From contig CAJTDQ010000002.1 in the NCBI GenBank assembly GCA_910574895.1, positions 62,001 through 126,000 of the forward strand: a stretch of 64,000 bases of DNA, written 5' to 3'. Made by a program: the position numbers and the translations under genes. Origin of the DNA: Eubacteriaceae bacterium (GTDB taxonomy: Bacteria > Bacillota > Clostridia > Lachnospirales > Lachnospiraceae). Positions 1-64,000 of this stretch are shown one piece after another; positions within the stretch are counted from its first letter, which is position 1, and every line of letters begins with the position of its first letter. The notes beneath the pieces were generated by a model. That model searched no databases, had not been told where the DNA came from, and saw nothing but the letters and a program-made list of their open reading frames with translations.

Positions 1-1
1 A

Positions 2-799
2 AAATCCCATTTTGACGGTTTTATTGAAGATGAAAGTCAATATCAGTTTATTTATGATTATATGACTGTAAACAAAATAGAAATTGACGGTTTTACACCT
101 TCGGGCGAGAATTTTTTCGAGACAGAATACAGTGCATCAAATATTTCAGCCCAGGTTACACGGGATGAGAATAAAGAGTCAAAAGAAGAGTTAGAATTTA
201 TTAAAATGTACTTGTCTGACATGGAGAATATTCCATCCATAAGTCTGGAAGAGCAAAATAATTTCGTTGAAAAACTGGTAAACGGAGATACTTCCTGCAC
301 TGAAAAACTAATAGAATCAAAACTTCAAACAGTAGCGGACTTTGCTGAGAAATATCGTGGCAGAGGAGTGTCATTTGGGGATTTAATTCAGGAAGGAAAT
401 CTAGAATTGATGATTGCCATTTCAGAGTATCAGACATCTTTCGGTGACTTTAACCAATATATCGACAAGCGAATTGAAAATGCCATTGTCAACACGATTA
501 ATCATGAAATCAATTCTGACAGAGTGGGCCAGCATTTAGCAGATAAATTAAACCAGTTAGACAATACTACAAAAGAATTGAACAAAAAACTCGGACGCGT
601 TCCCGAATTATCTGAATTGGCTGATGCTATGGGTATTTCTGAAGATGAAGCCTCATTACTTTTAAAGACTTCATTAGATACTCTTTCCGTAAACGAGGAT
701 ACACAAATCACTGAGGATTCTTCTGATGAGAACAACATTGATTTAACGACACCATCCAGTGGAAGTGATCCACTGACATGGCGTAAACACAGCCGTTAA
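2..799 (+). CDS. Sigma-70-like protein lacking region 4 (5' end outside window)
   Basis: The reading frame is open from base 2 without a stop, and the ATG at 62 has no ribosome binding site, so the real start lies left of the window. The visible part resembles a primary-type sigma factor. A region 1.2/2.1-like stretch (YLSDMENIPSISLEEQ) is followed by a region 2 core (GVSFGDLIQEGNLELMIAI) and a region 3-like helix set (LNKKLGRVPELSELADAMG). The usual region 2.3/2.4 segment that melts and reads the -10 box (the WWIRQAI type) is replaced by YIDKRIENAIVNTINHE. The protein then ends in an acidic, Ser-rich tail with no region 4, so it cannot read a -35 box in the usual way. It may be a degenerate sigma factor or a sigma-like adaptor. 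The neighbouring lacI-type gene converges on it with 3 bases between the stops. Confidence 0.6.
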   Translation, partial: KSHFDGFIEDESQYQFIYDYMTVNKIEIDGFTPSGENFFETEYSASNISAQVTRDENKESKEELEFIKMYLSDMENIPSISLEEQNNFVEKLVNGDTSCTEKLIESKLQTVADFAEKYRGRGVSFGDLIQEGNLELMIAISEYQTSFGDFNQYIDKRIENAIVNTINHEINSDRVGQHLADKLNQLDNTTKELNKKLGRVPELSELADAMGISEDEASLLLKTSLDTLSVNEDTQITEDSSDENNIDLTTPSSGSDPLTWRKHSR

Positions 800-816
800 C
801 TTTTATTTTAACGTTT
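791..816 (+). terminator. Weak terminator of the sigma-like gene
   Basis: The hairpin CGTTAA/TTAACG with an 8-base loop starts at the stop codon and is followed by TTTTT on the plus strand. The stem is only 6 bp and AT-rich, so it is a weak candidate. It overlaps the 3' end of the convergent regulator gene. Confidence 0.4.
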
Positions 817-1834
817 TTACAGATTCTCTTTCTATCAAATCTGCCTGAAAGATACACTGTTTTTTCTCATTCTGTCCATGAATTGCTTCCATGAGAAGCT
901 TTATTGATGATTTCACCATCTCTTCACAAGGCTGTTTCATTGTGGTAAGAGATGGGTGAAAATATTTTGATATATCTATTCCATCAAAACCAATTACAGA
1001 ATAATCATCCGGTATTTTTTTCCCTGCTTCTAAAATAGCCTTATACGCTCCAAAAGCTGTCAAGTCAGAAATAGCATATAATGCTGTAAAAGAGACTTCC
1101 GATTCCATTAATTCTTTTGTTACCATGTATCCGTTCTCAATAGAATATTCCGGTATCTCATGTTTCATATGCCGTATAAGTTTTTCCTCTATATCTATTC
1201 CATGATCTCTCAATGCCTGTTTGTAACCTTTTAGCCGCATGCCTCCTACTGCAAGATCATTATCTCTTCCCGCAATAATTGCAATCCTTTTGTGTCCTTT
1301 TCTGCATAAATATTCCACCACACGGTAACTTTCTTTTTCATCATCTATAGATACTGATGAGCAGTCCCGCCCCGGTGCTGTCATATCTACTGCCACTGTA
1401 CACATTACATATGGGATTCCCATATTTTTTAATCTGTTATCTGTTGTATCAATTCTTCCTCCTAAAAAGATTACGCCCTTTAACCTTTTTTCTTTTGCAA
1501 GTGCAACAGCCACATCCATGCTTTTCTGTTCCTCGTCTACTGCATGTAATAAAAAAGTATATTTTAACTGTTTCAGTTCTTCTTCGAATATTTTTAACAT
1601 TCCCTGAAAAAACTGATTGTCAATTCCTTTTACTAACAATGCTACTGTATTGGACTCAGTCATTTTCAAATGTCTTGCACTGTTGTTTGGAATATAATGA
1701 TATTCTTCGATGACTTTCAGTATTCTTTTCCTTGTATTTTCATTAATTCCAGGGTCATCATTAATTGCCCGGGACACAGTACTAATACCTACACCACATA
1801 TTTTTGCAATATCTTTTATTGTAATTTCCGCCAT
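803..1834 (-). CDS. LacI-family transcriptional regulator (probable maltodextrin regulator)
   Basis: A 343-residue LacI/GalR repressor of normal length. The N-terminal helix-turn-helix (residues about 3-23, IKDIAKICGVGISTVSRA) and hinge helix (NNSARHLK) bind DNA. A periplasmic-binding-protein-like sugar domain follows, with the usual VALLVKGIDNQFF strand, the KRIAIIAGRDND segment and a YSVIGFDGIDIS motif near the end. The start has a GAGAGGA ribosome binding site. It lies 106 bases downstream of malQ behind a hairpin, so it may be transcribed from its own promoter. Context makes it the likely regulator of the adjacent maltodextrin transporter and malQ. The inducer cannot be read from sequence. 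Confidence 0.85.
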   Translation of the reverse strand: MAEITIKDIAKICGVGISTVSRAINDDPGINENTRKRILKVIEEYHYIPNNSARHLKMTESNTVALLVKGIDNQFFQGMLKIFEEELKQLKYTFLLHAVDEEQKSMDVAVALAKEKRLKGVIFLGGRIDTTDNRLKNMGIPYVMCTVAVDMTAPGRDCSSVSIDDEKESYRVVEYLCRKGHKRIAIIAGRDNDLAVGGMRLKGYKQALRDHGIDIEEKLIRHMKHEIPEYSIENGYMVTKELMESEVSFTALYAISDLTAFGAYKAILEAGKKIPDDYSVIGFDGIDISKYFHPSLTTMKQPCEEMVKSSIKLLMEAIHGQNEKKQCIFQADLIERESVKTLK

Positions 1835-1886
1835 TTTTTATTCCTCTCACTTACCGGAGCTTATCCTTTTGTTTTTTTCACTTTAC

Positions 1887-1905
1887 CATAAATAAATTTA
1901 TTATG
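1887..1905. promoter_or_regulatory. Candidate operator in front of the LacI-type gene
   Basis: CATAAATAAATTTATTATG contains a perfect 12-bp palindrome (AATAAATTTATT) flanked by CAT and ATG, with one extra A on the left. It lies about 55 bases upstream of the regulator start. A similar CATAAA/TTTATG palindrome sits upstream of the binding-protein gene at 6649-6663, which would fit one LacI-family protein controlling both. The sequence is AT-rich, so chance is possible. Confidence 0.3.
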
Positions 1906-1910
1906 CAAAA

Positions 1911-1944
1911 GCAAAGAGCCGGTTCCAAAGAACCGACTCTTTAT
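1911..1944 (-). terminator. Terminator at the end of malQ
   Basis: Hairpin with arms AAAGAGYCGGTTC and GAACCGRCTCTTT around a 4-base loop; it begins within the malQ stop codon. On the minus strand it is followed by an interrupted T-tract (TTTGCTTTTG). It probably separates the transporter/malQ transcript from the regulator gene, at least partly. Confidence 0.65.
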
Positions 1945-3431
1945 GCTCTTCCATAAATCTGTGCATATTCACGAATCTCTTTCATTAGCTCTTGATTAAA
2001 TCTGTCCGACTGAATCCGCCATTTCCAGTTACCTCCCAGCACAGACGGAGTATTCATTCTTGCCTCATTTCCCAGACCAAGATAATCCTGTAACGGAATA
2101 ATACAAATATTTGCAGTAGAAGCATGTGCCATTCTGATAATTTCCTTTACCAGTTCTCTTTCATCTGAAATTTGTCTTCCAATATATTTCTGAATCCTCT
2201 GCCTTTCTTCCGTTTTAATATTTCCCAGCCATCCTTTTAAAGTTTCATTGTCATGTGTCCCTGTGTATACAACACAATTTTTATTATAATTATAAGGCAG
2301 ATAATCAGCAGGTCCTGAATCTTCCCTGGAATCAAAAGCAAACTCTAACACCTTCATATTTGGATAACCACTCTGCTCAACCAGCATACGGACAGAATCT
2401 GTCATATATCCTAAATCTTCTGCAATAATTTGTATATCTCCAAGGCAGTATCTGACTGCCTCAAATAATTCCATCCCCGGACCTTTCTCCCAATGCCCAT
2501 CCATCGCGTCTTCTGCATCAGCTGGAATAGAATAATATTCATCAAAACCTCTAAAATGGTCAATTCTTATCACATCATACAACTGAGAACATTTTTCTAT
2601 TCTTTTTATCCACCAATCATAATTTGTACTTTGATGATAATTCCACTGATATAATGAATTCCCCCATAACTGTCCTCTTTCGGAGAACCCATCCGGCGGA
2701 CAACCTGAAACTGCCTGTGGCTTTTTGTCATCATTTAACTGAAACAACTCCGGATGCGCCCATACATCTGCACTGTCATATGCAACATAAATGGGAATAT
2801 CGCCAATAATGAAAACCCCTTTTTTATTGGCATATTCTTTTAGCTGAAACCACTGTCTATAAAATTCATACTGAACAAACTCATAAAATTCAATATCAAA
2901 ATATAGTTCTTTCTGGTAATACTCCATGGAGTATCCCCATCTGTTACAAATATCTGTTGCCCACTGGTCAAAACTTTTTCCGCCAAATCGGTCTTTTACT
3001 GCCATGAAGATTGCATAATCCTTTAACCAGTATTCATTTTCTGCCTTAAACTTATGAAATTCTTCTTTTTCATAGATTTCGCTTCGCTCATATGCTTTCC
3101 TTAACAGTTTGAATCGATGTTTGTAAAGTTTTTCATAATCAACCTCATTCGAATTCTTTCCAAAATCTATTCCATCACATTCTGCTTTCGTCAATAATCC
3201 CTGTTCTATCAAATCCTCCAGGCTGATAAAATACGGATTTCCGGCAAACGTAGAAAAAGACTGATATGGAGAATCACCATAACTGGTAGGCCCAATAGGA
3301 AGTATCTGCCAATACTTCTGATCACACTCTTTTAAAAAATCTATAAACTTGTACGCCTCTTTTGAAAAACACCCAACTCCATATTTTCCCGGCAGGCTGA
3401 AAATCGGTAATAATATACCACTTGCTCTCAT
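1941..3431 (-). CDS. malQ: 4-alpha-glucanotransferase (amylomaltase, GH77)
   Basis: A 496-residue GH77 enzyme, the usual length of the short bacterial form. It transfers 4-alpha-glucan segments between maltodextrins in the cytoplasm, releasing glucose. Visible signatures are the N-terminal RASGILLPIFSLPGKYG, the YGDSPYQSFSTFAGNP loop, GDIPIYVAYDSADVW, the nucleophile region VIRIDHFRGF, the acid/base region IIAEDLGYM and the third carboxylate in TGTHDNETLKGW, so the catalytic triad is intact. A GGGAGAAAG ribosome binding site precedes the ATG. It follows the second permease by 18 bases, so it belongs to the transporter operon and processes the imported maltodextrins. Confidence 0.93.
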   Translation of the reverse strand: MRASGILLPIFSLPGKYGVGCFSKEAYKFIDFLKECDQKYWQILPIGPTSYGDSPYQSFSTFAGNPYFISLEDLIEQGLLTKAECDGIDFGKNSNEVDYEKLYKHRFKLLRKAYERSEIYEKEEFHKFKAENEYWLKDYAIFMAVKDRFGGKSFDQWATDICNRWGYSMEYYQKELYFDIEFYEFVQYEFYRQWFQLKEYANKKGVFIIGDIPIYVAYDSADVWAHPELFQLNDDKKPQAVSGCPPDGFSERGQLWGNSLYQWNYHQSTNYDWWIKRIEKCSQLYDVIRIDHFRGFDEYYSIPADAEDAMDGHWEKGPGMELFEAVRYCLGDIQIIAEDLGYMTDSVRMLVEQSGYPNMKVLEFAFDSREDSGPADYLPYNYNKNCVVYTGTHDNETLKGWLGNIKTEERQRIQKYIGRQISDERELVKEIIRMAHASTANICIIPLQDYLGLGNEARMNTPSVLGGNWKWRIQSDRFNQELMKEIREYAQIYGRA

Positions 3432-3449
3432 AAACTTTCTCCCTTATAC

Positions 3450-4289
3450 CTATCCTTTTACTGCACCGGATGCCACACCTTTTATAATGTATTTTTGACA
3501 TGTCAGATAGAATAGGATAACCGGTATAATACTTAAAATAATTAATGCCATTATCGCTCCCAAATCAACAGAACCATAACTTCCCTGCAAATACTGAATA
3601 TGAATTGGGATTGTCATATATTCTGTACGGTCTAATATCAGATATGGCAGAAGATAATCATTCCAAATCCACATAATTTCTAAAATACCAACAGAAATCA
3701 GTGTAGGTCTTAACATAGGAATAATTACAACAAAAAACGTTCTAAGAGGTCCACATCCATCTATCGCAGCAGCCTCTTCTATTTCCAAAGGAAGTCCCTT
3801 GATAAAACCGGTAAACATAAACACTGCCAGACCTGCACCAAATCCCAAATAAACAATCGGAATGGCCCACGGAGTGTTCAAACTTAACGTATCTGCTGTT
3901 TTCGATAGTGTGAACATAACCATCTGAAATGGTACAATCATTGAAAATACAAACAAATAGTATATGATTCTGCATATTTTACTGTCTACTCTGGCAATAT
4001 ACCATGCTGCCATGGATGTACAAAATAAAATCAGAATTGTTGAAAGTATTGTAATAACAAAACTAAACAATACAGATTTTAAAAATGGATAATTTCCAAA
4101 GGTAAAACCTTTTAAATAATTTGCCCATCCCACAAACATTTCCCCTGACGGCCATGCAAAAGTATCCGTTTTTACATTTGTATTTGCTTTAAAAGAATTC
4201 ATTAAAACAATAAAAATAGGACTGATGTAGACTAAAGTTACGATGCTGAATATTAAGGTCAGCCACTTTCCCCGCTTTATATTTTTCAT
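3450..4289 (-). CDS. ABC sugar permease, MalG type
   Basis: A 279-residue inner-membrane permease of the carbohydrate uptake-1 (CUT1) family, with six predicted membrane segments starting with WLTLIFSIVTLVYISPIFIVL. The EAA loop that docks on the ATPase is seen as EIEEAAAIDGCGPLRTFF at about residues 180-197. The start overlaps the stop of the other permease by one base (TAATG) and has a GGAGGTGC ribosome binding site inside that gene. As in many Firmicutes, no ATPase is encoded locally; a shared MsmK/MalK-type ATPase elsewhere is expected. Confidence 0.9.
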   Translation of the reverse strand: MKNIKRGKWLTLIFSIVTLVYISPIFIVLMNSFKANTNVKTDTFAWPSGEMFVGWANYLKGFTFGNYPFLKSVLFSFVITILSTILILFCTSMAAWYIARVDSKICRIIYYLFVFSMIVPFQMVMFTLSKTADTLSLNTPWAIPIVYLGFGAGLAVFMFTGFIKGLPLEIEEAAAIDGCGPLRTFFVVIIPMLRPTLISVGILEIMWIWNDYLLPYLILDRTEYMTIPIHIQYLQGSYGSVDLGAIMALIILSIIPVILFYLTCQKYIIKGVASGAVKG

Positions 4290-5224
4290 TATTGCTGCAC
4301 CTCCTTCGACCTGGTTGCTCTTAACTGAATCAGCGAAATTGCAGCTACTAAAATAAAGAATATTACAGCTTTTGCCTGAGCCACACCTCTTGCTGCTGTG
4401 TTTTGTCCATAAAAAGTACTATAAATATTTAGCGCAAGCATCTCTGTGGTTTTTATAACTGAACCATCCGGCTGTTGATTAAATGGCTGTCCTCCTGTCA
4501 GAGCCAGATTTTGGTCAAATAACTTAAATCCATTTGTTAATGTTAAGAAGAGACAAATTGTGATGGATGGCATAATATTCGGAATCGTAACATGAAATAA
4601 CGTCTTCCATTTTGATGCCCCGTCAATCTTTGCAGCCTCTGTCAAATCTTCCGGCACTGCCTGAAGTCCTGCGATGTAAATAATCATCATATAACCAATC
4701 TGCTGCCAGCACATCAAAATTACTAGTCCCCAGAAACCATACTTCGTCTCCATTAATATGCTCGTGTGAAATCTGACTAATATCCCATTAAATATCATTG
4801 TCCAAATATATCCGAGAACAATACCTCCAATGAGATTCGGCATAAAGAATGCCGTTCGAAACAAATTTGCACCTTTGAATCCCAACGTTAAAAGATAAGC
4901 TACTGAAAATGCCAGCACATTTATCAACAGTAACGACACAATGGCATACAATGCCGTATACCAGAATGCGTGAATAAACGATGCATCCTGAAACGCACTA
5001 ATATAATTTCCAATTCCTTTCCATGTTGCATCACTTGTGGTAATAAATGTACAAAAAGATAAATATATTCCACGGATAAACGGATATAAAAACCCAATAA
5101 AAAATGCAGCAAACGTAGGTAACAAAAATAAACCGAAACATCTCTGTATTGGTTTTCGAAGTAATTTTGAATTTACTGATGTCCCACTATACTTCGTCCT
5201 TTTTTTCCTGATAGCTCCCACCAT
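4289..5224 (-). CDS. ABC sugar permease, MalF type
   Basis: A 311-residue CUT1-family permease, partner of the MalG-type protein. It has a basic cytoplasmic N-terminus (RKKRTKYSG) and then about six membrane segments. The EAA loop is present (LTEAAKIDGASKWKTLFHV). An AAAGGAGAG ribosome binding site lies about 11 bases before the ATG. The gene is separated from the binding-protein gene by 84 bases that hold a strong stem-loop, a common way to make more binding protein than permease. The locus suggests maltodextrin uptake; homologous systems for other oligosaccharides look the same. Confidence 0.9.
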   Translation of the reverse strand: MVGAIRKKRTKYSGTSVNSKLLRKPIQRCFGLFLLPTFAAFFIGFLYPFIRGIYLSFCTFITTSDATWKGIGNYISAFQDASFIHAFWYTALYAIVSLLLINVLAFSVAYLLTLGFKGANLFRTAFFMPNLIGGIVLGYIWTMIFNGILVRFHTSILMETKYGFWGLVILMCWQQIGYMMIIYIAGLQAVPEDLTEAAKIDGASKWKTLFHVTIPNIMPSITICLFLTLTNGFKLFDQNLALTGGQPFNQQPDGSVIKTTEMLALNIYSTFYGQNTAARGVAQAKAVIFFILVAAISLIQLRATRSKEVQQ

Positions 5225-5260
5225 AAATGTAATATCTCTCCTTTCACCATAAACTAGTTT

Positions 5261-5288
5261 TATGGGGCAGACGATGCCTGCCCCACAA
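5261..5288 (-). terminator. Intercistronic stem-loop between binding protein and permeases
   Basis: Arms TGGGGCAG and CTGCCCCA enclose a 7-base loop, just after the binding-protein stop codon. Only a short AAAAC follows on the transcript, so this is more likely an mRNA-protecting or leaky structure than a full terminator. It can explain high binding-protein to permease stoichiometry, as known for malE-malF regions. Confidence 0.6.
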
Positions 5289-5308
5289 AATTCATTGATA
5301 TCATTTTC

Positions 5309-6598
5309 TTACTGATTTGCAGCCTTATACTGTGTTGCCCATCCTTCTACAAATGCAGTCTTAACATCATCCCATTTGCCACCTGCATTATATTTGTTCA
5401 TTGCTGCCACAAGACTTGCTCTCCAGTCGTCTACATTTGGTGTATAATTAAATGTCCAGTCTACGGTGTACTTACCTGCTTCCATTAATTCATTTGCATT
5501 TCTCAAAAATACATTTCCACTGTCTGCCGCTGATTTATAAGGAATTGCTCCGAACTGTTCTGCCATCATCTCTGTTCCATCCTCTGAAGTAACCAGCCAT
5601 TTCATAAAATCAAGTGTAGCCTGCTGATTCTCTTTTGATGCTTTTGCATTAACTGCCCAGCAGTTTTCTGTACCGGAACACAATCCTGCATTTTCCTCTC
5701 CCTCTACTCCACAATAGAGCGGTATCATCTGCAAGTCCTCATCATCAATTGACTTGCTGATTTCTGCATATTCCCATGTTCCATTCTGATAAAATACAGC
5801 TTCACCCTTTTTAAACTCTGCCTGAGCATCATAACCGCCGGTTGCTAAAGTCTTTTTGTCATACTTACTATTGTTAATGTAAAGATCCCATACATTTTTA
5901 TAGTTATCCAGATATGTTCCCTTAATCGTTGCCGGTGCTTCTTTCCATCCGTCTTCTTTTGCCTCATAATACAATGGCATGTTTGCTAAATGTCCTGTAA
6001 ACCTCCAAGAGGATGAATCATCCATACCTGATGATGTAAACGCATCAAATCCTAACTCATCTGCCCTTTTATGAATGTCTTCTGCAATACGTTTTAATGA
6101 TTTAAAATCTTTAATATCTGTCACATCATATCCTGCTTCTTTTAATAATTTTTTATTAACAATTAAACCAAAACTCTCATAACAGTATCCGATAGAACAA
6201 ACCTTTCCATTCTCATCTGTTAAATTAAACGCATCTGTGTTTAACTCTTTATATACATCTGTATCTTTTAAATCAATACAATAGTCTTTCCATGTTTTTA
6301 CTGCCGCCTGATTTCCTACAACAAACAATGTCGGGGCATCTGATTTTTCCATTTCAGACGTAAGAGTCTGTTCATATGTTCCCGATGCTGCCGTAACTAC
6401 TTTTACATCGACTCCCTTTTCCTCTTTGTACTCTTTTGCGATGTCCTGCAATGCCTCATCTGCCTCCGGTTTAAAATTCAACCAGTATACCGAACCTTTA
6501 TCTTTTGATTCCTTTTTTGAATCGTCATTTCCACATGCCGTGAACAATCCTGCTGCCATTGTTACGCACAATGCCATACCCAATAATTTTCTGCGCAT
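5309..6598 (-). CDS. Extracellular sugar-binding lipoprotein of the ABC transporter (MalE type)
   Basis: A 429-residue lipoprotein. The signal peptide (RRKLLGMALCVTMAAG) ends in the lipobox LFTAC, so Cys22 is lipidated and the protein sits on the outer face of the membrane. The rest is a family 1 solute-binding domain (SVYWLNFKPEADEALQDIA at the start, AVFYQNGTWEYAEI in the middle). An AAAAGGAG ribosome binding site precedes the ATG. It is the first gene of the unit binding protein, MalF, MalG, malQ. The substrate is inferred as malto-oligosaccharide from malQ; the protein sequence alone does not settle this. Confidence 0.9.
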   Translation of the reverse strand: MRRKLLGMALCVTMAAGLFTACGNDDSKKESKDKGSVYWLNFKPEADEALQDIAKEYKEEKGVDVKVVTAASGTYEQTLTSEMEKSDAPTLFVVGNQAAVKTWKDYCIDLKDTDVYKELNTDAFNLTDENGKVCSIGYCYESFGLIVNKKLLKEAGYDVTDIKDFKSLKRIAEDIHKRADELGFDAFTSSGMDDSSSWRFTGHLANMPLYYEAKEDGWKEAPATIKGTYLDNYKNVWDLYINNSKYDKKTLATGGYDAQAEFKKGEAVFYQNGTWEYAEISKSIDDEDLQMIPLYCGVEGEENAGLCSGTENCWAVNAKASKENQQATLDFMKWLVTSEDGTEMMAEQFGAIPYKSAADSGNVFLRNANELMEAGKYTVDWTFNYTPNVDDWRASLVAAMNKYNAGGKWDDVKTAFVEGWATQYKAANQ

Positions 6599-6648
6599 AA
6601 TATCACTCCTTTTTCATAATATTAATTTTAAGTTTTTCCGATGTCTCC

Positions 6649-6663
6649 CATAAATATTTTATG
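6649..6663. promoter_or_regulatory. Candidate LacI-type operator upstream of the binding-protein gene
   Basis: CATAAATATTTTATG is an inverted repeat (6-bp arms CATAAA/TTTATG, 3-base spacer) about 50 bases upstream of the binding-protein start. It shares its arm with the palindrome at 1887-1905. No convincing -35 box was found next to it, so the promoter is unplaced. Confidence 0.3.
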
Positions 6664-6730
6664 TGGTATTTATAAGTATATTCATAAAATGGTGGCTTAT
6701 TCTCTGACGATAAGACTTTTTATAGCATAC

Positions 6731-6772
6731 AAAAAAGATTCTTAAACAATTTTTGATTTAAGAATCTTTTTT
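6731..6772. terminator. Bidirectional terminator between the Rhs island and the sugar operon
   Basis: A perfect 16-bp stem (AAAAAAGATTCTTAAA and its complement) with a 10-base loop. Each strand ends in TTTTTT. It lies 12 bases after the orphan Rhs tip and separates the accessory island from the sugar transporter promoter region. Confidence 0.8.
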
Positions 6773-6783
6773 GCAAACAATAT

Positions 6784-7020
6784 TTAGATGAATTTATATG
6801 ACTGAATAGTAAAACCTAAATTTTTTATTTTAAATACTTGTATATCATCAGCATTAATAAATCTTCCGTTCTCTGGATCATAATAAAGACTTTGTAGATA
6901 ATAAAATCCGCTTTCATAATCTCTATTATAACTTTTATAGGTCATATGATTCAAGTCATATGCCTCTGAATAAAGACTGCTTTCAATATTTCCCCATGCA
7001 GCGTAAGTATATGCCGCCAC
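6784..7020 (-). pseudogene. Orphan Rhs core/tip fragment
   Basis: The minus-strand frame carries YAAWGNIESSLYS and then YNRDYESGFYYLQSLYYDP and GRFINADD. These are the hallmark residues of the Rhs-associated core and match the same region of the large Rhs protein upstream (YRDEETGFYYLQSRYYD, RFINADD). Only about 75 residues of Rhs sequence remain, with a short 18-residue tail and no upstream YD repeats. The 5' side is fused to non-Rhs sequence that looks like a group II intron end. It is best read as a displaced or silent Rhs tip left by recombination rather than a separate functional gene. Confidence 0.7.
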
Positions 7021-7120
7021 CTTCCTCACGATGAATACCCTTGGTCTTGGCAATATCCTTTCCACTACTAGGGCGGATTAAGGACTTTCTCCCATTAGAA
7101 ACGTGCGCCGCAAGGCACAC
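7019..7120 (-). mobile_element. Probable 5' end remnant of a group II intron
   Basis: Read on the minus strand, the segment begins GTGTGCC, fitting the GUGYG start of group II introns, and immediately forms a hairpin with GGCGCAC. It continues with purine-rich, ribozyme-like text (AATGGGAGAAAGTCC, GTGAGGAAGG) reminiscent of domain I of bacterial introns. No reverse transcriptase follows: the sequence changes into the Rhs fragment after about 100 bases. Assignment rests on recall of intron sequences and was not tested. Confidence 0.4.
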
Positions 7121-7143
7121 AAGTAAAGGATTGAATCACAAAG

Positions 7144-7725
7144 TTAGAATTCAAATTCTTGAGTATAATGTTCTTTCTGATTAAAAAAATAGTAATCCAG
7201 ATTTGCTTTGAGAATTTTCTCTCCCGCATATTCATATGTCTCTATATCTAGTTCACCATGATCGTTTACTTCCTCACAACCTGGAAATAAGGCGATATAA
7301 TCTGTCAGCAACGGATTATATACACATTTCGTAACTAAATGAATCGTTATCCATCGAGGGTCACAGTTAAAAACAACTGAATATACCTCATTTTTTTCAT
7401 AAAATAAAAACTCTCTATCCGGTTCATAATCTTTTTCTCTCTTTTCTACATATATTAATTGTTCTTTCTCGTCAAAATAATATATGTAGCCTTGTTTGGG
7501 TTTTCTGCTGATAATCTTCCCCCGATTTGCACCACAAACCTTATCAAGTGAACTAGGACAATAAAAACCTCTATGAAGCATCAATCCTCCACTTGAATAA
7601 ACCTGCCGTACACATTTCTCTTCCACTTCCCTCATTAATTCTTCATATTTATCCTCATACTTTTCCTTTATTTGTGTCAACTCATCTTTTAAATTATATA
7701 TCTCGTCACTAAATTTAACTTTCAT
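7144..7725 (-). CDS. Hypothetical protein downstream of Rhs, possible immunity protein
   Basis: A 193-residue soluble protein that I cannot assign to a named family. It starts with a charged coiled-coil-like helix (IYNLKDELTQIKEKYEDKYEELMREVEEK shortened here: residues about 10-38). A beta-rich body follows, with repeated aromatic strands such as GYIYYFDEKEQLIYVEK and FLFYEKNEVYSVVF, and an acidic C-terminus. No signal peptide or membrane segment is seen. An AAAGGAG site lies 13 bases before the ATG. Small acidic beta-rich proteins next to Rhs tips are often immunity proteins for the cognate toxin; that role is inferred from position only. Confidence 0.5.
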   Translation of the reverse strand: MKVKFSDEIYNLKDELTQIKEKYEDKYEELMREVEEKCVRQVYSSGGLMLHRGFYCPSSLDKVCGANRGKIISRKPKQGYIYYFDEKEQLIYVEKREKDYEPDREFLFYEKNEVYSVVFNCDPRWITIHLVTKCVYNPLLTDYIALFPGCEEVNDHGELDIETYEYAGEKILKANLDYYFFNQKEHYTQEFEF

Positions 7726-7836
7726 AATCCGTTTTAATCTCCTTTCTGCTAAAATGAGTTCTGTAGATTACTTCTTAGCCCCTATCACTTAATGGTTCAG
7801 ATTGAACCCCAGTCTCTTTAGTTGCTTGTTAACCAG

Positions 7837-8544
7837 TTAGATACCACATGACGGTTTATTTAGAACTGAGTTTGATATTATATTTTTTATATTTTTCTTA
7901 ATACTGTGATATTTCTTTACTTGAGTAATACAAACACCTCCATAAATCAAAAGCAAAATTATCTCTATTCCCCATAAGAACATCAAAAATGTTATATTTT
8001 TTTCTAATATTGCAGACCTCGTGCATAAAGCTACAAATATAGAAAAATAAACTATTCCTGCAAATATTTTGCTTAAATATTTATTTAACTCCCATTTAAG
8101 GCTTTCTATATCTAAATAATTTTCCTGAATTATTTTTTCAATTTCTAAATCAAAAAATTTCATTCCTATTTGGGGTGGAAAAAAAGTCTCCTCAAATGAA
8201 TTATATTTTGATTTCTTTATATTTAAAATCATTTCTGCTTCATCACTGTTTAAAGAGAAAAATATTTTGCATTCAAGCTTAACAGGAGAGGCAAATATCA
8301 TCCATTCTCTTTCAATATTCAAAAATAATGCATCCAGTAAAAAAAGCATTAGTGAAAAAAGCCATCTGAAAATATAACTATATTTTTTTCTATATTCTTT
8401 ACTTTCTACAATTTTTATCACATGACTCCCTTTAGAAATATTATTTAGATTTATCTTTTTTGAATTCCCACCTATTTCCAAAATTTCATTATCCAAATAT
8501 ACTCTAATTTTACTTGATTCATCATAATTACATCTTAATATCAT
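7837..8544 (-). CDS. Hypothetical membrane protein next to the Rhs tip, possible immunity protein
   Basis: A 235-residue protein of unknown family. Residues 1-50 look beta-rich (YLDNEILEIGG). A hydrophobic hairpin (FRWLFSLMLFLLDALFL) follows at about 58-75, then a central soluble part and two further membrane segments (IFAGIVYFSIFVALC and FLMFLWGIEIILLLIYGG) before a basic tail. An AAAAGGAG site lies 7 bases before the ATG. The out-of-frame Rhs tail upstream would stop 13 bases before this start, so the two were probably translated in tandem. A membrane-embedded partner would fit a membrane-acting tip, but this is inference. Confidence 0.5.
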   Translation of the reverse strand: MILRCNYDESSKIRVYLDNEILEIGGNSKKINLNNISKGSHVIKIVESKEYRKKYSYIFRWLFSLMLFLLDALFLNIEREWMIFASPVKLECKIFFSLNSDEAEMILNIKKSKYNSFEETFFPPQIGMKFFDLEIEKIIQENYLDIESLKWELNKYLSKIFAGIVYFSIFVALCTRSAILEKNITFLMFLWGIEIILLLIYGGVCITQVKKYHSIKKNIKNIISNSVLNKPSCGI

Positions 8545-8557
8545 TAAGTAACTCCTT

Positions 8558-8720
8558 TTAATATATTTTTATATAACCATCTAATTTTTTATCGGATATA
8601 TAATCTAACATTCCTGCCACAAAACCTCCCACAGATGTTAACATACTTATATTTTTTACTACAAAATTGAGCATACTATTTATTACCACAGAAGAAGTCC
8701 CGCCTGCGATCATATTGGAC
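8558..8720 (-). pseudogene. Out-of-frame C-terminal tail of the Rhs protein
   Basis: One frame away from the Rhs coding frame, translation from 8713 continues for 51 residues without a stop. It begins MIAGGTSSVVINSMLNFVV, passes through the hydrophobic SVGGFVAGMLDYIS and ends KKLDGYIKIY at a TAA at 8558-8560. That stop is 13 bases before the next gene, the spacing expected of an operon. The in-frame version instead ends early after a basic stretch (YDRRRDFF). A single-base insertion near 8713-8722 would explain both readings. A sequencing error or programmed frameshift cannot be excluded. Confidence 0.6.
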
Positions 8721-11700
8721 CAATTTATTTACTGGTATCTTCTTTGCCAAGCTTTTTCCTACAAATGGAATCTTTTTCACCACTTTTGTAATTCCATCAA
8801 TAACTTTTCTCGCAAATCCTGCAACTTTTCTAATAAGTGTGGATAGTGGCAGTCTTAGTTTCGTTTTCAAAACTGTCCTTCCGTATATTTTGGCAAAACT
8901 TTTTACCGGTGCCATTGCTGCCCCTACAACAGGTATGGCCATAAGAATTGCATCTAACACAAATGATACTGCACCTCTAGGAATACTAAAATAACCACTT
9001 TCATCTGTTTCATTTATCGGATCACTATTGCAATATGCATATAAATTATCTCTATAGACACTTGTTGTTACAACCCCCAAAACTTCAACATCATCTGCAT
9101 TTATAAATCTGCATATTTGTGCATCATAATATCTACTCTGCAAATAATAGAATCCCGTTTCCTCATCTCTATAATAACTTCTATATTTAAAATGATTCAA
9201 TTCATATGGAACTTTATAACCATTATAGTATTTACAACCATCCTCGACAAGATTTCCCCATGCATCATATGCGTATGTTGCTATTTCTGCACCTCTTGAG
9301 TCTAGTAATCCGATTACACTCCCCTGCATATCTTTTTCATAATAAATACGATTTTTTTCTTTTGTACCATCATCTCCTATATAACTATATTCAAAACCGA
9401 CTACCTCTCCCATGTTGTCAAAAAAATACCAAATATCATATTTTTTGCCTGTTGCTTTATAAACTACTTGCTCTCTTAATAGTTTTCCCTCATCCCATGT
9501 ATATTCAGTATTTAGTTTATCAGTATCTTTATATATTCTTAAACCACTTTCATTATATTTTAGACTAATTTCCTGTTGTGTTTTCTTATCTGTTATTTTT
9601 GATAACTGCCTTCCTTTAGACCATGTAAACGAATATTTTTCCAAATATTCTAACGGATTTCCGACATTATCGTATGTTATGGATTTTCCATCGAATTCCG
9701 TTAATTGATCCGGCCAATTTGCGTTTCCATAATCAGCAATCATTTCTGAGTTAGAATCTATAACAATATTATTATTTTCATTCAATCTGCCTCTTGTTAT
9801 GGATAAAATATTACTAGTAGAATCATAACCATATTTAGCCCCTACTCCATGAATAAAATCTTTTTCACTAATTAAACGTCCATGTGGATCATAACTATAC
9901 TTATAAGCTATTTTACCATTTATCTTTATTTCAGTAATATTACCTGCCAAATCATAAATATAATCCAAATCTTTATCTTCTGCATAAATATCTATTGCAT
10001 ATGTTGATTTTACATTACTACTAACTGTTGACGTTGTTTTTAATATCGTCTTATTATAAAGATTTGAATATAATTCTTTTGTTGTAACGTCACTTTTAAC
10101 ACCATAATTATAATTTAATTTATCTCCATTATATAGTTTTGTTACAATCGATATTATATCACTATCCTCATTTATATTTTTGTCAGAAGTTACTGTAGAA
10201 ACATAATTTGTGTTTTCTTCTAATACATCTTTAAAACTATATTCCACAGTAGTTATAATTTTATTTTCACTTTCATCTTCAACTGTTTTTAGATTTTTTG
10301 TAAAACCATCTTGTCTTATTACAGTAATCGAATTGTCTGTATAAGTATAATTATAAGTTATATCTTCTCCTGTGTCACTTGTCTTATCTATTAGTTTAAT
10401 AATATTTCCTTCATTATCACACCATGTCTCATAACTGTCACTATTTTTACCATTGTAATAAATTTTTGCAACTATTACATCTACTGTTTTTTCATTATCT
10501 TCATTTATTACCTTTTTCTCTTTTGTTGTAATAGTTTTAATGCTTTGTTCATTTACTGTTCCTTTATTATAAACAGCAATACATTGCTCTGGCTCTATTT
10601 TCTTGCTATTTTCATTAGTACCTTTTTCTTCAACTCCATAATTATCACTATATTGATAATTAACTAAACTTACTCCTCCTACATCCAAATTTGTCATATT
10701 TCCATTTTCATCATAGGACATGCTATATGTAGTTTTTTGGTCATTAATTTGTTCTACTCTCCCATCTCTATAAGAATATGTTATGCATACTGTTTGACTA
10801 GGACCTATATTATTAACTTCATAATATCCTTTATCATATTCTTCTATAACTGCAGTTTTATTTCCATCTGCATCATAAAAATACTTTATTTTTTTATTTA
10901 ACCCTACATCTCCATAATTATAATATATACTTTTAATATCACCTCTATATATATTTGATATGTATGTAACTGTTATTCCATTTTCTATAATCGAATATTC
11001 TTTATCATATAATCCTTTATGAACTTTTGCCTCTGTTGCTACCGCTTTACTTGTATGACCATTTGTTTTTCTAGGAGTTATATCTCTCCCATCTTCTTTT
11101 TCATCAAAATCAGAATCCCTAAGCCACGGATCCGTTCCTTTTTCATATTCTTTTAAATCTGACCAATCATCTCCATCACTATTTACTTCCTCTCCTTTTT
11201 CATCTATAGTACTTGCAATCATAGGATCAGTCCCCATAGTAAATACTTCATATCCATCCGGCAATCCATCTCCATCACTATCCTGATTATATGTTCCATC
11301 TGCCTTTTTTTCATTCCATTTTGTCTTAAAATCCCATATCTCATATCCGTCTTCCAGTCCGTCTCCGTCAGTGTCAAAACTTGTCTGTTCATATGTCACC
11401 ACAGTCGTCTCATCCTGGCCACTCTCATCTGTTTCCTCTGTTTTTTTAAACGACACAATGTTTGAAGGACGCACTGTTCCATCAGAGTACAGAATACATG
11501 CCCTCAAATCAATACTTTTTGCTCCATTTAGGTCTACCTGTGCCGGCTCACCGATATCCGTTCCTTTTTGAACCACAGTAAAATTAGATGAATTATTCTT
11601 TCTCCCATAAATCTTATAACCACTTTCCGTTGTCCCCTCAGGCAGTTCATTTTGATCCGTTATCTGTGTCTCAATCTTTCCTGTTTCCGTATTGTACTCT

Positions 11701-13223
11701 GCCCCCAGTTCCACCGATGCATCATATGCTTCCATTTCCCTGTAATTTACCCTGATTGTCATATACAGAGATTCTTTCGGTCTTCCGTTTTCATCAAGTA
11801 TATACTTAAACTGTGGTCCATACAAAATTGCGGACATTCCTTTAGACGGACATGTGAATACCAAACCGTGGTTTTCAAACTTTTCATCTGCAATATCCTG
11901 CACCCAGTCCGTTATGTCTAATGTGTGGTGTTCTCCTTCCACACCTGTACATACTGTTTCCGCAATATAATCCTCCGAGATTTCCGGCTGTGTATTCCAT
12001 GTGACCGCTGACGGTTCCCACTCTCCCAATGCTCTTTTTACCTGCACCGTTCCTGTCGGATAATGTGTGGGTTTTTCAGCTTCACTCATGGTAAGTGTTG
12101 CACTTTCAATATACATGCCTTTCAGCGGCGCTTTATCACCTGTAAATGCGTTTCCATTTAACAGATTTTTTGTATCCAGATATATCCGGTTCTCACTGTT
12201 ATACGGATATGTATTCAATAAATAGTTTGAAACTGTAAGTGGATTCTGACTAAGGGTGGAATCTGCCATAAACGGCACAGACCACACTCCCGTTGTTGTC
12301 AGTTTATCAGACATCCATTGCATTGTCGGGTCTACCGTTACCGGATATTTTAAATCTTCCTTTTCAAAATACATCTCATTTACGGACACTGTAATAACCG
12401 TCTCATTATTCTTTCTAATAAGACTGTATGTTACATTTTCATAATCTGTATTTCCATCTCCATCTGTAATGTTCGGCGGAGCGATATATCCTACTATTTT
12501 ATCTGTCCTGCTGTCGCATACAAGAATTCCCCTGTCATTTTTTCTCTGCTTCAGATATGTATTTTTAGTTTTAATTTTATATTCAAATGTGTACTGCTCC
12601 GGTTTTGAATTCAGGATAATGTTTTCTTTTATACCGTCTTTCATGGAAATATACTCATATGAAATGCCCCTTTCATCAGATACATACGTAACGGTGTCTC
12701 TTTCTTTATCCGGTGCATAACTCTGTCCTTCTTCTATTTCCGGTGTCATTCCCACAACATACTTTCCATGATTTAATACAATTCCTGTATCTTTCTCCAA
12801 CTTTTTAGGGAAGTACTGTTTACTGTCTCCGCTCTCATTGACAAACAGATAATCCTTTATGTTTTCTGATGTCTTTTTATCTAATATTTCTTTATTTTCA
12901 CTGTCTATTTTTACTAATTCCGGATTATATTCAACCAGTCCCCCATCTTTTTCAAACCTGATGCTGTCTGTAAATATCTCTGCCTGTTTGGAACCGTCAC
13001 TTAACAGATATGTATTGGAATTTTCTGTCCGCTCATCTACTAATTCCTTTACGACTGTTACTTTTTCTTGTGTTTTCCTGTTTTCTTTCTTCTGTGTATG
13101 GGATGCGTATATTGACTGTGACATTGCTTCCAGATTTAATCCGGTTGTTATTAACGCTGTTACCAGTATCAGCGATAACACTTTTCTTTTAATCTTCCGT
13201 ACATAATGCTTCTGTTTTTTCAT
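8676..13223 (-). CDS. Secreted Rhs/YD-repeat protein with DNRLRE and calcium-binding repeats (polymorphic toxin type)
   Basis: 1515 residues from the ATG at 13223, chosen because AGGAGG lies 7 bases upstream; an ATG 96 bases further up lacks such a site. The N-terminus is a signal peptide (RKIKRKVLSLILVTALITTG). A DNRLRE-like beta domain (about 300-490, with YNSENRIYLD and VTWNTQP) follows. Asp-rich repeats resembling thrombospondin type 3 or EF loops (DTDGDGLEDGYE, DSDGDGLPDGYE, NSDGDDWSDLKEY) span about 615-705. YD repeats (YNYGDVGLNKKIKYFYDADG and others) cover about 745-1275, then the Rhs core (KDMQGSVIGLLDS, GFYYLQSRYYD, RFINADD) to 1380. The last 135 residues are a variable tip with a hydrophobic helix (AVSFVLDAILMAIPVVGAAM). 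Family knowledge suggests a shell that displays or delivers a C-terminal toxin. The tip appears frameshifted. Confidence 0.85.
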   Translation of the reverse strand: MKKQKHYVRKIKRKVLSLILVTALITTGLNLEAMSQSIYASHTQKKENRKTQEKVTVVKELVDERTENSNTYLLSDGSKQAEIFTDSIRFEKDGGLVEYNPELVKIDSENKEILDKKTSENIKDYLFVNESGDSKQYFPKKLEKDTGIVLNHGKYVVGMTPEIEEGQSYAPDKERDTVTYVSDERGISYEYISMKDGIKENIILNSKPEQYTFEYKIKTKNTYLKQRKNDRGILVCDSRTDKIVGYIAPPNITDGDGNTDYENVTYSLIRKNNETVITVSVNEMYFEKEDLKYPVTVDPTMQWMSDKLTTTGVWSVPFMADSTLSQNPLTVSNYLLNTYPYNSENRIYLDTKNLLNGNAFTGDKAPLKGMYIESATLTMSEAEKPTHYPTGTVQVKRALGEWEPSAVTWNTQPEISEDYIAETVCTGVEGEHHTLDITDWVQDIADEKFENHGLVFTCPSKGMSAILYGPQFKYILDENGRPKESLYMTIRVNYREMEAYDASVELGAEYNTETGKIETQITDQNELPEGTTESGYKIYGRKNNSSNFTVVQKGTDIGEPAQVDLNGAKSIDLRACILYSDGTVRPSNIVSFKKTEETDESGQDETTVVTYEQTSFDTDGDGLEDGYEIWDFKTKWNEKKADGTYNQDSDGDGLPDGYEVFTMGTDPMIASTIDEKGEEVNSDGDDWSDLKEYEKGTDPWLRDSDFDEKEDGRDITPRKTNGHTSKAVATEAKVHKGLYDKEYSIIENGITVTYISNIYRGDIKSIYYNYGDVGLNKKIKYFYDADGNKTAVIEEYDKGYYEVNNIGPSQTVCITYSYRDGRVEQINDQKTTYSMSYDENGNMTNLDVGGVSLVNYQYSDNYGVEEKGTNENSKKIEPEQCIAVYNKGTVNEQSIKTITTKEKKVINEDNEKTVDVIVAKIYYNGKNSDSYETWCDNEGNIIKLIDKTSDTGEDITYNYTYTDNSITVIRQDGFTKNLKTVEDESENKIITTVEYSFKDVLEENTNYVSTVTSDKNINEDSDIISIVTKLYNGDKLNYNYGVKSDVTTKELYSNLYNKTILKTTSTVSSNVKSTYAIDIYAEDKDLDYIYDLAGNITEIKINGKIAYKYSYDPHGRLISEKDFIHGVGAKYGYDSTSNILSITRGRLNENNNIVIDSNSEMIADYGNANWPDQLTEFDGKSITYDNVGNPLEYLEKYSFTWSKGRQLSKITDKKTQQEISLKYNESGLRIYKDTDKLNTEYTWDEGKLLREQVVYKATGKKYDIWYFFDNMGEVVGFEYSYIGDDGTKEKNRIYYEKDMQGSVIGLLDSRGAEIATYAYDAWGNLVEDGCKYYNGYKVPYELNHFKYRSYYRDEETGFYYLQSRYYDAQICRFINADDVEVLGVVTTSVYRDNLYAYCNSDPINETDESGYFSIPRGAVSFVLDAILMAIPVVGAAMAPVKSFAKIYGRTVLKTKLRLPLSTLIRKVAGFARKVIDGITKVVKKIPFVGKSLAKKIPVNKLVQYDRRRDFFCGNK

Positions 13224-13373
13224 TGTTATTTCCTCCTTTTGAAACTTCCGTTTTCTTTCATTATATTTTCGACATTTGTCGGGCGGAAATAACTGAGGGT
13301 ATAGACTTTTCAATTTCATCTATATTAAATCAATTTTATTTTATTTTTCTTATAAATTTTTAATTTTTTTAAG

Positions 13374-13406
13374 TAAAAAGAACTGGCACATAAGTGCCAG
13401 CCCTTT
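13374..13406 (-). terminator. Terminator of the ammonium transporter gene
   Basis: Perfect stem CTGGCAC/GTGCCAG with a 4-base loop (13383-13400). On the minus strand it is followed by TTCTTTTTAC. It lies about 85 bases after the amt stop codon. Confidence 0.85.
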
Positions 13407-13489
13407 AATGAGATTAAGTAAATATATTTTAAGAACTGATGTTCCTAAACATCAATCGTTGCACACTACGCTTTTAAAGTCCGTAGCTT

Positions 13490-15220
13490 TTATTTATCAT
13501 ATGCCAATGCATCATATCCCATTTCTCCGGTTCTCACTCTCATAACATCTTCCACATCTGTCACAAAAATCTTACCGGAACCTCTATGCTCTGTTCCAAT
13601 AGCCTTTCTTGCTGCTGCAACTACCAATCCCGGATCAACAGTTGATACAACAATATCTACCTGTACCTTTGGATAAAGGTTCATTGTAGTAGGAACGCCT
13701 CTGTATCTTCCTAAGTGTCCTTTTTCAACACCACAGCCCATTACCTGACTAACTGTCATACCGGTCACACCAATAGCCGCCATTGTATCACGAAGTACAC
13801 CAAACTTGTCTTCCGGACAGATAATTGTAACCTTAGTAAACTTGCCTTCTGCTTTTACCCCAAGTGCCAATGGTACCGGTTCAACTCCAGTTACATCTAC
13901 AGCTCCGCCAATGTCACCATTAAATGCCGGTGCAGTAGCAACAAAGTCTGCGTATGCTGATGACAAACCATGTTCTGAAAGGTCCATACCAATAATCTCA
14001 TCCTCGGCAGAAGCACGAAGTCCAATCGTATGTTTAATTGCCAAAAATACAATTGTCATCATAATCGCTGCATACACTACAATCGTAATCATACCAAGTG
14101 CCTGAATTCCTAATAACTTAAATCCACCACCATAAAACAATCCTGCGTAAGTTGAACCATCTACAAATGCTCCTGTACCTTTACCTGTTGCAAAAAGACC
14201 AACTGCCAATGTACCCCAAATACCATTTGCCATATGAACACCTACAGCACCAACCGGATCATCTATATGTAACTTCTTATCTAATAATTCAACTACTACA
14301 TCAACTAAAATACCTGCTACAATACCAATGATAATTGCACCAACTGCATCAACAGAAGCACACCCTGCGGTGACAGCAACCAAACCTGCCAGAGACGCAT
14401 TCAGACACATTCCTACATCCGGTTTTCCATCCTTAAGCCATGTAAATACCATACAGGATACTGTAGCTAATGCCGGTGCCAACGTTGTTGTAAGGAATAT
14501 TGATGCCAAACTATCTGCTGATGTTGCTGCCGCACCATTAAATCCATACCATCCAAACCAGAGAATAAAACATCCTAAAGCACCAAGTGTAAGGGAATGT
14601 CCTGCAATCGCATTAGATTTTACTCTGCCATCTTTTGTCTTACTAAATTTTCCAATACGTGGACCTACAATAATTGCTCCCACTAAAGCTGCGGTACCAC
14701 CTACCATATGAATTACCGTAGAACCTGCGAAATCTACAAAATTCAATTTTGCTAACCAGCCTTCTGTATTCCAAACCCATCCTGCCTCAATTGGATATAC
14801 AACTGCACTAATTACACCTGAATAAATACAATAAGCACTGAACTTTGTTCTTTCTGCCATAGCTCCTGAAACAATTGTTGCCGCAGTAGCACAGAACACT
14901 AACTGAAATACAAAACTGGAATAATCAAAGCTTCCATAATTTGTAAATATTCCCATGTTTGGAATACCAATAATACCCGCTACATAATCCTCAGACATCA
15001 TCAGCCCAAATCCTAATAAAATAAATGTTACTGTACCAATACAGAAATCCATTAAGTTTTTCATAATAATGTTTCCTGCATTTTTCGCTCTGGTAAAACC
15101 TGTCTCTACCATTGCAAATCCACACTGCATAAAAAATACCAACGCTGCACCAATTAAAAACCAGATAGCAAACGGTATATCTGCTGCACTGTTAATTGCA
15201 TTTTGAATCTCTCCTGTCAT
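13490..15220 (-). CDS. amt: Ammonium transporter fused to a P-II regulatory domain
   Basis: A 576-residue fusion. The start at 15220 is preferred over the ATG 15 bases upstream because GGAGGAAG lies 9 bases before it. Residues about 10-420 are an Amt channel with 11 membrane segments (FAMVETGFTRAKNAGNI; GGTAALVGAIIVGPRIG; and the FGWYGFNGAAA segment). The C-terminal 115 residues are a GlnB/GlnK domain (FTKVTIICPEDKFGVLRDTM, then GRYRGVPTTMNLYPKV, then GSGKIFVTDVEDVMRVRTG). In the T-loop, Tyr46 is kept but the usual Tyr51 uridylylation site is Thr, so uridylyl control at that site is unlikely. The fused domain probably gates the channel by nucleotide or 2-oxoglutarate. The gene has its own promoter and a terminator-containing leader. 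Confidence 0.93.
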   Translation of the reverse strand: MTGEIQNAINSAADIPFAIWFLIGAALVFFMQCGFAMVETGFTRAKNAGNIIMKNLMDFCIGTVTFILLGFGLMMSEDYVAGIIGIPNMGIFTNYGSFDYSSFVFQLVFCATAATIVSGAMAERTKFSAYCIYSGVISAVVYPIEAGWVWNTEGWLAKLNFVDFAGSTVIHMVGGTAALVGAIIVGPRIGKFSKTKDGRVKSNAIAGHSLTLGALGCFILWFGWYGFNGAAATSADSLASIFLTTTLAPALATVSCMVFTWLKDGKPDVGMCLNASLAGLVAVTAGCASVDAVGAIIIGIVAGILVDVVVELLDKKLHIDDPVGAVGVHMANGIWGTLAVGLFATGKGTGAFVDGSTYAGLFYGGGFKLLGIQALGMITIVVYAAIMMTIVFLAIKHTIGLRASAEDEIIGMDLSEHGLSSAYADFVATAPAFNGDIGGAVDVTGVEPVPLALGVKAEGKFTKVTIICPEDKFGVLRDTMAAIGVTGMTVSQVMGCGVEKGHLGRYRGVPTTMNLYPKVQVDIVVSTVDPGLVVAAARKAIGTEHRGSGKIFVTDVEDVMRVRTGEMGYDALAYDK

Positions 15221-15254
15221 AATTTCTTCCTCCATTCTTTTCAGTCTTTTCTTT

Positions 15255-15356
15255 AGGAAACACTTTTTATTTATAGGGGAATGTTTCCTTAACGAGTTCC
15301 TTTTGTTCTATCAAAACAAAGGAAAAAGGGAGCTAGACTATTACGTCTGCTCCCTT
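15255..15356 (-). promoter_or_regulatory. Structured amt leader with internal terminator (attenuator)
   Basis: The leader between the amt promoter and start codon folds on paper into three hairpins. The first (15326-15356) has arms AAGGGAGC and GCTCCCTT around an inner AGAC/GTCT stem and ends in TTTTT, so it is a complete intrinsic terminator about 15 bases after the expected transcription start. A second stem lies at 15297-15324 (TTCCTTTGTT with AACAAAAGGAA), and a third at 15255-15289 (AGGAAACA/TGTTTCCT). Transcription must pass the terminator to reach amt, which implies antitermination control. The regulator (an ANTAR protein, a small RNA or a ligand) is not visible here. Confidence 0.6.
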
Positions 15357-15377
15357 GCATTTCGTTTAACAGTGACT

Positions 15378-15405
15378 AGTATAGCACCAAAAATTGGATT
15401 TTCAA
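15378..15405 (-). promoter_or_regulatory. Promoter of amt
   Basis: TTGAAA (15405-15400), a 16-base spacer and TATACT (15383-15378) on the minus strand. It lies downstream of the transketolase stop codon and upstream of the leader terminator, so the terminator acts on this transcript. Confidence 0.6.
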
Positions 15406-15531
15406 CCTATTTTATCACTTTACTTATAAAATAAACCTGATTGTTTATTTATTTCATCTTATTCTTAATTTAATGAATATATTCATTAAAAATATAAAGT
15501 TTTTATTTACTTTGAAATGTTTCACAATTCA

Positions 15532-16470
15532 TTAAGCCATAATATTCTTTACCTGACTATAGATACCATCTCCATCCAGCTTAAATTCCTTCAATAATTC
15601 CAAAGCCGGTCCCGAATGACCAAACATGTCATTGACACCTAACTTCGTTACAGGTGTAGGACATTTCTCGCACAAAGCATCACACACTGCACTGCCCAGT
15701 CCACCAATCACTGAATGTTCTTCCACTGTAATCACCCTGCCGGTCTTCTTTGCTGACTCAATAATCATATCTTCATCCAATGGTTTTATCGTATGAATAT
15801 TAATAACTTCAGCATTAATTCCATCATCAGCCAGTTTTTCAGCTGCCTCTAACACATTGCTTACCATCAGACCGGTAGCCACAATCGTAACATCACTGCC
15901 TTCCCGCATCATGACACCCTTTCCAATCTCGAACTGATAATCCTCTTTATTGATTACCGGAGCTGCCAGTCTTCCAAATCTTAGATAAACCGGACCATCC
16001 ATTTCATACGCAGCCTTTACTGCAGCTCTCGCTTCAATATCATCACAGGGATTAATAATCGTCATTCCCGGAATTGTTCTCATTAAAGCAATATCTTCAT
16101 TACACTGATGCGTAGCCCCGTCTTCACCTACAGAGATTCCTGCATGTGTGGCTCCAATCTTTACATTCAGATGAGGATATCCAATTGTATTTCTTACCTG
16201 CTCAAAAGCTCTTCCTGCCGCAAACATGGCAAATGTACTTGCAAAAGGCACCTTTCCACAGGTAGAAAGTCCTGCCGCAATACCCATCATGTTCGCTTCC
16301 GCAATACCACAGTCGATATGTCTGTCCGGAAATTCCTTCTTAAAAATGCCTGTTTTCGTAGCTGCTGCAAGATCCGCGTCTAAAACAACCAAATCATCAT
16401 GTTCTTTTCCAATTTCCACCAAAGCATTGCCATAACTCTCTCTTGTTGCTATTTTCTTTACTTCTGACAT
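15532..16470 (-). CDS. Transketolase, C-terminal subunit
   Basis: A 312-residue protein covering the pyrimidine-binding and C-terminal domains of transketolase (TATRESYGN-type start, ATRESYGNALVEIG; GIAEANMMGIAAGLS; HAGISVGEDGATHQ; YLRFGRLAAPV; VITVEEHSVIGGLGSAV). It pairs with the separate N-terminal subunit encoded just upstream; its gene overlaps that one by 13 bases, with AGGTGA as ribosome binding site. Together they form the thiamine-diphosphate enzyme of the non-oxidative pentose phosphate pathway. Split transketolases are common in Clostridia and archaea. Confidence 0.9.
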   Translation of the reverse strand: MSEVKKIATRESYGNALVEIGKEHDDLVVLDADLAAATKTGIFKKEFPDRHIDCGIAEANMMGIAAGLSTCGKVPFASTFAMFAAGRAFEQVRNTIGYPHLNVKIGATHAGISVGEDGATHQCNEDIALMRTIPGMTIINPCDDIEARAAVKAAYEMDGPVYLRFGRLAAPVINKEDYQFEIGKGVMMREGSDVTIVATGLMVSNVLEAAEKLADDGINAEVINIHTIKPLDEDMIIESAKKTGRVITVEEHSVIGGLGSAVCDALCEKCPTPVTKLGVNDMFGHSGPALELLKEFKLDGDGIYSQVKNIMA

Positions 16471-17294
16471 AACGCTTCACCTGCTTTCTCTAAATCTTCC
16501 ATTGCCGTTTTGTACTGTTCATCATTTGGAGCTGCTCCATGCCAGTTTACCTGATTCTCCATAAACGAAACACCTTTACCCTTAACCGTATTCATTACGA
16601 TTGCTGTCGGCATTCCCTTTGTCTCTTTCGCCTCATTCAATGCTCTTCTGATTTCATCAAAGTCATGTCCGTCGATGGTTACAACATGGAAATTAAAAGC
16701 TTTAAACTTCTCATCAATCGGATATGGAGAGCATACCTCTTCCACTGTTCCGTCAATCTGAAGATTATTGTTATCTACAATAACAACGAGGTTGTCAAGT
16801 TTTCTGTGGCCTGCAAACATCGCCGCTTCCCAGACCTGACCTTCTTCTATCTCACCATCACCAAGCATTGTGTAAACTCTGTAATCTCTGTTATCAAGTT
16901 TTCCTGCCAGTGCCATTCCTACCGCTGCGGATACGCCCTGTCCAAGGGAACCTGCTGACATTTCCACACCGGCTGTATGTTTCATATCCGGATGTCCCTG
17001 AAGATAAGAATCTGTTTTTCTCAACTTTATCAGATCCTCTTTTGGAATATATCCTTTTTCTGCTAAAACACCATACAATACCGGTGCCGCATGACCTTTT
17101 GATAAAACAAATCTGTCTCTGTCCGGATTTTTTGTGTCATTCACATCCACATTCATTTCTTCGTAGTACAGATATGTCACCATATCTGCTGCTGACAATG
17201 AACCGCCCGGATGTCCTGAACCGGCACTATGCAATGCTGTTACAATGTTTTTTCTTACTTCGTTGGCAATTTTTTCAAGCTGCAAATTTTCCAT
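16458..17294 (-). CDS. Transketolase, N-terminal (TPP-binding) subunit
   Basis: 278 residues from the ATG at 17294, preferred because GAAAGGAAA lies 6-8 bases upstream; an upstream TTG at 17324 overlaps the previous gene and has no site. The thiamine-diphosphate and metal motif is clear (GDGEIEEGQVWE then DNNNLQIDG), as are GSGHPGGSLSAAD and LGQGVSAAVGMAL. It is translationally coupled to the C-terminal subunit. It starts 20 bases after the TPR/P-loop gene, so both transketolase genes probably belong to the dnaX-recR transcript. Confidence 0.9.
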   Translation of the reverse strand: MENLQLEKIANEVRKNIVTALHSAGSGHPGGSLSAADMVTYLYYEEMNVDVNDTKNPDRDRFVLSKGHAAPVLYGVLAEKGYIPKEDLIKLRKTDSYLQGHPDMKHTAGVEMSAGSLGQGVSAAVGMALAGKLDNRDYRVYTMLGDGEIEEGQVWEAAMFAGHRKLDNLVVIVDNNNLQIDGTVEEVCSPYPIDEKFKAFNFHVVTIDGHDFDEIRRALNEAKETKGMPTAIVMNTVKGKGVSFMENQVNWHGAAPNDEQYKTAMEDLEKAGEALCQK

Positions 17295-17313
17295 TGTTTT
17301 TTCCTTTCTTACT

Positions 17314-20022
17314 TTAAATATCAAAATCTGATTCCTGTAAAACGACTAATCCCTCATCATCTGTCTTAGAGCCAAAAATCCCTTTGACTTTTCTGCTGAT
17401 TCTGCTGGATTTATCAATAGCTTTATCTATAATTCCCTCAACATCTGACTGTCCGATTCCTTTATTTGCACCAAAGAAATCATCTATAGCTTTGTAGAAT
17501 GCTAAGTTCGCTAATTCATCCACACTATACCCCCTTGCAAGAGCATACTGTTTTCCGTATTCCACCCATTCCTTAATATCATATTCCTTAATGCGGACTA
17601 CATGATTAAACACGGTTTCCAATCGTGGAGATTCTTTGATCAAAGTCTCCATTCCTTCAATATTACCCTCTAAAACAATCAACATGTCATCCGTAAACAT
17701 ACCGGATACATCAATTAACTCGCTGACTGTCATCTTTCCTAACTGATCTGCATTTTCTACAATCAAATCACTTCCTACTAATTTATTAATTGCATATCGG
17801 AAACCTTTTCTGTTTAATGCACCTGCATCAACCTTCGCCAGTCTTCGATTGCGTCTTCCTCGTTTTCGGTTTACCAGTTTCACCAATTCAATCGCCAAAG
17901 TTGTCTTTCCTGTTTTCTCATCACCCATGATGATTACATTACCTTCGTCCGATTTTCCATTTGGTGTATAATTCACAATCAGTTCCTGTAATACTTCGCG
18001 AATATTTGTTTCAAAACCTTCTACATTCAAATAATTTTTAAACTCTGTAAGCTCTGCCTCAGATAAAATATCTTCTCTGATAACAGTCTCTGTTTTTTCA
18101 TTGTGACTCTCTGTATCTGAAACACTCTCCATAATATTACCAGGCTGCATAGCTGCATTTCCCACTGCGATATTACTATCAAAAGGATTTTTACTATTCT
18201 GGTTATCAACTGTCTTTGTCTCATCAGCAGATGCTGTATCTGCTTTTGTTCCGTCTGAGGTATCTGAAATCATTTGGCTCTGCTTGACTTCTCCCTCATC
18301 CACAATTCCTGCACCGGATAACACTTCAATTTTTGAACTTGGATTTTCCTTTACTCTGACATTCGGCACATCCACTTTCGGAATATTATCATCAACATTT
18401 TCTGCTTCTTTGTTTGCAACTGCTTCCTCAGCTTTTTTTATGGCTGCCTGTAGTTCTTCTCTTGTAGGAAGTTTATCTGTCTTATATCCCAAATCAGAGT
18501 TTGCTGCAATGTTTTCGTACATATTTTTTTGACCGATATCATTACTGTCATCTCTCTTTGGTGCCTCAAAGTCCAAGTCAAGTATTGGAATATCTCCTGT
18601 ATTTCCATGAACCGGTATGGCATCCTCTTTTATTTCCTGAACAGGAGGTTTTACAACTTTGCTTACTTTCGGTTGTTCTACAATATCGCCGTTCTCAATT
18701 GTCTGAACTTTATCAAAAATACGAGTACTTCCCATATCATCTGATTCATTTACAATCGGAGTGACCTTTTTTTCTTCTTCTGTTTTTAACTCTTCTTCGT
18801 CAATAATATCACTGTCATCAAATATAACTTCTTCGTTATCACTCTGCTCTACAGCATCTGTCTTTTCCTTGAATACATTTTTTCTTTCAACTGTTTTTTC
18901 TTCTGTTTCACTTGTATCTTTCACTGCACTGGCTTCATCTATAATGTCCACTGCCTGCTGTACCGTTTCTGCTTTCAGAATACCTCTTTCCTGGAGTTGT
19001 TTCAGTATGTCACTGACATCCTTAATTCCAGTCAGTTTTTCTGTCTGTGGAAGTATATCTTCCGGTTCTTCTGCAGCTTCATCTTTTTCACTAACTGTCT
19101 CATCTGCTGTGTTGTCATCAGAACTGTTTTCCGGCTGCTCATTTTCCATCATATGCCCACCGGCATGTTTCACTTCTTCCACAACACTCTCTTCAATCTC
19201 TTCCGGAAGCACAATCTCTTCCATATCACCACTTATCTTATTTTCACTCTGTTCTTTTGTTTCATCAGGTAGTACTTCTCCAGTTATCATGTCTGGATTT
19301 ATTTCAAATGGTCTTCTCTTCTGTTTCTTTGTATCTTCCTTTATCTCTTGATTTTTTTCTTCTAGCTGAATTTCCTTTACTTCAGCATTCTCTAATTTTT
19401 CTTCCTGACGCATCTGGTTTTCGTCATATTTCTCCTGCTGGGAAGCTGTTAGTGTTGCATGCCTGCTCTTTAGTTCCATTGCTTTATTAACATATTTTCC
19501 CTCTGAAAACCATAGACTGATTTCATCACAAATATCTACGCATTTTTCTGTCTCTCCGGCTTTATGGTACAATTTTGCCAGTTCATACGCCCATTTTTCT
19601 TCCATATCCAGATTCACATATTCTTCCAATATGGAAATCAACTCTTCTATTGATTTTCCCTGCGCCTTAGACATTCTGTATTTTAATATGTATCTGGCTG
19701 TATCACGAGGTGCCATCTCTATAAAATCATCATAATAATTTTTCGCCTCTTCAAAATCTTTCATTTTTACAGAAATAAGACACAACTTAAATGCTATCAA
19801 TCTTCCGGCATTCGTGTTCTCATATGCCAGTTCCAATGCCTTTTTTGCATCCTCATAATTCCTTGTTCTCTCATAAGCATCCGCAACAACACTTAAAAAA
19901 TTGTTATCTTTAATCTTTTTCAATTCCAAAGAATCAGCAATTTCTGCCGCTTTGTCAAACTCCCGATTACGCATTGCGCTTCTCAGCTCTTCCATTTTTA
20001 GTAACTGTTCATTCTTATCCAT
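17314..20022 (-). CDS. TPR protein with C-terminal P-loop ATPase-like domain, function unknown
   Basis: A 902-residue protein I do not recognise as a named family. Residues 1-200 are helical TPR-like repeats (AAEIADSLELKKIKDNNFL, YEDAKKALELAYENTNAGR, MEEKWAYELAKLYHKAG). Residues about 205-640 are acidic, Glu/Asp/Thr/Ser-rich and probably disordered. The last 250 residues look like an AAA-type domain with Walker A GDEKTGKTT (about 700-708), a candidate Walker B MLIVLEGN (about 780) and a helical lid. There is no signal peptide or membrane segment. AAAGAGG lies before the ATG. The domain order suggests a scaffold that recruits partners and switches with ATP. Its place between recR and transketolase gives no clear pathway. 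Confidence 0.6.
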   Translation of the reverse strand: MDKNEQLLKMEELRSAMRNREFDKAAEIADSLELKKIKDNNFLSVVADAYERTRNYEDAKKALELAYENTNAGRLIAFKLCLISVKMKDFEEAKNYYDDFIEMAPRDTARYILKYRMSKAQGKSIEELISILEEYVNLDMEEKWAYELAKLYHKAGETEKCVDICDEISLWFSEGKYVNKAMELKSRHATLTASQQEKYDENQMRQEEKLENAEVKEIQLEEKNQEIKEDTKKQKRRPFEINPDMITGEVLPDETKEQSENKISGDMEEIVLPEEIEESVVEEVKHAGGHMMENEQPENSSDDNTADETVSEKDEAAEEPEDILPQTEKLTGIKDVSDILKQLQERGILKAETVQQAVDIIDEASAVKDTSETEEKTVERKNVFKEKTDAVEQSDNEEVIFDDSDIIDEEELKTEEEKKVTPIVNESDDMGSTRIFDKVQTIENGDIVEQPKVSKVVKPPVQEIKEDAIPVHGNTGDIPILDLDFEAPKRDDSNDIGQKNMYENIAANSDLGYKTDKLPTREELQAAIKKAEEAVANKEAENVDDNIPKVDVPNVRVKENPSSKIEVLSGAGIVDEGEVKQSQMISDTSDGTKADTASADETKTVDNQNSKNPFDSNIAVGNAAMQPGNIMESVSDTESHNEKTETVIREDILSEAELTEFKNYLNVEGFETNIREVLQELIVNYTPNGKSDEGNVIIMGDEKTGKTTLAIELVKLVNRKRGRRNRRLAKVDAGALNRKGFRYAINKLVGSDLIVENADQLGKMTVSELIDVSGMFTDDMLIVLEGNIEGMETLIKESPRLETVFNHVVRIKEYDIKEWVEYGKQYALARGYSVDELANLAFYKAIDDFFGANKGIGQSDVEGIIDKAIDKSSRISRKVKGIFGSKTDDEGLVVLQESDFDI

Positions 20023-20057
20023 TTGAATACCTCTTTATATCCTTACCCTGACGTTTC

Positions 20058-20654
20058 TTATACTGTCACACGGCCTTCCAATGCCCTGAGCAATGTGACA
20101 TTATCTATACATTCTAAATCACCGCCTACCGGAACGCCGCTGGCAATTCTGGTAACTTTAATTCCTAAAGGCTTTACTACTTTGCTGATATACATTGCAG
20201 TAGCCTCACCTTCTACACTGGAATTTGTGGCAATAATAACCTCGTCAACATCATCTTTCAACCGCTGAAACAATTCCTTCAGTTTGATATCATTCTGCCC
20301 AATTCCTGCCATAGGATTAATTGCTCCATGCAGTACGTGATAAACACCATTGTACTCTCCTACTTTTTCATATGCTGCCATATCTTTTGTTGTCTCCACA
20401 ACCATAATCGTTTTATGGTCTCTCTGATTGCTACTGCATATAGGGCAGATATCCTGGTCCGTTAAAGTACAACATGTATTACAATATTTCACATTACTTT
20501 TGGCGTTCACCATAGCATTCGCCAAATCCTGTACCTGTTCACTGGGCATATCAAGTATATGAAAAGCCAATCTTCCTGCTGTCTTTGCTCCAACACCCGG
20601 AAGGCCTGACAATTCTTCGATTAACTTTGTAATGTAACCACTATAGTAATCCAT
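20058..20654 (-). CDS. recR: Recombination mediator protein RecR
   Basis: A 198-residue protein of normal length. It has the helix-hairpin-helix (ELSGLPGVGAKTAGRLAFH), the Cys4 zinc finger (YCNTCCTLTDQDICPIC) and a Toprim domain (IMVVETTKDMAAYEKVGEY; VDEVIIATNSSVEGEATA). It forms the clamp that, with RecF/RecO, loads RecA on single-stranded DNA. Its start codon overlaps the ybaB stop by one base, matching the conserved dnaX-ybaB-recR order. Confidence 0.96.
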   Translation of the reverse strand: MDYYSGYITKLIEELSGLPGVGAKTAGRLAFHILDMPSEQVQDLANAMVNAKSNVKYCNTCCTLTDQDICPICSSNQRDHKTIMVVETTKDMAAYEKVGEYNGVYHVLHGAINPMAGIGQNDIKLKELFQRLKDDVDEVIIATNSSVEGEATAMYISKVVKPLGIKVTRIASGVPVGGDLECIDNVTLLRALEGRVTV

Positions 20655-20992
20655 TAGAATAAACCACCCATTCCTCCGGTTATCTTAGACATTTTCTCTG
20701 TAGAGATGTCTTCCATCTTTCTAATTGCTTCGTTAACTGCTGCCATTGTTAAGTCCTCTAACATTTCAATATCATCCGGATCAACAACTTCAGGTTCAAA
20801 TTTAATGCTTGTAATCTCCTTCTTGCCTGAAATAGTAACCTCCACAGCACCACCACCTGCAGTTGCAGTGTACACAGCTTCTTCTAATTCAGCCTGTGCT
20901 TCTTCCATCTGTTTCTGCATCTTCTGTGCCTGTTTCATTATATTATTCATATTTCCCGGCATTCCTCCCGGAAATCCTCCTCTTCTTGCCAT
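20654..20992 (-). CDS. YbaB/EbfC nucleoid-associated protein
   Basis: A 112-residue protein. The Gly/Met-rich start ([15 protein letters not shown]) leads to a long helix ([19 protein letters not shown]), a short sheet ([18 protein letters not shown]) and the [18 protein letters not shown] helix typical of the dimeric EbfC tweezer fold. It binds DNA with little specificity. GAGGAGG precedes the ATG, which is 2 bases after the dnaX stop. The neighbours dnaX and recR support the call. Confidence 0.93.
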
Positions 20993-20993
20993 T

Positions 20994-22553
20994 TTAAAAG
21001 TCCTCCTCTTCTACTTCCATATTTATTTTAGAAACTACTTCCATAAAATAATCTCCAAAGTTTTGATTATTTTCCAGAATCGTCATTTCAACCTTAACCT
21101 GTTTTTCAATCTCCTCGCTAATCAGATTCGTAAGCATCTCTATAACCTCAGGTTTATTACTTCCTTCATAACCAATAGAGCCCGGAGCAAACACAATCAG
21201 CAATGTATCCTCTCCTTTTACACTGAATCTGGCATTTTCCAAATATGTTTTGTATGGATTTGAAATATGTCTTTTAATTCTTCCCCAATTATTTACCACT
21301 TCCTGTATATCCGCAGGAACAGGCTTTGCAAAAACTTTTTTCGGCTTTGGCTGTTCTTTCTTTGCTTCACCACCGGCTGCTGCAGTCGTTACGATGTCTC
21401 CGCTTTCTATTTTCTTTTCTACAATAGTCATTCTGTTATTCAGCGAACCAATATCGTTCTCCATAGCAGGTTTTGTCAGTTTAATCAGCGCAATTTCAAT
21501 TAACACTCTCTTCTGGGAAGAGTATTTCATCTGACTGGACAGTTCTGAAAAAATTCGAATATATCTCATGATAGTGTCTGTATCAACCATTTGGGCTTCT
21601 TCTTTTAAAGCCTGAATTCTTTCTGTTGATGCATCAATGACATCTGAAGCATTTTCAGAAGTTTTGATTAACATTAAATTACGCAGATACCAGATAAAAT
21701 CATTCACAAACTGTCCTAACTCTCTTCCCTGCATAACCATTTCATCTAACACATGAATACAACCTACTACATCCCCTTCAATAACACATCTGGTCAACTG
21801 GCTGAATATTTCATTATCTACTGCACCTAAAACCTCTAATACATTATCATAGGTCAGCTTCTGTCCCAGATAAAATGCGATACACTGATCTAACAGACTT
21901 AACGCATCTCGCATAGAACCGTCTGCCGCCTTTGCTACATAACGGATAGCCTTTTCTTCAACTTCTATATTCTCTTTTTCCATAAGTTCCATCAATCTTC
22001 CCGCAATGGTATCAATAGAGATTCTTTTAAAATCATATCTCTGGCATCTTGACAATATTGTAATTGGAATCTTATGGGGTTCTGTTGTAGCAAGAATGAA
22101 CAATACATATGATGGCGGTTCTTCTAATGTTTTCAGCAAAGCATTAAAAGCGCCAATCGATAACATATGCACTTCATCAATGATATAAACTGTATACTTA
22201 CCACTGGACGGTGTGTACTGAATCTCATCCCGTATCTGACGGATATTATCCACACCATTATTAGATGCGGCATCAATCTCAATAACATTCATAAAACTGC
22301 CTGTATTGATGCCCTTACATACATCGCACTCATTACAAGGGCTTCCATCCACCGGATGCTCACAGTTCACCGCCTTTGCAAAAATCTTTGCGACACTGGT
22401 TTTTCCTGTTCCCCTTGTCCCACAGAAAAGATAAGCATGTCCAATTCTGTTCGCATGAATCTGATTCTTTAATGTTTGTACAATATGGTCCTGTCCTTTT
22501 ACTTCTTCAAAAGTTGATGGACGAAACTTTCTGTACAGTGCTGTATAAGACAT
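20994..22553 (-). CDS. dnaX: DNA polymerase III subunit gamma/tau
   Basis: A 519-residue clamp-loader ATPase. Walker A is GTRGTGKTS (about residues 45-53). The zinc module has four Cys ([16 protein letters not shown]), Walker B is YIIDEVHML, the sensor 1 region is [19 protein letters not shown], and an AAA lid follows. Domain III is present, and a Lys/Pro-rich linker ([18 protein letters not shown]) leads to a C-terminal tau-like domain. It starts the operon dnaX-ybaB-recR and has a good promoter upstream. Confidence 0.95.
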
Positions 22554-22623
22554 GTCTGCTCCTTTCCGAGTGTACTTTTATTTTAGATTTTAGACATAAT
22601 AAGCCCTTTAAACCTTTGGATTT

Positions 22624-22652
22624 ATTATATAATAAAAAGTGTGTGGGGACAA
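22624..22652 (-). promoter_or_regulatory. Promoter of dnaX
   Basis: TTGTCC (22652-22647), a 17-base spacer and TATAAT (22629-22624) on the minus strand, about 70 bases before the dnaX start. It likely drives dnaX, ybaB, recR, the TPR/P-loop gene and the transketolase pair, as no clear terminator was seen between them. Confidence 0.6.
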
Positions 22653-22731
22653 GGTGCAGTTTTGCTTTTTTATGTCCAACAATTTCCAAAAGTATTTTGA
22701 CAAATGGGGCTGTAAAACAATATCCACTTTT

Positions 22732-24084
22732 TTACAGTCCTACTTTCTTTCTTACAACAAAATATGATATTACCACTGCTGTCATCGTAATAACCCAACT
22801 GATAGGATAAACCAACATCAATCCTTCAAATGTAGCTATTTTCTGAAATGCTGTAAATATCCACAAAATACGTACACCACATATTCCTAACACACAAATA
22901 CTGGCCGGCACAAAAGAATATCCTACGCCTCGCATGCATCCTGATAATACTTCTATTGTCATATTTACCAGGTAAAAACTTAAAACGTATTTCATTCTCA
23001 CCACTGCCAAATCTGCTACTACGTTATCCTGTGTAAAAATCCCTACTAACGGATGTGAAAATATAATAAATATTGCACATACTGTAAACGTTGACACTGC
23101 TCCCAGTAACCAGCACGTTTTTACAACCTTTTTGCATCTGTCTTTTTTGTCAGCACCAAAATTCTGGCTGATAAAGGTAACCGCAGCCTGACTAAAAGAA
23201 CTTAATATGAAGAATGCAAAATATTCATAATTTAAGGCTGCTGCAGAAGCCGCCACTGCTATAGAACCTAATTGATTCAATGCTGACTGTATAATAACAT
23301 TAGAAAAAGAGAATACCATTCCCTGAACACCTGCAGGTACACCAATCTTTGCCATACTCTTTACAATATTTAAATCTATTTTTAACTTTTTAATTTCCAG
23401 GCGAAAAGCGCCTTCTTCCTTTATAAGCCAATATATCAATATTGATGAACTAATCATATTAGATACAACAGTTGCAATCGCCACTCCTTCTACATTCATC
23501 CCCAAAACAACCACAAAGAAAAGATTTAACAATACATTAATTACTCCTGAAACAGCCAATGCAATTAATGGTCTTTTTGTATCTCCTTTACTCCTGAATA
23601 TTGAAGATGCGAAATTGTATAACATAATAAAAGGCATTCCGGAAAAATATATTCTTAAATACCTTACCGCTAAATTCAGAATGTTAGCAGGAGTAGACAT
23701 TGCAGATAAAATAACTCTTGCAAATGTAACTCCAATTACGGTCAGACACACTCCACTTATAAGCGCCACAACAATCGTGGTATGTACTGCTTTCTTAATT
23801 GATTTTTCATTTCCTTTTCCAATAAATGTAGAAATAACAACATTGGCGCCTACGGATAACCCAACAAATAAATTTACCAGAAGATTAATTACTGCACCAT
23901 TAGCACCTACTGCCGCCAATGCATCACTTCCTGCAAATCTTCCTACTACAGCTACATCAGCTGAATTGAATAACTGTTGTAATATACTGCTGGCTGCTAA
24001 AGGCAATGCAAACAGTATAATTTTATCCACAAGGGAACCATTTAACATATCCACTTGTTTCTTTTTTGTATGTTTCGAACTCAT
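22732..24084 (-). CDS. MATE-family multidrug/cation efflux transporter
   Basis: A 450-residue membrane protein with about 12 segments in two homologous halves, the normal MATE length. Typical segments are LFALPLAASSILQQLFNSAD, GANGAVINLLVNLFVGLSVG and the repeat-half counterpart PAGVQGMVFSFSNVIIQSA. It should export drugs or metabolites by Na+ or H+ antiport; the substrate is not readable. AAGGAATAA precedes the ATG. It sits between the SRP RNA and dnaX, where many Firmicutes have no gene, together with the tandem repeat upstream, so it may be a later insertion. Confidence 0.9.
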   Translation of the reverse strand: MSSKHTKKKQVDMLNGSLVDKIILFALPLAASSILQQLFNSADVAVVGRFAGSDALAAVGANGAVINLLVNLFVGLSVGANVVISTFIGKGNEKSIKKAVHTTIVVALISGVCLTVIGVTFARVILSAMSTPANILNLAVRYLRIYFSGMPFIMLYNFASSIFRSKGDTKRPLIALAVSGVINVLLNLFFVVVLGMNVEGVAIATVVSNMISSSILIYWLIKEEGAFRLEIKKLKIDLNIVKSMAKIGVPAGVQGMVFSFSNVIIQSALNQLGSIAVAASAAALNYEYFAFFILSSFSQAAVTFISQNFGADKKDRCKKVVKTCWLLGAVSTFTVCAIFIIFSHPLVGIFTQDNVVADLAVVRMKYVLSFYLVNMTIEVLSGCMRGVGYSFVPASICVLGICGVRILWIFTAFQKIATFEGLMLVYPISWVITMTAVVISYFVVRKKVGL

Positions 24085-24100
24085 TTTATTCCTTTCTTAT

Positions 24101-24346
24101 ACAATGGCAATGAGCCTTGTGTACCTCGACTTCTCTTCGTTTCGTCTCGCACGCAGGCTTCGCCTTATACTTCCCTGATTCTACTTACACAATGGCAATG
24201 AGCCTTGTGTACCTCGACTTCTCTTCGCTTCGTCTCGGTCACAGGCTTCGCCTTATACTTCCCTGATTCTACTTACACAATGGCAATGAGCCTTGTGTAC
24301 CTCGACTTCTCTTCGCTTCGTCTCGGTCACAGGCTTCGCCTTATAC
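24101..24346. repeat. 88-bp tandem repeat, 2.8 copies
   Basis: Units begin with ACAATGGCAATGAGCCTTGT at 24101, 24189 and 24277, an exact 88-base period. Copies 2 and 3 are almost identical; copy 1 has a few changes (TTTCGTCTCGCACG against CTTCGTCTCGGTCA). The third copy is cut at 24346 by a terminator hairpin, after which the unit head reappears inverted at 24409-24430. Each unit holds small hairpins (AGGCGAAGCCT on the minus strand). As 88 is not divisible by 3, the conserved open frames through it are not evidence of coding. Confidence 0.9.
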
Positions 24347-24407
24347 AAAAGAAAAAGACTTCACACATTTTTGTGCAAGCACAAATGTGTAAACTCTTTT
24401 TCTTTTA
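24346..24407. terminator. Bidirectional terminator after the SRP RNA
   Basis: Long imperfect stem: AAAAGAAAAAGA arms, then CACACATTTTTGTGC and its partner, with an AAGC-type loop. T-rich ends occur on both strands (TCTTTTTCTTTT). It lies about 55 bases after the SRP RNA 3' end and interrupts the 88-bp repeat array. Confidence 0.75.
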
Positions 24408-24408
24408 T

Positions 24409-24430
24409 ACAAGGCTCATTGCCATTGTGT
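24409..24430. repeat. Inverted copy of the 88-bp repeat head
   Basis: ACAAGGCTCATTGCCATTGT is the reverse complement of the first 20 bases of each 88-bp unit. With the unit at 24277 it brackets the terminator, giving a palindrome of about 150 bases overall. Confidence 0.85.
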
Positions 24431-24459
24431 ATATTTTTATCCGTGCGATTTGCTTTGTG

Positions 24460-24706
24460 AATATTCCATAAGCGTTACCTTTACAGTTAGCTCGGTCTAG
24501 GCTTCCTCATGTCACACAAAACGATCTGCTTAGTGCTGCTTCATTCCTGACCTGACACGGTTCACAGGATTCTGTTGCATGAGACCCAGACGTCAACACC
24601 ACTTATAAAGGGCAGCCCTACAAAATAGACCCGAGGCAAATCATCACCCCTGCTGTAGCGGATTGCAGGTAAAGGGCTCCGCTAATTCCCCGGCTGCACG
24701 GAAGTG
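24460..24706 (-). ncRNA. ffs: Signal recognition particle RNA, large Bacillus type
   Basis: The minus strand carries the SRP core GTCAGGTCAGGAATGAAGCA followed by GCACTAAGC, the Ffh-binding helix 8 with its conserved GGAA-type loop region. The 5' part has the Alu-domain-like CCGTGCAGCCGGGG and the CCTGCAATCCGCTA segment. TTCCGTG near the 5' end pairs with TATGGAA near the 3' end (24464-24470), closing helix 1, and CTCGGGTCTA pairs with TAGACCGAG in helix 5. Length is about 245 bases. The tadA-ffs-dnaX order matches Bacillus. Ends are estimated to within about 10 bases. Confidence 0.92.
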
Positions 24707-24732
24707 TTATAACATATTTATAATCGACTGTA

Positions 24733-24761
24733 AGCATACCTTACTGCCTTTTCTTTGTCAA
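24733..24761 (-). promoter_or_regulatory. Promoter of the SRP RNA
   Basis: TTGACA (24761-24756), a 17-base spacer and TATGCT (24738-24733). The -35 box overlaps the tadA stop codon (TTGA). The predicted start lies about 25-30 bases before the mature RNA, consistent with a processed leader. Confidence 0.75.
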
Positions 24762-25210
24762 CTATGATTTCTTAATTTCCTGAAAAAATCTTTTAATAGA
24801 CTGCTGCATTCTTCTTCTAAAATTCCTTTTTCCATCTCTACCTGATGATTAAACCGATCCACCTGTAATAGGTTCATAATTGAACCGGCACAGCCCGCCT
24901 TTGGATTCATACATCCAATGTAAACTTTCTTAATTCTTGCCTGAACAATTGCCCCTGCACACATCTGGCAAGGCTCTGTAGTAACATACATTTCACAATC
25001 ATCCAGTCTCCAGTCATCTAGTTTTTTGCTGGCTTTTTTTATGGCATTTAATTCTGCATGAGACAACGTATTCTTATCTGCCATCCTTCTGTTATAACCA
25101 CGGCCGATAACCCTGTCCTGATATACAATTACACATCCGATTGGAACTTCTCCGATTGCTTCAGCTTTTCTTGCCTGTGCAATTGCCTGACGCATATATT
25201 TTTCTTTCAT
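24758..25210 (-). CDS. tadA: tRNA adenosine(34) deaminase
   Basis: A 150-residue cytidine-deaminase-fold enzyme that converts A34 to inosine in tRNA-Arg(ACG). The zinc site is complete: HAE (SHAELNAIKKA) and PCQMC (TTEPCQMCAGAI). The start MRQAIAQARKAEAIGEVPIG is typical. An AAGGAATAG site precedes the ATG, which is 9 bases after the GH18 gene. The stop overlaps the SRP RNA -35 box. The tadA-ffs-dnaX neighbourhood supports the assignment. Confidence 0.94.
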   Translation of the reverse strand: MKEKYMRQAIAQARKAEAIGEVPIGCVIVYQDRVIGRGYNRRMADKNTLSHAELNAIKKASKKLDDWRLDDCEMYVTTEPCQMCAGAIVQARIKKVYIGCMNPKAGCAGSIMNLLQVDRFNHQVEMEKGILEEECSSLLKDFFRKLRNHS

Positions 25211-25219
25211 AACTATTCC

Positions 25220-27004
25220 TTATTTAAAGTATTCATAAATCACTTTCCAAATGCTATCCTTTTCCTGACCAAGCGCCCAATATGCGACGCCTCCCATCTT
25301 ATACTTATTCATCAGCTCTAATCTTGCTTTCACCGAGGTTTCATCTTCTAACCAGATAGAATAAGTTGATTTTCCTTTAGAATACGTAACAAAATTCTGC
25401 CCTGTAGTCTTATCAAAAGCTGGTTTCACACCCGCCTCCTTATAGAGCTGTTCTGCTGTATTCATATTGACTGCCTCACTTGTAAGATAATAGTTACCGT
25501 TTACAGCATCTTGTACAAGTGTACCTGTTCCGTCACCATCCTCCTGTGGTGTCTCTTTCCAAACTCTGGTGTAGAACGGCATGCCATTAATAATTCTCGA
25601 TGCATCCTTCGCCTCTTTTATTGTATCTTTAATAGATTTTTCTGCATATGCCATTGATGAAACAGAACCTGCCTCTTCACTGCCGGATGTATGTTCATCA
25701 TAGTTCATAATCATAATATAATCTGCTAATTTCAACTGTTGCTCTCTGTCAAAATATTCGCTCCACTCAGATGGTGCATAATTATCAATTGAAAGTATCG
25801 TCCCGGTCTTCCTGCACTCTATAGAAAGTTCCCGCAAAAACTGCATATAATCATCAGCAATATCTTTTGAAATATATTCAAAATCAATATTAATGCCATC
25901 TAAATCATAACTGTCTGCATAATACATAATATTTCTCACAAATCTTTGTCGCAGTTCTGTCGATGTGAGAACAGTCTTTGTAAGTTTTTTATCTGTAAAA
26001 TCATTAACCAATGCCCATACCTGAATATTCTTCTTATGTGCTTTTTCTACATAATTTAAATCCGCCAGTGTCGATAAATTTCCTCTCTTGTCCATCAAAG
26101 AAAACCATGTTGGAGAAAGTACATTTATCCCCTTTGTATTCTTTAACAAATCATCCAGATTATTATTTGCATTCTGGTTATAAACCTGATTCCATGCCAG
26201 ACTTACTTTTTTGTCCAACGTGACATGAGTATATTCCGCATCATCGTTTTTATATTCTGTCTTTTTTATTTTTTCGTCCACTAACTCTTTTACCGGAATA
26301 TATCCAATAAAACCACTGTCTGTTTTTACTTTATTCCAATTTTTTCCTTTTTCAATTAAGGTAACTTCTGTATCTTCTGGAATCTCCGTAACGATGAGAT
26401 TCTGATAATCCCCTTTTGTCCGCATTTCTATATCACTGTCTGTCTTAAATACTGTCTTCTCCCCGTTTTTATATTTAAGGCTAAGAATCGTCGGTACTTT
26501 TTCATTTCCCTTTGTGACTGTATATTTTATATCAATATATTTTTCGATAAACTTAATGTTTACATAACATTTTCCATTCTCTGTCAGAAAAACTGTATAT
26601 CCTACATTTTCATCTGTATCTGAATGTATAACCGTTTCTCCCTCACCTACAGCATACACGTTTTTTGCATTTGTAAATAACAGTTTCTTTTCTTTTTTAT
26701 CCCAATAAAATCTCTTATCCACATTTTCTTTAATTGTATTTATATTTATATATGCATCGACATCCTTCATAATTGCATAATCTTTACTATATTCATGTTC
26801 CAATGCTACTGCAATTACCTGACTCCCTACTGATGTCTTATATTCAATATCATTACCGGCTTTATCTTCATAAGTCAGTCCCATATACCACTTCAAATCA
26901 ACTTTTCCATCATTTGTTTTAATAAATAAATTACACCCACTTGTTAATACTATAGTAAAAGCCATCACTGCCACCAGCAATATCACTTTTAAATTTCTCT
27001 TCAT
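25220..27004 (-). CDS. Lipoprotein with SH3-like domain and GH18 glycosidase domain
   Basis: A 594-residue surface lipoprotein; the signal peptide ends in the lipobox VLTSGC. Residues about 30-180 resemble the copper-amine-oxidase-N/stalk type (VDAYININTIKENVDKRF; KCYVNIKFIEKYIDIKYTV). A bacterial SH3-like segment follows at about 190-240 (IPEDTEVTLIEKGKNWNKVK). The C-terminal 310 residues are a GH18 domain with the catalytic motif DGINIDFEYI (about 366-375) and an MIMNYDEHTSGSEEAGSVSS loop. This architecture is close to spore or cell-wall lysins of the YaaH/YdhD group. The likely role is hydrolysis of peptidoglycan N-acetylglucosaminyl linkages; chitin-like substrates are possible. AGGAGGAAG precedes the ATG. 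Confidence 0.82.
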   Translation of the reverse strand: MKRNLKVILLVAVMAFTIVLTSGCNLFIKTNDGKVDLKWYMGLTYEDKAGNDIEYKTSVGSQVIAVALEHEYSKDYAIMKDVDAYININTIKENVDKRFYWDKKEKKLLFTNAKNVYAVGEGETVIHSDTDENVGYTVFLTENGKCYVNIKFIEKYIDIKYTVTKGNEKVPTILSLKYKNGEKTVFKTDSDIEMRTKGDYQNLIVTEIPEDTEVTLIEKGKNWNKVKTDSGFIGYIPVKELVDEKIKKTEYKNDDAEYTHVTLDKKVSLAWNQVYNQNANNNLDDLLKNTKGINVLSPTWFSLMDKRGNLSTLADLNYVEKAHKKNIQVWALVNDFTDKKLTKTVLTSTELRQRFVRNIMYYADSYDLDGINIDFEYISKDIADDYMQFLRELSIECRKTGTILSIDNYAPSEWSEYFDREQQLKLADYIMIMNYDEHTSGSEEAGSVSSMAYAEKSIKDTIKEAKDASRIINGMPFYTRVWKETPQEDGDGTGTLVQDAVNGNYYLTSEAVNMNTAEQLYKEAGVKPAFDKTTGQNFVTYSKGKSTYSIWLEDETSVKARLELMNKYKMGGVAYWALGQEKDSIWKVIYEYFK

Positions 27005-27334
27005 AAGAGCTTCCTCCTTTTGTTTTTCGCACTAATTGCTATCATAACACATAAGATAGCCTATGGGAAGAAAATCAAAAATTTATCCAGATTTTTCTCA
27101 TCCCACAGGCCGTTCACTTTTTCATAACACAAAAGCAAACATTCTAGGGGAAACTCAACTAATAATATTGTCAAGTTATGCCTTCGTGATATATATTTCC
27201 CTGATATGTTTATAGATATTTAGATTATACCATATTGTTTGAGGTTTTCAATATATTTCTTAAGTGATTTTAAAGTTTTTTAATATTTTTAAAAAAATGT
27301 AATAATTTGTACACTTTTTTCGTATATATATTAT

Positions 27335-27495
27335 ACTGTTATAAAAGTTCAGCCATGCGATAAAAACTATATATAGCAATATGGCTGCTTGCAGACAATA
27401 TGTTATATATAGTTTTTATCATATGATGAACATCCACAGCGAAGGAAATCCATTGGATTTTCGAGCTGATGGCTGAACATTTAATTACTGTTATA
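27335..27495. mobile_element. Palindromic insertion-like element with 9-bp direct repeats
   Basis: ACTGTTATA occurs at 27335-27343 and again at 27487-27495. Between them lies a 143-base segment whose ends pair through GTTCAGCCAT (27347-27356) and ATGGCTGAAC (27469-27478). Inside are two further hairpins: a long one with arms ATAAAAACTATATATA and TATATATAGTTTTTAT, and one built on GGAAATCC/GGATTTTC. There is no coding sequence. The structure fits a small non-autonomous element with target-site duplication, or a structured leader of mecA. The rest of 27005-27573 shows only AT-rich sequence. Confidence 0.5.
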
Positions 27496-27573
27496 TATTA
27501 CTAGTCGAAAAACTTTACACTTCTGATTTTATTGGATATACTATTAGAAGGAACATGATGTGAGGTGATTTTT

Positions 27574-28296
27574 ATGAAAATTGAAAAAATTAGTGAAAAT
27601 CAGATTCGCTGTACTTTAACAAAGGAAGATCTCGCAGACCGAAATATTAAAATTAGCGAATTAGCCTATGGCACTGGAAAGACAAGAGAGCTTTTTCAGG
27701 ATATGATGCAGCAGGCAAACGATGATTTTGGTTTTGAAGTAAACGATATTCCTTTGATGGTGGAAGCTATCCCGCTTTCTCCCGAAAGTATTATCTTAGT
27801 GATTACCAAAGTAGATGATCCCGAGGAAACGGAAGAACATCTTTCCAAATTTTTCTCAAAAGAGCTGAAAGATAAATTTAAGGACAGTATTCTTTCGCAT
27901 TTAGATGATATAGAAATCGATTTAAATGATATAGAGCAGATTGGAGAACATCTGCAAAGTAACAATAATTCATCTACTGAAAGCACAAGCGATGATGATT
28001 CATTATTATATAGTATATATTCTTTTGACACATTAAGTGATATTATTTCCGTAGCCGGAATGATTGCTCCTTCATATAATGGTGATAGTTCCGTATACAA
28101 ATCACCATTTAACAACAGATACTATTTATCGTTATGTATGGAGTCATCAGAAGAGAAAACACTAAATAAAATATGTAGTATTCTTACAGAAAACGGCCAT
28201 CGTGAAACACCGACATATGTAAAAGAATTATTCTATATGGAACACTATGATGAGATAATTGCTGATAAAGCAATCGAAAAATTAGCACAGATATAA
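27574..28296 (+). CDS. mecA: MecA adaptor protein for ClpC
   Basis: 240 residues from the ATG at 27574, chosen for the GTGAGG site 8 bases upstream; a GTG at 27565 is the other in-frame option. The N-terminal substrate-binding domain (MKIEKISENQIRCTLTKEDL, then GKTRELFQDMMQQANDDFGF) and the C-terminal ClpC-binding domain (IYSFDTLSDIISVAGM; SSVYKSPFNNRYYLSLC) are joined by an acidic linker. MecA delivers proteins to ClpCP for degradation. It is a lone plus-strand gene behind the palindromic element, with a strong terminator after it. Confidence 0.88.
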   Translation: MKIEKISENQIRCTLTKEDLADRNIKISELAYGTGKTRELFQDMMQQANDDFGFEVNDIPLMVEAIPLSPESIILVITKVDDPEETEEHLSKFFSKELKDKFKDSILSHLDDIEIDLNDIEQIGEHLQSNNNSSTESTSDDDSLLYSIYSFDTLSDIISVAGMIAPSYNGDSSVYKSPFNNRYYLSLCMESSEEKTLNKICSILTENGHRETPTYVKELFYMEHYDEIIADKAIEKLAQI

Positions 28297-28356
28297 AAAA
28301 CAGATACATTTCTCACAAGCCTTTTGTTTGTTTTGAAATGTATCTGTTTTCTTTTA
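28297..28356. terminator. Bidirectional terminator between mecA and the methyltransferase gene
   Basis: A 16-bp stem (AAAACAGATACATTTC at 28297-28312 with its complement at 28335-28350), a 22-base loop and T-tracts on both strands. It serves the convergent mecA and SpoU-type genes. Confidence 0.85.
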
Positions 28357-28358
28357 CT

Positions 28359-29129
28359 CTATTTCCATTTCGCCTCATACATTAATATAGCGGTTGCTAC
28401 CGCTGCATTGAGTGACTCAACTTTTCCCTCCATCGGAATACGGATTAACTTATCTGCCTTATCAGCCACTTCCTTACTCAATCCACGGGCTTCATTACCA
28501 ATCAAAAGGGCTACATCTTTTCCAAAAACTCCCTTATTATAATCTTCTCCCTGCAAATGCGCCGCATATGTGGTGACGCCGGCCTCTCTTATAGTATCTA
28601 TAGCTGATGGCAAATCATCTACAACTGTGAATGGCACTCGGAATATAGAACCCATTGTAGAGCGAATTACTTTCGGATTATAAATATCTGCACAATCATT
28701 ACTCATTACTACTCCTGCAATCCCTGCGCCTTCTCCTGTTCTCACAATCGTTCCCAAATTTCCCGGGTCCTGCAGCCTGTCAAGTACCACAATGCAGCTT
28801 TGTTCTTTGCTTCTACAGTTCAAAATGTCGTTCAGAGAATATTCACTTTGAGTAACTACAGCCATCACTCCTTGTGGCGTCACTGTATCCGAAATCTTTT
28901 TAAAAACACTATCACTGACTGTCTGAAAACAAACATCCTGTAATTTTTCTTCATTTTCTCTTAAAAAACCTTCTGATACATAAACCGCCTTCAAATTTTC
29001 TTTAGGAACTTCTGAAAACATTTTAACACCTTCAACTACAAACTGTTTCTTCTGTTTTCTGACTTTCGCCTTTTCTTTTAATTGTATAATATTTTTAATC
29101 TGCTCATTTGATGTTGACGTAATAACCAT
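28359..29129 (-). CDS. SpoU/TrmH-family RNA 2'-O-ribose methyltransferase
   Basis: A 256-residue SPOUT enzyme with an N-terminal substrate-binding domain (SNEQIKNIIQLKEKAKVRKQ; FVVEGVKMFSEV). The C-terminal knotted domain has all three motifs: DRLQDPGNLGTIVRTGEGAG, PKVIRSTMGSIFRVP and LLIGNEARGLSKEV with VESLNAAVATAILMYE. It uses S-adenosylmethionine, most likely on 23S rRNA like YsgA-type proteins; the exact nucleotide is unknown. AGGAGA precedes the ATG. It follows dnaE by 14 bases. Confidence 0.9.
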   Translation of the reverse strand: MVITSTSNEQIKNIIQLKEKAKVRKQKKQFVVEGVKMFSEVPKENLKAVYVSEGFLRENEEKLQDVCFQTVSDSVFKKISDTVTPQGVMAVVTQSEYSLNDILNCRSKEQSCIVVLDRLQDPGNLGTIVRTGEGAGIAGVVMSNDCADIYNPKVIRSTMGSIFRVPFTVVDDLPSAIDTIREAGVTTYAAHLQGEDYNKGVFGKDVALLIGNEARGLSKEVADKADKLIRIPMEGKVESLNAAVATAILMYEAKWK

Positions 29130-29143
29130 ACTTTCACAATCTC

Positions 29144-32100
29144 CTACGCTCTGACCTTAACAAATTCTTCTCCATATTTTTTCTTTAGTAATTCAAGTAA
29201 TTCATTTGTTATACTGACCGAATACTGGGCCGGCATCATTTTTCTCTGCCGTTCTTTTGCCAATGCCACCATTACTTTATCATTTCCTCTATTTTCAGAT
29301 AATATCTGAATAAATTCCTGATTTTTCTGCAGATAGTCTCCCTTATCTGCAAATGCTACCCACAACTCCGACGGAACATCACTGAACTCACGTATCTTAT
29401 TTGCGATAACCTTTCCTGCAGCATTTTCTTCAATATTTGCCTCACCGTCAATAAAGACTTTTTTGCCTTCTACAATCAAATGTCTGTTACTATCATACTG
29501 TCTCGGGAACACAATGACTTCTATCGTTCCCACCAAATCTTCCAATGTAATAAATGCCATCTGCGCACCGGTCTTTGTAAACTTTCTAGTTACCGTACTT
29601 ACAATACCGCCAACCGTTACATGGGATTTATCCTCTACTTTTGATTCTTCCCCCTCTTCCGGAACAGCAAAATCAAGCGTCATATTCGTTATCACTCTGC
29701 GCCACTTCTCTTCCTGGTCCTGCAATGGATGTCCACTGGCATAAATTCCTATTACTTCTTTTTCAAATTCCAGCTTCTGGTCTGTATCATACTCTCCAAC
29801 ATCCGGCATCTGCACTTTGTAAGTCTCCTTTGCCTCTTCATCAGCAAAATCGAATAGAGTAACCTGTCCTGCCATCGCATCTTTCTTTTCCTGATTCACA
29901 CCATCCATAATCTGTACATAAACCATCATCATCTGCTTTCTAGTAGCCCCTAGAGAATCAAATGCTCCCGCTTTAATAAAATTCTCTATCGCTCTTTTAT
30001 TGACACCAAGACCCGCTGTTCTGGTAATAAAATCGTCTAAATCCTTATATTTGCCATGAGCCTCCCGCTCTGCAACAATATTGTCAATAATCGCCTTACC
30101 TACATTCTTAATAGCTGTCAGTCCATAACGGATACAATTTTCTCCTGCTGAAAATCCACTTTCCCCTTCATTAATATCCGGCGGTAATATCTCAATCCCC
30201 ATAGAACGACAGGAATAAACATACTCTGCCACTTTTCCTGTCCAGTCCATAACAGATGTAAGCATTGCCGCCATAAACTCTGCTGTATAATAATATTTCA
30301 AATAAGCTGTCTGATAGGCTACAACTGCATACGCTGCCGCATGGGATTTGTTAAAAGCATACTTTGCAAAATCTGTCATTTCGTCGTAAATCTTGTTGGC
30401 AATTTCTTCACTGATACCGTTATTTACGCAGCCTTTTACACCCTCCGATACATCGCCATATACAAACTTCTGACGTTCTTTTGCCATAACATCTGCTTTT
30501 TTCTTTGACATTGCACGGCGAAGCAGGTCACTTCGTCCAAGCGTATAGCCTGCCAGATCACGCACAATCTGCATAACCTGTTCCTGATAAACGATACAAC
30601 CATAAGTCGGCTCTAAAATATGCTCCAGCTGAGGGCAGTCATAAGTTACACTGTCAATATTATTCTTTCCCTCAATATATTTCGGTATAAAATCCATAGG
30701 CCCCGGCCGATACAATGAAATACCCGCAATAATGTCTTCCAAACTCTGTGGTTTTAACTCTTTCATAAAGTTTTTCATTCCACCACTTTCCAACTGGAAT
30801 ATACCTTCCGTATTTCCTGTTCCTATGTAATCTAATACTTTTTTATCCGCATAATCTATGTTATTCAAATCTAAATCAATTTCTCTGTTTTTCTTAATAT
30901 ATCTCTGTGTATTCTGAATAACTGTCAAGTTTCGAAGTCCCAGAAAGTCCATCTTCAACAGTCCAAGTTCTTCCAGTGTTGTCATAATATACTGGGTAGT
31001 AATGGAACCATCGGCTGCCCTTGACAACGGCACATATTCATCTACCGGCTTTCCACAGATAACCACACCTGCCGCATGCATTGAGGCATGACGCGGCAGT
31101 CCTTCCAGCCTCATGGACATATCTATCAAATACTTTACTTCAGAATCTGAATCATATAACGCTTTCAATTCTCTGTTTTGCTTCAGTGCCAGCTCCAATG
31201 TCATATGCAAATCATTTGGAATCATCTTTGCAATACTGTCACACTGCGCATAAGGCATATCCAGCACACGCCCCACATCTCGTATAACTCCCTTCGCTTT
31301 CAGCGTACCAAAAGTAACAATCTGTGCTACATGATCTTTACCATATTTTCTTCCAACATAATCAATGACATCCTGACGTCTTTCAATACAGAAATCCACG
31401 TCAATATCGGGCATAGAAACACGTTCCGGATTCAGGAAACGCTCAAACAGCAGATTATATCTCATTGGTTCAATATCTGTAATCTCAAGACAATAAGAAA
31501 CAAGACTTCCTGCCGCAGAACCTCGCCCCGGTCCTACTGCAATGCCATTCGACTTTGCATAGTGAATAAAATCCCATACAATTAAAAAATATTCGATATA
31601 TCCCATATTTTTAATTGTATTTAATTCGTAATCAAGTCTTTCCTGCAGTTCTTCTTTTGTAAGCTTACAATGTTCATCTGCTTTTCCCTGAAAAACGGGA
31701 TATCTGTTATGTAAACCATTTTCACATAATTCTTTTAAATATGTCCATGGTGTATAACCTTCCGGCACCTCAAAATTAGGGAGTTTTGTTACACCAAACT
31801 CAAAAGTCACATTACAGCGTTCTGCAATCTTATGGGTATTTTCAAGTGCCTGCGGTGCATACGGAAATAATGATGCCATTTCCTCTTCAGATTTCAAATA
31901 AAACTGTCCGCCTTCATAGCGCATTCTATCCTCGTCTGCTTTCTTTTTACCAGTCTGTATACATAGAAGTATATCATGAGCTTCCATATCATCCGCATAA
32001 GTATAATGCACGTCATTTGTACACACTAAATTAAGCCCCAATTCTTCACTGAGCCTCATTAATGACTGATTCACTGTTCTCTGTTCTGGTATTCCATGAT

Positions 32101-32629
32101 CCTGAAGTTCTAAAAAATAATTATCTTTTCCATAGATATCTATATGGCGCATCGCTGCTGCTTTCGCTTCTTCGTACTCACCTCTTGAGAGGTATTTCTG
32201 CACCTCACCTGCCAGACATGCACTAAGACATATAATACCTTCTGAAAATTCTTTCAGAACTTCATAATCTACTCTAGGCTTATAATAAAAACCTTCAACA
32301 AATCCCTTTGACACAATACGACAAAGGTTTTCATAACCTGTATTATTTTCTGCAAGCAAAATAAGGTGATAATATCTATCCTCACCTGCATTGACTTCTT
32401 TATCAAAACGGGAACCTGGAGCTACATATACCTCACAGCCAATAATCGGCTTTATATCATTCGCCAAAGCTGCACGATAAAAATCAATTGCCCCATACAT
32501 AACACCATGATCTGTTATGGCAAGACTGTCCATTCCCAACTCTTTCGCTCTCTTTGTTATTTCTTTAATTTTACTGGAACCATCCAACAGACTGTACTCT
32601 GTATGGACATGTAAATGTGTAAACGCCAT
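29144..32629 (-). CDS. dnaE: DNA polymerase III alpha subunit, DnaE type
   Basis: A 1161-residue replicative polymerase. The PHP domain is first (FTHLHVHTEYSLLDGSSKI). The polymerase core follows, with the aspartates in GPGRGSAAGSLVSYCL and SMPDIDVDFCIERR and the YQEQVMQIVRDLAGYTLG fingers region. A helix-hairpin-helix (DDFITRTAGLGVNKRAIENF) and an OB fold (VTVGGIVSTVTRKFTKTGAQ) complete it. No 3'-5' exonuclease domain is present, separating it from PolC. AGGAGGCATTAT precedes the ATG. In Firmicutes this enzyme usually acts with PolC, extending primers. Confidence 0.95.
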   Translation of the reverse strand: MAFTHLHVHTEYSLLDGSSKIKEITKRAKELGMDSLAITDHGVMYGAIDFYRAALANDIKPIIGCEVYVAPGSRFDKEVNAGEDRYYHLILLAENNTGYENLCRIVSKGFVEGFYYKPRVDYEVLKEFSEGIICLSACLAGEVQKYLSRGEYEEAKAAAMRHIDIYGKDNYFLELQDHGIPEQRTVNQSLMRLSEELGLNLVCTNDVHYTYADDMEAHDILLCIQTGKKKADEDRMRYEGGQFYLKSEEEMASLFPYAPQALENTHKIAERCNVTFEFGVTKLPNFEVPEGYTPWTYLKELCENGLHNRYPVFQGKADEHCKLTKEELQERLDYELNTIKNMGYIEYFLIVWDFIHYAKSNGIAVGPGRGSAAGSLVSYCLEITDIEPMRYNLLFERFLNPERVSMPDIDVDFCIERRQDVIDYVGRKYGKDHVAQIVTFGTLKAKGVIRDVGRVLDMPYAQCDSIAKMIPNDLHMTLELALKQNRELKALYDSDSEVKYLIDMSMRLEGLPRHASMHAAGVVICGKPVDEYVPLSRAADGSITTQYIMTTLEELGLLKMDFLGLRNLTVIQNTQRYIKKNREIDLDLNNIDYADKKVLDYIGTGNTEGIFQLESGGMKNFMKELKPQSLEDIIAGISLYRPGPMDFIPKYIEGKNNIDSVTYDCPQLEHILEPTYGCIVYQEQVMQIVRDLAGYTLGRSDLLRRAMSKKKADVMAKERQKFVYGDVSEGVKGCVNNGISEEIANKIYDEMTDFAKYAFNKSHAAAYAVVAYQTAYLKYYYTAEFMAAMLTSVMDWTGKVAEYVYSCRSMGIEILPPDINEGESGFSAGENCIRYGLTAIKNVGKAIIDNIVAEREAHGKYKDLDDFITRTAGLGVNKRAIENFIKAGAFDSLGATRKQMMMVYVQIMDGVNQEKKDAMAGQVTLFDFADEEAKETYKVQMPDVGEYDTDQKLEFEKEVIGIYASGHPLQDQEEKWRRVITNMTLDFAVPEEGEESKVEDKSHVTVGGIVSTVTRKFTKTGAQMAFITLEDLVGTIEVIVFPRQYDSNRHLIVEGKKVFIDGEANIEENAAGKVIANKIREFSDVPSELWVAFADKGDYLQKNQEFIQILSENRGNDKVMVALAKERQRKMMPAQYSVSITNELLELLKKKYGEEFVKVRA

Positions 32630-32691
32630 ATAATGCCTCCTAATGTTTAGAGTATATCATATTTCGCGATTTATGTCGTTTTCTTTTTCTA

Positions 32692-33813
32692 AATTCCGGT
32701 TTGTCGAGGAGTGACTTTCCTGCTGAAGAAATACAGACAGAGAATATCTTCACCTCGATTCTTGAACATTTATAGAAAATAAAAATAATATTGAATATTT
32801 TAAGCACCGACTTCATCTTCGAAAAAATCCTGATGATTTTTTCTCAGGTAAGTCTGGACATTTGATTTTGTGAATCAAATGTCCGCTTAATATTCAATAT
32901 TATTTTTATTTTATAAATGTATTCAAGACTCTCAAGTTCCTATATTCTCTGTCCGTATTCTTCCAGCAGTGAAATGCCCTAACTTCTACAAACCCGAATC
33001 TGTCAAATGTGAAAGTACGGGCGGTCTGCCCATACTTTTTCGTCTAACAAATTTAATTTTGCGGGGATGAAGCCATGGCATACATGTGGGAATATTTAAA
33101 ATTCGTGATGAATCAGATGTATACAGAGGATTTTGCACCAAAATCCGGGCTTGGCTGATTAATAAAAGTATATTACATATATTTTTTTATCAAACCAGAA
33201 AACATATATGTAAAAATGTTTGAAAAATGTGGCAGGTGAAAACATATTACATATTTATCTTTACCTAACAACCAGATATATATGTAAAAAGTGTTTGAAA
33301 TTTATGGCAGATAAATATATATTACATATCTACTACGAAAAAATAAGAATTAATATATGTAATTTCGTATAATAAAGCGGAAAAAGCGATTGAAAATACA
33401 TCGGGAAACTAAAGAATCAATACTTTATATATGTAAATCTTAAATATGTTTTGTGGCAAGATGGTGCATTTTCTGTACACATCACGCTGACAACGAAATG
33501 CCGCCGTCACGACAATTACAATTTATAAGTTTGCGATTTGTGGTGGTGGGAAGAGATATAAAAGGAATACACTTGAAAACATTGAATTTCATAAACGGAT
33601 TTGTATATAAAAAAGAAGTACGTAATTAAAACTAAAATTTGATTTCCGAATCAAATTTTAAGGATTCACGGAGGAGAATTCAAATAAAGAATTCTCCGTA
33701 GTTGTATCCTGTGTTTTAAATTACTTACTTCTTTTTTATATCTACAAATGTTTATGAAATTCAGTTTCCAAGTGTATCCTTTTATACTCAAACCACCTCA
33801 ACAAACCGAAATT
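32692..33813. mobile_element. Composite hairpin element, copy 1 (1122 bp, TA-flanked)
   Basis: Ends are inverted repeats: AATTCCGGTTTGTCGAGG on the left, and the complement of AATTTCGGTTTGTTGAGG on the right, each flanked by TA (32690-32691 and 33814-33815). Module A (32713-32975) is a long imperfect palindrome whose arms include TTCCTGCTGAAGAAATAC and AATAATATTGAATATT. It encloses two apical hairpins (GAAAAAATC/GATTTTTTC and GGACATTTGATT/AATCAAATGTCC). Module B (33555-33787) repeats the plan with other sequence: arms ATACACTT...AAGTGTAT and AAGAAGTA...TACTTCTT, apical hairpins AAAATTTGATT/AATCAAATTTT and GGAGAATTC/GAATTCTCC. Modules A and B recur at 48563-49240. No transposase is present. 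Confidence 0.75.
33165..33368. repeat. Degenerate array of about 75-bp AT-rich hairpin units
   Basis: Three related units each begin ATTACATAT and contain ATATATGTAA 35-45 bases later, so each can form an ACATATAT/ATATATGT hairpin; two also share GTTTGAAA and TGGCAG. The array lies in the central part of element copy 1 and is missing from copy 2. Confidence 0.6.
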
Positions 33814-33842
33814 TAAACACCCCAGGGCTTATGCCCCGGGGT
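33811..33842 (-). terminator. Terminator at the element edge, downstream of the GH64 gene
   Basis: GC-rich stem ACCCCAGGGC/GCCCCGGGGT with a 4-base loop, followed on the minus strand by TTTAAATTT, which is the end of the composite element. Confidence 0.7.
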
Positions 33843-33857
33843 CTTAAAAATATATAG

Positions 33858-33880
33858 AGAAAAACTTCGAAAGGTTTTCT
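33858..33880 (-). terminator. Hairpin just after the GH64 stop codon
   Basis: AGAAAA and TTTTTCT arms with an inner CTTTCGAAG palindrome, 13 bases after the stop codon. It is a first, weaker termination site before the GC-rich hairpin. Confidence 0.5.
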
Positions 33881-33893
33881 ATTTGTTAAAATA

Positions 33894-36395
33894 TTACCAC
33901 TTCAAATCAATTACAAGTGCTGTAGGATTTGTATAATGAAGAAGTGTACTCTGGTCATTTACATCATCATAGCAGAATCCATAAGAGAAGTTATTTACTG
34001 AATGCTGATGTAAGAATGCTGAATAGTAGTTATATGTACCATTCTTATAGTATGCACTTGGATTCTGATAATTTGCAGGGTCTGTCGCAACACCTCTGTT
34101 AAATGCTGCACAAAGCTGAGCTTCTATAACTAATTCTGTTGAAACACCTCTGTTGAAATTACCTTTTCCTTCAAGTACATCCTGAGTTGTTGGTTTATAA
34201 ACTTTATATGTTCCATTATCACCATCTTTTGTGAATACCATATGGTCTCCATTTACTTTTCCTCTGAATGTACCTGCATCACACTTAAATACTAATGTTT
34301 CTCTTGAATATTTATTCCAGAACTCATTAATATATGCATCAAAGTAAGTAGCATTTTCTTTTCCTTCATTAAATGAACCCTTACATGGAGCCATAATTCT
34401 GTCTTTATTTACAAGTGACTGCCAGATAGTCGGAGCTGATGCTTTGTATGCTGCAAAGATTTCTTCTCTTGTTCCAACATCTCCTACTGTTTTATCATAT
34501 ACGTCATAGTCACCAGGTCTGTTATCAAATCCACCCTGTCCCACTAATCGTGTAACAACCGGGAAACTAAAGAAATCAACTCTTGTTGTATTTCCCCAGT
34601 ATTCTTTATTTGTAACTGTGAACTCTGCAAATTCAAATAATACATCACTATTTGGATCTGATGGATTATTAAGGTCTGGACCTGCATATCCTACATTTCC
34701 TGCCTCATCATTGTTAAATGTAATATAAACAGGTTCACCATAACTCAAATACATTCTTCCTGATTCAATATCCGGCAGGTACACATAACTTGCTTCTGCC
34801 AATGAATGTGCAATATTAGCACACTTTCTTCCATTCTTTTCAACTGTATTTAATGCTGCACTTGCTTTAATAAGATTTCCCTTTGCATCAAGGTAACAAA
34901 TTTCATGATCCTTATCTCTTCCGATAACAATCCAATAAATCTGATCATCTCTGTATTTTCCATTTGTTCTATTGTTCAACTGTAAAAACATTCTGTCATT
35001 TCTAACCGGAATATCTGTTCTGAGCTGAGGAACATCTGTGTTTGGATTCACTATCGGTTTTGTCGGCTGTGGTTGTGTTGGTGCCTGTGTTTCCTGTTGG
35101 CTTCCACCTGTTGCCACATTAACATTCATAGTGATACGCTCTGATTCTTTAGAACCTGAAACGGTAGAAATCTCTACTGTATGATTTCCTGCTGCATAGC
35201 CTGAATATGTATAATATGCACATCCAATCTTTGATGCAACCTGTTTTCCGTCAATATATACATTATATGAGTTAACATTTCCTCTACCCCAGACAACTCC
35301 GATTGTTCCTGCTTTCGGATTGCTTACTACTGCACCAAATGGTTTTGCGATACTTGTATCAACACTCGGCGCTTTTGTTGTTGGTGCCTGTGTAACCGGA
35401 ACTGTTGGTTTTGCTGTTGTCGGTACTGTCTTTTTGCGTACAATAATAGATGACATCTGATCATTGAAATCACCACCAATCCAAGGTGTATCAGATGTAA
35501 TGATTCTTGATGCTCCCTGGAAATTGTCATCAGCATAAAGTACTGCTTCATATCCGTTCTGTACCTTTAATGATGAAAGATCGTCATTTCTGAATCCTTT
35601 TGCTTCAAGTGCTGCAATGTTATACTTTCCCTCATTTAATGCAGTAACCCTTCCACCATAATTAATATCCTGATATATATATACAACTCCTGTTTCTAAC
35701 TTTGTTGTCGTTGGCTTTGGTGTTGTAACTACCTGTGTATGTCCGCCAACTGTAATGTCAAATGATGCTTTTACTGATTCATTTGTTCCTAAAACAGTTG
35801 TAATACTAACTGTATGATTTCCTGCTGAGATATTATCAAATTCATAATAAGCACATCCTACAGCATTTGCTATAACTTTATTATCAAGATAGATGTTGTA
35901 TGTGTTAATTTCTCCACGTCCCCAAACAACACTAAAAGCATTATTTCTTGGGCTGTTTACTACTACACCAAAAGGTGCTGCAATGTTTGAACTTTCCCCC
36001 GTACTTGTCTGATTTCCAGTTACATATGACATTTCTTTGGAATCATACTGACATCCGCCTTTATTATATGTGAATGAACAGGTAATTTTATCACCTTTCT
36101 TCAATCCATTGATTGAATACTCATACTTTGTGTTGCTGCCATTCATTCCTACATTCTGTTGTGCCCCATCATTAACTTTGTAATGAACAATAACATATGC
36201 TGCATAACTGGATGCATTAAATGTTAGTTTTGTTGTACTTGCAGAAATTTCCTCCGCTGTTACTGTGTAATCTGCTGCACTTTCAACTGTTGCTGCAGCT
36301 TTTGCTTTCTGTGTGTCAGCAATGCTCATACCCGTTACTAAAAGAGCAATTGCCAATACAGAAGATAAAATCTTCTTAAACATTCTTACCTTCAT
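33894..36395 (-). CDS. Secreted beta-1,3-glucanase, GH64 with CBM56-like and crystallin-like modules
   Basis: An 833-residue secreted enzyme. The signal peptide (KILSSVLAIALLVTGMSIA) ends near AKAAA. Residues about 40-125 look like CBM56, a beta-1,3-glucan-binding module (VIVHYKVNDGAQQNVGMNG; CSFTYNKGGCQYDSKEM). Two copies of a beta-sandwich module (FGVVVNSPRNNAFSVVWGRG at about 137 and FGAVVSNPKAGTIGVVWGRG at about 350) flank a beta/gamma-crystallin-like domain (about 235-325, VYIYQDINYGGRV and LYADDNFQGASRI). Pro/Thr linkers join the parts. The C-terminal 370 residues match GH64 (LNNRTNGKYRDDQIYWIVIG; FFSFPVVTRLVG; final FCYDDVNDQSTLLHYTNPTA). Members release laminaripentaose from beta-1,3-glucan, so fungal or yeast wall glucan is the probable target. 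AGGAGGA precedes the ATG. Confidence 0.85.
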   Translation of the reverse strand: MKVRMFKKILSSVLAIALLVTGMSIADTQKAKAAATVESAADYTVTAEEISASTTKLTFNASSYAAYVIVHYKVNDGAQQNVGMNGSNTKYEYSINGLKKGDKITCSFTYNKGGCQYDSKEMSYVTGNQTSTGESSNIAAPFGVVVNSPRNNAFSVVWGRGEINTYNIYLDNKVIANAVGCAYYEFDNISAGNHTVSITTVLGTNESVKASFDITVGGHTQVVTTPKPTTTKLETGVVYIYQDINYGGRVTALNEGKYNIAALEAKGFRNDDLSSLKVQNGYEAVLYADDNFQGASRIITSDTPWIGGDFNDQMSSIIVRKKTVPTTAKPTVPVTQAPTTKAPSVDTSIAKPFGAVVSNPKAGTIGVVWGRGNVNSYNVYIDGKQVASKIGCAYYTYSGYAAGNHTVEISTVSGSKESERITMNVNVATGGSQQETQAPTQPQPTKPIVNPNTDVPQLRTDIPVRNDRMFLQLNNRTNGKYRDDQIYWIVIGRDKDHEICYLDAKGNLIKASAALNTVEKNGRKCANIAHSLAEASYVYLPDIESGRMYLSYGEPVYITFNNDEAGNVGYAGPDLNNPSDPNSDVLFEFAEFTVTNKEYWGNTTRVDFFSFPVVTRLVGQGGFDNRPGDYDVYDKTVGDVGTREEIFAAYKASAPTIWQSLVNKDRIMAPCKGSFNEGKENATYFDAYINEFWNKYSRETLVFKCDAGTFRGKVNGDHMVFTKDGDNGTYKVYKPTTQDVLEGKGNFNRGVSTELVIEAQLCAAFNRGVATDPANYQNPSAYYKNGTYNYYSAFLHQHSVNNFSYGFCYDDVNDQSTLLHYTNPTALVIDLKW

Positions 36396-36572
36396 AAAAT
36401 CCTCCTAAACTATTTTTTGTTTTTCCGTACACACATATCGTTTCATCTCTTGATGATATTGTTGTACATGATAAAAACATTTCAAAAAAGGATTAAATTT
36501 TTATAAAAGGTACAATTTTTAATAAAAGTATTTTTCGCTCTTTTTTTAGAAAGGTATCCATTTTTTATAAAT

Positions 36573-36641
36573 AAAAAAGAGGCATCCTATCTGTTCACTC
36601 ATTTTTAATGAATGTTACAGACTATTGATGCCTCTTTTATT
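36573..36641 (-). terminator. Terminator of the 36652-37260 membrane-protein gene
   Basis: Stem AAAAGAGGCATC/GATGCCTCTTTT, with an inner CATTCATT/ATGAGTG stem, ending in TTTTTTATTT on the minus strand. It lies 11 bases after the stop codon. The 36396-36572 region next to it holds AT-rich sequence presumed to carry the GH64 promoter; no clear box was found. Confidence 0.8.
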
Positions 36642-36651
36642 AATTTATATC

Positions 36652-37260
36652 CTATCTATATCTTTTTACAGTAGGTTCTAAAATACCCTTCTCAAAAACA
36701 AATATTGTAAGATAAGGAATAACGCTGCATAAACCACAAAGGATAGACAAACCTGAAACGTAAATACTTACTCCGCCAACGATAAATCCATGTGTTGCAA
36801 GTTGTCCTAATATAACAAGAAGTAATAACGAAGACATTTTAGGGACCATTCTGATTCCGCCCTTTTCTCTTAATATAAACAGTCCAAATGTCAAAATCGC
36901 AATAATTGCAGTAGCTATGTAAACGATTAAATTCGTATGGAAATATTCACTATTCAATGTTTCGTTAAACTCCTGCTTCTGTGCAAACATCATTACAAGT
37001 ATCACTACATAATAAAGAATAAATACTGCATATGATATATGAAGCAATCCGTTCAGGTTTCCCTTAATTAAAGAGATTGTAAATAGAAACATTGCTGCCA
37101 TGGCAATCAATACAATAAATCTTGGTATCGTCCATGATACTGTTCCTTTTTCAATAATATCCGTCTCCAAAAAATATACCGGTCTGTAAAACTGATAAAA
37201 TAAACACAGTTCAGACAATAAGCATAGAAGTAGCACTATTAATTCCCTTGTTCTCCTCAT
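36652..37260 (-). CDS. Hypothetical integral membrane protein
   Basis: 202 residues from the ATG at 37260, which has AGAGGG 8 bases upstream; a start 60 bases further up adds a basic, unlikely N-terminus. Six membrane segments can be seen, starting LIVLLLCLLSELCLFYQFYR and including FIVLIAMAAMFLFTISLI, YAVFILYYVVILVMMFA and LIVYIATAIIAILTFGLFIL. No known catalytic or transport motif is recognised. It is flanked by terminators, so it is a single-gene transcript. Confidence 0.6.
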   Translation of the reverse strand: MRRTRELIVLLLCLLSELCLFYQFYRPVYFLETDIIEKGTVSWTIPRFIVLIAMAAMFLFTISLIKGNLNGLLHISYAVFILYYVVILVMMFAQKQEFNETLNSEYFHTNLIVYIATAIIAILTFGLFILREKGGIRMVPKMSSLLLLVILGQLATHGFIVGGVSIYVSGLSILCGLCSVIPYLTIFVFEKGILEPTVKRYR

Positions 37261-37350
37261 ATTACCGTCCCTCTTTTCTAAATTTATCTTTATTTTACTA
37301 TATTTAGATAATTTATGCAAAAAATGTTACAATTCTATAAAATAAACTAT

Positions 37351-37390
37351 AAAAAAGATAAGACAATCGTGTTTTCGTCTTATCTTTTTC
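37351..37390. terminator. Terminator of the uvrC-crh gene block
   Basis: Stem AAAAAGATAAGAC/GTCTTATCTTTTT with a 12-base loop, 22 bases after the crh stop codon. T-tracts on both strands. Confidence 0.85.
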
Positions 37391-37411
37391 AAATTAATTT
37401 CATATGAACTT

Positions 37412-37666
37412 TTATTTATTCCCTAAATACTTTTCTATACTATCTATTGCCTGTGTTTCATCTTCACCATCAGCGGAAATTTTCACTGTCTGCCCTGGGA
37501 CAATACCTAATGCCATCATTCCCATAATACTTTTTGCATTTACTTTTTTCGTTTCAAACTCTACGTAGATTCTGCTTTCAAACTGACTTGCAACCTGAAC
37601 ACATTTTGCTACCGGGCTTGTTTCTGCTCCCTGCTTAATACCTATTGTTACATCCCTTGTTGTCAT
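37412..37666 (-). CDS. crh: Crh-like HPr protein (Ser46 kept, His15 replaced by Glu)
   Basis: An 84-residue HPr-fold protein. Ser46 and its helix are intact (VNAKSIMGMMALGI), so it can be phosphorylated by HPr kinase. The phosphocarrier site is lost: the usual GLHARPA is GAETSPV, with Glu at position 15 and Ser at 17. It cannot relay phosphate from enzyme I, like Crh of Bacillus subtilis, which has Gln15. The whiA-crh adjacency is the same as in Bacillus, and hprK lies five genes upstream in the same unit. The expected role is a CcpA corepressor or metabolic switch. Glu15 might mimic a phosphohistidine charge, which is speculation. The gene follows whiA by 21 bases. Confidence 0.85.
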   Translation of the reverse strand: MTTRDVTIGIKQGAETSPVAKCVQVASQFESRIYVEFETKKVNAKSIMGMMALGIVPGQTVKISADGEDETQAIDSIEKYLGNK

Positions 37667-37687
37667 TTAAACTTTTCCTCCTTAGGG

Positions 37688-38641
37688 TCATCCTCTTAAA
37701 TCATCTGCAATCTGACAAATCTTTCTAAGCCTGTGGTTTACACCTGATTTTCCAAGAGGAGGTTCTAACCTCTCTCCTAATTCCTGCAATGATGCATCTG
37801 GATTGTCTATGCGTATCAATGCTATATCCTGTAATTTAGGTGGAAGATACTCAATCCCTTTATTTTTTATAATATAATTGATATCCTCTATCTGCCTGAC
37901 CGAAGTCGCTACAGTTTTCTTTATATTGGCTGTCTCACAATTGACCTGTCTATTGTAATAATTACTCATACCCTTTAAGATACGAATATTCTCCATTTCC
38001 ATTAAAGAAACGTGGGCTTCCATTACGTTCAAAACGTCTACTATTCCTTCGCCTTCTTTTAGATATACCACATAACTACCTTTTCTGGCAACCATTTTTC
38101 CTTCAATATTGAATTTTTTCAACAAATTTATCAGTTGTTCCGACTTTTTATTACTATTACATTTGATTTCCAAATGATAAGACTTGTTCGGATCACTGAT
38201 AGAACCAGCCGCCATAAAAGCACCTCTTATGAAAGCACGTTTACAACAATCTTTCATAATTACAATATTATTGGTGATTGAAAAATTCTCTTCAATATCG
38301 CCTGCATCATTCATTAATTTTGTTGCCTGCAAAATCTTAATTGCTTGCTGATTGTCCGTTACAGTTAAAGTATATGTCTTTCCTATCCTTGAATATGCAT
38401 TATCTCTGATGGTAATTTCTGTGTCAATATGGAATGTCTTCCATAATAACGTTCGTACTTTGTTTGCAGTAGGTTCCGTCTCTGTTCTAACTCGAATGGC
38501 ATAATGGTTATTCTCATCAATCATTACACTGCCACACATAGAAATTAACGCTGCCAGTTCCGCAATTCTGCAATGAACTGCATTATTAACATGCTCTGCC
38601 AGTTCTTTTTTTACTTTACTTGAAAAACTCATAAAATCCAC
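37688..38641 (-). CDS. whiA: DNA-binding protein WhiA
   Basis: A 317-residue protein of the usual length. The N-terminal LAGLIDADG-like domains (FSSKVKKELAEHVN; RAFIRGAFMAAGSISDPNKS; YHLEIKCNSNKKSEQLINLL) are followed by a C-terminal sigma-4-like helix-turn-helix (LIRIDNPDASLQELGERLE; GKSGVNHRLRKICQIA). In Firmicutes it links cell division and metabolism. The start lies 3 bases after the rapZ stop. Conserved neighbours are rapZ and crh; the yvcK gene usually between rapZ and whiA is absent. Confidence 0.95.
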   Translation of the reverse strand: MDFMSFSSKVKKELAEHVNNAVHCRIAELAALISMCGSVMIDENNHYAIRVRTETEPTANKVRTLLWKTFHIDTEITIRDNAYSRIGKTYTLTVTDNQQAIKILQATKLMNDAGDIEENFSITNNIVIMKDCCKRAFIRGAFMAAGSISDPNKSYHLEIKCNSNKKSEQLINLLKKFNIEGKMVARKGSYVVYLKEGEGIVDVLNVMEAHVSLMEMENIRILKGMSNYYNRQVNCETANIKKTVATSVRQIEDINYIIKNKGIEYLPPKLQDIALIRIDNPDASLQELGERLEPPLGKSGVNHRLRKICQIADDLRG

Positions 38642-38644
38642 TTT

Positions 38645-39505
38645 CTATCTTAAAATATCTCTGTGAGCAATTCTTATGCCATAATTCGCATCTGATATGT
38701 TTAACTTCCTATACAGTTCATTTGCCACAGTCACAGACCTATGATGTCCGCCTGTACATCCAATCCCGATAACAAGCTGATTTTTTCCTTCATATATATA
38801 ATTAGGAATTAAAAATCTTATCATATCAATTAATTTATTTAAAAACTCTGTGGAAACCTCAGACTTTAAAACAAAATCCCTAACCTCCTGCTGTTCCCCT
38901 GTCTTATGCTTTAATTCCGGTATATAATACGGATTTGGCAGAAAACGTACATCAAATACTAAATCACAATCTGCCGGCACCCCATACTTAAAACCAAATG
39001 ACAGAATTGTAACAAACAGATTTTTATAATCCTGATTCAACACAAATATTTTTTCTATCTCTGTTTTCAAATCACGGACCAACAAATTACTTGTATCAAT
39101 AATATAATCCGCCTGAGTTCGCAGATAGGAAAGTTTTTTCCGTTCTGCATTGATTCCATTTTCAACACTGTCTGTCTCTCCCATAGGATGGCTTCTTCTC
39201 GTCTCTTTAAACCGTTTTATCAGCGTACTATTGCAACAATCTAAAAACAGTATTTCATAATTCTGCTCTTTCTTTTTTAATCCGGAAAGAACATCATGAA
39301 TTTTATCCAGATTTTCCCCACTCCGGATATCTACTCCGATTGCCACTTTATTCTTCTCGCTTGTCTGTGCAAACAAAAGATCTGCAAAATTTTCAATCAA
39401 ATCAACAGGAAGATTATCTACACAATAATATCCATTATCCTCAAAAATTTTTAACGCCGTAATCTTTCCTGCCCCGGACATTCCTGTGACAATAACAAAA
39501 CGCAT
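38645..39505 (-). CDS. rapZ: RapZ/YvcJ nucleotide-binding protein with altered Walker A
   Basis: A 286-residue RapZ-family protein (NGYYCVDNLPVDLIENFADL; FLDCCNSTLIKRFKETRRSH; the C-terminal GIGCTGGHHRSVTVANEL). The family binds ATP/GTP and, in enterobacteria, RNA; in Bacillus YvcJ affects competence and sugar-related regulation. The P-loop reads GMSGAGKIT: the Ser/Thr after Lys that coordinates Mg is Ile (codon ATT), with Thr one place later. This could weaken nucleotide hydrolysis. The C-terminal domain looks intact. It lies 9 bases after murB and just before whiA. Confidence 0.93.
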   Translation of the reverse strand: MRFVIVTGMSGAGKITALKIFEDNGYYCVDNLPVDLIENFADLLFAQTSEKNKVAIGVDIRSGENLDKIHDVLSGLKKKEQNYEILFLDCCNSTLIKRFKETRRSHPMGETDSVENGINAERKKLSYLRTQADYIIDTSNLLVRDLKTEIEKIFVLNQDYKNLFVTILSFGFKYGVPADCDLVFDVRFLPNPYYIPELKHKTGEQQEVRDFVLKSEVSTEFLNKLIDMIRFLIPNYIYEGKNQLVIGIGCTGGHHRSVTVANELYRKLNISDANYGIRIAHRDILR

Positions 39506-39514
39506 ATATTTCTC

Positions 39515-40405
39515 CTATATAATCTTCACTTCCGGTTCCAGTTCTACACCGAACTGTTCCTTTACTTTTTTCTGTACATCACTTATAAGCTGTAAAACCT
39601 CTGTTGCTGTTGCATTATTATAATTAATAACAAACCCGCAGTGTTTCTCTGAAACCATTGCTCCACCCACTGTATACCCCCGAAGTCCTGCATCTTCAAT
39701 CAGTTTTCCTGCGAAATATCCCTCCGGACGCTTAAAAGTACTTCCTGCACTCGGATATTCCAAAGGCTGTTTCAATTTTCTCTTCTCCATAAGAACCTGC
39801 ATAATGCCGCCAATTTCACCGGCACTTCCGATTTGGAGTCCAATACACATCTGAAGTACTATCATGCCTTTTCTGGCGATTACACTCTTCCGATAACCCA
39901 GTTCCAGGTTTTCTGCTTCTATCTTTTGAACTTCGCCGTCGCTATTTAACACTTTTACCCACTTAATAACATCCTTCATCTCTCCGCCATAAGCTCCAGC
40001 GTTCATAACAACTGCTCCGCCTACATTTCCCGGTATCCCATGGGCAAACTCAAAACCTGCCAGATCATTTTCATAAGCTGCCATTGCCACTGCCGCCAAC
40101 TTTGCCCCTGCATCTGCTACAATGTCTTCACCAATCACATCAATACTGCTCATTCTGCTGTTAATTTCAACAATAACGCCCTTATAACCTTCATCTCTTA
40201 TCAGAATATTACTGCCATTACCAATAACCATATATGGATAGTCAAATTCTTTGCATACTTTAATAATCTGAATCAACTCTTCCACACTTCCCGGTACGAT
40301 ATAAAACTCTGCCCTGCCGCCACATCGAAATGTACAATGCTTAGCCATAGGCTCATTTTGTTTCACATAATCTTCTCCAACAATACTTTTCAACTTTTCA
40401 AACAC
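39515..40405 (-). CDS. murB: UDP-N-acetylenolpyruvoylglucosamine reductase
   Basis: A 296-residue FAD enzyme that makes UDP-N-acetylmuramate, a cytoplasmic step of peptidoglycan synthesis. It has the FAD-binding domain (PMVIGNGSNILIRDEGYKG shortened: MVIGNGSNILIRDEGYKG), the GIPGNVGGAVVMNAGAYGGE motif, and the catalytic serine region AGSTFKRPEGYFAGKLIEDA typical of the type II form. It lies 29 bases after the ROK kinase gene and 9 before rapZ. Confidence 0.95.
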   Translation of the reverse strand: MFEKLKSIVGEDYVKQNEPMAKHCTFRCGGRAEFYIVPGSVEELIQIIKVCKEFDYPYMVIGNGSNILIRDEGYKGVIVEINSRMSSIDVIGEDIVADAGAKLAAVAMAAYENDLAGFEFAHGIPGNVGGAVVMNAGAYGGEMKDVIKWVKVLNSDGEVQKIEAENLELGYRKSVIARKGMIVLQMCIGLQIGSAGEIGGIMQVLMEKRKLKQPLEYPSAGSTFKRPEGYFAGKLIEDAGLRGYTVGGAMVSEKHCGFVINYNNATATEVLQLISDVQKKVKEQFGVELEPEVKII

Positions 40406-40434
40406 GATATTTACACACTCACTTTCACCACAAA

Positions 40435-41379
40435 CTATCTGACAACCAAAGCTGCTGCACCATACATTCCTGCATCATTTCCAAGCTCAGCCAAATGCAC
40501 TGCTGCATCTCCACAGGCAGTAAAACAAGTTTCTCTATATGTAGTTTTGACTGCATCTATTAAATACTCTCCTGCTTTGCTGACTCCACCGCCAATAATA
40601 AATGCTTCCGGATTGATTGTCACTGCAATATGAGCCATTGCCTTTCCAAGATAACCACCCATCTGACGAACAACTGTTTCAGCTCCTTCATCTCCTTCTT
40701 TTGCTAAATCAAAAACATCTTTTGCTGTAATGTCATTTCCATAATCTGACATTTTTGTTTCTTTGTTACCGGCAGCCATATATCTCTTAGCCAGTCTTAC
40801 CACACCGGTAGCTGATGCATATTGTTCAAGACAGCCTTTTCTTCCACATCCACAGATTTCTGTTTCTTCATCATTCATATGCATATGTCCGATTTCTCCT
40901 GCTCCGCCATTATATCCGGTCAAAATATTATTATTAATAATAACTCCACCACCAACACCGGTACCTAATGTAATCATAACAATATCATGATAATTTTTTC
41001 CGCCACCTTTCCAATTTTCTCCAAGGGCTGCTACATTCGCATCATTTCCGGCTTTCACTTTAATTCCATGAAACATTTCTGATAACTGTTCTGCTACATT
41101 GAATGTTCCCCATCCAAGGTTTACACATTGAAGAACGGTGCCATCTGCAAGTACCGGCCCTGGAAGACCAATTCCGATACCCTCTATATCATCCAGACTA
41201 ATTCCCTCTTTTACCAGTTTACCTTCTAATGCCTCACAGATATCACCCAATATTGCCTCACCGAAATTCTCTGTGTTGGTCTTAATCTCCCATTTATCTA
41301 ACATCATACCACTTGTTTCAAGAAAACCAATTTTAATTGTAGTTCCACCTACATCTACTCCAAAACAATACTTCTTCAC
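40435..41379 (-). CDS. ROK-family glucokinase
   Basis: A 314-residue sugar kinase. The ATP motif is GVDVGGTTIKIGF at the N-terminus, the ROK signature includes GNDANVAALGENWKGGG and ITLGTGVGGGVIIN, and the zinc site is present (GEIGHMHM then CGCGRKGCLEQYAS). Length and motifs fit a GlcK-type glucokinase giving glucose 6-phosphate. In this organism it could use the glucose freed by MalQ. It lies between hprK and murB, consistent with a sugar-sensing theme; no DNA-binding domain is attached, so it is not a ROK repressor. Confidence 0.88.
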   Translation of the reverse strand: MKKYCFGVDVGGTTIKIGFLETSGMMLDKWEIKTNTENFGEAILGDICEALEGKLVKEGISLDDIEGIGIGLPGPVLADGTVLQCVNLGWGTFNVAEQLSEMFHGIKVKAGNDANVAALGENWKGGGKNYHDIVMITLGTGVGGGVIINNNILTGYNGGAGEIGHMHMNDEETEICGCGRKGCLEQYASATGVVRLAKRYMAAGNKETKMSDYGNDITAKDVFDLAKEGDEGAETVVRQMGGYLGKAMAHIAVTINPEAFIIGGGVSKAGEYLIDAVKTTYRETCFTACGDAAVHLAELGNDAGMYGAAALVVR

Positions 41380-41434
41380 AATATTTCCTCCACTTTCTTA
41401 TTTTATTTGTTTCTCTCATTCTTTGTTTTTCGTA

Positions 41435-42370
41435 TTATTCATTTTCACCCATCATATTTTTCTGCACTCTGTTATATAATTCTACAGCTGCATTATACCC
41501 CATTCGTTTCTGCCTATGGTTTACGGCTGCTGCCTCAACAATAACAGCCAGATTTCGTCCCGGTCTGATAGGTATTTTATGACATACAACCTTATTTCCC
41601 AAAAACTCTGTATATCTTTCTTCTAAACACATCCGGTCATATTCTTTGTCTCTGCTCCATTCCTCTAACTGAATAACCATATCTATACTGGCAGAATCTA
41701 AAATACTCTCAACTCCAAACAGCGCTTTTACATCAATAATTCCGATTCCACGCAGTTCAATAAAATGCTTTGTTATAGCCGGAGATGTTCCTATCAGCGT
41801 CTCATCACTCACACGTCTGATTTCTACAACATCATCTGTTACCAGACGATGACCACGTTTAATTAATTCCAGAGCAGCCTCACTCTTTCCGATGCCGCTC
41901 TCTCCCATAATCAAAACGCCCTCTCCATAAACGTCAACCAGAACTCCGTGTCTGGTAATGCAGGGAGCAAGTTCTACATTCAGCCAGCGGGATAACTCCG
42001 CATTAAAGCTTGATGTGGCAGTGTCCGTAGACATAATTGGCACTCCATACTTTAATCCGGCTGAAATCAAATCGTCGTCAGGTTTATTTCCTCTACAAAG
42101 AATAAGACATGGAATTCCACTGCTCATTAATTTTTCGTAAACCCACTGCCTATTCTGCCTTTGCATATTATCAAGAAATGCACACTCAACATTTCCTATA
42201 ATCTGAACTCTTTCCTTATCAAAATGCTCAAAAAAACCCGCCAGCTGCAATGCCGGTCTGTTTACCTCCGGAATAATAATTTTTACTTCATCTGTATTAA
42301 TCTCCGGCGTATGGTTTACTAATCCATAGTTGTCTACAACCTTTGTAAAAGGAATAAAAATATCAGACAT
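41435..42370 (-). CDS. hprK: HPr kinase/phosphorylase
   Basis: 311 residues from the ATG at 42370, chosen for the AAGGAGG site 6 bases upstream; a start 27 bases earlier lacks one. The N-terminal domain is family-typical. The kinase domain has Walker A GESGIGKSEAALELIKRG (about 154), the HRLVTDDVVEIRR strand and the signature EERYTEFLGNKVVCHKIPI with RPGRNLAVIVEAAAVNHR. It phosphorylates Ser46 of HPr and Crh in response to fructose 1,6-bisphosphate and dephosphorylates them when phosphate is high. Its likely substrate Crh is encoded at the end of the same gene block. Confidence 0.96.
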   Translation of the reverse strand: MSDIFIPFTKVVDNYGLVNHTPEINTDEVKIIIPEVNRPALQLAGFFEHFDKERVQIIGNVECAFLDNMQRQNRQWVYEKLMSSGIPCLILCRGNKPDDDLISAGLKYGVPIMSTDTATSSFNAELSRWLNVELAPCITRHGVLVDVYGEGVLIMGESGIGKSEAALELIKRGHRLVTDDVVEIRRVSDETLIGTSPAITKHFIELRGIGIIDVKALFGVESILDSASIDMVIQLEEWSRDKEYDRMCLEERYTEFLGNKVVCHKIPIRPGRNLAVIVEAAAVNHRQKRMGYNAAVELYNRVQKNMMGENE

Positions 42371-42425
42371 CTCATACCTCCTTACTATATGCATCACGTT
42401 TCCTGATTCTATCTCACTTATTCTA

Positions 42426-44357
42426 TCATTTGTGAAAATATTTGTATATATCTTTTGCCACTTTCTCTGTGACAGAATTTACCTTCACCAGTTCTTCAAC
42501 ATCAGCATTCCTGATAGCTTCAATAGATTTAAAAAACCGCATTAAAGCTTTTCTTCTGGATGGTCCCACTCCCGGTATATCATCAAGTACTGACTTCACT
42601 TCTCTTTTTCCTCTGAGACTTCTATGATACTCAATCGCAAATCTATGGGTTTCATCCTGTATTCTGGTAATTAACTGAAATCCTTCTGAATGTGTATTGA
42701 TAGGTATTTCCGCATTATTATAATATAAACCTCTGGTACTATGATGGTCATCTTTTACCATGCCGCAGACAGGAATATTTATTCCTAATTCTTCAAGAAC
42801 TTTCAAAGCCACATTTACCTGCCCTTTTCCTCCGTCCATCATAATAATATCCGGAAACTTGCTGAAGCTTCCCAACTCATAGTCCCCATCTTCCATATCC
42901 AGTTTCTTTCTCTCTTCGAGTCCATGTCTGAATCTTCTTGTAAGTACCTCTTCCATGCTGGCATAATCATCCGGTCCGTGCACCGTTTTAATTTTAAACT
43001 TACGATAATTATTTCGTTTCGGTTTTCCGCCTTCATACACAATCATAGATGCAACTGATTCATAACCATTGGTATTTGAAATATCATAAGACTCCATTCG
43101 ATGAATTCCTTCTATCCCAATCAGTTCTTCTATCTCGTGAACTGCACCGATTGTTTTCTTTTGCTCTCTGCGGTATTTTTCTTTGTTCTGCTCTAATAAG
43201 TTTCTGGCATTCTTAGCTGCCAGTTCCACTAGTTTTTCTTTACTTCCTTTTTTAGGATGAACAATTTTTACTGTATAATTCTGGTTTCTGCTAAGCATTT
43301 GAGATAATAATTCCGGTTCCTCCACCTCTTCCTGCACTAATAACTGATGTGGAATAAACGGTGTGCCAATATAATACTGCTTAATAAAACTGGTAATAAT
43401 ATCTGTTCCGGTGTCCCCGAGTGCTGTTGTGAGATAAAAATGTTCTCTTCCAATCAGCTTTCCATTTCTGACAAAGAAAATCTGTACCACAGCATCGTTG
43501 CCTTCTTCCGCATAAGCAATAATATCCCTGTCCTCAAACTTATGTGATGTAATTTTCTGATTGCCCGCAACATGATTAATACTATTAATCAAATCTCTGT
43601 ACTCCATTGCCTTTTCAAAATCCATCTGTGCTGAGGCATCCTTCATTTTCTCTTCCAGTTCTTTTATCGTGTCTTTAAAATTTCCCTCTAAAAATCTGAC
43701 TGCTTTTGCAATATTTTCTCCGTACTCTTCCTTACTGACATATCCCTGACAGGCTCCATCACATCTTCCCATATGATAATAAAGACACGGTCTTCCATTA
43801 ACTGTTGGAACTTCCTTTTTTTGTTCCTCAAAAGATACTTCCTCTTTCCCGGAAGTTATACATCTCTCTTCCTTTACAACAATGGATTTCCTGCAATTTC
43901 TTATCTTAAACATCTTCTGAAGCAGTTCAATCGTATCTCTTACTGCCATGCCGCTCGTAAATGGTCCGAAATATTTATTACCATCTTTCTTCATAGAACG
44001 GGCAAGCACAATTCTTGGATAATCCTCACTTATAGTGACCATTACATAAGGATAACTCTTATCATCCATCAACATCGTATTATATCTCGGACGATATTCT
44101 TTAATAAGATTGCACTCTAAAATCAGAGCTTCCAGCTCCGAGTCTGTTAAGATATATTCAAATCTGCATACATTAGATACCATTGACTGAATTTTCAAAC
44201 TCTTCTTAGTACTCTGTCTGAAATAAGAACTTACACGTCTTTTTAAATTAACGGCCTTTCCTACATATATGATATCATCACGATTGTCATGCATTAAATA
44301 CACCCCCGGTGTCTGGGGCATTTTTTTTAGTTCCTCTGAAAAATTAAAATTACTCAT
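42426..44357 (-). CDS. uvrC: UvrABC excinuclease subunit C
   Basis: A 643-residue protein of normal length. The GIY-YIG nuclease is N-terminal (TPGVYLMHDNRDDIIYVGKA). A UvrB-binding UVR motif (IKELEEKMKDASAQMDFEKA) follows, then the RNase H-like nuclease (ESYDISNTNGYESVASMIVY; FPDIIMMDGGKGQVNVALKV), and a C-terminal helix-hairpin-helix pair (LDDIPGVGPSRRKALMRFF). It makes both incisions in nucleotide excision repair. No Shine-Dalgarno site precedes this ATG; instead TATAAT ends 6 bases upstream, suggesting a leaderless mRNA. The start is kept because the ELKKMP segment after it is conserved in the family. Confidence 0.95.
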   Translation of the reverse strand: MSNFNFSEELKKMPQTPGVYLMHDNRDDIIYVGKAVNLKRRVSSYFRQSTKKSLKIQSMVSNVCRFEYILTDSELEALILECNLIKEYRPRYNTMLMDDKSYPYVMVTISEDYPRIVLARSMKKDGNKYFGPFTSGMAVRDTIELLQKMFKIRNCRKSIVVKEERCITSGKEEVSFEEQKKEVPTVNGRPCLYYHMGRCDGACQGYVSKEEYGENIAKAVRFLEGNFKDTIKELEEKMKDASAQMDFEKAMEYRDLINSINHVAGNQKITSHKFEDRDIIAYAEEGNDAVVQIFFVRNGKLIGREHFYLTTALGDTGTDIITSFIKQYYIGTPFIPHQLLVQEEVEEPELLSQMLSRNQNYTVKIVHPKKGSKEKLVELAAKNARNLLEQNKEKYRREQKKTIGAVHEIEELIGIEGIHRMESYDISNTNGYESVASMIVYEGGKPKRNNYRKFKIKTVHGPDDYASMEEVLTRRFRHGLEERKKLDMEDGDYELGSFSKFPDIIMMDGGKGQVNVALKVLEELGINIPVCGMVKDDHHSTRGLYYNNAEIPINTHSEGFQLITRIQDETHRFAIEYHRSLRGKREVKSVLDDIPGVGPSRRKALMRFFKSIEAIRNADVEELVKVNSVTEKVAKDIYKYFHK

Positions 44358-44363
44358 GACGTT

Positions 44364-44372
44364 ATTATATCA
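44364..44372 (-). promoter_or_regulatory. Extended -10 promoter of uvrC, implying a leaderless transcript
   Basis: TGATATAAT (extended -10, TGn-TATAAT) at 44372-44364 leaves only 6 bases before the uvrC ATG. Transcription would therefore begin at or next to the A of the start codon. No good -35 box is seen, as is usual for extended -10 promoters. Confidence 0.5.
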
Positions 44373-44420
44373 TTTATTTAACAAAAATTAAAAACGAAAG
44401 TAAAACTTTTTTTAATATGC

Positions 44421-44457
44421 AAAAAAGTCCAGAAAGGTACTCCTCCTGAACTTTTTT
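44421..44457 (-). terminator. Terminator after the 14-codon open frame
   Basis: Stem AAAAAAGTYCAG/CTGRACTTTTTT with a 13-base loop, ending TTTTTTG on the minus strand. It lies between the small open frame and uvrC, so something upstream of it is transcribed on the minus strand. Confidence 0.8.
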
Positions 44458-44487
44458 ATTTTACATGTTTGTTTTTCATATCTCAAC

Positions 44488-44532
44488 CTAGTTTTTATTG
44501 TTCTTTGTTTTATGTTTTTTCTTTTGGCTCAT
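44488..44532 (-). CDS. Possible 14-residue lysine-rich peptide gene
   Basis: The open frame encodes MSQKKKHKTKNNKN and then TAG. AAAGGGCGG lies 2-9 bases before the ATG, a TATAAT (TCGTATAATAAG) about 40 bases further up, and a strong terminator 30 bases downstream. This is the full layout of a gene in an otherwise empty 400-base interval between ftsH and uvrC. The peptide is highly basic and could bind RNA or ribosomes. It matches no family I know. The rest of the interval (44533-44707) is AT-rich and shows nothing else I can identify. Confidence 0.35.
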   Translation of the reverse strand: MSQKKKHKTKNNKN

Positions 44533-44707
44533 AACCGCCCTTTCTATATATTTATTAAGCATTTCTTATTATACGAAATGAATCCTTATAATAGTCCACA
44601 CAATGCTAGATAATAACACACTATTATATGTAACCATACAAAATATGAAATAATATATATTTTATAAACAAAATGTGTGAAAAACATAGAAATCTGACAA
44701 TTTCAGC

Positions 44708-44743
44708 AGAAAAAAACCGACAGGATTTCTCCTGCCGGTTTAT
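44708..44743 (-). terminator. Terminator of ftsH
   Basis: Stem AAACCGRCAGGA/TCCTGYCGGTTT with a 4-base GAAA loop, then TTTTTTTC on the minus strand. It lies 24 bases after the ftsH stop codon. Confidence 0.92.
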
Positions 44744-44766
44744 AATCAATCAGACTTTTACTATGT

Positions 44767-46689
44767 TCAGCTTTCTTTATCTTCTGTTGAGGAGTCTTCC
44801 CTCTCATTTTCAATCTTTTCCTCTTCACTAAACTGATTGAAAATCTCCATAAATTCTTTGCCCGTAATCGTTTCTTTATCATATAAAAACTCTGCAATTT
44901 TATCTAACTTGTCACGGTTTTCCTGAAGCAATTGTTTTGCTGCCTCATATTTTTCTTTCAATAAAACTTTTACTTCTTCTTCGATTTCTGTTGCAGTCTT
45001 ATCACTGCAGTTCAATTGTGAATGCCCTCCAAGATAAGGATCAGTTATTTTTTCCAAACTCATAAGACCAAACTTTTCAGACATACCATATTGGGCAATC
45101 ATAGAACGCGCGATGTTCGTGGCTTTTTCCATATCATTGGATGCACCTGTCGTAATGGAATGAAATACAATCTCCTCTGATGCACGTCCTGCCAGTAAAG
45201 TAACAAGTTCTGCATTTAACTCATCTTTAGACATAAGATATTTTTCTTTTTCCGGTGCCTGAATAACATAACCAAGGCTTCCCATTGTTCTTGGAACAAT
45301 CGTAATCTTTTGTACCGGTTCTGCATGTTTTTGAATCGCTGCAACCAATGCGTGGCCTACCTCATGAAAAGCTACGATTTTCTTTTCTTCTTTGCTAAGT
45401 ATTCTGTCTTTCTTTTCTTTGCCGGCAATTACAACTTCCACTGCTTCCATTAAATCGTCCTGAGAAATTGCCTTTCTTCCGCATTTTACAGCATTTATGG
45501 CAGCTTCATTTACCATATTCGCTAAATCTGAGCCTACTGCACCACTGGTCATGTTGGCAATCGCATCTAAATCTACTGTCTCATCCAATTTGACATCTTT
45601 GGAATGAACCTTCAAAGTCTCTAATCTGCCTTTAAAATCCGGTGTATCTACAATGACTCTCCTGTCAAATCGTCCCGGTCTGAGCAATGCCGGATCCAAC
45701 ACTTCCGGTCTGTTCGTTGCCGCCAATATCATTATTCCCTTTGAAGAATCGAAACCATCCATCTCTGCCAATAAAGCATTTAAAGTCTGCTCTCTCTCAT
45801 CGTTGCCGCCACCATATCTGGAATCACGGCTTTTACCAATAGAATCTATCTCATCTATAAATACAATACAAGGTGCATTTTCTTCTGCCTGCTTAAATAA
45901 ATCTCTTACCCTTGAAGCTCCAACACCGACAAACATTTCTACAAAATCGGAACCGGATAATGAGAAAAATGGCACTTTCGCCTCTCCTGCCACAGCTTTT
46001 GCCAATAACGTTTTACCCGTTCCCGGAGGTCCTACTAACAATGCTCCCTTTGGAAGTTTCGCACCTATTGCTGTATATTTTCCAGGATTGTGAAGAAAAT
46101 CTACCATCTCCACAACCGATTCCTTTGCCTCTTCCTGACCAGCTACATCCTTAAAAGTTACTCCTGTCTCTTTCTGAATATATACCTTGGCATTGGACTT
46201 TCCTACACCAAACACTCCACCGCCTTTTCCTCCGGTAGCCTTTTTCATAAGAAACATCATTAGAAACCAAAATACTACAAGCGGTAATATCCATTGCAAT
46301 AAAATAAATAATATGCTGGTTGATGTACTCGCCTGCTCAGCCTTAAATTTAACACCTGAATACTTATTTTTTAAATCATTAATTAATTCCGGATCATCTA
46401 ATTTCGTCGTCCAAAATGTAGTTTTTAGCAGATGTGTACCATCTTCTTTTGGCACAACATATATCTTACTGGAATCAAAAGTTACACTTTCTACCAAATT
46501 GCTGTCCAATAATTCTATAAAATAATTATATGTTATCTCCTTTTTTGTCATTGAATCAAACAGATATGAACTCATTGTCGTAAATAATAAAGCCGCAATT
46601 AATGCGATTACAATCGTAACAATGCGATTTCTCTTTTGGTTGTCCTGGTCCCCATTATTTACCGGGGGGTTATTTCTGTTGTTTTCCAT
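44767..46689 (-). CDS. ftsH: ATP-dependent zinc metalloprotease FtsH
   Basis: A 640-residue membrane-anchored AAA protease. Two membrane segments (IVTIVIALIAALLFTTMSSY at about 23-43, and FILLQWILPLVVFWFLMMFL at about 125-145) flank a small outside domain. The AAA module has Walker A GPPGTGKT (about 218), Walker B CIVFIDEIDSIG and the second region of homology (RPGRFDRRV). The protease has the zinc motif HEVGH (about 441). The C-terminus is acidic. It degrades misfolded membrane proteins. It is divergent from pyrG across a 274-base region. Confidence 0.96.
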   Translation of the reverse strand: MENNRNNPPVNNGDQDNQKRNRIVTIVIALIAALLFTTMSSYLFDSMTKKEITYNYFIELLDSNLVESVTFDSSKIYVVPKEDGTHLLKTTFWTTKLDDPELINDLKNKYSGVKFKAEQASTSTSILFILLQWILPLVVFWFLMMFLMKKATGGKGGGVFGVGKSNAKVYIQKETGVTFKDVAGQEEAKESVVEMVDFLHNPGKYTAIGAKLPKGALLVGPPGTGKTLLAKAVAGEAKVPFFSLSGSDFVEMFVGVGASRVRDLFKQAEENAPCIVFIDEIDSIGKSRDSRYGGGNDEREQTLNALLAEMDGFDSSKGIMILAATNRPEVLDPALLRPGRFDRRVIVDTPDFKGRLETLKVHSKDVKLDETVDLDAIANMTSGAVGSDLANMVNEAAINAVKCGRKAISQDDLMEAVEVVIAGKEKKDRILSKEEKKIVAFHEVGHALVAAIQKHAEPVQKITIVPRTMGSLGYVIQAPEKEKYLMSKDELNAELVTLLAGRASEEIVFHSITTGASNDMEKATNIARSMIAQYGMSEKFGLMSLEKITDPYLGGHSQLNCSDKTATEIEEEVKVLLKEKYEAAKQLLQENRDKLDKIAEFLYDKETITGKEFMEIFNQFSEEEKIENEREDSSTEDKES

Positions 46690-46764
46690 TGTTTTTCCTT
46701 TCTGCCTCTTATATTTAACACTGAAATATTTCTTACTCTTAACAATATGTTAAATGTTTTTTAT

Positions 46765-46770
46765 ATTATA
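46765..46770 (-). promoter_or_regulatory. Candidate -10 box of ftsH in the ftsH-pyrG interval
   Basis: TATAAT on the minus strand, about 75 bases before the ftsH start; no clear -35 box. It lies between two 11-base direct repeats CTTAACAATAT (46738-46748 and 46772-46782). The remaining 190 bases toward pyrG are AT-rich and show no hairpin of the CTP-sensing attenuator type. Confidence 0.35.
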
Positions 46771-46963
46771 CCTTAACAATATAACATATCATGGGCTTTT
46801 AATGTTAAAAATTGGTGAACATTTCTTAAATTTTTAATAATTTTTATTTTATTCTAGCAATCAATACTCTATGGTAGTAAACTGTTAAAGTATTTGTAAT
46901 CAATAATAAATACAAATATATGATTGAAAATTTATGTTAGTACACTATTAGGAGGAAAATGAA

Positions 46964-48562
46964 ATGTCAGTAAAGTACGTTTTTGTAACAGGCGGCGTAG
47001 TTTCCGGTCTCGGAAAAGGTATTACCGCCGCATCACTTGGCAGACTTCTGAAAGCACGTGGCTACAAAGTAACCATGCAGAAGTTTGATCCTTACATTAA
47101 CATTGATCCGGGTACTATGAACCCGGTACAACACGGTGAAGTTTTTGTCACTGACGATGGTGCCGAAACCGATCTCGACCTTGGACACTATGAAAGATTT
47201 ATCGATGAAAGTTTAACCAAAAATTCCAATGTAACTACCGGTAAGGTTTACTGGTCCGTCCTCGAGAAAGAAAGGCATGGAGACTTTGGTGGTGGAACCG
47301 TTCAGGTTATCCCACATATAACAAATGAAATTAAAAGCCGTTTTTACCGCAGTCTCAGTGAAGAAACCGAAATTGCAATCATTGAAGTGGGGGGTACGGT
47401 TGGAGATATTGAATCCCAGCCTTATATCGAGGCAATCCGCCAATTCCAGCATGATGTAGGACGTGAAAATTGTATTTTAATTCATGTTGCGCTTATGGTT
47501 TATCTGCCTGCTTCTGAGGAGATGAAAACAAAGCCGATACAAATGAGTGTTAAAGAATTACAGCGACTCGGCATCCAGCCTGATATCGTAGTCTGCCGTA
47601 CAGAATATGAAATCAATGAAGGTTTAAAAGATAAAATAAGCTTGTTCTGTAATGTTCCTTCAAGCCATGTTGTGCAGAATCTCACAGTAGATATGCTTTA
47701 CGAAGCACCACTTGCCATGGAAAAAGAGCATTTGGCAGAAATCGCGTGTGAATGTCTGAAACTAGAATGTCCTGAACCTGATCTTGAAGATTGGAAAACA
47801 ATGGTAGACTCGGCAAAGAATCCGACACAGGAAATCAGCGTAGCACTGGTAGGAAAATATATCGCACTCCATGATGCTTATATCAGTGTGGTAGAGTCTT
47901 TAAAACATGCAGGATATCCTAACCATACAACTGTTAATATTAAATGGGTTGATTCAGAAACAATTACAAATGAAAATGCAGATGAAATATTTGCAGATGT
48001 CTCCGGTATTATTGTTCCCGGAGGTTTTGGAAAGCGTGGCATTGACGGAAAACTTGCCGCAATAAAATATGCAAGAGAAAACAATATTCCATTTTTAGGA
48101 CTTTGTCTTGGCATGCAGTTATCTATTGTAGAATTTGCAAGAAACGTACTGGGATACAGAGATGCACATAGTATCGAATTAAATCCTGCCACAACTCATC
48201 CGGTAATCAGTCTTATGCCGGATCAGGAAGGTGTTACGGATATTGGAGGCACCTTAAGGCTCGGATCTTATCCTTGCGTTCTCGATAAAGACAGCAAAGC
48301 CTTCCAGTTATACGAAAGTGAACTGATACATGAACGTCATCGCCATAGATATGAAGTAAACAATGATTATAGAAATGATTTGACAGCAAACGGCATGAAA
48401 CTGTCCGGTATATCCCCTGATGGACGTATTGTTGAAATGATTGAAATTCCATCTCACCAGTTTTTTGTTGCCACTCAGGCACATCCAGAATTAAAGAGCC
48501 GTCCAAACAGACCACATCCTTTATTCCTTGGATTTGCGGAAGCTGCCATAAACAACAAATAA
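46964..48562 (+). CDS. pyrG: CTP synthase
   Basis: A 532-residue enzyme converting UTP to CTP with glutamine. The synthetase domain starts [20 protein letters not shown] and has the [20 protein letters not shown] motif. The class I glutamine amidotransferase domain has its nucleophile in [18 protein letters not shown] (Cys at about 381) and the His/Glu pair in the [19 protein letters not shown] end region. AGGAGGAAAA precedes the ATG. The stop codon TAA is directly followed by the left end of the second composite hairpin element. Confidence 0.96.
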
Positions 48563-49240
48563 AATTCCGGTTTATGGAGGAGTGACTTTCCTGCTGAAGA
48601 AATACGGACAGAGAATATCTTCACCTCGATTCTTGAACATTTATAGAAAATAAAAATAATATTGAATATTTTAAGCACCGACTTCATCTTCGAAAAAATC
48701 TTGATGATTTTTTCTCAGGTAAGTCTGGACATTTGATTTTGTGAATCAAATGTCCGCTTAATATTCAATATTATTTTTATTTTATAAATGTATTCAAGAC
48801 TCTCAAGTTCCTATATTCTCTGTCCGTATTCTTCCAGCAGTGAAATGTGTCAACCTCTACAAAACTGTATTAATCAAATGGGATAGTATGGGCAGTCTTC
48901 CCATAGAAAGTCCTTGTTTCGCTTGGTTGTACTAGTCTACGAATTTAATTTCTTAAAAATTCGATTCGTGGTGGTGGGAAGAGATATATAAGGATACACT
49001 TGGAAACATTGAATTTCATAAACGGATTTGTATATAAAAAAGAAGTAAGTAATTAAAACTAAAATTTGATTTCCGAATCAAATTTTAAGGATTCACGGAG
49101 GAGAATTCAAATAAAGAATTCTCCGTAGTTGTATCCGGTGTTTTAAATTACTTACTTCTTTTTTATATCTACAAATGTTTATGAAATTCAGTTTCCAAGT
49201 GTATCCTTTTATACTCAAACCACCTCAACAAACCGGAATT
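48563..49240. mobile_element. Composite hairpin element, copy 2 (678 bp)
   Basis: Left end AATTCCGGTTTATGGAGG and right end CCTCAACAAACCGGAATT form inverted repeats like copy 1. Module A (48582-48847) is nearly identical to 32713-32975 over about 260 bases; module B (48979-49217) is nearly identical to 33555-33787. The 130-base middle keeps a GGGCAGTCTTCCCATA hairpin but lacks the AT-rich array of copy 1. The element fills exactly the space between the stop codons of the convergent genes pyrG and the 49242-50360 lipoprotein, and no other terminator is present, so its stems may terminate both. Confidence 0.75.
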
Positions 49241-49241
49241 T

Positions 49242-50360
49242 TTAATAAAGTCCTGTTCCCTGTGCTCCTGCTGCCGCACCGAACTGGCTCAACATCATAT
49301 TTACCATAGCAGTAATATCTACGACACCTTCTGTCGGAACCAATTCCTTAATAGAAGCTTTTCCTTCTTTTAAGTTTGATGTAAATGAAACGCTTCCTGT
49401 TATATCGCTATCTGTATCTTTAATTTCTCCTGAATCAACAGATAATTTGCACACTCTCTCGCCTTCGTCACCTGTTACATTCAGTTTTGCTACGACATTC
49501 ACTTTTGCATCTTTCAATGTACTAACAATACTATCTTTATTCTCTTTTACTTCTTTAACAGCCTCATCTAATTGTGCTGTACTGTCCTTCTTCATTTCAG
49601 CAAACTGTTTGCCCATTTCTGTGTCAGCACCAAATATATTTACATACCAATCCATAAGTGCTGTATATACTTCTTTTAATGAACCGTCCTCGCAGAACTT
49701 AACCAAATCTGCTGCCACTTTGTCAGCATTATCGCTGCCAACTGTCAATGTATAATCATCTCCATCTTTTCCCTGAATATCTGCAAATGATTTATCGAGG
49801 TTCTCCATTACCTTTAATGTAAGATTCTGCAACTCCTCTGTAGACTTACTCATGTCCGGCATTTCAATATTCAAAGCCTGACATACCTGTTTCAGGTCTA
49901 ATGAAATATATCTGCCGGCACCCAGCTGACCGAATACTGTTTCAACCTGTTTTCCTATAGTCTCATCAACCGACTTGATAAAATCTGTTAATGCTCCAAC
50001 ATTTACATATAACTTCGTACCATCAATTACAATAGTAGTAACTTCTGCATATTCTGTCATTCCATACTGTGCAGATATCTTTATCGCCTGCTTTGTCTCT
50101 GACTCTGCAGTAGTCTCCACTTTCACATTAAGTGCTACATTATCTCCATTTTTTAACTGTTTTGGAATTTCCTTGTCCTTAGATATGCCTGTTCCTTTCG
50201 CGTTAAAACGAAACTCCATATCTGCTGTTCCTGTCTTAATTTCCTGCATTTTAGCAGCTTCTTTAAAGAAAGAACTGTTTTCTGCTTTTTTATCACCGCA
50301 GCCTGTAAGTACTGTCATTACCATTACCAATGACAACATGATTGATAATAATTTTTTCAT
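49242..50360 (-). CDS. Hypothetical lipoprotein
   Basis: A 372-residue secreted lipoprotein. The signal peptide (KKLLSIMLSLVMVMTVLTGC) ends in the lipobox LTGC. The mature part is an alternating strand/helix protein rich in Asp, Glu, Lys and Thr (FRFNAKGTGISKDKEIPKQL; VVAKLNVTGDEGERVCKLSV) with no catalytic motif I recognise. It resembles LolA/LppX-like or DUF-type Clostridial lipoproteins only in general character. AAGGAGGAAGG precedes the ATG. It has no gene partner; the NAD operon ends 86 bases upstream. Confidence 0.7.
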   Translation of the reverse strand: MKKLLSIMLSLVMVMTVLTGCGDKKAENSSFFKEAAKMQEIKTGTADMEFRFNAKGTGISKDKEIPKQLKNGDNVALNVKVETTAESETKQAIKISAQYGMTEYAEVTTIVIDGTKLYVNVGALTDFIKSVDETIGKQVETVFGQLGAGRYISLDLKQVCQALNIEMPDMSKSTEELQNLTLKVMENLDKSFADIQGKDGDDYTLTVGSDNADKVAADLVKFCEDGSLKEVYTALMDWYVNIFGADTEMGKQFAEMKKDSTAQLDEAVKEVKENKDSIVSTLKDAKVNVVAKLNVTGDEGERVCKLSVDSGEIKDTDSDITGSVSFTSNLKEGKASIKELVPTEGVVDITAMVNMMLSQFGAAAGAQGTGLY

Positions 50361-50446
50361 TTCTTTATCCTTCCTCCTTAACGTAAATCAATATTCTTTA
50401 TTAGTATATCATAATCTCTATAGATTGTGTTAGCTACTTTTACTTG

Positions 50447-51001
50447 CTACTCTTTATTTTCTTCTCCCCAAAAGTCCACCGGTTCATAGTCTCTTAACGC
50501 CACCAGATATCCTTTATTCTGTAGTTCCTGCTGTATAATATCCAGTGTCTCCTCTGAATCTGCAATCACTGTGTGATAATGATACTCTGATGTAATCTGC
50601 TCCAACGGAACGGAAACTCCTCCCTGAATACTCTCCACATATTTTTTCGCATCTATTCTGGATTTAATATTCATAGGGACTCTCACTACATTATATAGCT
50701 TATGATAAACAAACACATCCTCTACCTTTCCGCCACAATCTACAATCAGGTTCAGTTCATCCAACATTTTTTCTTCGCTGTGCTTTACCTTAAACACACG
50801 TGATATAAAACCTTTATCCTCCAACACATATCCCTTGTGTGTAGATACGATGTCATGATTCGACGCACGAAGTAAAGCAATATCCTGTACAACAACCTGT
50901 CTGCTTACCTGAAATTTTTCAGCTAACTTTGTTCCGGATACCGGTTCATTGCTTTCCTGTAGAATTTTCAACAAATTTTCCCTTCTTTTTTCTCCGCTCA
51001 T
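50447..51001 (-). CDS. niaR: NiaR/YrxA-type transcriptional repressor of NAD synthesis
   Basis: A 184-residue regulator. The N-terminal winged helix (RRENLLKILQESNEPVSGTK; LAEKFQVSRQVVVQDIALLR) is followed by the 3H domain with conserved His residues (FKVKHSEEKML, VFVYHKLYNVV, EYHYHTVIAD) that bind a metal and nicotinic acid. It is the last gene of nadA-nadB-nadC-niaR, 20 bases after nadC, so it probably regulates its own operon. The matching palindrome lies over the nadA promoter. Confidence 0.9.
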   Translation of the reverse strand: MSGEKRRENLLKILQESNEPVSGTKLAEKFQVSRQVVVQDIALLRASNHDIVSTHKGYVLEDKGFISRVFKVKHSEEKMLDELNLIVDCGGKVEDVFVYHKLYNVVRVPMNIKSRIDAKKYVESIQGGVSVPLEQITSEYHYHTVIADSEETLDIIQQELQNKGYLVALRDYEPVDFWGEENKE

Positions 51002-51021
51002 CTGTTCCTCCTAATGAGTTC

Positions 51022-51876
51022 CTAAATTCTATGCAGATTTTTCAGTGAAATATCCATAATCGGCGCAGAATGTGTTAATGCTCCGCTGGAAATATAATCC
51101 ACTCCTAAATCTATTAGTTTTGATATATTTTCTCTCGTTACATTTCCTGATATTTCAATCTCAGCTCTTCCTGCAATAATTTCTACAGCCTCTTTCATCA
51201 CATCATGTTCCATATTATCTAACATAATAATATCTGCACCTGCTTCTACAGCCTCTTTTACCATATCAAGATTTTCTACTTCCACTTCTATCTTTCGTAC
51301 AAATGGTGCATACTCTTTCGCCATATCTATCGCCTGTTTCACACCACCTGCTGCACCAATATGATTGTCTTTTAATAGAACTCCATCCGTCAGGTTATAT
51401 CTATGGTTATTTCCTCCGCCAACTCTCACTGCATATTTTTCAAAAATCCTATTGTTTGGTGTCGTCTTTCTTGTATCTAATAATTTTACCTTACTGCCCT
51501 CCAACAACTTCGCAATAGAATTTGTATAGCTGGCAATACCGCTCATTCTCTGTAAATAATTAAGCCCTGTTCTTTCTCCCACTAACAATACACGGATATC
51601 GCCTGTCACAGTTCCCATTAACTGTCCGGCTTTTACCTGCTCTCCATCCTTTACGAACAGCTTAATCTCTGTCGTCTCATCCAGTAATTCAAATGCTCTG
51701 GCAAAAACCTGAAGACCGCATATTACTCCGTCTTCCTTACAAATCAAATCTACCTGTCCCATAGTTCTCTCCAGCATAACGGAATTCGTAGTAACATCCT
51801 CACTTGTCACATCTTCCTTTAACGCACTCTCTATCAATGGGTCTACTGTCAATTTTAATGTTATCGGATCAAACAT
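51022..51876 (-). CDS. nadC: Nicotinate-nucleotide pyrophosphorylase (carboxylating)
   Basis: 284 residues from the ATG at 51876, chosen for GAGGAGGAGA just upstream; a start 42 bases earlier lies deeper in nadB. The ATG overlaps the nadB stop by 8 bases. Quinolinate phosphoribosyltransferase motifs are clear: ERTGLNYLQRMSGIASYTN, LLDTRKTTPNNRIFEKYAVR, GGGNNHRYNLTDGVLLKDNH and ADIIMLDNM. It converts quinolinate and PRPP to nicotinate mononucleotide, after NadB and NadA. Confidence 0.95.
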   Translation of the reverse strand: MFDPITLKLTVDPLIESALKEDVTSEDVTTNSVMLERTMGQVDLICKEDGVICGLQVFARAFELLDETTEIKLFVKDGEQVKAGQLMGTVTGDIRVLLVGERTGLNYLQRMSGIASYTNSIAKLLEGSKVKLLDTRKTTPNNRIFEKYAVRVGGGNNHRYNLTDGVLLKDNHIGAAGGVKQAIDMAKEYAPFVRKIEVEVENLDMVKEAVEAGADIIMLDNMEHDVMKEAVEIIAGRAEIEISGNVTRENISKLIDLGVDYISSGALTHSAPIMDISLKNLHRI

Positions 51877-53191
51877 CTTTCTCCTCCTCGTTTCTTTCTC
51901 TACTATTTCTGCTTTCATATATTAAATCTAAAATCATCTTTTTATTATCTCTGTTCCATTGTTCTAAATCATCATATAAACTCAATTCAATCTGACTTTC
52001 ATTCATCTCTTCCATCTGAATTTTATCAAACTGTTCTGTCATATCCAGTGCGGCTCTTTTGGCAAAAACCATACTTTCCAGCAATGAGTTACTTGCAAGA
52101 CGGTTTTTTCCATGAACTCCATTACATGCCGTTTCTCCCACAGCATATAACCGCTCCATAGATGTTTTACTTTGTAGGTTTACTTTAATTCCTCCCATAA
52201 AGTAATGCTGTGCAGGCACTACCGGAATCATTTCTTTTGGAACATTATATCCATGCTCCTTACAATGTTTCACTATATTAGGGAAATGTTTATCCAGCTG
52301 TTCCTGCTCTATTGGTCTCATCGAAAGCCATACGTGATTCATATCATCTTTTTTCATCTGCTTCTTGATGTTATGAGTCAATATATCTCTTGGCAGTAAT
52401 TCATCAGTAAACCGATGACGGTTTTTATTAAACAACTGCGCTCCCTCACCTCTGACTGATTCGGAAATCAGAAAACTCCTGTCCTCTTCTTTTTCTGAGT
52501 AAAAGGTGGTTGGGTGTATCTGCACATAGTCAATATCTTTTAAGTCAATATCATGTCTGATGGCCACAGCAATGGCATCCCCTGTCAAGTGACGGTAATT
52601 GGTTGAATATCTGTAGATTCCTCCAATCCCTCCACTTGCCAGAACCGTATAATCTGCCATAATGGTATCCACTGTGTCATCATCTTTTTTCACGACGATA
52701 CCATAACATGTATTTTCCTCTTTACATATAATATCAACCATAGTCCAATGTTCTTTTATGATAATATTGTCACGCTGTTTACATTCTTCATATAGATGGC
52801 TCGTAATTTCTTTTCCGGTAACATCTTTATGATAAAGAATTCGCTTTCTGGCATGCGCTCCTTCTTTCGTAAAAGCAAGGTTACCTTCTTCATCTCTCGC
52901 AAACTCCACGCCAAATTCCAGCAAATCTTTCACAACATCCGGAGAAGACTTTATCATAGTTTCCACAGCTGCCGTATCATTCTCAAAATGCCCTGCCTTC
53001 ATGGTATCATAAAAATAACTGTCAAAATCATCCTCGTCTCTTAACATACACATACCACCTTGTGCCAGATAAGAGTCACTATGTTCTACTATATCTTTGG
53101 TAATAATAAATATTTTTTTGTCTTTTGGTAAGTTTAATGCACAGTATAATCCTGCACATCCACTCCCTACGATAACTATATCTGCTCTCAT
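51869..53191 (-). CDS. nadB: L-aspartate oxidase
   Basis: A 440-residue flavoprotein that makes iminoaspartate. The FAD motif is IVIVGSGCAGLYCALNL at the N-terminus; SDSYLAQGGMCMLRDEDD, VLASGGIGGIYRYSTNYRHL, the QIHPTTFYS motif, ESVRGEGAQLFN and the CNGVHGKNRLASNSLLE end motif are all present. It is shorter than enterobacterial NadB (about 540) because most of the C-terminal helical domain is missing, as is usual for Clostridial forms. It starts 74 bases after nadA. Confidence 0.94.
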   Translation of the reverse strand: MRADIVIVGSGCAGLYCALNLPKDKKIFIITKDIVEHSDSYLAQGGMCMLRDEDDFDSYFYDTMKAGHFENDTAAVETMIKSSPDVVKDLLEFGVEFARDEEGNLAFTKEGAHARKRILYHKDVTGKEITSHLYEECKQRDNIIIKEHWTMVDIICKEENTCYGIVVKKDDDTVDTIMADYTVLASGGIGGIYRYSTNYRHLTGDAIAVAIRHDIDLKDIDYVQIHPTTFYSEKEEDRSFLISESVRGEGAQLFNKNRHRFTDELLPRDILTHNIKKQMKKDDMNHVWLSMRPIEQEQLDKHFPNIVKHCKEHGYNVPKEMIPVVPAQHYFMGGIKVNLQSKTSMERLYAVGETACNGVHGKNRLASNSLLESMVFAKRAALDMTEQFDKIQMEEMNESQIELSLYDDLEQWNRDNKKMILDLIYESRNSRERNEEEKDV

Positions 53192-53265
53192 TCTAATCTC
53201 AATTTCCAGTATGAACTATCAACAATTATTAATGTATATCATACTTAACTGTTTTTTATGCCCTC

Positions 53266-54171
53266 TTATTTTGCAAGTTCCAGCATTTGTACCAATGGTG
53301 CATTTGCTTTTTCTATCATATCTTCTTCCATAATTACTTCCGGCTCAAAGTTTTCCAGAGCTGCCAATACATTGTCTAACGTAATTTTCTTCATATCCGG
53401 GCATATCTGGTCTCCTTTTACAGAATAGAATACCTTATCCGGGTTCTTCTGTTGAAGTTCATAAAATACTCCTGTTTCTGTAGCAATCAAAAATTCTTTC
53501 TCGTCAGACTTCGTTGCAAAATCAATAATTTCAGAAGTACTTCCAATAAAATCTGAAACCTCCAGAACTTCCTGTATGCACTCAGGATGTGTAAGAACCG
53601 GTGCTCCCGGATGTTTTCCCTTCGCATCTAATATGTGCTGCTTCGTTATCTCTTTATGTATTGGGCAAAATCCATCATTAAAAATAAAATGTTTCTCCGG
53701 AACCTGTTTTGCAACATACTGTGCCAAGTTATTATCCGGTATAAAAAAGATGTCTTTATTCGGTAATGCTTTTACCACTTTAATCGCATTTGAAGATGTT
53801 ACACATACATCAGAATAAGATTTAATCTCTGCTGTTGAGTTTACATAACATACAACTGCCACATCAGGAAACATCTTGCGTACCTGTTTTATTTTTTCCA
53901 CTTCCACCATATGTGCCATTGGGCAGTCTGCTGTAATATCCGGCATAATTACTGTTTTTTGGGGATTTAATATCTTAGCACTCTCTCCCATAAACTTTAC
54001 ACCACAAAATAATATGTTTTTATTTGTCACTGTAGTAGCGAGTTTACTTAATGCAAAAGAATCACCTACATGATCTGCCAATGCCTGTACCTGTCCATCT
54101 ACATAATAATGTGCCATTATGACTACATCTTTCTCTTTTTTTAGTTCCATTATTTTCTGAACTTTATCCAT
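53266..54171 (-). CDS. nadA: Quinolinate synthase A
   Basis: A 301-residue iron-sulfur enzyme that condenses iminoaspartate and dihydroxyacetone phosphate. Three repeats of the NadA fold are seen (VVIMAHYYVDGQVQALADHV; DVAVVCYVNSTAEIKSYSDV; APVLTHPECIQEVLEVSDF). Cysteines in CYVNSTAE, HPECIQEV and GDQICPDMKK positions match the three ligands of the 4Fe-4S cluster. It is the first gene of the NAD operon and lies behind a promoter with an overlapping palindrome. Confidence 0.95.
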   Translation of the reverse strand: MDKVQKIMELKKEKDVVIMAHYYVDGQVQALADHVGDSFALSKLATTVTNKNILFCGVKFMGESAKILNPQKTVIMPDITADCPMAHMVEVEKIKQVRKMFPDVAVVCYVNSTAEIKSYSDVCVTSSNAIKVVKALPNKDIFFIPDNNLAQYVAKQVPEKHFIFNDGFCPIHKEITKQHILDAKGKHPGAPVLTHPECIQEVLEVSDFIGSTSEIIDFATKSDEKEFLIATETGVFYELQQKNPDKVFYSVKGDQICPDMKKITLDNVLAALENFEPEVIMEEDMIEKANAPLVQMLELAK

Positions 54172-54234
54172 ATCTGCCTCCTCATGTCTCGGTTAGAAGT
54201 TCCAATGTTCTTTTGAAACAAAGTATTGTATGGG

Positions 54235-54275
54235 ATTATAGCATATGTTTTTACATCTGACAAGACAGTTGTAAA
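54235..54275 (-). promoter_or_regulatory. nadA promoter with overlapping NiaR-type operator
   Basis: On the minus strand TTGTCA (54263-54258), a 17-base spacer and TATAAT (54240-54235) form a near-consensus promoter 63 bases before nadA. A 26-base palindrome at 54250-54275 covers the -35 box: arms TTTACAnCTG and CAGnTGTAAA. Its ACAnnTG/CAnnTGT spacing fits the kind of operator described for NiaR, whose gene ends this operon. Nicotinic acid-bound NiaR would block RNA polymerase here. Confidence 0.75.
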
Positions 54276-54309
54276 TACAAATATTGTGTCACATTGCTCT
54301 GGTTCGTTT

Positions 54310-54753
54310 CTATTTTCCTAAAATCCCTAACCGTTCTAACAGATTTTCAGGATCATAAACCATTGGTGCTTTGTCCGGAAACCAATAAATCATACGATAT
54401 ATGTAATAAACGATACACAATGTAACCGCAACTACAATGAATATCTTCAGTATTTTTGTAATACTTTCTGAAACACTTGTCGATGTGACAAAATATCTAT
54501 TGAGCAAAAATATTGTCCCTGACACAATAATATAAATCCATAAAGGATTACTGATTGCTGCCTCTGAAAACTTCCCCTGTATCAGGAATAAAAATGCTCT
54601 GGTTGTCCCACATCCGGGACATGGAATCCCAAATAACATTCTCATAGGGCATATTTTGCCCATTATTAAATTTCCCAGCAAAATATATAAAGAAATAGCG
54701 ATTATGGGAATCGCTATCTGCTTTATATCACTTTTTAATTTTGACCAATTCAT
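54310..54753 (-). CDS. DUF2752 membrane protein
   Basis: A 147-residue protein with the DUF2752 signature: CPMRMLFGIPCPGCGTTRAF, giving the CPxCGxTR motif at about residues 44-51. Four membrane segments follow the pattern AIPIIAISLYILLGNLIMG, NPLWIYIIVSGTIFLLNR and ILKIFIVVAVTLCIVYYIY. Function is unknown; the Cys pair could bind a metal or be redox-active. It lies 51 bases after pepD and may be its last operon partner. Confidence 0.8.
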   Translation of the reverse strand: MNWSKLKSDIKQIAIPIIAISLYILLGNLIMGKICPMRMLFGIPCPGCGTTRAFLFLIQGKFSEAAISNPLWIYIIVSGTIFLLNRYFVTSTSVSESITKILKIFIVVAVTLCIVYYIYRMIYWFPDKAPMVYDPENLLERLGILGK

Positions 54754-54804
54754 TCTTCGTACCTAACCTTTCAAGTACAAACGACTTGAGAACTTTGTCC
54801 TTAT

Positions 54805-56253
54805 CTACTTCAACATCTCTAAAATCTTCAATAACAACTTCCACGTTCTCTCTGTTGAAGATATACTTAATATCTCCTCTGTTGTATGAACATTTCTCAT
54901 ATCCGGACCAAAGGAAACTGCATCCAATCCTTCAATTTTATCTGCAAACAGTCCGCATTCCAGCCCTGCATGAATTCCTTCTACCACAGGCTCCTCATTA
55001 TACAATATCTTATATGCACTCACTGCTACATCCCGAAGTTTAGAATCTGCTTTATATTCCCATCCCGGATATTCTCCTGATACCTTTACTTCTCCGCCAA
55101 AAATCTCTGTCATTGAACGAAGCTTCTCAATCAGATAATATTTTTCGCTGTCTTTAGAACTTCTAACCGCATAAGATAATGAAACTGAATTTCCATTTGT
55201 TCTTAATATTCCTAAATTCAATGATGTCTGTACCATCTCCGGCATTTCCGGATTCATTCTTTGGATACCATTTGGCATGTTTACTAAAGAGATAATTACA
55301 GCCAGTGTTGCCGGACCTGAGAGTGCCTCTGACAGTCCTTCCTCTGTTACGTTCAGTTGAATTTTTGCATTAGGGTCCGTTGTTTTATACTCTTCACAAA
55401 TCTCTGCAAACGTCTTTTCAATAATTTCTTTCGCCTTATCAACAGACTCTGGATTCACAGCAATTGCCGCCTCACTGATTTTTGCAATGGCATTGTCTTT
55501 TTCACCACCATTGACTGCCATAATACGCATACCCACATTTTGGAAAACATTTAAAAGTACACGTCCTAATGCACAGTTTGCATTGGCGCGCCCTTTGTTA
55601 ATCTCCACACCGGAATGTCCGCCTGCAAAACCATCCATCTTAATCTCAATAATCTGAGCGTTAATCGGTTCTGTCCGAAACGGAAGTACACATTCCACTG
55701 TTGCACCACCCGCACAACTTACTGTAAAAACCCCCTCATCCTCAGAATCTATATTCAATAATTTTTTTCCTTTTAAATCTGATGCATCCAGATAGTTCGC
55801 CCCAAGCAGTCCGATTTCCTCATCCACTGTAAATACTGCCTCAATCGGAGGATGTGCTATATCATCGCTGTCCAGCAATGCCAATTCATAAGCTACAGCA
55901 ATACCATTATCACCACCTAAAGATGTATCTTTTGCACTTAAAATATCTCCATCAACCTGAAGTTCCAGTCCCTCCTTTTCCATATCTTTCTGAGAGTCTG
56001 CTGTTTTCACTGCAACCATATCCATATGTCCCTGAATGATAACTGCATCCGAATCTTCATATCCTGATGTTCCGTCTTTCCATATAATTACATTAAACTT
56101 TTCATCCTGACGGTATTTTAAATTTCTATTCTTTGCGAAATCCACCAGATAATTACTAATTTCTTTTATATTTCCCGAACCATGGGGAATCCCCGCAATC
56201 TCCTCAAAAAACTGAAATACCTTTTCCGGTTTTTTTCCATCTAATACTCCCAT
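54805..56253 (-). CDS. pepD: Aminoacyl-histidine dipeptidase (peptidase D)
   Basis: A 482-residue M20/M28 metallopeptidase, the usual PepD length. Zinc ligands are visible in IQGHMDMVAV, LGGDNGIAVAYEL and FTVDEEIGLLGANY, and the lid domain contains FAGGHSGVEINKGRANA. The start VFQFFEEIAGIPHGSGN is typical. It cleaves Xaa-His and other dipeptides in the cytoplasm, which fits the OPT oligopeptide transporter encoded two genes upstream. Confidence 0.94.
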   Translation of the reverse strand: MGVLDGKKPEKVFQFFEEIAGIPHGSGNIKEISNYLVDFAKNRNLKYRQDEKFNVIIWKDGTSGYEDSDAVIIQGHMDMVAVKTADSQKDMEKEGLELQVDGDILSAKDTSLGGDNGIAVAYELALLDSDDIAHPPIEAVFTVDEEIGLLGANYLDASDLKGKKLLNIDSEDEGVFTVSCAGGATVECVLPFRTEPINAQIIEIKMDGFAGGHSGVEINKGRANANCALGRVLLNVFQNVGMRIMAVNGGEKDNAIAKISEAAIAVNPESVDKAKEIIEKTFAEICEEYKTTDPNAKIQLNVTEEGLSEALSGPATLAVIISLVNMPNGIQRMNPEMPEMVQTSLNLGILRTNGNSVSLSYAVRSSKDSEKYYLIEKLRSMTEIFGGEVKVSGEYPGWEYKADSKLRDVAVSAYKILYNEEPVVEGIHAGLECGLFADKIEGLDAVSFGPDMRNVHTTEEILSISSTERTWKLLLKILEMLK

Positions 56254-56283
56254 TTCTATCTCCTTTCAAATATCAATGTTATT

Positions 56284-56619
56284 TTACTTTTTTACAAAGA
56301 TAATATAATTATTATGCTCTAAAATTCCTATAAATTTTGTCAGTCTCTCATATAACTGCTCTGCTGCCTTTTCATGCTTTGTTTTTAAAATCTGTCCGAT
56401 TTCATAAACCGTTTTCTCTCCATCAATCTGTCTCCATACGCAGCTCCCAAATTCGTCTAATTTGATAAAACTGTATCTGGGCTTTTTATAAAACTTCTGG
56501 GCAATCTTATGAAAAAAGCCTTTATTTTCAACTGTAATTTCCACCATACCCTCTTTTGTTATTTTCCACTTTTTATTAGTCTTTGGAATATTATCCAAAT
56601 AATTATTACTTCTTTTCAA
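56284..56619 (-). CDS. PqqD-like peptide-chaperone-fold protein
   Basis: 111 residues from the TTG at 56619, chosen because AGAGGA lies 6 bases upstream; the GTG 33 bases earlier has no site. The C-terminal 65 residues match the PqqD winged-helix family (FIKLDEFGSCVWRQIDGEKT; VYEIGQILKTKHEKAAEQLY). PqqD-type domains bind precursor peptides for radical SAM enzymes, but neither enzyme nor precursor gene is nearby. Here the gene sits between OPT transporter and dipeptidase, a context that may mean a role outside peptide modification. Confidence 0.7.
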   Translation of the reverse strand: MKRSNNYLDNIPKTNKKWKITKEGMVEITVENKGFFHKIAQKFYKKPRYSFIKLDEFGSCVWRQIDGEKTVYEIGQILKTKHEKAAEQLYERLTKFIGILEHNNYIIFVKK

Positions 56620-56654
56620 ATTCAGTCCTCTTTCCTTTATATTTTTTAACACGT

Positions 56655-56693
56655 AAAAACCCTGAATAGAATTATTATATCCTATCCAGGGTT
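56655..56693 (-). terminator. Terminator of the OPT gene
   Basis: Stem AACCCTGgATAG/CTATtCAGGGTT with a 12-base loop and TTTTT on the minus strand, starting 14 bases after the OPT stop codon. Its loop contains the -10 box of the following promoter. Confidence 0.75.
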
Positions 56694-56703
56694 ATTAAAT
56701 CAA
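56674..56703 (-). promoter_or_regulatory. Promoter of the pqqD-like/pepD unit, embedded in the OPT terminator
   Basis: TTGATT (56703-56698), an 18-base spacer and TATAAT (56679-56674). The -10 box falls in the terminator loop, so the stop of one transcript and the start of the next share DNA. Confidence 0.5.
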
Positions 56704-56706
56704 TGT

Positions 56707-58668
56707 TTATTCGTTATCTATATCCTGTACTTCTGTTGCAGTAGTTTTTTTCCTTCTGCAGACAAAGAATATTGTTGATACTAATATAGCAAAAACAACA
56801 AGTCCTATCCAGTTTCCTATTGATGTAAGGCTTCCTGCAAAATTCCCGTCTCCTCCATAAACTCCGGAAAGGTTTATCTTCCAGTTAAACACCGCAACAA
56901 GTGCCAGCAGTATACCTACAATACCTTCTCCTGCAATCATACCTGCTGAATACAATGTGCCCATCTCTGTACAATGTTTCTTTTCCTTCTCATTGCGATA
57001 TTTTTTACGTTCTATCAGCCATTTTACGGAACCACCTATCATAATCGGAGCACTTAAATAAATTGGGAGATATAAACCAATCGCAAAAGCAAGAACCGGA
57101 ACTTTTAATATTTCAGCTACTATTGCAATAAACACTCCAATGAAAATTAATGTCCATGGCATACTATCACCAACGACTCCCTCTACAACCATTTTCATAA
57201 GGGATGCCTGTGGTGCCGGTATCTGTTCTGAACCAAACTGCCATGCACTGTTTAACAGATACATAACTCCTCCGATTGCAAAAGCTGATGCAATCGCACC
57301 AATCAACTCGCCTATCTGCTGTTTCATAGGGGTAGCACCTACAATATAACCGGTCTTAAGATCCTGAGATGTATCTCCTGCCATAGCTGCAATAATACAA
57401 ATGATTGTACCAATTACAATTGCCGCAGTCATAATTTCAGCTTCTGAGCCGCCTGCCAGTTTTAAAACAATTGTAGTAATAATTAATGTTGCTATCGCCA
57501 TTCCTGATACCGGATTATTACTGCTTCCTACAATACCTACCATACGGGAGGATACTGTAGCAAAGAAGAATCCGAATACAATAATGATAATTGCGCCACT
57601 GATGCTGACAGGAATACCAGGAATCAACCACATTGCAATTGCCAACACTGCAATGCCTCCCAGCACTATCGGAAGAGGTAAATCACGAGACGTCCTATTA
57701 TCTTCTCCTTTATGTCCAAATCCTTTAATTGCATTTTTAAAAGTTCTAATCATTGTAGGAAATGTCTTAATCAAACTAATGATACCACCTGCTGCAACAG
57801 CACCGGCACCAATATATCGAATATAATTTCCCCAAATCTGCCCTGGTTCCAGCTGATTAAAAGCTAACGCTTTTCCTGCTGCATCAGTTACCACTGACAA
57901 ACTGTCTCCTCCAAAAAATGCGATGGCCGGCATCAATACTAAATATGACAACACACCACCGGAAAACATATAACTGGCAATCTTCGGACCACAGATATAT
58001 CCTACACCCGCCAATGCCGGTAATACATCCATACCTACACTGGATGTAAACATTTTACTTTTTGAAGAAAATACAACTTCACTAGGAAATAAGCAGAGTC
58101 CATCAGCAATAAATTTATATATTGCTGCAATTCCTAAACCGGAAAATACAACCTTTGACTTACTTCCACCTTCTTCGCCTGCTAAAAGCACTTCTGCACA
58201 GGCTGTTCCTTCCGGATATGGCAGAACTCCGTGTTCCTCAACAATCAATGCCGTACGAAGAGGTACCATAAAGAGAACACCTAATATTCCACCACATAAT
58301 GCTACTAAAGCAATAACAATAAATGATGGCTTTGAAAATACATCCGGTTTCTCAACTGCCCACATAAACAATGCCGGCAGTGTAAAAATAGCTCCCGCTG
58401 CCAAAGACTCGCCTGCTGATCCAATTGTCTGTACCATATTATTTTCTAAGATAGAATCTTTTCTCAAAATAACACGGATAACTCCCATGGATATAACAGC
58501 AGCCGGAATCGAAGCTGAAACTGTCATGCCAACTCTTAACCCAAGATAAGCATTGGCGGCACCAAATATGACTGCAAGTATAATACCGATGATAACAGAA
58601 GTAATTGTAAACTCCGGTAATACTTTACCCGCAGGAATAAATGGTTTAAATTGTTTTTTGTTATCCAT
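56707..58668 (-). CDS. OPT-family oligopeptide transporter
   Basis: A 653-residue membrane protein with about 15-16 segments. Family features are the start FIPAGKVLPEFTITSVIIGI, the NAYLGLRVGMTVSASIPAAV segment, LPYPEGTACAEVLLAGEEGG, and the QDLKTGYIVGATPMKQQIGE motif. OPT proteins import oligopeptides or metal chelates with protons. The nearby dipeptidase supports peptides as substrate. TATAAT about 90 bases upstream with a weak TTTAAA -35 box is a possible promoter. Confidence 0.92.
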   Translation of the reverse strand: MDNKKQFKPFIPAGKVLPEFTITSVIIGIILAVIFGAANAYLGLRVGMTVSASIPAAVISMGVIRVILRKDSILENNMVQTIGSAGESLAAGAIFTLPALFMWAVEKPDVFSKPSFIVIALVALCGGILGVLFMVPLRTALIVEEHGVLPYPEGTACAEVLLAGEEGGSKSKVVFSGLGIAAIYKFIADGLCLFPSEVVFSSKSKMFTSSVGMDVLPALAGVGYICGPKIASYMFSGGVLSYLVLMPAIAFFGGDSLSVVTDAAGKALAFNQLEPGQIWGNYIRYIGAGAVAAGGIISLIKTFPTMIRTFKNAIKGFGHKGEDNRTSRDLPLPIVLGGIAVLAIAMWLIPGIPVSISGAIIIIVFGFFFATVSSRMVGIVGSSNNPVSGMAIATLIITTIVLKLAGGSEAEIMTAAIVIGTIICIIAAMAGDTSQDLKTGYIVGATPMKQQIGELIGAIASAFAIGGVMYLLNSAWQFGSEQIPAPQASLMKMVVEGVVGDSMPWTLIFIGVFIAIVAEILKVPVLAFAIGLYLPIYLSAPIMIGGSVKWLIERKKYRNEKEKKHCTEMGTLYSAGMIAGEGIVGILLALVAVFNWKINLSGVYGGDGNFAGSLTSIGNWIGLVVFAILVSTIFFVCRRKKTTATEVQDIDNE

Positions 58669-58816
58669 TTTTTCTCTCCTGTTCTAATATATTCACAATG
58701 AACGAACCGTCCCATTATGTCCTAATTCATTTTAAAAGTTACGTAATAATTATACACAAAAACTTAAATTTTTTAAATGGAAAATTGTGTTTTTATTTCT
58801 ATTGTATGGTTACACT

Positions 58817-59941
58817 TTACTTTTTTAATGATTTCAACTCTCTCGTCACTCTGCCTCTTCGGAATAACACTGCTTTAAACAGTCTATGTACCCAAAGAAA
58901 CGGAAGCAGCCACCTATGTTTTTTTAATATCGGGTAACTGAATTCCATCCTTTCCCGCTCCATAAACATCCGTCTGAAAAAGAATCCGGTCTTCGTCTGA
59001 ATCCCTTCTTCTCTTCTATATCTTTCCATTACCCACTTCTGATACTGCTCAAATGTGCCAAATGCTCCACTATGGATAATAAACTCTGCAGGGGCTTTCC
59101 ACTCCTCTTTCATAATTCCATCACTAAACCATGCCTGAGCCAGACCTTTACTCATACCTTCAAATTCTATATAATTCATTTTTGACAACATTTCATTAAT
59201 ATAATTCCAATCCAGCTTGTCCCCCAAGCACTGCATCAGATAATATTGATCTATTATAGAACGTATTCCACATCCATCCATAGAGTAATGCTTTTCGAAA
59301 TGCAAAAGATGATATAAATAGAAATCTTCCGGACTCATTTCCATAATATGTTCATTTTTTGAATTTCTTTTCAGTCTATTCCATATGTCATCCGTATGCC
59401 AGTGATTTTCTTCTGTAGGCGGAAGCAGTCTTCTATGAACTTCTACCTCCAGATAAGGTTTTTTAGAATAAACATCATGGCTGTCTTCTGAACCTATATC
59501 ATCAGCATCATATCCCATTTCAATCAAAACTTTTCCTATTTCATCAATATCCTCTTCCTCCACCAGATAATCCAAATCACCCATCTGTCTGTAATTGGAA
59601 TCCGGATATAATGATTTTAATACATATCCCTTCAATGGAAGTATATCAATTCCTCTGGCTGTAATTTTACTGATAATTGTTTCAGCCTCTGCCTGCTGTA
59701 TTGCATCTACGAGCTGATTTTTCTCATGCAGATGATACATCTTGTCCAATATCTCTTTATCCGGCTTTTTTTTCAACTTTTCCACAGCACAAAAAGCCAT
59801 CTCATCCACCTTATGATAAGCGGCGAGATTTAAAACATCCCGCCACTCTACATCATCCGGCTTCTCAGCTGGTATTTGATTCTGTATCGTTGATTTCAGT
59901 AATTGAATAAAATATTGACTTACATTTTGCTTTATTTCCAT
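58817..59941 (-). CDS. Nucleotidyltransferase-family protein (PF14907-like)
   Basis: 374 residues from the ATG at 59941, chosen for AAAGAGG 5 bases upstream; the longer frame overlaps the zinc-ribbon gene. The middle part matches the uncharacterised nucleotidyltransferase family: ILPLKGYVLKSLYPDSNYRQ then MGDLDYLVEEEDIDEIGKVL (the DxD metal site) and LEVEVHRRLLP, then HFEKHYSMDGCGIRSIIDQY. Members often occur in polysaccharide or peptide-modification loci. The target here is unknown. Its start is 10 bases past the zinc-ribbon gene stop. Confidence 0.75.
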   Translation of the reverse strand: MEIKQNVSQYFIQLLKSTIQNQIPAEKPDDVEWRDVLNLAAYHKVDEMAFCAVEKLKKKPDKEILDKMYHLHEKNQLVDAIQQAEAETIISKITARGIDILPLKGYVLKSLYPDSNYRQMGDLDYLVEEEDIDEIGKVLIEMGYDADDIGSEDSHDVYSKKPYLEVEVHRRLLPPTEENHWHTDDIWNRLKRNSKNEHIMEMSPEDFYLYHLLHFEKHYSMDGCGIRSIIDQYYLMQCLGDKLDWNYINEMLSKMNYIEFEGMSKGLAQAWFSDGIMKEEWKAPAEFIIHSGAFGTFEQYQKWVMERYRREEGIQTKTGFFFRRMFMERERMEFSYPILKKHRWLLPFLWVHRLFKAVLFRRGRVTRELKSLKK

Positions 59942-59951
59942 AAATGCCTCT

Positions 59952-60659
59952 TTACTCTTCAAATCCGTCATCCGCCGCATCTCCCTGTGGTTCTGTTGGA
60001 GGTTCGGTTGGTGCTTCTGTAGGCGGTTCTGTCGGAGCATCTGTTGGTGCTTCTGTCGGTTTTGTAGTTACCGGTTTCTTTTTCTTCGTGGTTGGTGGTT
60101 CTGTTTCAGGAGCTTTTGTCTCTGCAGTCGTAGTCTGAGGAGCCACTGTAACCGGTTCATCTGTTACATCTTCTTCATCGTCATCATCATCCATTGTTGT
60201 GGTTTCTTCAATTGTCGTAGTTTCCTCAGTTGTAGTTTCCTCTTCATTAGGACTTCCAAAGGTCATTGATAGTACAACAGCTGCAATCACAATAATGATA
60301 ATAATACCTGCTGAAACTGCAATCGCAATAATATTCATTTTTTTATTTTGATTGGTTATAGCTGCCTTTCCTGCAACAAAATCATCTTCATCCTCGTCAT
60401 AGAACTCGTCTTCCTCTGCCATCTCTTCTTCATCTTCAAATTCAAATTCTTCTGAACTCATATCTTCAGGAAAATCAAATGATTCTTCTTCCACAAATTC
60501 AATTTCTTCAGGAATCTCAACTAATTTCTCTTCACTGTCTATGTCTCCGATAATTTTCGTTTCTCCCAAATCTTCCTTTATCTGCTCTACTGCCTCTCCA
60601 CAATAAGGACATATCTTCTCTTCCGGCTGAATGTACTTTCCACATTTTTTACAAAACAT
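59952..60659 (-). CDS. Zinc-ribbon membrane protein with Thr/Pro/Glu-rich tail
   Basis: A 235-residue protein. The N-terminus is a zinc ribbon (MFCKKCGKYIQPEEKICPYCG, positions 1-21, four Cys in two CxxC knuckles). A long acidic segment (about 25-95) leads to one membrane helix (IIAIAVSAGIIIIIVIAAVV). The outside part is low complexity: TTTEETTTIEETTT, DDDDDEED and repeated PTEAPT/PTEPPT units. This is a topology of cytoplasmic zinc ribbon, membrane anchor and wall-spanning Thr/Pro stalk. Function is unknown. AAGGAGG precedes the ATG. Confidence 0.7.
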   Translation of the reverse strand: MFCKKCGKYIQPEEKICPYCGEAVEQIKEDLGETKIIGDIDSEEKLVEIPEEIEFVEEESFDFPEDMSSEEFEFEDEEEMAEEDEFYDEDEDDFVAGKAAITNQNKKMNIIAIAVSAGIIIIIVIAAVVLSMTFGSPNEEETTTEETTTIEETTTMDDDDDEEDVTDEPVTVAPQTTTAETKAPETEPPTTKKKKPVTTKPTEAPTDAPTEPPTEAPTEPPTEPQGDAADDGFEE

Positions 60660-60813
60660 TTTGCATCCTCCTTATTCTTCTCTATGTTATATGCATAACC
60701 TGTATATAAATATAACGTTAATTACTTTTATTTTATCTCACACTCCACATTATAATTCAATGTTTATCATCTTGGCAAGCACAATTCGACAACTAACAAA
60801 CAAAGCATATTAA

Positions 60814-60862
60814 GAAAAAAACAGCCTTAGAAATTTGTTCTTTAAATTTCGCGGCTGTTTTA
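60814..60862 (-). terminator. Terminator of the CarD-family gene
   Basis: Stem AAAACAGCC/GGCTGTTTT with an inner AAATTT/AAATTT pair, ending TTTTTTTC on the minus strand. It lies 63 bases after the CarD-family stop codon. Confidence 0.85.
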
Positions 60863-60924
60863 CTCTTAGTATATAGTACAACTAATACAACAAAACTTTT
60901 TTAAAATCTTCTCGTATTCATTGT

Positions 60925-61428
60925 CTAAGCATTCTTTATATACTCTGTAATATATTTTTCTACTTCCGATGGCTCTATCCCTAACGCAATCGAAAATTCA
61001 TCGTGCAGATTTTGTTGTGCTTCTTTTAAATATCTGTCATCTACATAAGTTATTCGTTTTCCCTGTGCGATTCTCTCTTCATTTCTGGCATATAATGTTT
61101 TAATAATACAAATTAACTGCTGACAGTCACAGGAACTGATTGCCTCTTTGTACTTTTCTTCACGTTGTCTGTCATTGTCAATCCACATCGGTTCAATATC
61201 TTTTATTCCTGATACAATATCCTTTGCTTCTTTCTCAGAGACAACTGCCCGCATAACAACTCTGTTGCTGTCAACCGGATAAAAAATCTTACTTTCCTCC
61301 GATTTCATTGGAACTAATGTATAATATAGTTGATTTTTATCTGCTCCGGATATATCAATATGGGTAATATCTACCACTTTACAAACACCATTTCTTCCAT
61401 GAACAATATAGTCTCCAATTTTAAACAA
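60925..61428 (-). CDS. CarD/CdnL-family RNA polymerase-binding regulator
   Basis: A 167-residue protein, the usual CarD length. The N-terminal RNA polymerase-interacting Tudor-like domain is clear (KIGDYIVHGRNGVCKVVDIT; YYTLVPMKSEESKIFYPVDS). The C-terminal helical domain follows (KTLYARNEERIAQGKRITYV; KEAQQNLHDEFSIALGI). CarD proteins bind the beta subunit and stabilise or alter open complexes. The start codon is TTG with GAGGTG 8 bases upstream; no ATG is available. Monocistronic, with its own terminator. Confidence 0.9.
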   Translation of the reverse strand: MFKIGDYIVHGRNGVCKVVDITHIDISGADKNQLYYTLVPMKSEESKIFYPVDSNRVVMRAVVSEKEAKDIVSGIKDIEPMWIDNDRQREEKYKEAISSCDCQQLICIIKTLYARNEERIAQGKRITYVDDRYLKEAQQNLHDEFSIALGIEPSEVEKYITEYIKNA

Positions 61429-61602
61429 TTTATAACACCTCTATTTCTATATATTATGTAAATATTTTCTTTCCCTATATAATTTTACTACTTTTATGAA
61501 ATAAATGTTATAGGCAAAATATACAAGATTTTCCTGTATATGATTATCTCAACTGTAAAATTTTAAACGTTGTTCACTTTTATTCAATCCTATTATGGCT
61601 AA

Positions 61603-61797
61603 TTATCTCAGCATATCCTTTGCCGTAAAAAATATAATTGCAATTGCGACTGCGAACGCTACTACAAACACAACTAAAAAACTTCTTTCCGTTGCCGCCT
61701 TTAATAGCATTGCAATAAATACAAGACACATTACAATCAACATCGTGGCAAAGCTGATTATTATATGGTTATACTTTTTATTCTTGTTTGTCGTCAA
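61603..61797 (-). CDS. Small two-helix membrane protein
   Basis: 64 residues with two membrane segments (HIIISFATMLIVMCLVFIAM and FLVVFVVAFAVAIAIIFFTA) and basic ends. The start is TTG with AGGAGGT 7 bases upstream, and it overlaps the degV stop codon (TTGA), so translation is coupled to DegV. No family recognised. Confidence 0.65.
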   Translation of the reverse strand: MTTNKNKKYNHIIISFATMLIVMCLVFIAMLLKAATERSFLVVFVVAFAVAIAIIFFTAKDMLR

Positions 61798-62786
61798 TCT
61801 GATACCTCCTCATTCTCCCCGTCCTTTTCTTTTTCAACAAGATGTCTGATATATGCCGCCTCTGCAGCTTTTTCTTCCTCTTCCATTACACCATTATTGT
61901 TAAAATCGAACTGTTTATCATAAGGACCAAAAGAATCTCCTCCGGTAATAAACAAAACACCTAATGTTCCAGGTCCACAATGACTGGAAATCACACTGCC
62001 TGCTCTTGTCTCTATAATCGAATGAAAATGTCCAAGTCCTTCTAAATATTCTTTTACACTTTCTACGATTTCTCTATCACATCCGGAATGTGTTATAAAC
62101 ACTCTGTCCTTTTTTGCATGCATTAACTCTTTTTCCAAATCTTTTACATACTGAAGAATGACTTTTTTCAGATTGCCGCGATATTTTTTGTCTGCTTCCA
62201 TTCTGCCGCTGTTCACGACAATGCGTGGTTTTAGTTTGAGAAGGCTTCCCACTAATGCTGCGGTAGATGAACATCTGCCTCCTCTATGTAAATATGTTAA
62301 AGTATCTACCACAAAACTTGCCCTTACATATGGCTTTAAAGCTTCAATAGAGCTAACAATTTCTTTTGCAGACATTTGTTTTCGAACCATAATCGCCGCT
62401 TCGATTACCAAATGTCCAATACCTGTAGATAAGTTTGCCGAGTCAATCACATAAACATGCTCTTCATAATCAATCTCCGCTGCTGCCAGCCTCATAACAT
62501 TTGCAGTTGTAGACATATCCTCTGAAATTGCAAACATAATGACATCATCACCCTGGTCCGCATATGGTTTGATTGCCTTTACCACATCCTCTATAGATGG
62601 TGCTGACGTTTTTGGTGTAGCGTTATTCTTATCTGACCATTCATATATATCTTCTGATTTTATCTCAAGTTTATCTTTATATTCATTTTCTCCTAAATGT
62701 ATGTATAATGGCAGCACATCAATATCATATCTTTTTAAAATGTCATCTGATAAATCACTCGTACTGTCTGCAATAATCTTAATCAT
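61794..62786 (-). CDS. DegV-family fatty-acid-binding protein
   Basis: A 330-residue DegV protein. Family marks are KIIADSTSDLSDDILKRYDI, TSAPSIEDVV, the VYVIDSANLSTGIGHLV strand, VDTLTYLHRGGRCSS and a VISSHCGPGTLGVLF C-terminal motif. Such proteins bind fatty acids for the FakA/FakB kinase system. The C-terminus has about 40 extra charged residues (FDFNNNGVMEEEEKAAEAAY), longer than usual (about 285). It follows metA by 27 bases. Confidence 0.88.
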   Translation of the reverse strand: MIKIIADSTSDLSDDILKRYDIDVLPLYIHLGENEYKDKLEIKSEDIYEWSDKNNATPKTSAPSIEDVVKAIKPYADQGDDVIMFAISEDMSTTANVMRLAAAEIDYEEHVYVIDSANLSTGIGHLVIEAAIMVRKQMSAKEIVSSIEALKPYVRASFVVDTLTYLHRGGRCSSTAALVGSLLKLKPRIVVNSGRMEADKKYRGNLKKVILQYVKDLEKELMHAKKDRVFITHSGCDREIVESVKEYLEGLGHFHSIIETRAGSVISSHCGPGTLGVLFITGGDSFGPYDKQFDFNNNGVMEEEEKAAEAAYIRHLVEKEKDGENEEVSD

Positions 62787-62813
62787 CTTTCGCCTCCAAA
62801 ACTGTTATTACCC

Positions 62814-63740
62814 TCAGCTCTCGTTTTCTACCTCATTGATATCATACGGGGTTGTCTGATAAACATAATAGTTTATCCAGTTAGTCCAAAGGAGCTGCCC
62901 TGCTGCTCTCCAATTAACAACCGGTTGTTTTGAAGGGTCATCTCCCGGAAAATAATTCACAGGAACCTGCGGATTCATTCCTTTTTCCGCATCCCTTTCA
63001 TATTCTAACTTCAATGTATCTGCATCATATTCTGAATGACAGAAAACAAATAACTGTCTGCTATCCTCTGATTTTACAATCGCTACACCTGCTTCCTCGG
63101 ACTCTGCCATGAGTTCCAGCTTTGGACACTCTAATATCTGTTCTTTTGTAATCTCTGTTGCTCTGGAATGTGGAGCATAAAAGATATCATCAAATCCCCG
63201 GAATAAAGGAGACTTTCTATTTAAAATTCTGTGACTGTATATTCCTGATAATTTAGGTATGCGGTCTCTCTTTCTGATACCATAATGATAATACAGCCCT
63301 GCATATGCTCCCCAGCACAAATGGAACGTACAGTGCACATGCTTCTTTGACCATTCCATAATCATACATACTTCGTCCCAATAATTCACATCCTCATAAT
63401 CAACAAAATCAAGAGGTGCCCCGGTAATAATCAACCCATCGAAATAATGGTCCTTAATCTCTTCAAAAGTTTTATAAAACTCTTCCATATGGCTGACATC
63501 CGTATGTTGGGATTTATATGTAGCTGTCTGCAGAAACTCAACCTCAATCTGTAGTGGTGTATTGGATAACTTTCTGAGAATCTGGGTCTCTGTGACAATT
63601 TTCGTAGGCATCAGATTCAATACCAGAACTCTCAGCGGACGGATATCCTGAGTCATCGCACGGTTCTCCGTCATAACAAATATATTTTCATTTTCTAAAA
63701 TATCTCTTGCTGGTAAATTCTGTTTTACTTTAATCGGCAT
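62814..63740 (-). CDS. metA: Homoserine O-acyltransferase (MetA type) with Asp111
   Basis: A 308-residue MetA protein acting in methionine synthesis. The catalytic Cys is in FHLCWGAYAGLYYHYGI (about 142), and the His/Glu pair is in FCHSEYDADTLKLEY (about 235-237). At position 111, where Gly favours succinyl-CoA and Glu favours acetyl-CoA in characterised enzymes, this protein has Asp (ITGAPLDFVDYEDV). An acidic residue suggests acetyl transfer, but Asp is unusual. The gene is 60 bases after cinA and there is no room for a SAM riboswitch in that gap. Confidence 0.93.
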   Translation of the reverse strand: MPIKVKQNLPARDILENENIFVMTENRAMTQDIRPLRVLVLNLMPTKIVTETQILRKLSNTPLQIEVEFLQTATYKSQHTDVSHMEEFYKTFEEIKDHYFDGLIITGAPLDFVDYEDVNYWDEVCMIMEWSKKHVHCTFHLCWGAYAGLYYHYGIRKRDRIPKLSGIYSHRILNRKSPLFRGFDDIFYAPHSRATEITKEQILECPKLELMAESEEAGVAIVKSEDSRQLFVFCHSEYDADTLKLEYERDAEKGMNPQVPVNYFPGDDPSKQPVVNWRAAGQLLWTNWINYYVYQTTPYDINEVENES

Positions 63741-63799
63741 ATTAATGTCCTCATCTTCTTTAATTAATTCGTAAATTTCATTTTATCATAATCAGTATA

Positions 63800-64000
63800 T
63801 TAGTTCAATTTATTTATAAGAGTATCTAACACATGACCAACGCTTCTGTCCCTGACTATATTGCGTCCTAAGTCACCAAAATGTACCGTTTCTGTCAATG
63901 TCCTGCCCTGTATACAATATCCAAAGCATACTGTTCCCACCGGTTTTTCATCAGTTCCACCACCCGGTCCGGCAATTCCTGTAATTCCAACACCTATATC
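63800..64000 (-). CDS. cinA: CinA-family protein, C-terminal end (partial)
   Basis: The last 66 codons of a minus-strand gene that continues beyond the window. The frame reads [20 protein letters not shown] and then [12 protein letters not shown], the signature of the CinA C-terminal nicotinamide-nucleotide amidohydrolase domain. The stop is TAA at 63800-63802. Whether the N-terminal MoaB/Mog-like domain is present cannot be seen. It is 60 bases upstream of metA. Confidence 0.9.

What the first reader, a model, noticed from the sequence alone, without database searches (positions are those of the whole stretch)
32692..33813. Two-copy composite element with inverted ends and paired three-way-junction modules
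Seen: both copies (here and at 48563-49240) have about 18-bp inverted ends (AATTCCGGTTTG type). Each carries two successive modules, each a long stem enclosing two apical hairpins. Modules A and B differ in sequence but share the design. The 260-base module A is nearly identical in both copies, implying recent spread or strong constraint. There is no transposase. Copy 1 is flanked by TA. Inference: a non-autonomous TA-targeting element, or a structured RNA element that also serves as terminator. I do not know a described family with this two-module plan.
Basis: partly seen in the sequence, partly recalled or inferred. Interest (0 to 1): 0.8.

Follow-up and report, generated by a model that had tools for sequence, protein, structure and literature searches.

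The report
Mobile stop-to-stop DNA palindrome pairs
A family of gene-less mobile DNA elements in gut Lachnospiraceae carries pairs of very long palindromes whose tips fold into the same T-shaped structure and which sit flush against the stop codons of neighbouring genes; I found no description of the family, and the protein that moves it was not found.

Summary
The window's two copies belong to about 20 loci in this genome, with 31 copies of the three-way-junction core. The core recurs in at least 15 Lachnospiraceae genera; order and phylum samples (392 and 398 genomes, partly family members) gave no hit outside the family. Inverted module pairs recur in four other genera. Ends are 18-bp inverted repeats, often flanked by TA; no gene lies inside, no transposase was found. 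Modules A and B are one motif in opposite orientation.

Pairing covaries at all 34 pairs, but without G-U tolerance (G·T 49, A·C 56 of 3019 cells; SRP RNA of the same genus 385 and 55 of 2134). Stems vary while loop and junction bases are conserved. I infer a folded-DNA recognition element, not a structured RNA.

Where a gene's frame reaches the element, 32 of 39 ends stop exactly at the terminal TA, completed to TAA or TAG. At two loci relatives have a 41-134 bp spacer where this genome has only the element. Best reading: a non-autonomous MITE/BIME-like mosaic element lying where terminators lie. How it comes to lie stop-to-stop is unexplained.

The parts
32690..32691 (.). TA flanking copy 1 on the left
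   Evidence: sequence
32692..32709 (+). left terminal inverted repeat of copy 1
   Evidence: 2 mismatches to AATTCCGGTTTGTAGGGG
32692..33000 (-). module A of copy 1: long palindrome; the core is read on the minus strand
32800..32891 (-). three-way-junction core of module A, copy 1
   Evidence: 107 bits with model R1
33165..33470 (.). centre of copy 1: repeats of TTACATAT...ATATGTAA
   Evidence: independent arrays in relatives
33535..33813 (+). module B of copy 1: long palindrome, homologous to module A in inverted orientation
33626..33718 (+). three-way-junction core of module B, copy 1
   Evidence: 91 bits
33796..33813 (-). right terminal inverted repeat of copy 1
33814..33815 (.). TA flanking copy 1 on the right
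   Evidence: sequence
48560..48562 (+). stop codon of pyrG, directly abutting copy 2
48563..48580 (+). left terminal inverted repeat of copy 2
48671..48762 (-). three-way-junction core of module A, copy 2
   Evidence: 107 bits
49053..49145 (+). three-way-junction core of module B, copy 2
   Evidence: 94 bits
49223..49240 (-). right terminal inverted repeat of copy 2; the convergent gene 49242-50360 (-) ends beside it

Best explanation
The element is a non-autonomous mobile element of Lachnospiraceae, of the general MITE/BIME kind. It has short terminal inverted repeats, often flanked by TA, and carries one or, typically, two very long palindromes in opposite orientation, sometimes around an array of TTACATAT...ATATGTAA repeats. 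The tip of each palindrome is a three-way junction whose loop and junction bases are conserved across genera while the stems change freely. Shown: multiple copies, conserved ends, inverted pairs, DNA-type (no-wobble) covariation, conserved unpaired bases, flush position at stop codons, retention at some convergent gene junctions across species. Inferred: a trans-acting protein recognises the palindrome tip when it is extruded as a DNA hairpin or cruciform and moves the element; the palindrome arms are kept matched by template switching during replication; and the element persists because it supplies a stop codon and, with its A-tract and T-tract, a bidirectional terminator. How it comes to lie stop-to-stop is not explained; repeated transposase-driven adjacent deletions limited by selection at the stop codon are the simplest guess.
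For: About 20 loci in the genome, recent ones 97-98% identical; 31 cores in this genome. 29 terminal-repeat matches against 1 for the reversed control. Seven loci have TA on both sides. Core in 15 of 299 family genomes and in a further genus, G201, with 38 matches to its own end TAGGAATTTGGTTCAGTGA. Inverted pairs of cores, minus then plus, in four other genera. Covariation at 34 of 34 pairs, score 0.863 against 0.212 shuffled and at most 0.164 when slid. G·T 49 and A·C 56 of 3019 cells; arms G·T 221 and A·C 201 of 8241; SRP RNA control 385 and 55 of 2134. Unpaired columns 0.98 bits against 0.56 for paired, P = 0.0004, 52 non-redundant modules from 13 genomes. A-tract 5' and T-tract 3' of the core in 58 of 85 modules; the reversed tracts in 12 and 5. 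Only 5 of 82 copies lie between divergent genes. Flush stops: 32 exact of 39 frames that reach the end. Orthologous copies between aroC and glyA in several relatives.
Against: No transposase, integrase or autonomous copy was found. Joining the flanks with one TA does not restore natural gene ends at most loci, so plain TA insertion is not the whole story. About half of the copies in this genome do not have TA on both sides. No transcript or termination data exist. Template switching alone could produce the covariation, so paired stems do not by themselves prove selection for folding.
Confidence: 0.6

Rival explanations
1. A structured RNA (riboswitch-like or ribozyme-like three-way junction) that has been spread by a MITE, acting as RNA on the core strand.
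For: Strong covariation and conserved loop bases, including positions that could form tandem G-A pairs, as in structured RNAs; it lies at transcript ends.
Against: No excess of G-U over A-C pairs on the core strand, unlike SRP RNA of the same genus. No Rfam match above threshold. Inverted pairs put one core on each strand.
Confidence: 0.12
2. Ordinary intergenic bidirectional terminators that happen to be long, kept palindromic by template switching, with no mobility of their own; copies spread by gene conversion.
For: Location after stop codons, A-tract and T-tract; retention between aroC and glyA; clustered arm-matching changes in L117 against L112.
Against: Defined terminal inverted repeats with TA at non-homologous sites, recent near-identical dispersed copies, solo and composite forms with the same ends, and conserved loop bases that a terminator does not need.
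Confidence: 0.15
3. The palindromes are ends of a site-specific cassette system: interiors, sometimes with genes, are exchanged at fixed stop-to-stop sites by a recombinase with a TA crossover.
For: At the ispE locus this genome has a 305-bp T-module and a relative an 86-bp unrelated palindrome with similar ends at the same position; two loci of that relative hold a gene inside such mosaics. Relatives' spacers are replaced stop-to-stop.
Against: No recombinase identified; independent insertion of different elements of one transposition family at the same TA is not excluded; only a few loci compared.
Confidence: 0.13

Closest known systems
RUP of Streptococcus pneumoniae and other TA-flanked bacterial MITEs (ERIC, Correia/NEMIS)
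   Same: Short, gene-less, intergenic, terminal inverted repeats; RUP has a TA target (PMC2229807, PMC3049150)
   Different: Several times longer, paired inverted modules with a three-way-junction tip, no matching IS found, flush at stop codons, divergent stems with conserved loops
BIMEs / REP elements of enterobacteria
   Same: Mosaic of palindromic units in alternating orientation plus other motifs, after gene ends (own knowledge)
   Different: REP units are about 35 nt (own knowledge); here 260-300 bp with a three-way junction, and terminal repeats with TA
BOX and SPRITE repeats of Streptococcus pneumoniae
   Same: Modular with variable centre (BOX); SPRITE resembles a long rho-independent terminator (PMC3049150)
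   Different: Three-way-junction tip, terminal repeats of another sequence, and no sign of RNA-type pairing here; a sequence comparison with BOX or SPRITE was not run
Palindrome-associated elements of IS200/IS605 (hairpin-recognised ends)
   Same: Ends carry hairpins that could be recognised folded (own knowledge)
   Different: Here the ends are true inverted repeats and the two hairpins are in opposite orientation

Membership tests
MITE (TA-targeting, IS630/Tc1-mariner type) | terminal inverted repeats at the ends of many dispersed copies | tested here: met
MITE (TA-targeting, IS630/Tc1-mariner type) | duplicated TA flanking the ends | tested here: inconclusive
   TA on both sides in 7 loci of this genome and 9 of 11 complete G201 copies, but flanks joined with one TA do not give natural gene ends in most cases
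MITE (TA-targeting, IS630/Tc1-mariner type) | autonomous element or transposase with the same ends | tested here: not met
   PF13358 absent from the genome; no end match outside module-bearing elements; no autonomous copy seen in G201. Draft assemblies; other transposase families were not screened
MITE (TA-targeting, IS630/Tc1-mariner type) | no coding capacity | tested here: met
   exception: mosaics with genes in G013
BIME/REP | palindromic units in alternating orientation in extragenic mosaics | tested here: met
BIME/REP | REP consensus and RAYT (TnpA-REP) transposase | not tested
   no RAYT search was run; the unit is far longer than REP
Structured RNA family | covariation that tolerates G-U pairs | tested here: not met
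   control
Structured RNA family | match to a described Rfam family | tested here: not met
Intrinsic terminator | hairpin followed by a T-tract | tested here: met
   layout only: 58 of 85 modules
Intrinsic terminator | terminates transcription | not testable with these tools
   no transcript data

The most novel reading that the evidence does not exclude
A new class of mobile element recognised as a folded T-shaped DNA structure, which replaces the whole spacer between two convergent genes from stop codon to stop codon, supplying both stop codons and the terminator, and in some species carrying exchangeable gene cargo.
Probability: 0.2. Interest if true: 0.9.

Novelty: new variant of a known kind. 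Interest (0 to 1): 0.72.

Why it matters
It would be among the largest and most elaborate folded elements of the bacterial MITE-like repeats, with base-level evidence that the folded DNA, not an RNA, is what is kept. It makes three questions testable: which protein reads the T-shaped tip, whether long palindromes rewrite their own arms by template switching over evolutionary time, and how a mobile element comes to fit exactly between two stop codons without harming either gene.

Tried and rejected
Rfam search at gathering and permissive thresholds gave nothing credible (a plant miRNA model at E = 0.002, far below its gathering score, is a generic long AU hairpin). No relatives in phage, plasmid or viral collections with the queries used; the viral scan used one pattern only. 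IS630-type DDE_3 search of the genome: none. Search for an autonomous copy by end pattern in this genome and G201: none. Literature searches in the open-access library found no description of such a family in Lachnospiraceae; absence there is weak evidence. A parvovirus-ITR-like rolling-hairpin idea was considered for the T-shaped inverted pair and set aside: no replication protein, and many modules elsewhere are solo. One script timed out without result.

Full report
What is there. The two window copies are real and have sharp ends. Copy 1 is 32692-33813, copy 2 48563-49240. Each starts and ends with the same 18-bp repeat in inverted orientation. Inside are two long palindromes, module A and module B. 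Reverse-complemented A aligns with B, so they are one motif used twice in opposite orientation. Copy 1 has an extra centre with TTACATAT...ATATGTAA repeats, about 500 bp between the modules; copy 2 has 56 bp there.

Copies in the genome. A search of the whole genome gave 84 matching stretches at about 20 loci, and a covariance model of the core (R1) found 31 cores. Some loci are solo modules with ends on both sides, for example C2:28086-28394; others are composites, truncated copies, or copies with a second insertion. The 29 matches to the terminal repeat lie at such loci. Seven loci have TA on both sides.

Distribution. R1 found the core in 11 of 23 genomes of the genus and 15 of 299 of the family, 14 genera, with up to 14 copies in one genome besides this one. 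A wider model (R2) found one more genus with at least 10 copies in the order sample and nothing outside the family in the order and phylum samples. Those wide scans scored few candidates per genome, so weak copies can be missed. In four genera looked at closely (G260, G194, G299, G277), twelve loci carry two cores, minus strand first, then plus, 385-1000 bp apart, which is the window's plan. G277 also has a TTACATAC...GTATGTAA centre. The centre repeats also occur alone as tandem arrays in relatives.

The fold. The core is a long stem, a hairpin P2, one A, a hairpin P3 with an internal loop, and a short 3' junction. Across 90 distinct cores 92.7% of cells pair, all 34 pairs show changes on both sides, and the covariation score is 0.863 against 0.212 in shuffles and 0.164 at best when slid. 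That alignment was fitted to the structure, so these figures lean towards it; the smaller MAFFT alignment gives the same picture. Across 52 non-redundant modules from 13 other genomes unpaired columns carry 0.98 bits and paired ones 0.56 (P = 0.0004). So the stems drift while the loops stay.

DNA or RNA. In a functional RNA, G-U pairs are accepted and A-C are not. I counted both on the core strand: 49 G·T and 56 A·C of 3019 cells in the core, 221 and 201 of 8241 in the arms. The SRP RNA of the same 23 genomes gives 385 G·U and 55 A·C of 2134. The modules therefore show no sign of RNA-type pairing. Matching arms can be produced at DNA level by template switching at imperfect palindromes, a known process in E. 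coli (PMC7202029). The orthologous copies between aroC and glyA fit this: between two types of this site 16 pairs changed on both sides with pairing kept, 2 changed on both sides and broke, and 13 changed on one side. In L117 three clustered substitutions turn the right arm into the exact complement of the left arm of its relative L112. This last point is my reading of one event.

Position. Only 5 of 82 copies lie between divergent genes; 38 lie between convergent ones (genes were called by ORF length only). An A-tract before and a T-tract after the core are present together in 58 of 85 modules, a bidirectional terminator layout. Inverted repeats after stop codons are mostly parts of terminators in E. 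coli (PMC6060812). Termination was not tested here.

Flush fit at stop codons. In this genome and G201, 32 element ends have the neighbouring gene's frame arriving exactly at the terminal TA, which the next base completes to TAA or TAG; 7 ends are read through in another phase. One third would be expected by chance (binomial P about 5e-10, own arithmetic; ends are not fully independent). Further G201 loci show the same. Joining the flanks with a single TA gives natural gene ends only in a few cases. At the L040 locus four relatives have a spacer of 93-134 bp, and at L045 one relative has 41 bp, while here both genes end at the element with nearly unchanged C-termini. So spacer DNA was lost or replaced. 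I do not know how. Adjacent deletion by a transposase, stopped by selection at the stop codon, would do it; so would cassette replacement. The window copies are less tidy: copy 2 abuts the stop codons within 1-2 bp on both sides, copy 1 lies 81 bp from the only gene end that faces it.

Different contents at one site. At the ispE locus this genome has the 305-bp module and G013 an 86-bp unrelated palindrome with similar ends at the same position. At two other loci G013 has mosaics with a gene inside: a HIT-family protein and an XRE-phosphoribosyltransferase (names from reading the sequence, not from a family search).

The mover. No DDE_3 transposase in the genome, no element with the same ends and a gene inside in this genome or in G201. 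Other transposase families were not screened.

Verdict. A non-autonomous, mobile-looking element family, new in detail, nearest to MITEs and BIMEs. The folded-DNA reading and the stop-to-stop fit are the unusual parts.

Noticed in passing
window 24096-24359: Three tandem 88-bp direct repeats (94% and 81%) just beside the SRP RNA gene (24441-24701, minus strand).
   Followed up: no
L053, L060, L064, L067 (G022), L054 (G012): Tandem arrays of about 90-bp units with TTACATATAT...ATATATGTAA, often next to a hairpin GCAGAACCTGCATCCGC...; they occur without the T-shaped modules.
   Followed up: partly
alignment A4 (L108, L109, L111, L112, L117), both coding ends: The palindrome between aroC and glyA seems to reach into both coding ends: AAGAATTGACGGA occurs near the 3' end of both genes in different frames.
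   Followed up: partly
L251 and L252 (G013): A HIT-family gene and an XRE-phosphoribosyltransferase gene lie inside mosaics of these elements at sites where the window's genome has no gene.
   Followed up: partly
L202-L240 (G201): G201 elements have a different left module, a terminator-like hairpin within a long palindrome, paired with the T-shaped module at the right.
   Followed up: partly
L035 2860-3097 and L040 2484-2723: Two copies carry a similar insertion inside hairpin P3 of the right module.
   Followed up: no
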